Origin: a virus
DNA length: 31,435 nt
Reading direction: 5' to 3' (one strand)
IMG/VR virus record: IMGVR_UViG_3300006917_000092
Span: 1-31,435 of that record
This document shows positions 1 to 31,435 of this stretch, piece by piece (the stretch's first letter is position 1; each line of letters opens with the position of its first letter). Both the position numbers and the translations under genes were made by a program. A model generated the notes under the pieces. The model saw nothing but the letters and a program-made list of their open reading frames with translations. It ran no database searches and was not told the DNA's origin.

Positions 1-1
1 T

Positions 2-121
2 CCAGTTCGCAAGCCTTCTACTCCAACAGTCCGAAAGGCTATGGGTGGTAAGGTTGGTCGTGGTTGTGGTGTAGCAATGCGTGGTGGTGGTTGCGTAATG
101 ATGGGATCAAAGAAGAAGTAA
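2..121 (+). CDS. C-terminal end of a small Gly/Lys-rich phage protein (partial)
   Basis: The frame is open from the left edge and stops with TAA at 119-121, leaving 39 residues. The visible end is rich in Gly, Lys and Arg and carries the motif GRGCGVAMRGGGCVM followed by a lysine tail. Gly/Cys-rich tails of this kind occur in small proteins of the head region of aquatic podoviruses, but I know no assigned function. It lies 6 bases before the next gene and shares its strongly basic character. The start is outside the window, so total length and domain content are unknown. Confidence 0.6.
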   Translation, partial: PVRKPSTPTVRKAMGGKVGRGCGVAMRGGGCVMMGSKKK

Positions 122-127
122 CAGCAC

Positions 128-625
128 ATGCCACTTAAGAAGGGTAGCTCATCAAAAGTAGTAAGCAGCAATATCCGGATGCTTATGAAGGAAGGTAGAT
201 CACAAAAGCAAGCAGTAGCTATTGCACTTAGAAATGCAAATGCGAAAAAGCTTTCTGCTGGCGGTCTACCATCTCTAGTTACAAATAAGGCGGCATTGCG
301 GGAAGCAATCAACACACGCGACAACGAAAATATGTCAATGGAAGACAGGATGGCTGCCCAGAAGATCATGCGTAATGTTGGTAAAAGTGGAGTACGAAAA
401 GAGAAGAGAGCCATGTCCCAGAGTGGTGATCTTGTAGTCATGAAGATGGGTGGTTACGTCTCTCGCGTAAATGAAGCAGGAAACTACACAAAGCCTACAA
501 TGAGAAAGCAGCTATTCAACAGAATTAAAGCTGGTACAAAAGGCGGCGATGCGGGAGAATGGTCAGCTAGAAAGGCACAGCTTCTAGCTACTGAGTACAA
601 GAAGCGTGGTGGTGGATACAGGTAA
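128..625 (+). CDS. Small basic phage protein, 165 aa, function unknown
   Basis: It is a very basic protein. Residues 1-40 contain a motif of the type MPLKKGSS..VVS.NI, then QKQAVAIAL, which I recognise from many uncultured aquatic phages. The C-terminal 50 residues hold a second conserved block (NYTKPTMRK...GEWSARKAQLLA...KKRGGGYR) that recurs in small phage proteins of unknown function. There is no signal peptide or membrane segment. The stop overlaps the next ATG by one base (taATG), so translation is probably coupled. Its place just before the adaptor gene suggests a head-associated or DNA-associated role, but that is only inference from position and charge. Confidence 0.75.
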   Translation: MPLKKGSSSKVVSSNIRMLMKEGRSQKQAVAIALRNANAKKLSAGGLPSLVTNKAALREAINTRDNENMSMEDRMAAQKIMRNVGKSGVRKEKRAMSQSGDLVVMKMGGYVSRVNEAGNYTKPTMRKQLFNRIKAGTKGGDAGEWSARKAQLLATEYKKRGGGYR

Positions 626-873
626 TGGCTAAACTCATGAGTTCGCAAGCAAGCTTGAAGGCTTGGACGAAGCAGAAGTGGCGAACAAAGTCTGGGAAAC
701 CTTCAAAGGAAACAGGTGAGCGATACCTTCCAGAAGCTGCAATCAAATCCCTTACTCCACAAGAGTATGCAGCTACTACAAAGGCAAAGCGGAAGGGAAC
801 AAAGGCTGGAAAGCAGTTTGTAAAGCAACCAAAGACTATTGCAGAAAAAGTAAAGGGTTTCAGGAAGATTTAA
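625..873 (+). CDS. Small basic phage protein, 82 aa, function unknown
   Basis: An 82-residue, lysine-rich soluble protein. The conserved-looking core is SLKAWTKQKWRTKSGKPS, then GERYLPEAAIKSLTPQEYAATT and a basic C-terminus with GKQFVKQPK. I recognise this pattern from a small phage protein family often encoded near the head genes, without a known role. It starts at the last base of the preceding stop codon and is followed after one base by the next ATG, so it is part of a tightly coupled run of five small basic genes. No catalytic motif is visible. Confidence 0.75.
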   Translation: MAKLMSSQASLKAWTKQKWRTKSGKPSKETGERYLPEAAIKSLTPQEYAATTKAKRKGTKAGKQFVKQPKTIAEKVKGFRKI

Positions 874-874
874 A

Positions 875-1213
875 ATGGCACTCACAGATTCAGAAAAGAA
901 CAAGCTACAGAAGCTTGGACTAAGTGGCCTTAACAAGCCAAAGAACACTCCATCACATCCTACAAAGAAGGGTGTGGTAGCAGTGCGTTCTCCATCTGGT
1001 GGCGTAAAGGTAATTCGATTTGGTGACCAGAAGATGGGTCACAACTATTCTCCAGAAGCTAGAAAGGCATTCAAGACAAGACATGCGAGCAATATCGCAA
1101 AGGGTCCACAGAGTGCAGCCTATTGGGCAGACAAGGTTTACTGGGCAGGACCAACGGGATCAAAGAAGATGCCTCCAAAGTCTCAGAAGTATGTTAGAGG
1201 CATCAAGAGGTAA
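875..1213 (+). CDS. Small basic phage protein, 112 aa, function unknown
   Basis: A 112-residue basic protein. Residues 34-75 read as a compact conserved-looking segment (GVVAVRSPSGGVKVIRFGD, then QKMGHNYSPEARKAFKTRHA), followed by SAAYWADKVYWAGPTGSKK. The same block appears in small proteins of many aquatic phages whose function is not known. It starts one base after the preceding stop and is followed by an 8-base gap. There are no membrane segments or cysteines. A structural or DNA-binding role in the head would fit position and charge but is not shown. Confidence 0.75.
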   Translation: MALTDSEKNKLQKLGLSGLNKPKNTPSHPTKKGVVAVRSPSGGVKVIRFGDQKMGHNYSPEARKAFKTRHASNIAKGPQSAAYWADKVYWAGPTGSKKMPPKSQKYVRGIKR

Positions 1214-1221
1214 TAACCAAA

Positions 1222-1473
1222 ATGGCAATCTCAAGATCAAGTGTAAAGGAACAAATCATGAAGGCTCCAATGAAGAAGAAGACACCAATGATGGCAAAGG
1301 GCGGCAAGATGCCAAAGCTTGGCTCGGGCGAGCGTTTTGCAAAGCTTACGAAGAACATTGCTGCTCGCGGCAACGTATCCAATCCAGCAGCAGTAGCAGC
1401 TTCTATTGGTCGCAAGAAGTATGGCGCGGCAAAGATGGCAAAGATGGCTGCTGCCGGTCGCAAAAAGGGTTGA
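1222..1473 (+). CDS. Small basic phage protein, 83 aa, function unknown
   Basis: An 83-residue Lys/Ala/Gly/Met-rich protein. The middle and end (GSGERFAKLTKN, then NPAAVAASIGRKKYG and AKMAKMAAAGRKK) match a pattern I have seen in small proteins of phages and some bacteria, without known function. It is the last of the basic run. A 35-base gap with a purine-rich ribosome-binding stretch (gagaaagg at about 1491-1498) separates it from the adaptor gene. A longer open frame overlaps it (1020-1490), but that frame runs into the 112-aa gene and has no recognisable motif, so I prefer this reading. Confidence 0.7.
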   Translation: MAISRSSVKEQIMKAPMKKKTPMMAKGGKMPKLGSGERFAKLTKNIAARGNVSNPAAVAASIGRKKYGAAKMAKMAAAGRKKG

Positions 1474-1508
1474 TAGACATACTAGTGTAGAGAAAGGTTT
1501 AGACCTCT

Positions 1509-2183
1509 ATGTCAACTAGCGGCACATATAACTTCAGCATGGATATCGATGAGGTAATCCAAGAAGCTATGGAGATAATTGGAGGGGAGCAGACATTGGG
1601 ACATGATCCTAAGTCAGCTCGTCGTTCAATCAATCTACTGCTACAGGATTGGCAGAACAGAGGAATCCTTCTGTGGACCACGAATACCACGGTAGTAGAC
1701 GTTTCGGCTAGCGTAACAGCTTATGCTCTTTCATCTGCTACTGTAGATACAATGGAAGTAGTGGTCAATCTCAGTTCCACTGATATCCAGCTTCAGCGAA
1801 TTTCTATGGAGGAGTACCTCCAGATTCCGAGAAAGAGCCAGACTGGAAGACCAACACAGTACGCCATCCGCAGAGGTAGGGCAAATCCAGAACTTTACCT
1901 ATGGCCCATTCCAGATACAGAGGACTACTCACTCAAGATTGAAAAGGTCCGGTATATACAGGATGTAAACAAGTCTGCTGGTCAGATTGCGGATGTATCT
2001 CGTAGGTTTCTGCCGTGTCTTACTGCTGGTCTGTCCTACTTCATGTCAATGAAGAGAGCTGGTATCGGTGGCGATAGGGTCCAATTCATCAAGCAGGAGT
2101 ACGAGGAGCGTCTAGCTAGGGCTATGGACGAGGATAGGGAGCGTTCAAGCATCAGAATTGTACCAAAGCTGAACTTGGTGTAA
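1509..2183 (+). CDS. Head-to-tail adaptor, P22 gp4-like
   Basis: Probable connector protein that sits under the portal and joins it to the tail nozzle in podovirus virions. The 224-residue protein begins with a helical segment (EAMEIIGGEQTLGHDPKSAR, residues 19-38, then SINLLLQDWQNRGILLW). This matches the N-terminus of gp4-like and tail-tubular-A-like adaptors. The middle is beta-rich with YLQIPRKSQTGRPTQYAIR, and the end is a helical YFMSMKRAG...QEYEERLARAMDEDRER region, also typical. Length fits the usual range of about 170-230. It precedes a Cys-motif protein, fibres and a gp10-like nozzle gene, which supports an adaptor role. Confidence 0.7.
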   Translation: MSTSGTYNFSMDIDEVIQEAMEIIGGEQTLGHDPKSARRSINLLLQDWQNRGILLWTTNTTVVDVSASVTAYALSSATVDTMEVVVNLSSTDIQLQRISMEEYLQIPRKSQTGRPTQYAIRRGRANPELYLWPIPDTEDYSLKIEKVRYIQDVNKSAGQIADVSRRFLPCLTAGLSYFMSMKRAGIGGDRVQFIKQEYEERLARAMDEDRERSSIRIVPKLNLV

Positions 2184-2184
2184 A

Positions 2185-2463
2185 ATGGCATCTACCAAAC
2201 GAGCTTTGGGGATTTGCGATACTTGTGGGTTCCAGTACCCGTATCGCCAGCTAAAGCGCAATAGTTATGGGTTGATGGTATGTCCGGAGGACTATGAGGG
2301 TAGATACGACCTAAAGAACCATCCACAGAACAAGTCTCCAAACGTACGAGATGACGAGTACATCCGTAATCCAAGACCACCACTGAACAACGACAGAAAC
2401 ATTGTCTGGAACAACGCAAACGTAAATTGGGAAAACGAAACCCAATACTGGAATACGGTTTAA
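2185..2463 (+). CDS. Small Cys-motif protein, 92 aa, possible zinc-binding structural protein
   Basis: A 92-residue protein with an N-terminal ICDTCGFQYPYRQLKRNSYG segment followed by LMVCPED. The C-x2-C pair (C11, C14) and C33 look like a degenerate zinc-ribbon knuckle. A fourth Cys is missing, though H47 could serve as a ligand. Short proteins with this N-terminus lie next to the adaptor gene in many aquatic podophages. It starts one base after the adaptor stop. The C-terminal half is Asn/Pro-rich and probably extended. The role is unknown; a small virion or connector component is plausible. Confidence 0.65.
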   Translation: MASTKRALGICDTCGFQYPYRQLKRNSYGLMVCPEDYEGRYDLKNHPQNKSPNVRDDEYIRNPRPPLNNDRNIVWNNANVNWENETQYWNTV

Positions 2464-2472
2464 GGAGCGGAT

Positions 2473-4278
2473 ATGGCAACTCTTACTGGCAAGACCATTG
2501 CAGATACATACAAGGATCTGCTTCAGGTCAGCAATGCAAATAGCGGAATTGACGGCACTCTTCGTACTGTTCAAGATGGAGAGGGAACCAATTCTGCATT
2601 ACAACTAAGCAATAGTGCTGTAAACATCAATGGTACTTTCCAGCTAAATGGATCCACTCTCACTGCAACAGCTTCAGCATTGAATGCTGTAACTGACCTG
2701 AGTGGAGTAACTGGTCTCGTAGCAATGACTGGAGGATCTCCAATTGGGAGATCTATTACAGTTGGTACTGGCCTAAGTGTAGCAAATGGTGATGGTGTAA
2801 ATTCTAATCCAGCAATTACACTGGAAACTACTGGAGTTGTTTCTGGAAGTTATGGTCCATTTTCAAATCTAGAAGTAAATGCTAGAGGACAACTAGTAAG
2901 TATTAGTACTCCTGTTTCAGTAAGTGTATCAAACTTTGCTACTACAAAGCTCACTGTTGACAATATTGTTGGAGCATCCGCTACGTTTTCTGGTGGAGTT
3001 TCTGCAAGTACATTTTATGGGGATGGGTCAAATCTGACAAATCTTCCCACTGCACCCGTTTCAGTTTCTGCGTATACTGTAAATAGACTTACTGTTGTTA
3101 GCGCAGCAACAGTAAATGGCATTGTCAGTGCTGTAGCTTTTGTTGGAGATGGTTCAGGTCTATCAAATATCAGTGTAGCTTTTGCCGCTTCAGCAACCAA
3201 TGCAACTAATGCAGTAAACGCTACTAATGCTGTAAGCGCAGTATTTGCTTCATCCGCTACTAATGCAACAAATGCCCTAACGGCTGATTTTGCTACAAGC
3301 GCCACTAATGCTACAAATGCAGTAAGTGCTACGTTTGCCGCTTCAGCTACAAATGCTACAAATGCAGTTTCGGCTGCATTTGCTACTTCTGCCACAAATG
3401 CTACAAATGCGGTCTCTGCTTCATTTGCTACATCAGCTACTGACGCCTTGAATGCAACAAATGCAGTATCAGCACAATTTGCTACAAGTGCCACAAATGC
3501 TACAAATGCAAGTTCGGCTGTATTTGCTACTTCTGCTGCAAATGCTACTAATGCAATAAATGCAACCTCTGCTGTATTTGCTGCTAGTGCTACAAATGCG
3601 GCTAATGCTGTATCTGCTGTTTTTGCCTCAAGCGCATCTAATGCCACTACTGCTGTAAATGTAAGTGGTGGAACTGCTATTCTAACTGCTGCTGACATTT
3701 CTGGAAAAGTTTCTATTGGAAATGGAATAAATATTGTAGGTGCTATTAGTGGTGTAAGCGCAATCTTTACCGGTACTGTAAGTGTAAATGAAATTGATGC
3801 CTCTATTGGTAGTTTCAATAATTCAGTATCAATTGGCGGCTCTCTTAATGTTATAGGTGCTGTAAGTGGTAGCACGGCAGTTTTTACTGGAATTGTTAGT
3901 GCTAGCGCAGTTGCTTTGGGAACTGGGAATTTAGGAAAGAAATTTGCAGTATCCGGAGCCGCAATTGCTACCATTGTAAGCCTAACAGATGGAACTTCAA
4001 TTTCTGTAGACTTCAATACATCTCAGAATTTTGCTGTAATGCTTACAGGAAATAGAACACTTGAAAGTCCTTCAAATTGTGTAGCTGGACAAACTGGTTC
4101 CATTTTCGTCATGCAAAACGTATCTGGTGGAAAGACACTTTCGTTTGGAAGCAACTGGAAGTTTGCTGCCGGTACGGCTCCAACACTGACCACTACAGCT
4201 TCTGCTGTGGATAGACTAGACTACATTGTCTTCTCGTCTACTGCAATTCACACTGTAGCTACCCTTGATGTTCGATAA
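2473..4278 (+). CDS. Tail fibre or appendage protein with Ala/Thr/Asn repeat shaft, 601 aa
   Basis: A fibre-like protein. Residues 1-150 are a Gly/Ser/Thr-rich N-terminal part, followed by GDGSNLTNLP (183-192) and GDGSGLSNIS (225-234), motifs common in phage fibre shafts. Residues 236-395 are about ten imperfect units of FA.SATNATNAVSA, mostly 15 residues. Similar Ala/Ser/Thr repeats form trimeric rods in lambda-type side tail fibres. The last 100 residues (500-601) are nearly the same as the end of the next protein and probably form a C-terminal knob or assembly domain. A good Shine-Dalgarno (aaggag, 2462-2467) precedes the ATG. Direct receptor contact is inferred, not shown. Confidence 0.7.
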   Translation: MATLTGKTIADTYKDLLQVSNANSGIDGTLRTVQDGEGTNSALQLSNSAVNINGTFQLNGSTLTATASALNAVTDLSGVTGLVAMTGGSPIGRSITVGTGLSVANGDGVNSNPAITLETTGVVSGSYGPFSNLEVNARGQLVSISTPVSVSVSNFATTKLTVDNIVGASATFSGGVSASTFYGDGSNLTNLPTAPVSVSAYTVNRLTVVSAATVNGIVSAVAFVGDGSGLSNISVAFAASATNATNAVNATNAVSAVFASSATNATNALTADFATSATNATNAVSATFAASATNATNAVSAAFATSATNATNAVSASFATSATDALNATNAVSAQFATSATNATNASSAVFATSAANATNAINATSAVFAASATNAANAVSAVFASSASNATTAVNVSGGTAILTAADISGKVSIGNGINIVGAISGVSAIFTGTVSVNEIDASIGSFNNSVSIGGSLNVIGAVSGSTAVFTGIVSASAVALGTGNLGKKFAVSGAAIATIVSLTDGTSISVDFNTSQNFAVMLTGNRTLESPSNCVAGQTGSIFVMQNVSGGKTLSFGSNWKFAAGTAPTLTTTASAVDRLDYIVFSSTAIHTVATLDVR

Positions 4279-4301
4279 ACCCAATAAAGGAATAGATAAA
4301 G

Positions 4302-5261
4302 ATGGCTAGTACATACACAACTAGACTGCGGTTTGAAAAGCAAGGAGATGGGGAAAACCCTAACTCTTGGGGAGATATCCTGAATCAGAACGTAATCGAT
4401 CTGATTGACGAAGCTGTTGCTGGCTATGTTGTTGTATCTGTAAGCGGCTCTCCAATTTCTCTATCCGAGAATAACGGTGCTGTAGATCAGTCTAGAAATG
4501 CTTCTCTAGAGTTTGCTGGTACACTAACGGCTGATGTAACCATCACAATTCCATCACATGAAAAGACCTACTTCCTTCGTAATGTAGCTACCGGCTCCTT
4601 TGCAGTAAAGATGAAGACAGCAAGTGGATCCGTGTACTCAGTACCTTCGTCTCAAAATGTATTTGTGGCTTGCAATGGAACTAATATTTATCAAGTAGAT
4701 TTTCCTACTTCTGTCAGTTCGTTTACTGCAAATCAACTAACTGTAGTAAGTGCGGTAAGTGGAACAAATGCTGCGTTTGCAAATGGGTCATTTACTACAA
4801 ATGTTGTGACTCCGAGAGTGTCAGCAGCTACTTCACTTGCAATTGCTACAAGTGGAGTAGACAGGATTAATATAGATGCTAATGGTAATGTAGGCTTTGG
4901 AACTAGCGTTCCGGTAAAGCAGTTGGAGATTACCAAGTCAGCTAGAGCGCATGTAGTAAGTCTTACTGACGTATCTACCAGCATTGCAATTGACTTCAAT
5001 ACTGCACAGAACTTTGCCATTCAGCTTATAGGTAATCGTACATTTGAGAACCCATCAAACTGTGCGGCAGGGCAGACAGGCTCAATCTTTATTGAGCAGA
5101 ATGTCTCCGGAGGAAAGACACTTTCGTTTGGAAGTAACTGGAAGTTTGCCAATGGTGAAGCTCCTACACTAACTACTGACGCATCTGCGGTAGATAGACT
5201 TGACTATATTGTCTACACTTCAACAGCCATTCACGCTGTAATGACACTTAATGTACGGTAA
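4302..5261 (+). CDS. Tail fibre or appendage protein, 319 aa
   Basis: Residues 1-40 carry YTTRLRFEKQGDGENPNSWG followed by DILNQNVIDLIDEAVAG, an N-terminal pattern found in many phage fibre proteins and thought to anchor the fibre to the virion. A beta-rich middle leads to GNVGFGTSVPVKQLEI (195-210), a pattern typical of fibre shafts. Residues 217-319 repeat the C-terminal domain of the preceding 601-aa protein, including GSIF..QNVSGGKTLSFGSNWKF and ASAVDRLDYIV. The two genes therefore encode fibres with different bodies and a common end. No enzymatic motif is seen. Confidence 0.7.
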   Translation: MASTYTTRLRFEKQGDGENPNSWGDILNQNVIDLIDEAVAGYVVVSVSGSPISLSENNGAVDQSRNASLEFAGTLTADVTITIPSHEKTYFLRNVATGSFAVKMKTASGSVYSVPSSQNVFVACNGTNIYQVDFPTSVSSFTANQLTVVSAVSGTNAAFANGSFTTNVVTPRVSAATSLAIATSGVDRINIDANGNVGFGTSVPVKQLEITKSARAHVVSLTDVSTSIAIDFNTAQNFAIQLIGNRTFENPSNCAAGQTGSIFIEQNVSGGKTLSFGSNWKFANGEAPTLTTDASAVDRLDYIVYTSTAIHAVMTLNVR

Positions 5262-5276
5262 GAGGAACTAAGTACA

Positions 5277-7652
5277 ATGCCTTTCCAGAACAACGTACTA
5301 GCTGGAGCTTCTGCTCAAGGTGGCTACCAGATCGCCAACTCGCTGCGCTTCCGGTGGAGCAACACGGGCTACCTGTCGCGCACCGCTGGAGCATCCCCCA
5401 CCAACGACAAGATCTTCACTTGGGCCGGGTGGGTAAAGCTCGGCCTGCCCGTCACCAACGCCGCAGATTATGGCGTTTTGTTCACCGGGTACACCGCAAG
5501 CAGCGACGCAGGATTTGGCGTTCTTACAGTCTCAAATCCGGTAGCAGGATTCCCTGCAATAAGAGTTGGTGGGTGGGCGACTAACTATCGCATCACTTCT
5601 GCCGCCTTCCGCGATCCTTCTGCTTGGTATCACATTGTCATGGCGGTTGACACGACGCAGGCCACAGCAGCGGATCGCATCAAACTCTACGTCAACGGAA
5701 CGCAGATCACTTCCTTTGGCACTAGCAACAACCCCGCGCTCAACGCCACGATGGGTTTCAACAACGCATCTTCAACGCAGCGCATTGGTCTGGATGCCCC
5801 GGCATCTTCTGCATACCACTTCGACGGCTACATGGCCCATGTCTACTTCATCGACGGCCAAGCCCTGACGCCCTCCAGCTTCGGCCAGACCGATGCCACC
5901 ACAGGCGTGTGGGTGCCGAAGGCGTACTCTGGCACCTACGGCAACAATGGCTTCTTCCTTCAGTTCAAGGACGCCGCCAGCACCACGACCATTGGCTACG
6001 ACACCAGCGGAAACTCCAACAACTTCACGACCAGCGGCATCTCGGTGACGAGCGGCGTCACGTTCGACCAGATGACCGACACGCCGACGAACAACTATGC
6101 GGTGTGGTCCCCGATTGATAGGGGGGACACGGGCCTTGATGTGACGAACGGAAATCTTGGCTACACGATCAGCAATGCAACATCTGGGTTTTGCCGTGCC
6201 TCATTCGCCACATCGACTGGTAAGTGGTACTGGGAACTCACGGCTGGAGCGAATTGGACAGCATCTCCGCAGCATGGTATTTCGCCAATAACTGCAGTCA
6301 ACACGGGCGACGCTACCAGCGGTGGGGGATATGGTTTCGAGAGCGCCGCTACCTCTCGCTTGTTTGCCAACGGAGCGGCGACGGGAAATTACGGATCGCA
6401 GATCAACTCTGGCGATGTGTTGATGATTGCGGTCGATTTCGACGCAGGGAAAATCTGGTACGGAAGGAACGGAACTTGGTTTGGTTCTCCAGCCGGTGAT
6501 CCCGCTGCCGGGACCAACCAATCCCAAACGATCTCAACCGGCGTGATTTACGCGCCGATGTTCGGTAGGGATAGTTCTAACGCGACGACCACGAATTACG
6601 TCAACTTCGGCCAGCGCGCCTTCAGCTACACCCCGCCAAGCGGCTTCAAGGCCTTGAACACCGCGAACTTTTCGGTTCCGACGATCAAGAAGCCCTCGCT
6701 CTACATGGATGCTACGCTGCGTACTGGCACGGGCGCGACGGCAAGTGTGTCTTCGCTGGGCTTCCAGCCGGACCTCGTGTGGATCAAGAGCCGCAGCGCG
6801 GCAACCGATCATGGCCTCTACGATGCTGTTCGTGGCGTCCAGAAACAGCTTGAGAGCAACACGACGACCGCAGAAACAACTGAAACCACCGGCCTGACTG
6901 CGTTCAGCAGCAACGGCTACACAGTCGGCGCTCTGGCCCAACTTAACACCAACACCGCGACCTATGTAGACTGGTCGTGGAAAGAAAGCGTTACATCTGG
7001 ATTTGACATCGTGACGTATGTTGGAAATGGGACCAACCGCACGATCAGCCATAATCTTGGCGCGGTTCCGAAGCTCATCATCGTTCGCTCTCGCGAGGCG
7101 ACCAGCACCGGACGCTGGCTTGTTCAGCACGGCACCTACGGAGCAGCGCGGTACGCCTACCTAAACGAGACTTTTGCCTTTGACACGGCAAATGCCAACC
7201 TTCGTTGGAACTCAACTGACCCGACGAGCAGCGTGTTCAGCCTCGGCACGTCCAGCGACGGCAATCATACGGGCGACAACTACGTCGGCTATCTATTCGC
7301 CGAGATTGCGGGCTTCTCTCGCATCAACTCGTACACCGGCAACGCCAGCGCGGACGGACCGTTTGTGTGGTGCGGATTTAGGCCCCGCTGGATTATGATA
7401 AAGGACGCAACGGCCGCAAATCTTGATTGGCGAATCTACGATACTGTCAGAGAGACATTCAACGAAATGGGTGGTGGTCTGGAGGCTGGAGACGCTGCCG
7501 CCGAAAACTATGCCACTTCCGTTCGTGCCATTGATGTTCTTTCCAATGGCTTCAAAATACGAGTGTCCGCATCCGGCTTGAATGGGTCTGGTGTAACATA
7601 TGTATTCGCCGCGTTTGCCGAAGCTCCATTCAAGTATGCTAGAGCTAGATAA
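5277..7652 (+). CDS. Large receptor-binding-type fibre with LamG-like, SPRY-like and DUF7483-like regions, 791 aa
   Basis: Probable host-range or adhesion protein. Residues about 40-215 look like a concanavalin/LamG-type domain (FTWAGWVKLG, WYHIVMAVDT, IKLYVNGTQI, HFDGYMAHVYFIDG). Residues 300-450 look SPRY-like (GKWYWELTAG, GDVLMIAVDFDAGKIWYGRN). Residues 490-790 hold three related units, each with a V.IKSR-like strand (VWIKSRSAAT, LIIVRSREAT, WIMIKDATAA), as in the DUF7483-type fibre ends of aquatic phages. Most of the gene uses GC-rich codons (GCC, AAC, GGC, CGC), while the first 20 codons and its neighbours do not. This points to recent import of the body of the gene. All domain names are from pattern recognition, not a search. 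Confidence 0.7.
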   Translation: MPFQNNVLAGASAQGGYQIANSLRFRWSNTGYLSRTAGASPTNDKIFTWAGWVKLGLPVTNAADYGVLFTGYTASSDAGFGVLTVSNPVAGFPAIRVGGWATNYRITSAAFRDPSAWYHIVMAVDTTQATAADRIKLYVNGTQITSFGTSNNPALNATMGFNNASSTQRIGLDAPASSAYHFDGYMAHVYFIDGQALTPSSFGQTDATTGVWVPKAYSGTYGNNGFFLQFKDAASTTTIGYDTSGNSNNFTTSGISVTSGVTFDQMTDTPTNNYAVWSPIDRGDTGLDVTNGNLGYTISNATSGFCRASFATSTGKWYWELTAGANWTASPQHGISPITAVNTGDATSGGGYGFESAATSRLFANGAATGNYGSQINSGDVLMIAVDFDAGKIWYGRNGTWFGSPAGDPAAGTNQSQTISTGVIYAPMFGRDSSNATTTNYVNFGQRAFSYTPPSGFKALNTANFSVPTIKKPSLYMDATLRTGTGATASVSSLGFQPDLVWIKSRSAATDHGLYDAVRGVQKQLESNTTTAETTETTGLTAFSSNGYTVGALAQLNTNTATYVDWSWKESVTSGFDIVTYVGNGTNRTISHNLGAVPKLIIVRSREATSTGRWLVQHGTYGAARYAYLNETFAFDTANANLRWNSTDPTSSVFSLGTSSDGNHTGDNYVGYLFAEIAGFSRINSYTGNASADGPFVWCGFRPRWIMIKDATAANLDWRIYDTVRETFNEMGGGLEAGDAAAENYATSVRAIDVLSNGFKIRVSASGLNGSGVTYVFAAFAEAPFKYARAR

Positions 7653-8066
7653 ATGAGCGATCCAATTTCAGGAATGGCTAGTTCATTTGCTGTAGGAAAA
7701 GCACTTACGGCCATTGCTGGTTTTTTTGGAGGACTCAGTGTAAGTTTCTTTTGGCAACCTAAGAAACTTCATCAATATGGAAGACTAGCTGCTGGAGCCA
7801 TCATTGGAGGTATTGCCGTAGGAGCTTCGTTTACATTAGGAGGTTTTATTGCCTCGTACATGGGAATGGACATAAACCAAGCAGATTCCGCACTAGCTAT
7901 TGGATATGTAGTTGGCGTCATGTCAGTATTTGTCCTTTCAATACTGGTAAATTTCTTTGAGAAAAAGGAAGACAAGGATATACTTGAAGTTGCATCCGAG
8001 ATGCAGAAATCAATTAGAGGTGTTCGATCCAATGTAAGGAATAAACCAAAGAGGGCTAAGAAATGA
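7653..8066 (+). CDS. Small membrane protein, 137 aa, holin-like
   Basis: Three hydrophobic stretches are visible, at about residues 15-33 (LTAIAGFFGGLSVSFFW), 45-69 (AAGAIIGGIAVGASFTLGGF) and 80-102 (ALAIGYVVGVMSVFVLSILV). They are followed by a charged, Lys/Arg-rich cytoplasmic tail. Size and layout fit a class I holin, but another 3-TM holin lies beside the endolysin at 21171, so this may have a different role in the envelope. It follows the GC-rich fibre gene directly (TAA then ATG) and overlaps the next gene by four bases (ATGA), which implies coupled translation with a second membrane protein. Confidence 0.55.
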   Translation: MSDPISGMASSFAVGKALTAIAGFFGGLSVSFFWQPKKLHQYGRLAAGAIIGGIAVGASFTLGGFIASYMGMDINQADSALAIGYVVGVMSVFVLSILVNFFEKKEDKDILEVASEMQKSIRGVRSNVRNKPKRAKK

Positions 8067-8437
8067 TAACTCCAGAATATGTAGGATTTGTCATACTTAC
8101 GGCAGTTGATCTAGCGGCTGCTACGATTATCTTCTTGGGTGCTTTAAAGGAAAGGATGCGTTTGTATCCTTCGTGGCACAAGGCAGGATTGATCTTGGCT
8201 TCTGTAGGTCTTGTAGCTCAAGCCTTTCGCAATGTACAGTATCTAGTAACTGGTATAAGCTTGCCTGACTCTGATATGCCTCTTTGGGTGCTTAAGGATT
8301 TAGGTATTTCTCTAATAGCTTTTGGCTATGTATACTTGTGTGTTAAGGGAAAGTATCCTTCAAGTCACATGAATGAAGTTGTTCAATCAACGGTAAAGAC
8401 TAAACCAATCGTACGTAATTCAAGAAGGAAGAAGTAA
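8063..8437 (+). CDS. Small membrane protein, 124 aa
   Basis: Three hydrophobic segments lie at about residues 7-26 (VGFVILTAVDLAAATIIFLG), 42-58 (AGLILASVGLVAQAFRN) and 76-94 (VLKDLGISLIAFGYVYLCV). The C-terminal tail is strongly basic and ends in RRKK. It overlaps the 137-aa membrane protein by ATGA and abuts the next gene with no gap, so the two membrane proteins are probably made together. A two-component holin or a membrane-associated ejection or assembly factor are both possible. I do not recognise a named family. Confidence 0.5.
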   Translation: MITPEYVGFVILTAVDLAAATIIFLGALKERMRLYPSWHKAGLILASVGLVAQAFRNVQYLVTGISLPDSDMPLWVLKDLGISLIAFGYVYLCVKGKYPSSHMNEVVQSTVKTKPIVRNSRRKK

Positions 8438-8926
8438 ATGTGGCTCTATAATGGAAGACGTATTACTGAGGGTGTTGCTTGGTCTGATGACTATGGTATT
8501 CAGCATCCAGCTAACTGGGGTCTATGGTCCGAAGCTGAAAAGGCTGAAAAGGGTCTAGTCCATGTTGTCCAGCAGCAGAGACCAGATGAGCGATTCTACT
8601 ACATTGCTGATAATGCTGATGGCACCTTTACAGCGATTCCAAAGGATCTATCTAGCCTAGTATCTTCTTATGTCTTTTCTTGCAATGTAATGTGCAATAC
8701 AATCCTGAAGGAAACTGATTGGCAAGTTATTGCTTTTCTAGAACGTGGCCGTCCAATTCCTACAAAAGTAGCAGAGTATCGTCGTGCTGTATTGAAAGCA
8801 TGTAATGATCTTGAGTCAATGTACAAGGCATGTACAACAATTGAAGAACTTGTTGTACTTGTCGATAAGGCTAATTCAATGTGGCCTTTGATGGATCAAA
8901 AAGAAGAGACTATTGTATCGGAATAA
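8438..8926 (+). CDS. Tail-assembly-like protein, 162 aa
   Basis: The N-terminal part begins MWLYNGRRI, with Y, W and P residues typical of proteins linked to tail assembly. The C-terminal part contains LKETDWQVIAFLERGRPIP (residues 88-106) and VAEYRRAVLKACNDLE. This TDW...E.G..IP....YR..V pattern is shared by fibre-assembly chaperones and DUF4376-like tail proteins. No membrane segment is present. Its place between fibres and nozzle gene suits a small chaperone or adaptor for fibre attachment. Family membership is likely at the level of the C-terminal motif only. Confidence 0.5.
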   Translation: MWLYNGRRITEGVAWSDDYGIQHPANWGLWSEAEKAEKGLVHVVQQQRPDERFYYIADNADGTFTAIPKDLSSLVSSYVFSCNVMCNTILKETDWQVIAFLERGRPIPTKVAEYRRAVLKACNDLESMYKACTTIEELVVLVDKANSMWPLMDQKEETIVSE

Positions 8927-8932
8927 CTATAA

Positions 8933-10801
8933 ATGCCAAGTTCTCAAGCAAAGCTTGCAACCCTGAAGTTTATAGCTGGGTTCCATCGGGAGTCTACCAA
9001 GTATGCCGAAGAGGGTAAGTGGTACGATGGAGACAGAGTACGCTTCAGGGAAGGAAAGCCAGAAAACCTGAGAGGATACGAAAAGCTTATCGACGCACAG
9101 ATCGTTGGTACGCCCCGTGATCTAATTACTTGGGCAAACAATGATACCCAAAGGCTTTTGGCTTCTGGTACGGAGCAGCGTCTGTACATTGTATATGGCG
9201 ACACTCAGTATGATGTAACTCCAATTGCGTCTGTTGTAAGCATTGCCGCTGGAGTAAATGGAAACTTCAACACAAGCATTGGCTCTCCGCTAATCGAAGT
9301 AAGTCTGACAAACCACAATACTTCTGTAGGTGATTGGATCTTCTTTACCAGCACCTCAATTAATGGTTTTGGTGGAGCTACAAACTTTGCTGCTTCGTCC
9401 TTTGGTGGTCCTGTCTACGCAGTTGCTAGTGTAAGTGGTGTAAACCACTTCTACATTAGCGTAGCTAGCGTCGCTGCTAGCACGGAAACCAACATGGGTG
9501 TTGGTACTGCAAACTTCTACATCAACACACAGCAGACTACAAACATTCAAGGTCTCGGTTACGGGGCTGGTCCGTACAATGCTGGAGTTTCTACTACTGG
9601 CGCACGTGCTTGGAATCGTCCAGCTAACTCTTCAAACATTACTTTCATGGCTAGCCAGTGGTCGCTTGACAACTGGGGTGAAGATCTACTAGCTGTCCGT
9701 AGAGGTGGCCCACTGTATCACTGGGATGCTGACGCTAGCTCCGTACCAGCTCGGGCAGTAATCGTAACGGCTGCCCCAGCCAAGATCAACTCAATTGTAG
9801 CCTCTCCAAACGATAGACACGTTCTAGCTCTCGGCACATATGAGTATGCTACAAGCGTATTCAATCCACTACTTGTCAGGTGGTGTGATCAAGAAGACTT
9901 CTTCAATTGGACTCCTTCTGTCTCGTCTACTTCTGGTGAAATAAACCTACTGGATGGGACAATGATTATTGGTGGTGTTCGTTCCAGAAACGTAATTCAT
10001 GTGTGGACAGACAAGGCTCTGTATGGTTTCCAGTATGTCGGTCCTCCATACATCTTCAACATGCAGCAGTTGGGTACAAACTGTGGACTTATTGGTCCTC
10101 ACGCAGCTATTACAGTGGATGGTGTAACCTACTGGATGGGTGATAACAACTTCTACAGGTTCAGCGGTAGGGTTGAAAAGCTTAACTGCACCGTCCGTAG
10201 ATACCTCTACGACAGCTTCAACATGAGTCAGAAAGATAAGGTATACGCTGGGTACAACTCGGAGTTCAACGAGATTATTTGGTTGTATCCATCTTCTAAT
10301 GCACTTGAGCCTAATAGATACGTAATCTACAATACCCTTGAAGACCACTGGGTATACGGCACTTCGTTCTACACTACATTCCAAGACATGGACGTATTTG
10401 ATAATACGATTGCCACCGGCAAGACTGGCAACGGCAATCCAATGTACTACTGGAACAACGAGCCTGTATCTGTATTCAATGGTGATAACCAGCCTCTTAC
10501 ATCCTATCTGGAGTCCGCAGACTTTGATATTGAAGACGGCAACAAGTTGATGTTCATGGACAAGATCATTCCAGACTACGATATCGAGAATGGTGCCTTG
10601 AAGTTTTCCATCAAGACGAAGCTCTATCCTAATAGCGACTACGTCGAAAAGGGTCCATATACCATTGGGTCAAACACCAAGAAGATTGATATTCGTTCCA
10701 GAGGTAGACAAGCTTCCATAAGAGTTAGCACAAGCGATGATGATGTCTCATGGAGATGGGGCAGCATTCGTCTAGCCATTCAGCCGGACGGGGATAGATA
10801 A
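8933..10801 (+). CDS. Tail nozzle / packaged-DNA stabilisation protein, P22 gp10-like
   Basis: A 622-residue beta-rich protein. It opens with KFIAGFHRESTKYAEEGKWY and DGDRVRFREGKPENLRGYEK, the usual start of gp10-like nozzle proteins in aquatic podophages. Repeated blade-like segments follow (NIQGLGYGAGPY, LLVRWCDQEDFFNW, VIHVWTDKALYGFQYVGPP, YWMGDNNFYRFSG, FNEIIWLYPSSN, YVIYNTLEDHWVYGTSFY), as expected for a beta-propeller tail-tube protein. In P22 this protein closes the channel after packaging and carries the needle. It shares one base with the next start (taATG). Length is somewhat above P22 gp10 (about 470), like other phages of this kind. Confidence 0.65.
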   Translation: MPSSQAKLATLKFIAGFHRESTKYAEEGKWYDGDRVRFREGKPENLRGYEKLIDAQIVGTPRDLITWANNDTQRLLASGTEQRLYIVYGDTQYDVTPIASVVSIAAGVNGNFNTSIGSPLIEVSLTNHNTSVGDWIFFTSTSINGFGGATNFAASSFGGPVYAVASVSGVNHFYISVASVAASTETNMGVGTANFYINTQQTTNIQGLGYGAGPYNAGVSTTGARAWNRPANSSNITFMASQWSLDNWGEDLLAVRRGGPLYHWDADASSVPARAVIVTAAPAKINSIVASPNDRHVLALGTYEYATSVFNPLLVRWCDQEDFFNWTPSVSSTSGEINLLDGTMIIGGVRSRNVIHVWTDKALYGFQYVGPPYIFNMQQLGTNCGLIGPHAAITVDGVTYWMGDNNFYRFSGRVEKLNCTVRRYLYDSFNMSQKDKVYAGYNSEFNEIIWLYPSSNALEPNRYVIYNTLEDHWVYGTSFYTTFQDMDVFDNTIATGKTGNGNPMYYWNNEPVSVFNGDNQPLTSYLESADFDIEDGNKLMFMDKIIPDYDIENGALKFSIKTKLYPNSDYVEKGPYTIGSNTKKIDIRSRGRQASIRVSTSDDDVSWRWGSIRLAIQPDGDR

Positions 10802-11550
10802 TGTCTGTCTTTCTCTATCCACAGTTACCAAACTACATTGATGTCCGAAGTGTAGAGCCTCAAAGGTTGTATCACGATTTTGTAGGCTATACCAACGAAC
10901 TAAAGTTCCTTCTAGAACAAAGGGACTTTGCAGAGCAGCTTCGTCCAGCTACCAAGTTCTATCCACAGACTACAGTAACAGATATTCCTGCACCTAATGA
11001 GGGGGATATTGCGTATTCAACAAGCAGCGGAAAGTTCTGGGGATATGTAGACTCGGTACGATGGGAGCCATTTAACTCCGGTATTGGTGGCTCTAGGGGT
11101 TACTATGGTTCATTTTACACAGATAGCACAATGTCTGTTGTAAGTGCCAATCAACCTGTAACAGTAAGCCTATCGTACACAAATGGTAGTTTTGGCGTAA
11201 CTCTACAGAATGGAACTCAAGTAAAGGTTCTAAACTCTGGAGTATACAATATCCAGTTTTCAGCACAGTTTTTGAATAATCAAACTCAGTTGATTGATGC
11301 AAAGACTTGGTTTAAGCGTAATGGCACTAATATTCAATATACTGGAGGTTACGCAGCAATTCCAGAACGTCACGGTGGTATTGATGGAAAGTCAATCGTT
11401 TCGTACAACATAATGGTTTCATTGGCTGCAAATGACTATATTGAAGCTTACTTTACAGCAACTTCGGTAGGTGTCTACATAGCAGACATTTCTGCTACAA
11501 GTATTGTTCCAAACAGTCCAGCGTACATTCTGACAATCCAGCAAGTGTAA
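10801..11550 (+). CDS. Virion protein with C1q-like C-terminal domain, 249 aa
   Basis: Residues 1-50 are helical and probably dock on the virion. Residues 95-249 resemble the C1q/TNF-like jelly roll found in phage appendages: GYYGSFYTDSTM, VKVLNSGVYNIQFSAQF, WFKRNGTNIQYTGG, GKSIVSYNIMVSLAANDYIE, and a final YILTIQQV strand. Such domains trimerise and bind glycans or protein receptors. It is directly coupled to the nozzle gene by a one-base overlap, which suggests the protein attaches to the nozzle or forms a short spike. A 31-base gap follows. Confidence 0.65.
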   Translation: MSVFLYPQLPNYIDVRSVEPQRLYHDFVGYTNELKFLLEQRDFAEQLRPATKFYPQTTVTDIPAPNEGDIAYSTSSGKFWGYVDSVRWEPFNSGIGGSRGYYGSFYTDSTMSVVSANQPVTVSLSYTNGSFGVTLQNGTQVKVLNSGVYNIQFSAQFLNNQTQLIDAKTWFKRNGTNIQYTGGYAAIPERHGGIDGKSIVSYNIMVSLAANDYIEAYFTATSVGVYIADISATSIVPNSPAYILTIQQV

Positions 11551-11581
11551 CGTGTTAACTGAATAACCATATAGGACGGAT

Positions 11582-11815
11582 ATGTACGATTTTTCAAAAG
11601 TATTTGACATGATCCAGAACAGCACTTTGGTCCAGAATGTAAACAGAGGACTGGTTGTTCAGGAAAACTACTTTGGAGCCAAGGCTGTGTCCGGTATGGC
11701 ATACAATACTGGTCCATTGTATAATAAGCAGAACCAGCAAGGGGACACAAACCCAAGTACTTTCCAAGCTAACATGACCAAGCCTCAATCAAACGTGTTC
11801 AATACAAGGAGCTAA
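11582..11815 (+). CDS. Small hypothetical protein, 77 aa
   Basis: A short soluble protein rich in Asn, Gln and Tyr, with no membrane segment, cysteine pair or catalytic motif. The ribosome-binding stretch is modest (aggacgg, about 11573-11579). It lies between the C1q-like protein and the first internal virion protein with short gaps on both sides, so it is probably made with the virion proteins. I do not recognise a family. Codon use matches the neighbours, which supports a real gene. Confidence 0.55.
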   Translation: MYDFSKVFDMIQNSTLVQNVNRGLVVQENYFGAKAVSGMAYNTGPLYNKQNQQGDTNPSTFQANMTKPQSNVFNTRS

Positions 11816-11819
11816 GACT

Positions 11820-13766
11820 ATGGCAATGATGGTGGACAGAAATGCTCCGTATAGCGGTCTCTCAAGCCTTATGGCTCTCAAGGGTCGTATGGGCGATACG
11901 GAGCTTGTACACATGTCCAAGCCAGAGATCAAGGCTCTTGAGTCAATGGGACAGATGACACGAAATCCATCTACTGGTCTTCCGGAGGCTTTTACTCTTC
12001 GTGATGCTATTCCAGTAGCAGCCGGTATTGGAGCTTCTTTTCTAGCACCCGGAGTAGGTACAGCACTATTTGGAATGAGTCCAATCTGGTCAACTGCTCT
12101 AGCAGGGGCTGCTGGTACTGGTTTAGGATCTTTGGCGATTGGAAAGGGAGCAGATGAATCCTTGTTCAATGCTGCTCTAGCTTTTGGCATTGGTGGTGTA
12201 GTTGGTAATCTGACAGCAGGGGCTGATCCAACTCAAGGTGGCAAGCTTCTAAAGGAAGTCACCCCAGAGATGGCTCTTGAATCTCAAGCTGCTGGAGCTA
12301 GTAGCGGCATTACTCCAAGGACTGCTGGAGACTACATTGCTCAAGCAGACATGACTCGTCCAAAAGCCTCTCAGTTTGGACAGATGTTTGGCGGTGCTAC
12401 TGAACCTACAAGAGTACTAGCTGGTGAGTCTCTGTCTCCAGAACAGGTTGCACAGCTTACTGGTGGCAGGATGGGCGCTGTGCCACAGTTTGGTACAATG
12501 GAGTCAATCGGTTCAGCCCTATCAAGGCCAATGACGTATGCTCCACTAGCTGGTGCCGCACTTACCTATACTGGCAAGGAAGAGATGCCGCCTATGGAAG
12601 ATATGGGTCCAATCCAGCAAAAGAGGTTTACAATTAGTGGTGGTGAGCCTCTTAATCCTCCAACTACCGGAGCTTCAGCACTTGACATTGCATTGGGTAG
12701 AGCGCCATCTCGTAGATACGTCTCTCCATATACAACTGTACAGACACTTCAGGAAGGTGGTCAGCCATCTTCATCTGGAAAGTTTTCTGGGTATATGGAT
12801 GATGAAGACACTTCCATTACAGAAGATCAGAAAGAAAGGCTTATCAATCTTGAAGAAGCACTTTACAGGTCTCTGCGTAACTACGGTGTAGAAGATCAAG
12901 AGTCAAGAGAAGAGGCACGTAAACGTATTTTCAGGAAGATGACTCCAACATATCTTCCAAATGAGCCGAGACCATCTGAAGAAGAGATTGACGCCCAGAT
13001 CAAGCGTCTGGAGGACGCACTTGGTCGAGTTCCAGCAGCAGCAAAGGGCGGCCACATGAAGGAAGTAACAGAGGACAAGAAGTACTTTGAGGGTCGTGTT
13101 ACCGGCAATGGCGACGGAATGTCCGATGAGGTTCAATTTGATGTAGAAGGTGGCAACCCAGACATTGCAATGCTGAGCAGGGATGAGTATGTACTTCCAG
13201 CAGATGTGGTGGCTATGATCGGCAATGGATCTTCAAATGCTGGAGCAGACAAGCTTGATGCTTTTGTGAAGGGTCTACGAAAGAAGTCCTTTGGTACTCC
13301 AAAGCAGCAGAGAGAACTAAAGGATGGCGGTCTGTCCGGTCTAAAGGTCATGAACTATGAAGTAGGTGGCGGTGTAGGTTCTGAGGCAGATGCTGCCGCA
13401 GCGGCTGCTTCAAATGAAGCTTCAGTTGCTGAATCAATGTCAGATAGTTTTAATCCAGACGTAGCAGTTGGCAGTGGTCCTCCTCAAGGTCCGACATATG
13501 CTGGAGAACCTCTATCTGAGAATGCAATTGGCAGAGGTCTACAATCTGCAAGAGACGCTATTATGATGGGTATGAATCCAGAGACAATGAGGGGATCAAC
13601 AATGGTTGGTCTAATTGGTGGCGCGCCGCTTGGTGGTATTGCTAGGGCTATGGAGGCAATCAACAACACATATTATGATGGCAAAGCCAGAGCATTCAGC
13701 GCACAGGATGAAGCCAACATGGCGTCTAGATCAGATGCTGGTCTCCAATTTATCAACCAACGGTAA
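11820..13766 (+). CDS. Internal virion protein with Gly/Ala-rich hydrophobic region, 648 aa
   Basis: Probably one of the proteins ejected with the DNA. Residues 24-58 hold MGDTELVHMSKPEIKALESM followed by NPSTGLPEAF, a motif repeated in the protein encoded at 14203. Residues 61-135 are Gly/Ala-rich and hydrophobic and may insert into membrane. Residues about 426-495 contain GNGDGMSDEV, then IAMLSRDEYVLPADVVAMIG and NGSSNAGADKLDAFV, a block I recognise from internal virion proteins of aquatic podophages. The C-terminal third is Ala/Ser/Gly-rich. The exact role cannot be read from the sequence. Confidence 0.6.
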   Translation: MAMMVDRNAPYSGLSSLMALKGRMGDTELVHMSKPEIKALESMGQMTRNPSTGLPEAFTLRDAIPVAAGIGASFLAPGVGTALFGMSPIWSTALAGAAGTGLGSLAIGKGADESLFNAALAFGIGGVVGNLTAGADPTQGGKLLKEVTPEMALESQAAGASSGITPRTAGDYIAQADMTRPKASQFGQMFGGATEPTRVLAGESLSPEQVAQLTGGRMGAVPQFGTMESIGSALSRPMTYAPLAGAALTYTGKEEMPPMEDMGPIQQKRFTISGGEPLNPPTTGASALDIALGRAPSRRYVSPYTTVQTLQEGGQPSSSGKFSGYMDDEDTSITEDQKERLINLEEALYRSLRNYGVEDQESREEARKRIFRKMTPTYLPNEPRPSEEEIDAQIKRLEDALGRVPAAAKGGHMKEVTEDKKYFEGRVTGNGDGMSDEVQFDVEGGNPDIAMLSRDEYVLPADVVAMIGNGSSNAGADKLDAFVKGLRKKSFGTPKQQRELKDGGLSGLKVMNYEVGGGVGSEADAAAAAASNEASVAESMSDSFNPDVAVGSGPPQGPTYAGEPLSENAIGRGLQSARDAIMMGMNPETMRGSTMVGLIGGAPLGGIARAMEAINNTYYDGKARAFSAQDEANMASRSDAGLQFINQR

Positions 13767-13769
13767 TGC

Positions 13770-14201
13770 ATGCGTCTCATAAGAATTGGTCAAGACTTGA
13801 TAGAGCCTGTTTGGCAGTATGTCAAGGATCTGTTGGAGAAACCAGTAAAGCTTAACCAAGGTGAATTTGATCTAGAAGATGTAAAGCAAAGTCTTATGGC
13901 TGGAGATATGGATCTTTGGATTGCAGCTACTACAAGTGAAAAGGTGTTGATGGCTGCTACTACTCAAGTAGTGGTATTTCCAAAGGAAAAGAGACTCCGT
14001 ATAGTTCTTGTCGGAGCCAAGGACAATAGACTTGATGAGTGGCTTGATACTTGTCTTGAAAACGGTTCTGAACTACTGAACTGGTGCAAGAAAAGGGATA
14101 TCAAGAGGATCGAGTCTTGTGGTAGAGATGGGTGGACAAATGTCTTATCCAAACATGGGTTCAAGAAATACTACACGGTTCTGACAAGGGATGTATCGTA
14201 A
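13770..14201 (+). CDS. GNAT-fold virion-associated protein, T7 gp13-like, 143 aa
   Basis: The layout suggests an acetyltransferase-like fold: an N-terminal helix, an AATTSEKVLMAATTQVVVF strand pair (residues 52-70), RLRIVLVGA, and a helix followed by RIESCGRDGWTNVLSKHGF (113-131) and KKYYTVLTRDV. The ...GRDGW...L...GF pattern is usual in phage GNAT-like proteins set among internal virion genes, of which T7 gp13 is the best known. T7 gp13 is needed for virion assembly rather than known catalysis. No clear acetyl-CoA binding loop is visible, so enzymatic activity is doubtful. It lies between two large internal virion proteins. Confidence 0.55.
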   Translation: MRLIRIGQDLIEPVWQYVKDLLEKPVKLNQGEFDLEDVKQSLMAGDMDLWIAATTSEKVLMAATTQVVVFPKEKRLRIVLVGAKDNRLDEWLDTCLENGSELLNWCKKRDIKRIESCGRDGWTNVLSKHGFKKYYTVLTRDVS

Positions 14202-14202
14202 A

Positions 14203-16509
14203 ATGCAAAACATTAAAAAGACAGTAGATGCTCTTTCCATTGATGAGAAGGTGGATCTCTTTAACTACCTTTACGCCAGCATTGCTGGTCGAGGTATCAA
14301 TGGCGATACTGAACTGGCTCATGTAAACAAGGAGGAGGCTACCCTTCTAAAGTCAGTTGGCGGTTCTGGTACTGTCAATCCACATACTGGACTAAGACAG
14401 TACTTTGGTGGAGGGAGCAAGCCTTCGGCTCCATCCTCCCAGACCGTAACCCAGCAAGCCACAATTCCACCAGAGATTGCACCGTACATCACTGACATTC
14501 TTGGTCGTGCACAGGCTATCCAAGAGAAGCGTGAAGCAGAGGGTTTTGTACCGTACACAGGCCAGCAGATTGCCGAGTTTACACCAGAGCAGGAACAGGC
14601 TTTCAAGGGCATCCAGAGCCTTGTAGGAACGTCCCAGCAGTACATGGATCCTGCCGCCCGTCTAACTGCTTCCGCTGCTACAGCACCAACGTCGGAGGCT
14701 GTAGGGCAGTTCATGTCTCCGTACATGCAGAACGTCGTAGACATCCAGCAGAGAGAAGCTCGCAGGGCTGGGGACGTAGCGCAGCAGCAGCTAGCCGCTG
14801 GTGCTGTATCTGCTGGGGGTTTTGGTGGAAGTCGTCAAGCAATCCTTGAGGCTGAGCAGCAGAGAAACCTACAGCAGCAGTTGGGAGACATCCAAGCTAG
14901 AGGACTGGCATCTGCGTATGAAGATGCTCAGAACAGACTAGCGCAGCAGAGGGCTAGAGAGCTTTCTGCTGGCGCACAGTTTGCTGGTCTAGGTGGCTCT
15001 GCCGTACAGACAGGACTACAGGAGCTTGGTGCACTACAGCAAGTTGGTGGCGTAAGACAGGCACAGACACAGTCTGCACTAGATCTGGCTCGCCAGCAGT
15101 TTGAGGCTGAAAGGACATATCCAGAGCAGCTACTCCAGAGATATTCATCCGTCATTCGTGGTTACCAAATGGATCCTAATCTCATGCGGTCTACCATGTC
15201 GTTCACTCCACAGCCATCCTATCTTCAGCAGTTTGCTGGATTTGGTGTTGGTGCTGGTTCGCTAGCCAAGGCATTTGGTGCATTCAAGACTGGTGGACAG
15301 ATCAAGAAGGGTCTAGCATCCATTGTCGTAAAGAGAAAGAAGGGTGGCAAGGTTGTCGGTCTACAGGAAGGTGGAAATCCACCTTCTGGTAATCGACTTG
15401 ATAATGCAATCAAAGAGGCTGAAGGTGTAGCTGCAATGGGTCTTGGACTTATTCGTGCTGGTGTTCCTTCTCCAGCCCAGCAAGCACAAGAGCGTGACAC
15501 ACTTCGTAGGCTTTCAGAAGAAAGCATGCAAAGAAAGCTTGAGGCTGCACAGCTTCGGCAGTCTCTAGCTGATCGTATTGGTGAAGTTTCTCCGGCAGAG
15601 CGGGAACTTCTAAAGTATTACCAAGAAGAGAGGGCTATGGCTCCGCAGAGGCGTCAGGAAATAATGGCTGAGACTGCGGCTGAAAAGGAAGCACTTAACA
15701 GGGCTAAGTACTTTGAGCTTGCTAATGTAGGTTTTCGATTTGCGGAACCTCAAGGCGGAACTGGTGGAGTTCTATCCGATCTAGTAAGGTCTCTACAGCC
15801 ATCTGTAAGTGAGTTTGGAAAGATCTCGGCAGCAGAGTCTGGTCTCCTGAAGCAGCAGAGAAAGGAGCTACAAGCTCTAACTGACAGGGAACGTGATATG
15901 CTGGCAAAGGAAGCTGGCATTAGTCGTGAACAGCTTAACAGGGAGCTACAAGCTGAAGAGATGAAGCTTAAGGTTGCTGAAAGCACAATTGATCTTGAAC
16001 TAGATCTACAAAAGGATCTAATGGCTGTTGATCGTGATTTTAGAAAGGAAAATCTCAATGGTGCACAGGTAGCAGCCGCTTATCTAAACCATCTAACTGA
16101 CTTTGCTAATAAGCTAGCAAAAGCAAATGAAGTAAAGCCTATGGATGCTTCGGATCAAAATGCCCTTAGACAGGCAGTAGCAGCAGCTCATGGCTTTGTT
16201 ATTGATCCTACCACTCAGGAAATCAAGATGAATGGCCAAGCTCTAACGGCGGATTCCACTCTTCTTCAAAATTTCTTGGCGGATATGAGAGAAGGTGCTA
16301 AGGTATTTGTAGGAGCTAGGGCTGCTAGACAAGAGCCGTGGCCTCTAGTAAATTCATACCTTGAACGTGCGAGAGCTTCAAGAAATGAAGGGGCTGCTGC
16401 TGCTGGAGGTGGCGGTTCTACAAATCGTCAACAAACGACTAATAGATCTCCGACTCCTCCAGCGGATCCAAACAATCCTGTTGGACTTGTTATTCCTCCA
16501 AGGAGATAA
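14203..16509 (+). CDS. Gln-rich internal virion protein, 768 aa
   Basis: A probable DNA-ejection protein. Residues 34-68 repeat the GDTEL.H...E...L.S......NP.TGL motif of the 648-aa protein. A long Gln/Ala-rich helical region follows (FMSPYMQNVVDIQQREARRA, AAGAVSAGGFGGSRQAILEA, RNLQQQLGDIQARGLASAYE), a block frequent in aquatic podophage virion proteins, then KKGGKVVGLQEGGNPPSG and a long charged coiled-coil section. I chose ATG at 14203. An in-frame ATG at 14191 lies inside the preceding gene, directly on its possible Shine-Dalgarno (aaggg), which leaves no spacing. The end is Pro/Thr-rich. Confidence 0.6.
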   Translation: MQNIKKTVDALSIDEKVDLFNYLYASIAGRGINGDTELAHVNKEEATLLKSVGGSGTVNPHTGLRQYFGGGSKPSAPSSQTVTQQATIPPEIAPYITDILGRAQAIQEKREAEGFVPYTGQQIAEFTPEQEQAFKGIQSLVGTSQQYMDPAARLTASAATAPTSEAVGQFMSPYMQNVVDIQQREARRAGDVAQQQLAAGAVSAGGFGGSRQAILEAEQQRNLQQQLGDIQARGLASAYEDAQNRLAQQRARELSAGAQFAGLGGSAVQTGLQELGALQQVGGVRQAQTQSALDLARQQFEAERTYPEQLLQRYSSVIRGYQMDPNLMRSTMSFTPQPSYLQQFAGFGVGAGSLAKAFGAFKTGGQIKKGLASIVVKRKKGGKVVGLQEGGNPPSGNRLDNAIKEAEGVAAMGLGLIRAGVPSPAQQAQERDTLRRLSEESMQRKLEAAQLRQSLADRIGEVSPAERELLKYYQEERAMAPQRRQEIMAETAAEKEALNRAKYFELANVGFRFAEPQGGTGGVLSDLVRSLQPSVSEFGKISAAESGLLKQQRKELQALTDRERDMLAKEAGISREQLNRELQAEEMKLKVAESTIDLELDLQKDLMAVDRDFRKENLNGAQVAAAYLNHLTDFANKLAKANEVKPMDASDQNALRQAVAAAHGFVIDPTTQEIKMNGQALTADSTLLQNFLADMREGAKVFVGARAARQEPWPLVNSYLERARASRNEGAAAAGGGGSTNRQQTTNRSPTPPADPNNPVGLVIPPRR

Positions 16510-16518
16510 GGTATACAA

Positions 16519-19500
16519 ATGCCAACAAAACTTGAGGAATTTAGAAAGCAGTATCCGCAGTACGATGATGTCCCTGATAGGGATCTTGCCGACGCCATAT
16601 ACGATAAGTTCTATTCTGCTGGACCAAATAAGCTAGAGCAAAATGATTTCTATCGACAGATAGGATTAGGCAATTCTCCATCTGAACAAGGAGAACTAGC
16701 AGAAGCTAATAGAGTTCAAAGCCAACAGGGTTTTGATGCTGCTTTCTATTCTGCTCCTCCTCAGAGGACAGAGGAAGAGAAAATCTATGATTACTTTGAT
16801 GCTCAGTCTAGAGCTATGCGTCGTGAGGAAGAAGCTGCTGTAAGAAAAGAAAAGCAGGGAAAAGCAGCAGAGACAAGGCGAGAGCAAGAGAAGCCTCTTA
16901 TGAGCATGATTGAAGAGGCTAAAGCAAGATACAACGACCCAAACACTCCATTCCTTGAGAAGGCTATGTTGTTTTTCAACATTGGTCAGATGTCTCAAGC
17001 TGCAAGTGGTCCAAGTGTTGCCGCTGCTGGTAGAAAAGCTATTGTTGAAACAGTAACAGCAGTTCCGGAGATGGCAATGCTTGGTCTTGCTGTTATGTCT
17101 CCAACAGCAGCAGACGCTGTATACCAGTCTGACTTTGCTACAAAGCTAAAGGAGCTAAAGGACAAGGCTGCTGGAGAAACTACCTCTGAGGAGGATATAG
17201 CTGCAAACATTGCCACTCTTTTCACTGGGGCTGGTCTAGCTAAGCGTGGAACAAAGGCATTGCTTACAGCTAGAATGGAAGAGGTCAATCGCCAGTTCGG
17301 AAAGAAGATTGCAGATGATGTACAGAGAAAGATCCTTGAAACTACAGGACAGACTATGGCTGTCAAGCCAAAGACAATTCCAATTAGTGCAGAGCAAGCC
17401 AAGCAAATCTCAAGAGGTTCCACTGGAGCTGCCACAGCAGTTGGTGTAGCTCTGGATGTTCAGCTTTCTGATGAAGAGCAGTTTGCTGTCAATCTTTTGG
17501 GTCAAGTCCCAGAACTAGCTCCAATTGCAGAAGCACTCAAAATCAATCCAGATGACACAGAGGCACAAGAAAAGCTTAAAAGGCTTGGAGAGTCTGCTGG
17601 TCTTACGGGTGTAGTAACTGGTTTATTTAAGACGCCACAAGCTTTTCTGTCTGCCATTAATTCCGCTGTTGGAAAGATGAAGGGCGTTAATCAAGCTGTA
17701 AATAGCGGTGGGCTTAATGTACCTCCACCATCTCCAAATGCAGCAGTTGTCCAGTCTACTCTTGTCCAGACTGGTCCACAGACATTTGAGCAGCGAAACA
17801 TTATTGTAGAAACAATTGCGAAGATCAATACTGCATTTGGAAGAGGTTTGAAGTCTACAGCAAATCTTCCAAATGAACTGTATGAGGCTTACATTAGAAA
17901 AGCCAATGCTGGAAGAGGTTACGAGCTTGAACTGAAAAAGACTACAAAGGATCTTCAAAGACTTCAAGATAACTTCAGAGTCTCTGATGACGATATGTCA
18001 GCATACTTAGTCAATGGGGTTGACAATAATCTACCATTTCGGGTAAAGACAAAGCTTGACGAAGTTCGGAATCTGATTGAGACAAATCAATCTACAATCA
18101 ACTCAGAACTTGGACTTACTGGAAAGAAAGCTTTGGGTGTAGACTTCAAGAATGGTGAGGTCTACATTACAAGGACTTTTGATGCTACAGATAATCCAGA
18201 ATATCTAGCTAAAATCAAAAGTGCTTTGGATGGAAAAGCAGCACCTGTAGCTGATGCTGATTTTATCACAAAGGTAGACAATGCCCGTGCCTACCTTAGA
18301 AACATGATGGTATCTAATCCAAATAGCAAGGCATCTAAGAGTTTTGCATCTTTGACTCCAGAACAGCAATCATCCATGATTGACTCGACAATCTACGATA
18401 TGGTTAAGAACCTATCTGGAGAGAACAAGTCTATTGTGCGAAAGCTTTTTGATGGTACAACTACATCATCTGTTGATGATGTTGGTCGTTCTCTTGTAAA
18501 GGTTCTAAAAGCTAGACAAGAACTGGATAAGCCAATTCTGGATCTCCTTGGAGAGGTCAAAGATCCAATTCGCAATGCTGCTGTAACGCTACAAAACCAG
18601 AATAAACTACTGGCAGAGATTGAGTATCTGAAAACTGTCGAGCAGTTTGCCAAGCAAAACAAGGATGTTGTCTTTGAGATTGGAGGACTATTTAAGTTTC
18701 TCCCCTCAGTTAGAACAAAGTTTTCCACGACACCATTCACTGAAAGTCAGAACCTTGCAGATGTAACAGCCCAATCAGTTGGTAAGTTTGGCGGCACTAC
18801 TGGGGATTTAGCTAAAATCTTCACTACTCCTCAGATGGCTCGTTACATTTCAAACGGAACAAACCTATGGGATTGGAACAATAGGCTTGGTAGTTCTGTA
18901 GGAAACATGTTTGCCAAGGTCGCTGGATTTGGTCAGGCTACTCAGACAGTCCTAGATGCTCCTGCTTATGTTGTCAATACGGTAGGTGCTGCTACGTCTC
19001 TGGCAGCTAATGGGCATATGCTTAGCCCTACGGTCTGGAAGAATGTATTCACAAACATGAATACACTTGTTCAGCAGATTACAGCTAAGGACAAGAAGGC
19101 AATTGAATACATTGGAAAGCTGAAGACTGCTGGTGTTCTAGATACCGACATTACAGGAGAGATCATTGCAAGAAATGCAAATGTAGTTGGAAAGGATCCT
19201 GCAAATTTCTTGGCTAGGGGATATCAGAACACAATGCAGAAGGCTGGTGCATTCTATGGACAGCCGGATAACTACATGAAGCTTATGGCTCATCAAGCTG
19301 AAATGGCTCAGCTTAAGTCGATGTTTCCAAAGGCATCTGCTGATGAAATCTTTGACATGGCTGCTCGAAGAGTTAGAGATACAATGCCTACATACGGTGT
19401 GTCTTCTCCAGTGGTCAGAGAGCTTTCAAAGATGCCCTTTGGTACATATGCCTTGTATCCAACAGAGATCTTCAGGACATCCAAGAACATTGTCAAGTAT

Positions 19501-20709
19501 GCTCTGTCTGACATTGGGCAGGGTATTGCATCTGGAAATGCCAAGCAAGTTGCGTACGGATTGAAGAGAATAAGTGCTTTTGGTGTCACATTGGCCGGTC
19601 CAGAACTTTACTCTAGGACAAATAACCAAGCACTTGGAGTATCCGACGAGAATGTTCGTGTTGTGGAGGCGCTAGCTCCAGATTGGGGCAAGGGTTCCAA
19701 TAAGCTTTTCCTTGAAGGATTCCAAGAGGGTGCTGATGGGACTGTCAAGACTAGATACGCTTCTTCTAGTTCCTTTGATGCCTATGACGTATTGAAAACG
19801 CCAATTCGGCTTCTGACTGGAAAGATCCTTGCTGGTGAAAAGGTAGCTGACTTTGAAGTAGACCAAGCCATGAAGGGAATGGCTGACTCTGTAGTGGGTC
19901 CATATACCAATCCCAAGTTCTTCACTGAAGCATTGATCAACGTGGTTAGCGGTGTAGATGCTAAAACAGGAAAGCCTATCTATGATCAAGCTGTTGGTAC
20001 AACGGTACTTGACAAGGTAAAGGCTGCTTCGCTTGAACTTGCAAAGTCTCTAGAACCCGGTACAAGCCAAGTTGTTCGGGCATACATTGACTCTCTAAAG
20101 TCAGAAGAACTGCGTGGCCTTTATGAAGGCGTCAACGCTGCTGGGTTCCCACTGTCTTCAAAGGATATTGAAACTTGGGCCAAGACTGGTATCCGTCCAA
20201 CCACCATGAATGTGGACAAGGCTATTGGAGCTAATCTAGCAAAGGATGTGAAGGCTATCAATGCTACTGAAGCCTCATTCATGAAGTTTGTATCTGAGAC
20301 TACTGATCAAGTATACACACCAGAACTTGGCAAGAAGATTGTAGATGAATACCGTAAGTACCAGCAGCGCAAGTTTGATGGAATGGTTGACTTGTCCGAT
20401 AAGATCAAGCTTGTTGAATCAATGAAGTATTTTGACAAGAATGGAAACGAAAGAAACTACGGAATAGATCGCATTGTCATGGCTACGACAGACAAAGGTT
20501 TCTTCAAGGTTCCAAAGGAAATCTTACTTGCTCGTCAAAGTATTGAAGATGCAGGAAAGAAAGGTACATTCATTCCAGATACTGTATTCAATAAAATTGA
20601 ACTAAAGAAGATGCTTATCGACAAGAAATATCCTATATCTCTAATAGATGATTTAGGCCAAGTATTTCAAGAGTTTGCCGGAAGAAAGCTTGAAAAGGAG
20701 AAGAAGTAA
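16519..20709 (+). CDS. Very large internal virion protein, 1396 aa
   Basis: Probably the counterpart of the largest ejected protein of podoviruses (T7 gp16 by position and size). It starts with KLEEFRKQYPQYDDVPDRDL and ADAIYDKFY, an N-terminal module widespread in such phage proteins. A charged coiled coil follows (about residues 74-135), then hydrophobic Ala-rich stretches, and a long helical body. Residues about 810-1020 contain TVLDAPAYVVNTVGAATSLA, AGAFYGQPDNYMKLMAHQAE and ARRVRDTMPTYGVSSPVVRE, a region I recognise from other phage giant virion proteins. I see no lysozyme or transglycosylase motif, unlike T7 gp16. Its stop overlaps the endolysin start by one base. Confidence 0.6.
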   Translation: MPTKLEEFRKQYPQYDDVPDRDLADAIYDKFYSAGPNKLEQNDFYRQIGLGNSPSEQGELAEANRVQSQQGFDAAFYSAPPQRTEEEKIYDYFDAQSRAMRREEEAAVRKEKQGKAAETRREQEKPLMSMIEEAKARYNDPNTPFLEKAMLFFNIGQMSQAASGPSVAAAGRKAIVETVTAVPEMAMLGLAVMSPTAADAVYQSDFATKLKELKDKAAGETTSEEDIAANIATLFTGAGLAKRGTKALLTARMEEVNRQFGKKIADDVQRKILETTGQTMAVKPKTIPISAEQAKQISRGSTGAATAVGVALDVQLSDEEQFAVNLLGQVPELAPIAEALKINPDDTEAQEKLKRLGESAGLTGVVTGLFKTPQAFLSAINSAVGKMKGVNQAVNSGGLNVPPPSPNAAVVQSTLVQTGPQTFEQRNIIVETIAKINTAFGRGLKSTANLPNELYEAYIRKANAGRGYELELKKTTKDLQRLQDNFRVSDDDMSAYLVNGVDNNLPFRVKTKLDEVRNLIETNQSTINSELGLTGKKALGVDFKNGEVYITRTFDATDNPEYLAKIKSALDGKAAPVADADFITKVDNARAYLRNMMVSNPNSKASKSFASLTPEQQSSMIDSTIYDMVKNLSGENKSIVRKLFDGTTTSSVDDVGRSLVKVLKARQELDKPILDLLGEVKDPIRNAAVTLQNQNKLLAEIEYLKTVEQFAKQNKDVVFEIGGLFKFLPSVRTKFSTTPFTESQNLADVTAQSVGKFGGTTGDLAKIFTTPQMARYISNGTNLWDWNNRLGSSVGNMFAKVAGFGQATQTVLDAPAYVVNTVGAATSLAANGHMLSPTVWKNVFTNMNTLVQQITAKDKKAIEYIGKLKTAGVLDTDITGEIIARNANVVGKDPANFLARGYQNTMQKAGAFYGQPDNYMKLMAHQAEMAQLKSMFPKASADEIFDMAARRVRDTMPTYGVSSPVVRELSKMPFGTYALYPTEIFRTSKNIVKYALSDIGQGIASGNAKQVAYGLKRISAFGVTLAGPELYSRTNNQALGVSDENVRVVEALAPDWGKGSNKLFLEGFQEGADGTVKTRYASSSSFDAYDVLKTPIRLLTGKILAGEKVADFEVDQAMKGMADSVVGPYTNPKFFTEALINVVSGVDAKTGKPIYDQAVGTTVLDKVKAASLELAKSLEPGTSQVVRAYIDSLKSEELRGLYEGVNAAGFPLSSKDIETWAKTGIRPTTMNVDKAIGANLAKDVKAINATEASFMKFVSETTDQVYTPELGKKIVDEYRKYQQRKFDGMVDLSDKIKLVESMKYFDKNGNERNYGIDRIVMATTDKGFFKVPKEILLARQSIEDAGKKGTFIPDTVFNKIELKKMLIDKKYPISLIDDLGQVFQEFAGRKLEKEKK

Positions 20710-21161
20710 TGCCGTTTGTACTTTCACAGAAGAGCGTAATGAAGATGCAGGGGGTTGATCCAAAGCTTGTGTCTGTCATCAACAGGGCTATTCAGCTAAG
20801 CGAGGTTGACTTTTCTATTACCTGTGGCATGCGGACACAAGCAGAGCAGGAAGAGCTTTTCAAGAAGAAGGCTACACAGACCCTTAAGTCAAAGCATTTG
20901 GATGGCAAAGCCGTTGACGTAATGGCTTTCAAGGATGGCAAGGGTAGTTGGGATCTTCCACTGTACGTGAAGTTTGCAGACGCAGTCAAGTCTGCTGCAA
21001 AGGAACTTGGTGTACAGGTGCGGTGGGGTGCTGCGTGGTCCGTACCGGACATCAGCAAGTGGGAAGGATCAATGCAGGAGGCTATGGATGCGTATGTAGC
21101 TGAGTGCAAGAAGAAGGGTACAAGACCCTTCATTGACGGCCCTCACTTTGAAGTACCGTGA
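20709..21161 (+). CDS. Endolysin, M15-type L-alanyl-D-glutamate peptidase
   Basis: A zinc peptidase predicted to cut the peptide stem of peptidoglycan and release progeny. The 150-residue length fits the T5-endolysin/VanY-like M15C group. The expected ligands are present: H63 and D70 in SKHLDGKAVDV, and H146 in DGPHFE, with D143 in the position of the catalytic acid. SITCGMRTQAEQEELF (residues 36-51) is the usual N-terminal block. There is no signal peptide, so export should depend on the holin encoded just downstream. It starts at the end of the preceding stop (taATG). Confidence 0.88.
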   Translation: MPFVLSQKSVMKMQGVDPKLVSVINRAIQLSEVDFSITCGMRTQAEQEELFKKKATQTLKSKHLDGKAVDVMAFKDGKGSWDLPLYVKFADAVKSAAKELGVQVRWGAAWSVPDISKWEGSMQEAMDAYVAECKKKGTRPFIDGPHFEVP

Positions 21162-21170
21162 AAAGGAGAT

Positions 21171-21719
21171 ATGAGTGTCATGGACTTTGGAAAGGTAGCT
21201 TCAGGCATTTTAGGCGCAGTCGCTCCCGTATTAGGCACAGCCATTGGCGGTCCTTTCGGAGGAATGGTAGCCTCAAAGCTTAGTGAGATCCTTCTGGGCA
21301 AGCCAGATGGATCAAAGGATGAGATTGAACAGGCTCTAGAGAAAGCCTCTCCTCAACAGCTTCTAGAGATCAAGAAGGCAAACAACGAGTTCCTTGTGAA
21401 GATGAAGGAGCTTGATGTCGATGTAGAGCGGCTTCACTCAGAAGACAGGAACTCTGCTAGAAACAGAGAGATCCAAGTACGTGACAAGATGCCAGCCATC
21501 CTTGGCATCCTGACCCTTGTGTCCTTCTTTGGATTTATTGGAATGGTCACGTTCTCTCCACTAGCTCGCGGAGCAGACATGAACTTCATCACGCTAGCTG
21601 TAGGTTGGCTTGGTGGAACAGCTAGTACTGTTGTTTCCTACTACTTTGGGAGTAGCAGCGGCAGTCAGATGAAGAATACAATCATAGCCAACAAGCTAGA
21701 AGAAGACAAAAAGAAGTAA
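21171..21719 (+). CDS. Holin, 3-TM gene-transfer-agent type
   Basis: A 182-residue protein matching the holin family with three membrane segments (GTA_holin_3TM type). The N-terminal hydrophobic segment (VASGILGAVAPVLGTAIGGP, residues 9-28) is followed by a charged helix with SPQQLLEIKKANNEFLVKMK, then ELDVDVERLHSEDRNSARNR. Two strong membrane helices lie at about 108-127 and 140-160, ending in SYYFGSSSGSQMKN, a family hallmark. A strong Shine-Dalgarno (aaaggaga, 21162-21169) precedes the ATG. With the upstream M15 endolysin it forms the lysis cassette. It is the last gene of the rightward block. Confidence 0.8.
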   Translation: MSVMDFGKVASGILGAVAPVLGTAIGGPFGGMVASKLSEILLGKPDGSKDEIEQALEKASPQQLLEIKKANNEFLVKMKELDVDVERLHSEDRNSARNREIQVRDKMPAILGILTLVSFFGFIGMVTFSPLARGADMNFITLAVGWLGGTASTVVSYYFGSSSGSQMKNTIIANKLEEDKKK

Positions 21720-21728
21720 GGTCTTCTT
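21700..21728. terminator. Weak inverted repeat between convergent genes
   Basis: Eight-base arms AAGAAGAC (21700-21707) and GTCTTCTT (21721-21728) flank 13 bases, spanning the end of the holin gene and the end of the small terminase gene. The position between converging operons is where a bidirectional terminator is expected. The stem is AT-rich and no strong T-run follows on either strand, so function is uncertain. Confidence 0.3.
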
Positions 21729-22287
21729 ACTCTTTAGGCTTTTCCTCTTCAATTGTTTCAGTAGAAATGTCGTAGGACATATCTACTTCTTCAATGTCGT
21801 CGGACGCAGACATCTCTTCGGTGTCTTCATCCGGCGACATTTCTGTTTTGGAAGTTTCTTCATCTTCCGGAGACATGGAGAAGAAGCTGCACTTCATGAG
21901 GATACGCATGGCGCGTTCCTCTCCCAAGATCTCAAGGCTCCTGACGATGTCTTCCTCAAGATCCTTGATGCTTTTAGGGTTCTCTGTCTCAATGCCATCC
22001 TTGACTTTGGTGAGAAGCTCTAGAGCCTTTAGGGCGCTCTGAGTGTGGTTGTTGTTCTTGGCATACTCGTACTGCTTCTCAATCTCAAGGATGACATCGA
22101 TGTCAGTGACGCCAGTGCTGTCCAGCTCTGCAATCCTAGCAATGATGTCTGGGTTCTTGAGAAGCTTGCTGCCAGTAACGCTAGCAGATATCTGAGAGTA
22201 TCCGGCAGCCTTTGCCGAGGCTGTAGCGTTGCGCGTTACAAGGTAGTTACGTACAAACTTCTCATGCTTTTCCTGTAGCTGTGGCAT
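21727..22287 (-). CDS. terS: Terminase small subunit with acidic C-terminal tail
   Basis: The DNA-recognition subunit of the packaging motor. Residues 5-55 carry EKHEKFVRNYLVTRNATASA, KAAGYSQISASVTGSKLL and KNPDIIARIAEL, the Terminase_2-type helix-turn-helix pattern. The helical region to about residue 130 would form the oligomerisation part. Residues 138-186 are very acidic with four spaced MS motifs (M138, M150, M159, M170), which is unusual. The gene starts one base after the glycan-fusion stop. It converges with the virion genes, and no large subunit gene is in the window, so the two terminase genes are not adjacent in the usual way. Confidence 0.75.
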   Translation of the reverse strand: MPQLQEKHEKFVRNYLVTRNATASAKAAGYSQISASVTGSKLLKNPDIIARIAELDSTGVTDIDVILEIEKQYEYAKNNNHTQSALKALELLTKVKDGIETENPKSIKDLEEDIVRSLEILGEERAMRILMKCSFFSMSPEDEETSKTEMSPDEDTEEMSASDDIEEVDMSYDISTETIEEEKPKE

Positions 22288-22288
22288 G

Positions 22289-24595
22289 TCAAGCTGCTAC
22301 CTTTGGAAAGTACTCTGAGTAGTACTCCTTTTTTCCGTGATACGACTTGTCGTATAGCTGGGAGATCAGAGTGTCCTTTCCGTGGAAGTGGATGGTCATG
22401 TCGATTTCCTTGTTGTCGAATAGACGCTCACAGTCCTGAGCTAGTGCTAGAAGCTCTCCAGTAGTCCAGAAGGACTTGCCGTGACACTCTACGGGAATGT
22501 ACTTCTTTCTATCGTCTTCAAGCTTCTCATTCTTCATCTCTTCCGCCATATTTGGGATCGAAGCATCGAACCCAAAGAGATGAAACTGACGGAAGCCGAC
22601 AATGTGAAACATGCCGATAGCTCTCATGGCAGAGCAAGTACCTCCAGTTACAAACGTAGTATCATCACCTAGATCAAGCTTTGTCTCGACGGTGAAGTTC
22701 TTTGGATTGGCGGCTTGCTGGACAGCCTCCGAAAAAGCATGCCAACCGTAGATGTTGTCTGTCTTCTCCATCAGAAGCTTTGTCACGCTTGTGTCGGTCA
22801 TTGATGCCAGCAGGAACTTGGTCTCCTTTCGGATATCCTTGAATAGTTCAGTACGTACAATGCCGTGTGTAGACGTACCAGTAACTGGTCTTGGATCTAG
22901 GATCACGCAAGCATATGGAACAATCCCATTCTTTAGGAGAGTTGGGTAGCTATGCTTGACACAGATGATCTTTGAGTTGTGCTTCCTTGAGAGTTCCTTT
23001 ACCTTCTCAAAGTCGGTGGACGGACCAGCAGAGACGATGATGGCATGCTCGTCATTGGTAGTGTACCTTCGCACAAACTTCCAATCCTTGATAAGCTTCA
23101 TGTTCTCCTTGATGTTGTTAAGGATATACTCCTTTGGCATGCTGTCCCTTGGCTGGACAACAATAGGAACCATCATGACATCCTTGCGGATATCCTCAAG
23201 TTCCTTGTTGTTCAGAAGGACAACTAGATGGGTAATACCTCCACCTTTTACCTTGTCAGTTGAAGGCACAACAGCAATGCGCTTTCCTTCATCCTTAAGC
23301 TTCTTGAATAGCCTGTTAGTGCCTTGATGTTCTTCGCCCAAGATATTTCCATCAGCATCCTTTGAGAAGTAATCGTCAAACACGATGACTGGGACATTCT
23401 TCAGGTTCTCATAATCGGACACTACAGTAGTCTCGCTGTGACCACCGTCAATGTAGGCAAAGTCAATTGGTGGCAGATTTGCAACACTATTGGTTAGTGT
23501 TACCTTTGAGTCTCCCTTGTGGAGTTCACAGGTAAAGGCCTTGCCCTTCTCCTTCATCTTATCAGCAAACTGCATTAGACGCTCACGAATAGCGTCAATT
23601 GTGTTATGCCTCTTGGAGTTCAGTTCAACCTTGTCTAGTTCCTCCGTGGCCTCTTCGAAGAGATCATAGCCTGTGTAGTGAACGGCATCAAGCGTCTCAA
23701 AGGCAGCTAGGGACATCTCAATGGCCCTGCCACCGTTCCAAGTTCCAACCTCTACGATGTGAGCCTTCTTGCCGTCCTTCTTGCCTACGTACTGTCGGAC
23801 TAGATCCGCAAGCTTCTTGTATCTACCGGCCTTGACATCTGGAGCTACTCCAGTTGGAGTGTCCTTAAGGTTGCCCTTGAAGTGTGTCATGTACTGGCTT
23901 AGGGGAGACTGTGCAAATGCTGCAAGCCCTACGGCATTGGCAGAAAGGTTTTGTACGTGTGCACCATGAGCTTGGTAGATCTTAAGGAGACGCTCAAATA
24001 TGAAGCCATCATGCCATTCCCTGTAGGCTGTAACCTCTCCAATGTCATAGCAGCCACGAAGATCAGCCAGAAGAAATGGACTGACATTCTTGTTGAACAT
24101 GTTGAAGGCAATAAAGGATGTCTCGCTGTAGTCAGCATCCTTTCGACCCAGATGAACAATGTCTGCATTTCTGGCTAGGATCTCTAGTAGCTTGTCCTTT
24201 GAGAACGGCTTTGTCGTAATAGTGTCGGCGTCAAGCCAGCACAGCCAGTTGCCGTGTTCCACAGTCTCATCGTACAGGGCATACTGCGTAAGCGCGTAGA
24301 CCTTGTGGCACCACTTGACTGCATCCAGACGCCAGTTGTACGGAGTCTTTCCACCCATCGTGCCATCGTACGTCTTCATGCGATCACGGTAAGAAAGCAT
24401 GGGCTTGACTAGATTGAGGTTCCTGTACTCAATCTTAGGTGAAGCTGGAAAATCATTTACTGTCTCAGGCGAGCAGTCGTGGAAGTACGCTACAAGCTTT
24501 AGATCATCCTTCCAGTTCTCTACGACAGAGAGCAGCATGTTCTTGGCATACTTCTTGAAACCTTCTTCGCTAAACGAAGTCACAAACGTAATCAT
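22289..24595 (-). CDS. Three-domain protein: glycosyltransferase, SAM methyltransferase, DUF115/Maf-like
   Basis: A 768-residue fusion. Residues 1-245 look like a nucleotide-sugar glycosyltransferase with a DxD motif (WLDADT, 120-125) and REWHDGFIFERL. Residues 275-455 look like a class I methyltransferase (IVEVGTWNGG, 280-289; FAYIDGGHS, 379-387; VIVFDDYF). Residues 515-685 look like the DUF115/MptE-Maf group (AIIVSAGPSTDF, 518-529; VTGGTCSAMRAIGM, 649-662; HLFGFDAS). The expected role is building or capping a methylated glycan on virion or host surface. The start is ATG at 24595, overlapping the upstream stop as ATGA. A longer in-frame start at 24640 would overlap that gene by 49 bases and is less likely. 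The substrate is unknown. Confidence 0.7.
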   Translation of the reverse strand: MITFVTSFSEEGFKKYAKNMLLSVVENWKDDLKLVAYFHDCSPETVNDFPASPKIEYRNLNLVKPMLSYRDRMKTYDGTMGGKTPYNWRLDAVKWCHKVYALTQYALYDETVEHGNWLCWLDADTITTKPFSKDKLLEILARNADIVHLGRKDADYSETSFIAFNMFNKNVSPFLLADLRGCYDIGEVTAYREWHDGFIFERLLKIYQAHGAHVQNLSANAVGLAAFAQSPLSQYMTHFKGNLKDTPTGVAPDVKAGRYKKLADLVRQYVGKKDGKKAHIVEVGTWNGGRAIEMSLAAFETLDAVHYTGYDLFEEATEELDKVELNSKRHNTIDAIRERLMQFADKMKEKGKAFTCELHKGDSKVTLTNSVANLPPIDFAYIDGGHSETTVVSDYENLKNVPVIVFDDYFSKDADGNILGEEHQGTNRLFKKLKDEGKRIAVVPSTDKVKGGGITHLVVLLNNKELEDIRKDVMMVPIVVQPRDSMPKEYILNNIKENMKLIKDWKFVRRYTTNDEHAIIVSAGPSTDFEKVKELSRKHNSKIICVKHSYPTLLKNGIVPYACVILDPRPVTGTSTHGIVRTELFKDIRKETKFLLASMTDTSVTKLLMEKTDNIYGWHAFSEAVQQAANPKNFTVETKLDLGDDTTFVTGGTCSAMRAIGMFHIVGFRQFHLFGFDASIPNMAEEMKNEKLEDDRKKYIPVECHGKSFWTTGELLALAQDCERLFDNKEIDMTIHFHGKDTLISQLYDKSYHGKKEYYSEYFPKVAA

Positions 24596-25416
24596 GATTG
24601 CTTGTTCTCTCCCGCGTACGCTTTCCTTAGACGTTCCCATTCGTCTGCGTAAACACCGTCAATGTCTCTGGAAGGACGCCAGTTAGGATATACTGGACCT
24701 CCTGTTGTGAAGTGTACGATTGCTGGATCAATCGATGGGTCGGAATGACCATCAAGCCAATTCCACTTGTGGTCAAAGCCATGAATAAGGCTTTCGCCAT
24801 AGGACAGATTGTACTGATCTGGGTCCGGCTTTCCTATGAATGGCTCGTCTAGCCAAGTAAAGCTGTGTAGCCAACTCCCAGTTCGGTAGTTGACGTTTGT
24901 AACATCAAGGGACTTGTTAGCTTCGTGGTTGCAGTTAAACATCATCAAGGATGACCAGTTCTTCCTGAAGTACCTTGTCTGTGCAGCTCCGTCCATCTTG
25001 ACTTCAGCAGTAGGATTGTAGTCATGCTTGACGCATCCAATGGCTTTGTCCATTGGGAAAGTCTCAAATAGCTCAGCAATATCAGCGCGAGCGTACATGT
25101 CGCAGTCCATGAATAGGACTAGACCCTTGTGGTTCTCCAGATACGGCTTGTAGAAATGCTCAAAGATGACTGGTGTCAGAAATCTGGTAAAGCTGAACTC
25201 CGTAGAGAATGGCTTTCCGTCGATTACGTCAATGTTCTGTCCGTTGACCTTTTCGCTTTTTCTGTAGTACAGGGTTAGATCCCTAAGTTCCTTCTGGACA
25301 ATAGGATGAATAATAAGCTTAGACTTTGAAAGCTTGTGCAAGGTACTCTTGAGTACGCTTGTGTAGATTGCCTCTTTTGGATCGTATCCAATGAGGACAG
25401 TGTAGGTATTAGACAT
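24592..25416 (-). CDS. Glycosyltransferase, GT8/glycogenin-like
   Basis: A 274-residue enzyme expected to transfer a sugar from a nucleotide-sugar donor. It begins with YTVLIGYDPKEAIYTSVL, a GT-A type first strand, has FSFTRFLTP followed by LVLFMDCDMYARADIAELF with the metal-binding DxD (D104, D106), then NWSSLMMFNC, and IVHFTTGGPVYPNW near the end, where the His is the usual second metal ligand. This layout is common in phage GT8-like proteins. ATG at 25416 is preferred over the in-frame TTG just before it. Its stop overlaps the next start as ATGA, so it is co-translated with the trimodular glycan protein. Sugar and acceptor cannot be read from the sequence. Confidence 0.75.
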   Translation of the reverse strand: MSNTYTVLIGYDPKEAIYTSVLKSTLHKLSKSKLIIHPIVQKELRDLTLYYRKSEKVNGQNIDVIDGKPFSTEFSFTRFLTPVIFEHFYKPYLENHKGLVLFMDCDMYARADIAELFETFPMDKAIGCVKHDYNPTAEVKMDGAAQTRYFRKNWSSLMMFNCNHEANKSLDVTNVNYRTGSWLHSFTWLDEPFIGKPDPDQYNLSYGESLIHGFDHKWNWLDGHSDPSIDPAIVHFTTGGPVYPNWRPSRDIDGVYADEWERLRKAYAGENKQS

Positions 25417-25432
25417 CAATCACCATTTTGAA

Positions 25433-25490
25433 TTAGACCTCACGTTATTGGTCTAAAGCCCTAACCAATTGCGACATGCTTTATTCATGT
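25433..25490. promoter_or_regulatory. Two inverted repeats in the Hsp20-GT8 gap
   Basis: Within the 97-base gap, TTAGACC (25433-25439) and GGTCTAA (25450-25456) form perfect 7-base arms around 10 bases. ACATG (25474-25478) and CATGT (25486-25490) form 5-base arms around 7 bases. No T-run follows on the leftward strand, so a terminator is unlikely. They could be protein-binding sites or mRNA stem-loops that adjust expression between Hsp20 and the glycosyltransferases. Confidence 0.35.
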
Positions 25491-25513
25491 ATGGCTGTGG
25501 CCTTGCTCACTTA

Positions 25514-25915
25514 TCAGTTGATATCAAGCTTCTTTGCGTTCTTCTTTTCTTGATCGATGATATCAATCTGCACTCGTAGGAGACCATTCACGAACTCCGC
25601 TGATGTAGCCTTGGAGTTATGTGGAGTAGTGAACTTGCGCTTGAATGGTCTGCGAGCAATACGACGCTCAAAGTATACGTGTTCTAGATTGTGTCCTAGC
25701 GTGTCATCCCTTTCAACCGGATTGCCAGTGATAACGAGTCCCATATCGGTGACCTCAATATCAATCTCTTCTCGACTGAATCCAGCTAGGGCGAGTTCGA
25801 CATAGAATGAATCTCCCTTTCGATAGATGTTGTAGGGAGGATAGGCTTCTTGATTTAGAGACAGTGGATTCATCATAGCCTCAATGTCGAAGTCCTTTAG
25901 AAGTCGTGTCAGCAT
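25514..25915 (-). CDS. Small heat-shock protein Hsp20
   Basis: An ATP-independent chaperone of the alpha-crystallin/IbpA group that holds unfolding proteins. The 133-residue protein has the alpha-crystallin domain at about 27-120: YPPYNIYRKGDSFYVELALA (25-44), GFSREEIDIEV, GLVITG, FERRIARRPFKRKF, and FVNGLLRVQI (108-117), where NGLL matches the family's A...GvL signature. The short N-terminal arm (MLTRLLKDFDIEAMMNPLS) is usual for phage versions. A very good Shine-Dalgarno (AGGAGG, 9 bases before ATG) is present. A sigma70-like promoter and a palindrome lie upstream. A role in folding virion proteins is the common proposal for phage Hsp20. Confidence 0.85.
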   Translation of the reverse strand: MLTRLLKDFDIEAMMNPLSLNQEAYPPYNIYRKGDSFYVELALAGFSREEIDIEVTDMGLVITGNPVERDDTLGHNLEHVYFERRIARRPFKRKFTTPHNSKATSAEFVNGLLRVQIDIIDQEKKNAKKLDIN

Positions 25916-25978
25916 AGTCTTATACCTCCTATTAGAGCGTATGTGGTTACGTTAGAAGCCCTTAGTCAAAGGCTTACT

Positions 25979-26014
25979 GGTGACGAAGACCCTTTTGAAG
26001 GCATCTTCGCCACC
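25979..26014. promoter_or_regulatory. Long palindrome over the predicted transcription start of Hsp20
   Basis: On the + strand, GGTGACGAAGA (25979-25989) and TCTTCGCCACC (26004-26014) are 11-base arms matching except for one G-T pair. The 14-base spacer holds an inner CCTT/AAGG stem. It begins right after the -10 box of the leftward promoter, so it could be a repressor operator or a 5'-UTR hairpin in the Hsp20 transcript. No T-run follows on the leftward strand, which argues against a terminator. Confidence 0.5.
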
Positions 26015-26043
26015 AATATATCCAATAGTCCTGTGAAAGTCAA
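26015..26043 (-). promoter_or_regulatory. Sigma70-like promoter for the Hsp20-glycosyltransferase-terS genes
   Basis: On the - strand, TTGACT (26043-26038) is followed by exactly 17 bases and TATATT (26020-26015); each box matches five of six consensus bases. It lies just past the stop of the ribonucleotide reductase gene and about 100 bases before the Hsp20 start, with nothing else coding between. It would serve host RNA polymerase. A chance match is possible but the spacing and place are good. Confidence 0.55.
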
Positions 26044-26046
26044 GTC

Positions 26047-27975
26047 TTATTTTGTGAGGTCTACAATCTCACAGGCTCCGGAAGCGCAAGCTAGTGTCTG
26101 GGTTCCAGAGGTGCTGTCCTCCTTCTCGTAGAGGGATAGTGCAGACCAGTCAATTGTCGTTGGCATGTTCTTAAGCATTCTTGTGTAAGTCTCCTCATCG
26201 GTATCTTGATACGGTGCCTGTGGATAGATGTGATCATCGTGAGGAAGAAACGAGATACCAGAGCAGATGTCAAAGTTCTCATAGACCCAAGCACCAACAG
26301 CCATCCACTCATTGTCGCGTACGTTGATTGTCACTGACGGTTTATGCTCTGTCCAGTTAAGGGCGTACGTCTTCCATACCTCAAGCTGGTCAACAGCAGA
26401 CATGTCCCGCCTCAGAACTGATCCTTCTGGAGCCTTCATCGGGAATGAGAACACGACAGTATCATTAGGATGGAAGACTTCGGGTTCATTGGGGATTCCG
26501 GAGTCCATCATTAGGCGAGTAAGTGGATCCTTGATGTCTCCACGGACAGTGCGGACGTAGTAGTCATTGTGCCGTGCGTGGATGCCGCTGGCAGCGTCAA
26601 CAAGCTGGCTGACGGTGCCAGATGGCTTGATGCACGTGATAGCTGTCGATTGCTCAATGCCGAGAATCTCTGACCACTTCTTGTTGACTTCTACAGCGTA
26701 GTCACGAAGAGACTTAAGCGTCAAAGGATTTGGATTTGACGTTATAGGATTGTCCATAATTCCCGTAAGGGATACACCTAGAAGCCTTTCTTCCTTGGTG
26801 TTCTTCTGCCAAACCTTGCGTAGATACGGGAAGTTCACAAACGTAGACTGGATTGTTCCAAGGATGGTAGCATTACGGATCTTGACAAATAGATCATCAA
26901 ACGTGTCGGTGCTACGGACAACAACTTCAGTCAAGTTACAGAACTGGTTGTTTCGCAGGATGATCTCACTGCAAGGATTTGTCCCAAAATCATGATTGGG
27001 ATCCCTTCGACCATTACGTGCTACGTGTCTCTGTGCAGCATACCTAGCAAAGATACCACGTTCGCCACTCTTGCTTTCCACAAGAGATAGCCATTCTTTC
27101 ATAAATGAAGTCATGACTGGCTTGTCGGTGTACACAGCAGAGTTGTTGGCTAGAGTACGCTGTGGGTTGGACCTCCACCACTCTCCGCTCTTGCAAACAC
27201 GCATACGCTCGTCAGAGAGATCTGACAGTGAGATCATTGCAGATCGACGTACACCACCAACCACTACGACATCACCAATCTTGCACATGATGTCGTGACA
27301 CTCAATCGAGTTAAGCTTCCTGCCACTAGCTTTCTTGAAGATGTCAACGACAAATGAGAATAGCTGGTTCAGAGGCTCTGGACCGCTAGCCCTGCCACCA
27401 AAGGTCTTCAAGCGAGAACCAGCAGGGCGGATCTTGGACAGATCCCAAGATGGGATTTCGCCGCTGTAGAGCATGGCGATAAGCTTTCGAAGAGCTTTTG
27501 CCCAGCCTTCCTTTGAGTCATGGACAACGATGACATCGTCGGATGTAAACATCTTGTCCGGTACTTCTGGAAGGTTGTTGATGGCTTCAGTCTCGACTGA
27601 GAAGCCGACACCAGTACCACATAGAAGGATGAACATGGCTTCATCAAAAGACTTGATGTCGTCTACAGCCAAGTAAGAGCAGTTGTACCCACAGGTGTTG
27701 TCTCGCTCTAGAGCAGGACCAGCAGTCATCAGCATTCGCATCGATGGCATTACCTCCAGATTGAAGATTGCCTCGCGTAGAATGCTGACTGTTTCTCCGC
27801 TATTCTTGCCGAGAACTGGACGAACGACATTGTCAATATATCGATCAACGGTCTCTGCCCAAGTCTCCCTTCGGTTCTTGTCCTCCAGCCATCGTGCATA
27901 GCGGCTTAGAGCGATAAACGTCTGGTAATCTGTTGGCAAGTACTGTGGCTCGTTAGAGCGATCCTTCTGCTGCAT
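26047..27975 (-). CDS. Class II (adenosylcobalamin-dependent) ribonucleotide reductase, RTPR-like
   Basis: Reduces ribonucleotides to deoxyribonucleotides for phage DNA synthesis. The 642-residue chain has NTCGYNCS (C95 in the redox pair), GVRRSAMISL, the catalytic loop NPCSEIIL (N333, C335, E337), the partner C346 in FCNLTEV exactly 11 residues later, CIKPSGTVSQL (448-458), and C-terminal C630/C635 in CASGAC for reduction by thioredoxin or a like donor. The 11-residue distance fits the monomeric Lactobacillus-type RTPR rather than class I. No NrdB-like small subunit is nearby, consistent with a B12 radical. A strong terminator lies upstream. The ribosome-binding site (gagga) is about 10 bases before ATG. 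Confidence 0.85.
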   Translation of the reverse strand: MQQKDRSNEPQYLPTDYQTFIALSRYARWLEDKNRRETWAETVDRYIDNVVRPVLGKNSGETVSILREAIFNLEVMPSMRMLMTAGPALERDNTCGYNCSYLAVDDIKSFDEAMFILLCGTGVGFSVETEAINNLPEVPDKMFTSDDVIVVHDSKEGWAKALRKLIAMLYSGEIPSWDLSKIRPAGSRLKTFGGRASGPEPLNQLFSFVVDIFKKASGRKLNSIECHDIMCKIGDVVVVGGVRRSAMISLSDLSDERMRVCKSGEWWRSNPQRTLANNSAVYTDKPVMTSFMKEWLSLVESKSGERGIFARYAAQRHVARNGRRDPNHDFGTNPCSEIILRNNQFCNLTEVVVRSTDTFDDLFVKIRNATILGTIQSTFVNFPYLRKVWQKNTKEERLLGVSLTGIMDNPITSNPNPLTLKSLRDYAVEVNKKWSEILGIEQSTAITCIKPSGTVSQLVDAASGIHARHNDYYVRTVRGDIKDPLTRLMMDSGIPNEPEVFHPNDTVVFSFPMKAPEGSVLRRDMSAVDQLEVWKTYALNWTEHKPSVTINVRDNEWMAVGAWVYENFDICSGISFLPHDDHIYPQAPYQDTDEETYTRMLKNMPTTIDWSALSLYEKEDSTSGTQTLACASGACEIVDLTK

Positions 27976-28012
27976 GGCTGGTATGTCCTCAAATAAAAGA
28001 TGGTTGAAGAGA

Positions 28013-28065
28013 CAAAAATCCCGTCTGGGATCAATGGCTTATCGCTCAAAGTTCCCAGACGGGAT
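28013..28065 (-). terminator. Rho-independent terminator upstream of ribonucleotide reductase
   Basis: Perfect 13-base arms ATCCCGTCTGGGA (28018-28030) and TCCCAGACGGGAT (28053-28065) flank a 22-base loop. Read leftward, the stem runs directly into TTTTT at 28018-28014. A GC-rich stem plus T-run makes a good intrinsic terminator for the upstream replication genes. It has no T-run on the + strand. The loop is longer than usual, so attenuation with partial read-through into the reductase gene is possible. Confidence 0.75.
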
Positions 28066-28094
28066 GATGTATGTGTTCGTGTGTACTGGTTAAC

Positions 28095-28568
28095 TTAGGT
28101 AGGCTTGTCTTTAGTTTCAACCCTGTTATCGTGGATCGAAAGCATAATGATCGCATAGTGAAGGATCTTTAGCAAGTCCTTCCTGTTGTACCCGTCCTTG
28201 CGACCATACCGCTGCCAGTACTTGAGGATGCTGCCCATGCAGAATCCTTCGCCATACCCACTATCGATCATGATCTCCGTTGCTTGCATCTTGCTCTTGG
28301 CATAGTGAGCGGAGTACGTTGAGTCAATGTACTCTTTTAGCTCAGCAATATGCTTTGCCTCATTGTACTTATACACAATGAAGTCAGAAGATAGATCTGG
28401 ATAGAGCTGTGTTTCATCCGTGGATGAAGGGATGTTGACGTTGTACTTTACTTGTGGATCGTAGAGATACATTGGCCCCTTCATGTCATTGATGTATGGG
28501 TCATAGATTACATCGCCAATCTTGAACTTGTCAATCATTAAGGACTGTGTTGATTCGTTTCCTGACAT
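28095..28568 (-). CDS. DUF3310-like phage protein, 157 aa
   Basis: Residues 1-75 are variable and polar. Residues 80-147 form a conserved-looking core: YIDSTYSAHYAKSKMQATEI, IDSGYGEGFCMGSILKYWQR and YGRKDGYNRKDLLKILHYAI. This matches the DUF3310/SaV-like small helical domain common in phage nucleotide-metabolism neighbourhoods, with no proven activity. The start is set by a good Shine-Dalgarno (aaggag, 7 bases before ATG at 28568), although this makes it overlap the previous gene by 38 bases. It is the last gene before the terminator. Confidence 0.65.
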   Translation of the reverse strand: MSGNESTQSLMIDKFKIGDVIYDPYINDMKGPMYLYDPQVKYNVNIPSSTDETQLYPDLSSDFIVYKYNEAKHIAELKEYIDSTYSAHYAKSKMQATEIMIDSGYGEGFCMGSILKYWQRYGRKDGYNRKDLLKILHYAIIMLSIHDNRVETKDKPT

Positions 28569-28884
28569 ACTTGATCTCCTTTGTCTTTATGACCTTGAAT
28601 GCAAATGATCGCACAAATTGTGGCTCAAGTCCAGCCATGTCGCATACATCGACAAAGTCTTGACAAGTGACTCCTACGGAAGAGAAGAACCAAGCTTGTG
28701 CCTGTGAACGAGCCAAGGCTTCTTCCTCTGGCTCATTTTCATAGGCTGGCTTTGTAGCATCAAGAAGTGCTTGAAGGATTACCGTACGGAAGAGGATCAA
28801 CTCCTGTGGGGTTGATGGTCCGTACGAGTCAAGTCTTAGGGCTTCTCCGAGGCTTTGAAGGCTTTCTCTTCTTTTCTCTTCCAT
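28531..28884 (-). CDS. Small hypothetical protein, 117 aa
   Basis: A helical soluble protein. Its middle (ARSQAQAWFFSSVGVTCQDF, then VDVCDMAGLEPQFVRSFAFK, residues 58-97) follows a pattern, AW....G..F..VC..AGL.P..VR, that I have seen in small proteins of aquatic and alphaproteobacterial phages and that resembles a helix-turn-helix. No function is known to me. Its first 56 bases overlap the end of the endonuclease gene and its last 38 bases overlap the start of the DUF3310-like gene. The upstream ribosome-binding stretch is weak (agagaaaa), so coupling to the endonuclease is likely. Confidence 0.55.
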   Translation of the reverse strand: MEEKRRESLQSLGEALRLDSYGPSTPQELILFRTVILQALLDATKPAYENEPEEEALARSQAQAWFFSSVGVTCQDFVDVCDMAGLEPQFVRSFAFKVIKTKEIKYVRKRINTVLND

Positions 28885-29305
28885 TGGTTTTCTCTGCGAC
28901 CTTGTACAGTCTTACTGTATCTAGACTATTGCGCTTCTTCTTAGACCACTGCTTTAGTGTTTCTACGTCCTTTGCATCACAGCATTCAAAGCCGTGCTTT
29001 TTACACCAGTCCTCGTATGTCGTGGGAGAGTTCTTGTGTAGCTTGTTCTTCTTGTTGCCAAAGACAAAGTGGACACCGAGATCTGGATAATTGTACTTGA
29101 GCAGTAGATGCTTCTTCCTGTCTTGTGCAGTGAAGTAGCCCTTCACCTCAATGAGGATACCGTTGTCGAGTACAAAGTCTGGAGTGTACTTATGGTCTTC
29201 TGGAATAGTGCTGTAGAGGATCTTGATGGGTTCAAACTTTGCGCCAATAGCATTGGCAATAAACGCAGCACTTACTTTTTTCTCAAGTCCAGATCTAAAG
29301 ATCAT
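28829..29305 (-). CDS. Endonuclease I, T7 gp3-like Holliday-junction resolvase
   Basis: Cuts branched DNA during recombination and packaging and helps break down host DNA in T7. The catalytic residues are present with the exact T7 spacing: E8 in FRSGLE, D43 in YTPDFVL, and E53/K55 in LIEVKG. In T7 they are E20, D55, E65 and K67. The downstream DRKKHLLLKYNYPDLGVHFV (residues 62-81) and TTYEDWCKKHGF are also characteristic. The 158-residue length is close to T7's 149. It begins with a four-base ATGA overlap with the upstream nuclease. The strongly basic C-terminal tail is encoded where the next gene overlaps. Confidence 0.85.
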   Translation of the reverse strand: MIFRSGLEKKVSAAFIANAIGAKFEPIKILYSTIPEDHKYTPDFVLDNGILIEVKGYFTAQDRKKHLLLKYNYPDLGVHFVFGNKKNKLHKNSPTTYEDWCKKHGFECCDAKDVETLKQWSKKKRNSLDTVRLYKVAEKTNGREKKRKPSKPRRSPKT

Positions 29306-30168
29306 GTTTCAAAGACCTCCTCTACGTCAGGAGTGCTTGCCACACTAGTGAGATAGCGAACACCATTGCTGTACTTGAATGCTCGGAGACCGGCACCGTT
29401 GTTGGAAGATGACCAGCAGTGCTTCTTGAAGTCGCAGAACGAGCATGCAGGGGCTAGCTTCATGTTTCCACTCTTGCCATCTGGTACTGGGTCATGGCAG
29501 TGCTTTGGTGGTACTGGCATGTCAATAATGCGCTTGAGATCTACGATCCTCTTTGAGGGATCGATACGCTCACGCTTGTGGACTTCGTGGAAGTGGATCT
29601 CTCCAGATACCTTGTCGATTGCCACGAAGCCAGCACGATCATGCTTCCCAGCAAACGCATAGGACGAGATCTGGGCAATGTACCCAAACGGATCGTCCAT
29701 TGCCAGTGAGCCATCCTTGAACTTCTTGAAGCTGTGCGGTGAGGCAGACTTGAAGTCTACTAGCGTACCATCGACAACAGCGTCTTGGTGACCCACTACA
29801 CCTTCAACTGAAAGTTCATCCTGCTGCTCAGTTACATCGTGTCCTGAAAGCTTTGAGAGCAGGACTAGAAGATGCTCAAGGATATCGCCATACAGGAACT
29901 TGATATGTGTAGGCTTTGTCAGAGGTTCCTTTGGTGCGCCGTTTAGTTCATACCAGATCTTCCTATCCGGTTGACCAACCATAGACAGTCGAAGATATGG
30001 TGCGCCCCTCTTGCGCGTAAGAGAGGAGATGACAGAAGCTCGGACTCCTTCTAGGAATGCGTCGATTGCCTTATCGTCAATCTGCACATCGTTGCTCTCG
30101 TCAAACAGACTGTAGATGTCTTCGACAAGAGTATCGATAGTCTTCTTGTTGTTGTAAGCTTCTGTCAT
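29302..30168 (-). CDS. PD-(D/E)XK exonuclease, RecB/Cas4-like
   Basis: Probable DNA exonuclease of the phage recombination/replication module. The 288-residue protein has GDILEHL (E98), VVGHQDAVVDGTLVDFKSAS with D129, D138 and K140 as metal and catalytic residues, then FGYIAQISSY (Q166, Y170), the usual QxxxY helix of RecB-type nucleases. Four cysteines near the end (C224, C242, C245, C251) may bind an iron-sulphur cluster or zinc. A good Shine-Dalgarno (aaggag, 8 bases before ATG) is present. It is coupled by ATGA to endonuclease I and probably replaces the T7 gp6 exonuclease. Confidence 0.75.
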   Translation of the reverse strand: MTEAYNNKKTIDTLVEDIYSLFDESNDVQIDDKAIDAFLEGVRASVISSLTRKRGAPYLRLSMVGQPDRKIWYELNGAPKEPLTKPTHIKFLYGDILEHLLVLLSKLSGHDVTEQQDELSVEGVVGHQDAVVDGTLVDFKSASPHSFKKFKDGSLAMDDPFGYIAQISSYAFAGKHDRAGFVAIDKVSGEIHFHEVHKRERIDPSKRIVDLKRIIDMPVPPKHCHDPVPDGKSGNMKLAPACSFCDFKKHCWSSSNNGAGLRAFKYSNGVRYLTSVASTPDVEEVFET

Positions 30169-30180
30169 CTCAAAGGCTCC

Positions 30181-30462
30181 TTAAGCTGCCTGTCGCGTCA
30201 TCGACGCTGGATTGTTGATCTCATGATCAAGCTTAAGATACGAAAGCTTGATGCGAGCCTGTTCCGGATTGACAAGCTTGTAGCGAGTGTACCTCTCTCC
30301 GGTATCTGACTTTGCAGTTACCGACATGATCTCTACACCCCACTGACGGAGACGAGAGATCGTGGCCGTTAGGTTCTCACATAGACCCTTTTCGATTGCC
30401 GTTTTGCGCGTAACTCGATTGCGACGAAGAAGTGCCATTAGAACTCGGATCTCGTTAGTCAT
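30181..30462 (-). CDS. Small helix-turn-helix protein, 93 aa
   Basis: A basic protein with a predicted winged or simple helix-turn-helix: MTNEIRVLMALLRRNRVTRK, TAIEKGLCENLTATISRLRQ, WGVEIMSVTAK, then ERYTRYKL. The pattern resembles the short HTH_39-type phage proteins, where VT..TAI...G....LT..IS.LR..G.EI is typical. It may control transcription or bind replicating DNA. ATG at 30462 is chosen because aaaggaga lies 9 bases upstream; a start at 30543 would have no such signal and would use up the intergenic stem-loops. It lies 12 bases before the exonuclease start. Confidence 0.6.
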   Translation of the reverse strand: MTNEIRVLMALLRRNRVTRKTAIEKGLCENLTATISRLRQWGVEIMSVTAKSDTGERYTRYKLVNPEQARIKLSYLKLDHEINNPASMTRQAA

Positions 30463-30497
30463 TTGAACTTCTCTCCTTTTGTATGTGTATTTCATTT

Positions 30498-30559
30498 GCT
30501 TGTGCCAGTCGGTCCCTCTCCACACCCGACAAGCGAATGTCATCCAACGATATGATGAC
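30498..30559. promoter_or_regulatory. Two stem-loops in the ssDNA-binding/HTH gap
   Basis: In the 116-base gap, GCTTGT (30498-30503) pairs with ACAAGC (30529-30534), with an alternative inner GTCGG/CCGAC pairing (30508-30512 and 30526-30530). GTCATC (30539-30544) pairs with GATGAC (30554-30559). No T-run follows on the leftward strand. They may be leader structures or processing sites ahead of the HTH gene; no clear -35/-10 pair is seen. Confidence 0.35.
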
Positions 30560-30578
30560 CCCTTGTGTGTATTACTTA

Positions 30579-31076
30579 TCAGAACGGAATGTCATCGGCC
30601 ACAGCGTCTGAATCCTTCTTCGCACCAACGGTATAACCACCGTGAATGACATCAAAGCCGTCGTCCTTGCCGCCACCGTATGGCACAAGCTCCACAACCT
30701 GAACCTTGACTAGGTCAGCAGAGCGACCCTTCTTGCCACGAACGGTGTACTCGTATGGCTGGTACTTGACGTTGACTACGCTGCCATTGCCAATCAGATC
30801 CCCGTTCCAAGGGTTCTTGGCTGCGTCGATGACCTCTGGAGCCTGACGAGGCGAGCCATCACGCTTGGTAACCTTGCGCTTGATGGTCACGAAGTCACCA
30901 CGGTTGTCGTTCTTGTTCTTGATGACAAGACCATCAGCAGCAGCCTTCTTCTTGTTTGTCTCGTCAAGAGAGACATCAAGAGACCAGCATGGCTCAAACG
31001 TAGTGTTTGGGGTAATCAGCGAAGCCCAATGAGCCTTGCCAGAGATGATCGTGTACTTGTTGTTGGTAGTAGCCAT
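30579..31076 (-). CDS. Single-stranded DNA-binding protein, T7 gp2.5-like
   Basis: Coats single-stranded DNA and recruits replication proteins. The 165-residue chain has an OB-fold-like beta pattern (KYTIISGKAHWASLI, PCWSLDVSLDE, DFVTIKRKVTKRDG, GNGSVVNVKYQPYEY, ADLVKVQVVELVPYG) and an acidic C-terminal tail ending in DDIPF. An aromatic final residue after acids is the hallmark of gp2.5-type proteins. I chose ATG at 31076 because aaggag lies 8 bases upstream; the longer start at 31106 would place this signal inside the gene. The gene is followed by a gap with stem-loops. Confidence 0.8.
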   Translation of the reverse strand: MATTNNKYTIISGKAHWASLITPNTTFEPCWSLDVSLDETNKKKAAADGLVIKNKNDNRGDFVTIKRKVTKRDGSPRQAPEVIDAAKNPWNGDLIGNGSVVNVKYQPYEYTVRGKKGRSADLVKVQVVELVPYGGGKDDGFDVIHGGYTVGAKKDSDAVADDIPF

Positions 31077-31102
31077 TTCCTTATCTCCTTCTGAAACATA
31101 TG

Positions 31103-31125
31103 CCAAGCCAAGTTATCTTGGTTGG
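31103..31125 (-). promoter_or_regulatory. Stem-loop before the ssDNA-binding protein gene
   Basis: Read leftward, CCAACCAAG, the loop ATAA and CTTGGCTTGG form a nine-base-pair stem with one bulged C. It sits between the stop of the upstream gene and the Shine-Dalgarno of the ssDNA-binding gene. No T-run follows, so it is more likely an mRNA processing or stability element than a terminator. Confidence 0.4.
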
Positions 31126-31137
31126 ATGGATACTCTA

Positions 31138-31435
31138 TCAAGTCATCTTTAGACTGTCAAGAGCTTTCTTTGTATCAAGTAGATCCTTCATGTCCTTTAG
31201 CTGACTGATCTTTACATTATACATGTCAGTCTTGGCTGTAAAGTTGTTTGAAGGATCAAGTTCACCCTTCTTTATGAACTGTGCTGCATCAAAGTACTCC
31301 TTTTTTGGAAGGTATCCGAGAAGCCATCCGACAGAGAGATCGGACTTCACGCGAGTGAAGACGTAGTAGGTACACTTCTGCTTGATGTTGAATGCGGATA
31401 TGGTGCAGTCGTAATCAAGCTTTGGAGGCCAACCA
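31138..31435 (-). CDS. Partial phage protein entering from the right edge, function unknown
   Basis: The frame is open from the right edge to the stop at 31138-31140, giving at least 98 residues. A GTG at 31348-31350 could be read as a start, but the open frame upstream (WPPKLDYDCTISAFNIKQKC, then TYYVFTRV) continues smoothly and includes the better conserved-looking part, so I treat the gene as truncated. The pattern NIKQ.C..YVFTRV..DLS.GWL.GYLPKKEYF..A.F.KKGELD is one I have seen in small proteins near replication genes of podophages, without known function. It is leftward, like its neighbours. Confidence 0.65.
   Translation of the reverse strand, partial: GWPPKLDYDCTISAFNIKQKCTYYVFTRVKSDLSVGWLLGYLPKKEYFDAAQFIKKGELDPSNNFTAKTDMYNVKISQLKDMKDLLDTKKALDSLKMT

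Follow-up and report, generated by a model that had tools for sequence, protein, structure and literature searches.

A glycosyltransferase-methyltransferase-DUF115 fusion protein encoded by a core gene of a large group of uncultured phages

Why does a virus carry a glycosyltransferase, a methyltransferase and a Maf-like domain in one polypeptide, and what could such a protein modify? The question is raised by one gene of the window, which is a viral record 31,435 bases long. The gene occupies positions 22289..24595; an earlier note on this DNA had given exactly these coordinates and omitted the strand, which is the minus strand. It is a single intact open reading frame of 768 amino acids starting from the ATG at 24595, with the stop (TAG/TAA side) at 22289, and the plus-strand reading of the same interval is packed with stop codons. 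All sequence stretches quoted earlier are found in the translation (WLDADT at residue 120, VEVGTWNGG at 281, YIDGGHS at 381, SAGPS at 522 and TGGT at 650). Gene calls in this analysis are mechanical, and motif assignments are based on alignments. The proposal that three domains share one chain is confirmed by Pfam for two of them, by AlphaFold and Foldseek for the glycosyltransferase, and by the single reading frame. A frame error that fused separate genes is ruled out, because the same domain order, whose recurrence had been suggested as a check, forms one open reading frame at 193 related loci, and all three domains are under purifying selection as judged from dN/dS in close pairs.

The N-terminal domain (residues 1-245, 23861..24595, minus strand) has a GT-A fold similar to those of families GT6 and GT8. 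The AlphaFold model of residues 1-262, built from a 45-sequence alignment, has a pLDDT of 90.6 and a pTM of 0.87, and Foldseek returned 313 matches to it in the PDB at E <= 0.001, led by GT-A glycosyltransferases. The top match is the GT6 alpha-1,3-galactosyltransferase 1k4v (E 1.8e-8), followed by the GT8-like xylosyltransferase 4wlm and by BoGT6a (4ayl). The TM-scores are about 0.5; therefore the GT-A fold is settled and the substrate is not. The DxD motif, D122-A-D124 (24224..24232, minus strand), has both aspartates invariant in 45 diverse sequences; the domain recognized in the earlier note as DxD glycosyltransferase-like is a GT-A domain by its modeled fold as well. Pfam has no family match to residues 1-245 and a PDB profile search with this domain gave no match, so that the relation to the CAZy families GT6 and GT8 is one of fold likeness only. 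The identity to 1k4v, 4ayl and 4wlm is 10-12%, and BoGT6a is metal-independent, in contrast to the phage domain with its invariant DxD. A disordered linker follows (residues 246-262, 23810..23860, minus strand; pLDDT below 50 at 242-262).

The middle domain (residues 263-462, 23210..23809, minus strand) belongs to the Methyltransf_24 family, in agreement with the SAM-dependent methyltransferase part proposed earlier. PF13578 matches residues 281-409 with E 9.5e-9 and 36.5 bits, above the curated cut-off of 26.3. The SAM-binding motif I, GTWNGGR (residues 284-290, 23726..23746, minus strand), is retained even in relatives that have lost the active site. The predicted metal and catalytic site consists of D-G-G-H at residues 383-386 (23438..23449, minus strand) and D-D at residues 407-408 (23372..23377, minus strand), the states of which were counted across the members of the family. 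In the Mg-dependent sugar O-methyltransferases ThnM1 and MycE the active site is formed by Asp275, His278 and Asp304 (PMC9275233). The spacing Asp383-x-x-His386...Asp407/408 is that of these enzymes, and the domain is thus probably a Mg-dependent sugar O-methyltransferase; a complete site, assigned by spacing, occurs in 94 proteins, that of the window among them. Similarity to the TylF-like MycE/ThnM1 group extends to the Methyltransf_24 family itself and to a weak TylF match in the relative L004. Unlike those enzymes, the phage domain is embedded between two glycosyltransferase domains and has no sequence match in the PDB, where searches with the whole protein and with domain profiles gave nothing useful.

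The C-terminal domain (residues 476-760, 22316..23170, minus strand) is a DUF115/MptE-like/Maf_flag10 domain. PF01973 matches residues 491-681 with E 1.9e-16, above the curated cut-off, and is matched by all 45 diverse members. The AlphaFold model of residues 464-768 has a pLDDT of 89.0 and a pTM of 0.87. Its first Foldseek match is Maf of Magnetospirillum (5MU5; E 1.8e-8, TM 0.55), and the second is the MptE enzyme of M. jannaschii, HPPK 8sd5 (E 7e-6), so the DUF115/Maf-like assignment of the earlier note stands, with Maf nearer in fold than MptE. Among 239 members the motif S-T-H-G (residues 575-578, 22862..22873, minus strand) is present in 238 and LDPR (566-569) in all, and TGGTC is near-invariant; the DxD of the glycosyltransferase domain is near-invariant too, and no motif of the protein is better conserved than those of DUF115. 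The only flagellin-related or NCBIfam hint for this domain is PseD, which matches one stretch with 28.9 bits (E 4e-7) against a cut-off of 670 bits, and the protein does not belong to the full-length PseD family.

The Pfam family name and the second-best fold match would also suit an MptE-like pyrophosphokinase acting on a pterin or a similar alcohol, in which case the fusion would be a small-molecule enzyme. We regard this as very improbable: Maf matches better, the PseD hint, far below its cut-off as it is, points the same way, and the fusion to and pairing with glycosyltransferases is constant, whereas MptE/HPPK is a stand-alone pterin enzyme with no glycosyltransferase partners and a weaker match. 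Maf shares with the phage protein the DUF115 fold and a Rossmann-type domain that precedes it; in Maf it lies at the N-terminus and has a degenerate Rossmann fold that weakly resembles methyltransferases (PMC11339370). The Maf layout of degenerate Rossmann N-domain, DUF115 and helical C-domain is not reproduced, however. The phage protein has a GT-A domain at its N-terminus, its methyltransferase site is often intact, its chain ends soon after DUF115 with no helical C-terminal domain seen, and it is encoded in phage genomes with no flagellin.

How widespread is this architecture? The IMG/VR scans found at least 532 relatives with the single protein and at least 571 with the alignment, and 80 were taken from each scan. 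A near-full-length member is present at 239 loci, a count that includes related contigs: 193 have the glycosyltransferase-methyltransferase-DUF115 order, and 46 consist of the glycosyltransferase and DUF115 domains without the methyltransferase. In an alignment with L181, a short linker at the position of residues 246-262 connects the glycosyltransferase to DUF115 in the two-domain relatives. The fusion gene was found in 15 of 17 contigs picked by an unrelated tail gene, and in all 12 of those that are at least 43 kb long; the two contigs without it measure 37.6 and 37.8 kb. The fusion gene is therefore a core gene of this phage group, a large and diverse set of uncultured bacterial viruses that are probably marine.

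The full protein is found in no isolate of a 50,697-record phage set, and isolated phages gave no tblastn match to the DUF115 part or to the L004 protein. That set holds only two relatives, both of the glycosyltransferase part. The one in Pelagibacter phage Mosig is a stand-alone gene in a glycan cluster with GT8-like, FkbM methyltransferase and sulfotransferase genes, and the one in MW202713 adjoins other glycosyltransferase and PLP genes. UniProt includes four probable members from uncultured phages, A0A6J7X5Q0 (714 aa), A0A6J7XC21, A0A6J5PVH5 and A0A6J5L5C1, which were identified by fold and have only the automatic names "methyltransferase domain" or "MptE-like". A search of cellular genome contigs gave no relative of the whole protein, and the DUF115 part led to two phage-like contigs inside metagenome-assembled genomes. 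These contigs, L180 and L181, are filed as Sneathiella and Flavobacteriaceae; the module lies amid phage genes in them, and they resemble phage contigs that had been assigned to bacterial bins. Rhizobium plasmids carry a 26% relative of the glycosyltransferase domain alone. The nearest isolated relatives of the window tail protein, at 29-34% identity, are from phages of Gammaproteobacteria, Pelagibacter and Roseobacter, and the window reductase is 68% identical to those of Roseobacter-group phages; on these grounds a marine alphaproteobacterial host is a guess. Neither the fusion nor DUF115 in phages was found in the literature searched, which was covered in part. The domains are known individually; their three-part order is absent from that literature, and its position is conserved across a large group of phages.

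The methyltransferase is the variable part of the protein, a feature that the earlier note had missed. Of the 239 members, only 94 have it intact; in 99 it is missing active-site residues, and 46 lack it altogether. In a tree of the glycosyltransferase and DUF115 columns, built from 53 representatives under 80% identity, accounting for the missing domain takes a minimum of four changes, on branches with good support. Most of the 99 members with a lost site have a separate methyltransferase gene nearby. In the clade of L004 (78 members) D383 is always replaced by Gly and D408 by His or Asn, GTWNGGR is retained, and a Methyltransf_23 gene lies directly downstream of the fusion in 77 of the 78 loci. 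L256 and L257 combine a decayed built-in copy with a stand-alone methyltransferase of the same family elsewhere in the locus (LDGGHS...FDDYF), which in L257 is truncated by the locus end. L217 and L227, from which the domain is absent, have a Methyltransf_24 gene in the locus, and an FkbM gene occurs in L217 and in the L224 type. No separate methyltransferase was seen in the loci of the L181 type, the L215 type, L225/L219, L254 and 14 members designated NN, which are fragments; absent neighbors in such loci are thus weak evidence. In the 27 loci of the L181 type a further conserved gene, of 302 aa, lies directly downstream, and a cytidylyltransferase and a cupin resembling mannose-6-phosphate isomerase are encoded nearby. 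Genes like these two that accompany the two-domain form, as in L188:8854-9270 and L208:8275-8655, could supply a sugar nucleotide.

A Pfam analysis of the neighbors of 25 intact representatives found no methyltransferase among the best 25 of 37 families. Among the 28 representatives that lack an intact domain, 21 have a separate methyltransferase, against none of the 25 whose domain is intact; corrected for ancestry, this comparison is reduced to four independent pairs and is not significant. A strict rule, by which every member would have either an intact built-in or a separate methyltransferase, was rejected accordingly, and only a tendency is left. Both sugar-transfer domains thus stay in place throughout, and methyl transfer is a step that can be dropped or relocated.

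Could the methyltransferase and DUF115 parts be mainly scaffolds, with only the GT-A domain and its GT8-like partner at work? The 99 members without the active site keep the SAM-binding motif, and the median dN/dS of 0.12 in close pairs means that the decayed domain is still maintained; the N-terminal domain of Maf, moreover, is itself a degenerate methyltransferase-like fold (PMC11339370). The intact methyltransferase, however, is the most constrained of the three domains (median dN/dS 0.05), with a complete site in the window and 93 other proteins, and the motifs of DUF115 are better conserved than any others. We therefore consider a purely structural role of these parts unlikely.

The GT8-like partner is encoded immediately upstream by P0002 (24592..25416, minus strand; phrog_28018, E 5e-41). 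Its stop overlaps the start of the fusion gene (ATGA), as noted earlier, and its ATG is one codon after the listed TTG. The Glyco_transf_8 match of the window gene is weak (E 3e-4, below the cut-off), and that of its relative in L004 is above the cut-off. A homologue lies near the fusion gene on the same strand in 227 of the 239 loci. The gene for the terminase small subunit (21727..22287, minus strand; PF03592, E 2.5e-13) follows downstream and is near the fusion gene in 144 loci; an Hsp20-like small chaperone (25514..25915, minus strand; PF00011, E 1.5e-12) is encoded upstream and is found in 101 loci. The minus-strand order is Cas4-type nuclease, endonuclease, class II ribonucleotide reductase, Hsp20, GT8-like enzyme, fusion and terminase small subunit, and the lysis and structural genes converge on this module from the plus strand.

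In T-even phages glycosyltransferases glycosylate the phage DNA. The fusion gene lies on the replication side, next to the ribonucleotide reductase and Cas4-type nuclease genes, which would fit a similar role in making hypermodified bases that protect against restriction. No gene of the thymidylate-synthase family, to which the dCMP/dUMP hydroxymethylases belong, was found in 16 long contigs of the group, whereas the control was positive in 9 of 14 genomes, and Maf-type domains act on proteins. DNA hypermodification is thus a most improbable role for the module.

We propose that the fusion acts as a dual glycosyltransferase, with sugar O-methylation as an optional built-in activity, and that together with the GT8-like enzyme it produces a short, methylated glycan whose carrier is most likely a virion protein; we put the probability of this reading at a little under one half. 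In this scheme, nucleotide-sugar donors would provide hexose-type sugars to the N-terminal GT-A domain and its GT8-like partner, and the middle domain would O-methylate a sugar with the help of a divalent metal and SAM. The DUF115 domain, which is Maf/sialyltransferase-like, could then add an acidic sugar (Kdo or a nonulosonic acid) taken from a host CMP-sugar. Maf places nonulosonic acids directly on Ser/Thr residues of proteins, and CbMaf accepts Kdo too (PMC11339370). The 16 long contigs (52.8-62.4 kb) contain neither NeuB nor a CMP-NulO/Kdo synthetase gene (CTP_transf_3), and hence the activated sugar of the Maf-like domain would come from the host; the "self-contained" enzyme imagined earlier is not supported.

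The acceptor would most likely be a protein of the virion that receives its glycan in the cytoplasm, prior to assembly. Mycobacteriophage capsids and tail tubes are reported to be glycosylated by glycosyltransferases whose genes adjoin an O-methyltransferase gene (Freeman et al. 2023, cited in PMC11600133); these are separate genes, and PMC11600133 names no Maf-like domain. This precedent, the core status of the fusion and its location next to structural genes all favor a virion acceptor. The main rival explanation places the glycan on the infected cell: the enzymes would then assemble or cap LPS core, O-antigen or exopolysaccharide in the host envelope, against superinfection or against receptors that trap progeny. 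The glycan cluster of Mosig and the glycosyltransferase/PLP neighbors in MW202713 argue for it, as do the closest folds of the GT-A domain, which transfer sugars to glycans, and Kdo, which would be a natural donor in Gram-negative hosts. Since the fusion is a core gene of a broad, deeply diverged group and host surface glycans vary, a constant target such as the virion fits better; besides, neither a membrane segment nor a flippase or polymerase was noticed beside the gene. Modification of the host envelope is possible, at clearly longer odds than the glycan-making module acting on the virion.

A candidate acceptor, and only that, is the fibre-like protein encoded at 2473-4278. It is the most Ser/Thr-rich of the long structural proteins checked in the window (27% S+T, with SATNATNAVSA-type repeats), and its gene contains about ten imperfect 45-nt repeats of the FAASATNATNAVSA type at 3172-3656. 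Counterparts that are also Ser/Thr-rich occur in three annotated long contigs of the group. We tentatively suggest Maf-type O-glycosylation of a phage protein, whereby the core fusion and its GT8-like partner would put a methylated glycan with a host-derived acidic nine- or eight-carbon sugar on a virion protein such as this fibre throughout the uncultured group, a more specific scheme that we hold to be doubtful. If the proposed function is right, a glycan-making module is fixed in the basic gene set of large, diverse, uncultured and probably marine phages, and it shows a fused methyltransferase decaying, being lost or being replaced by separate genes while the sugar-transfer domains stay constant. 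A Maf-type domain, known from flagellin glycosylation, would then operate in a phage setting, with the virus particle as a possible target.

Several minor observations concern the surroundings of the module. The record of L106 (G004) contains at 31311-32723 a second, broken glycosyltransferase-methyltransferase copy; it has three stops, is 47% identical to the window protein and lies some 15 kb away from the intact copy. A PKHD-type 2OG-Fe(II) oxygenase gene lies near the module at L027:4113-4685 and in 97 loci, none of them of the L004 clade. The ribonucleotide reductase beside the module varies among lineages, from class II in the window to other large-subunit and beta-subunit types in L035, L060 and their relatives. 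A GroES-like co-chaperonin gene, judged by eye, stands beside the structural genes in G002 (L166:15408-15824), and similar genes are present in G001 and G003.
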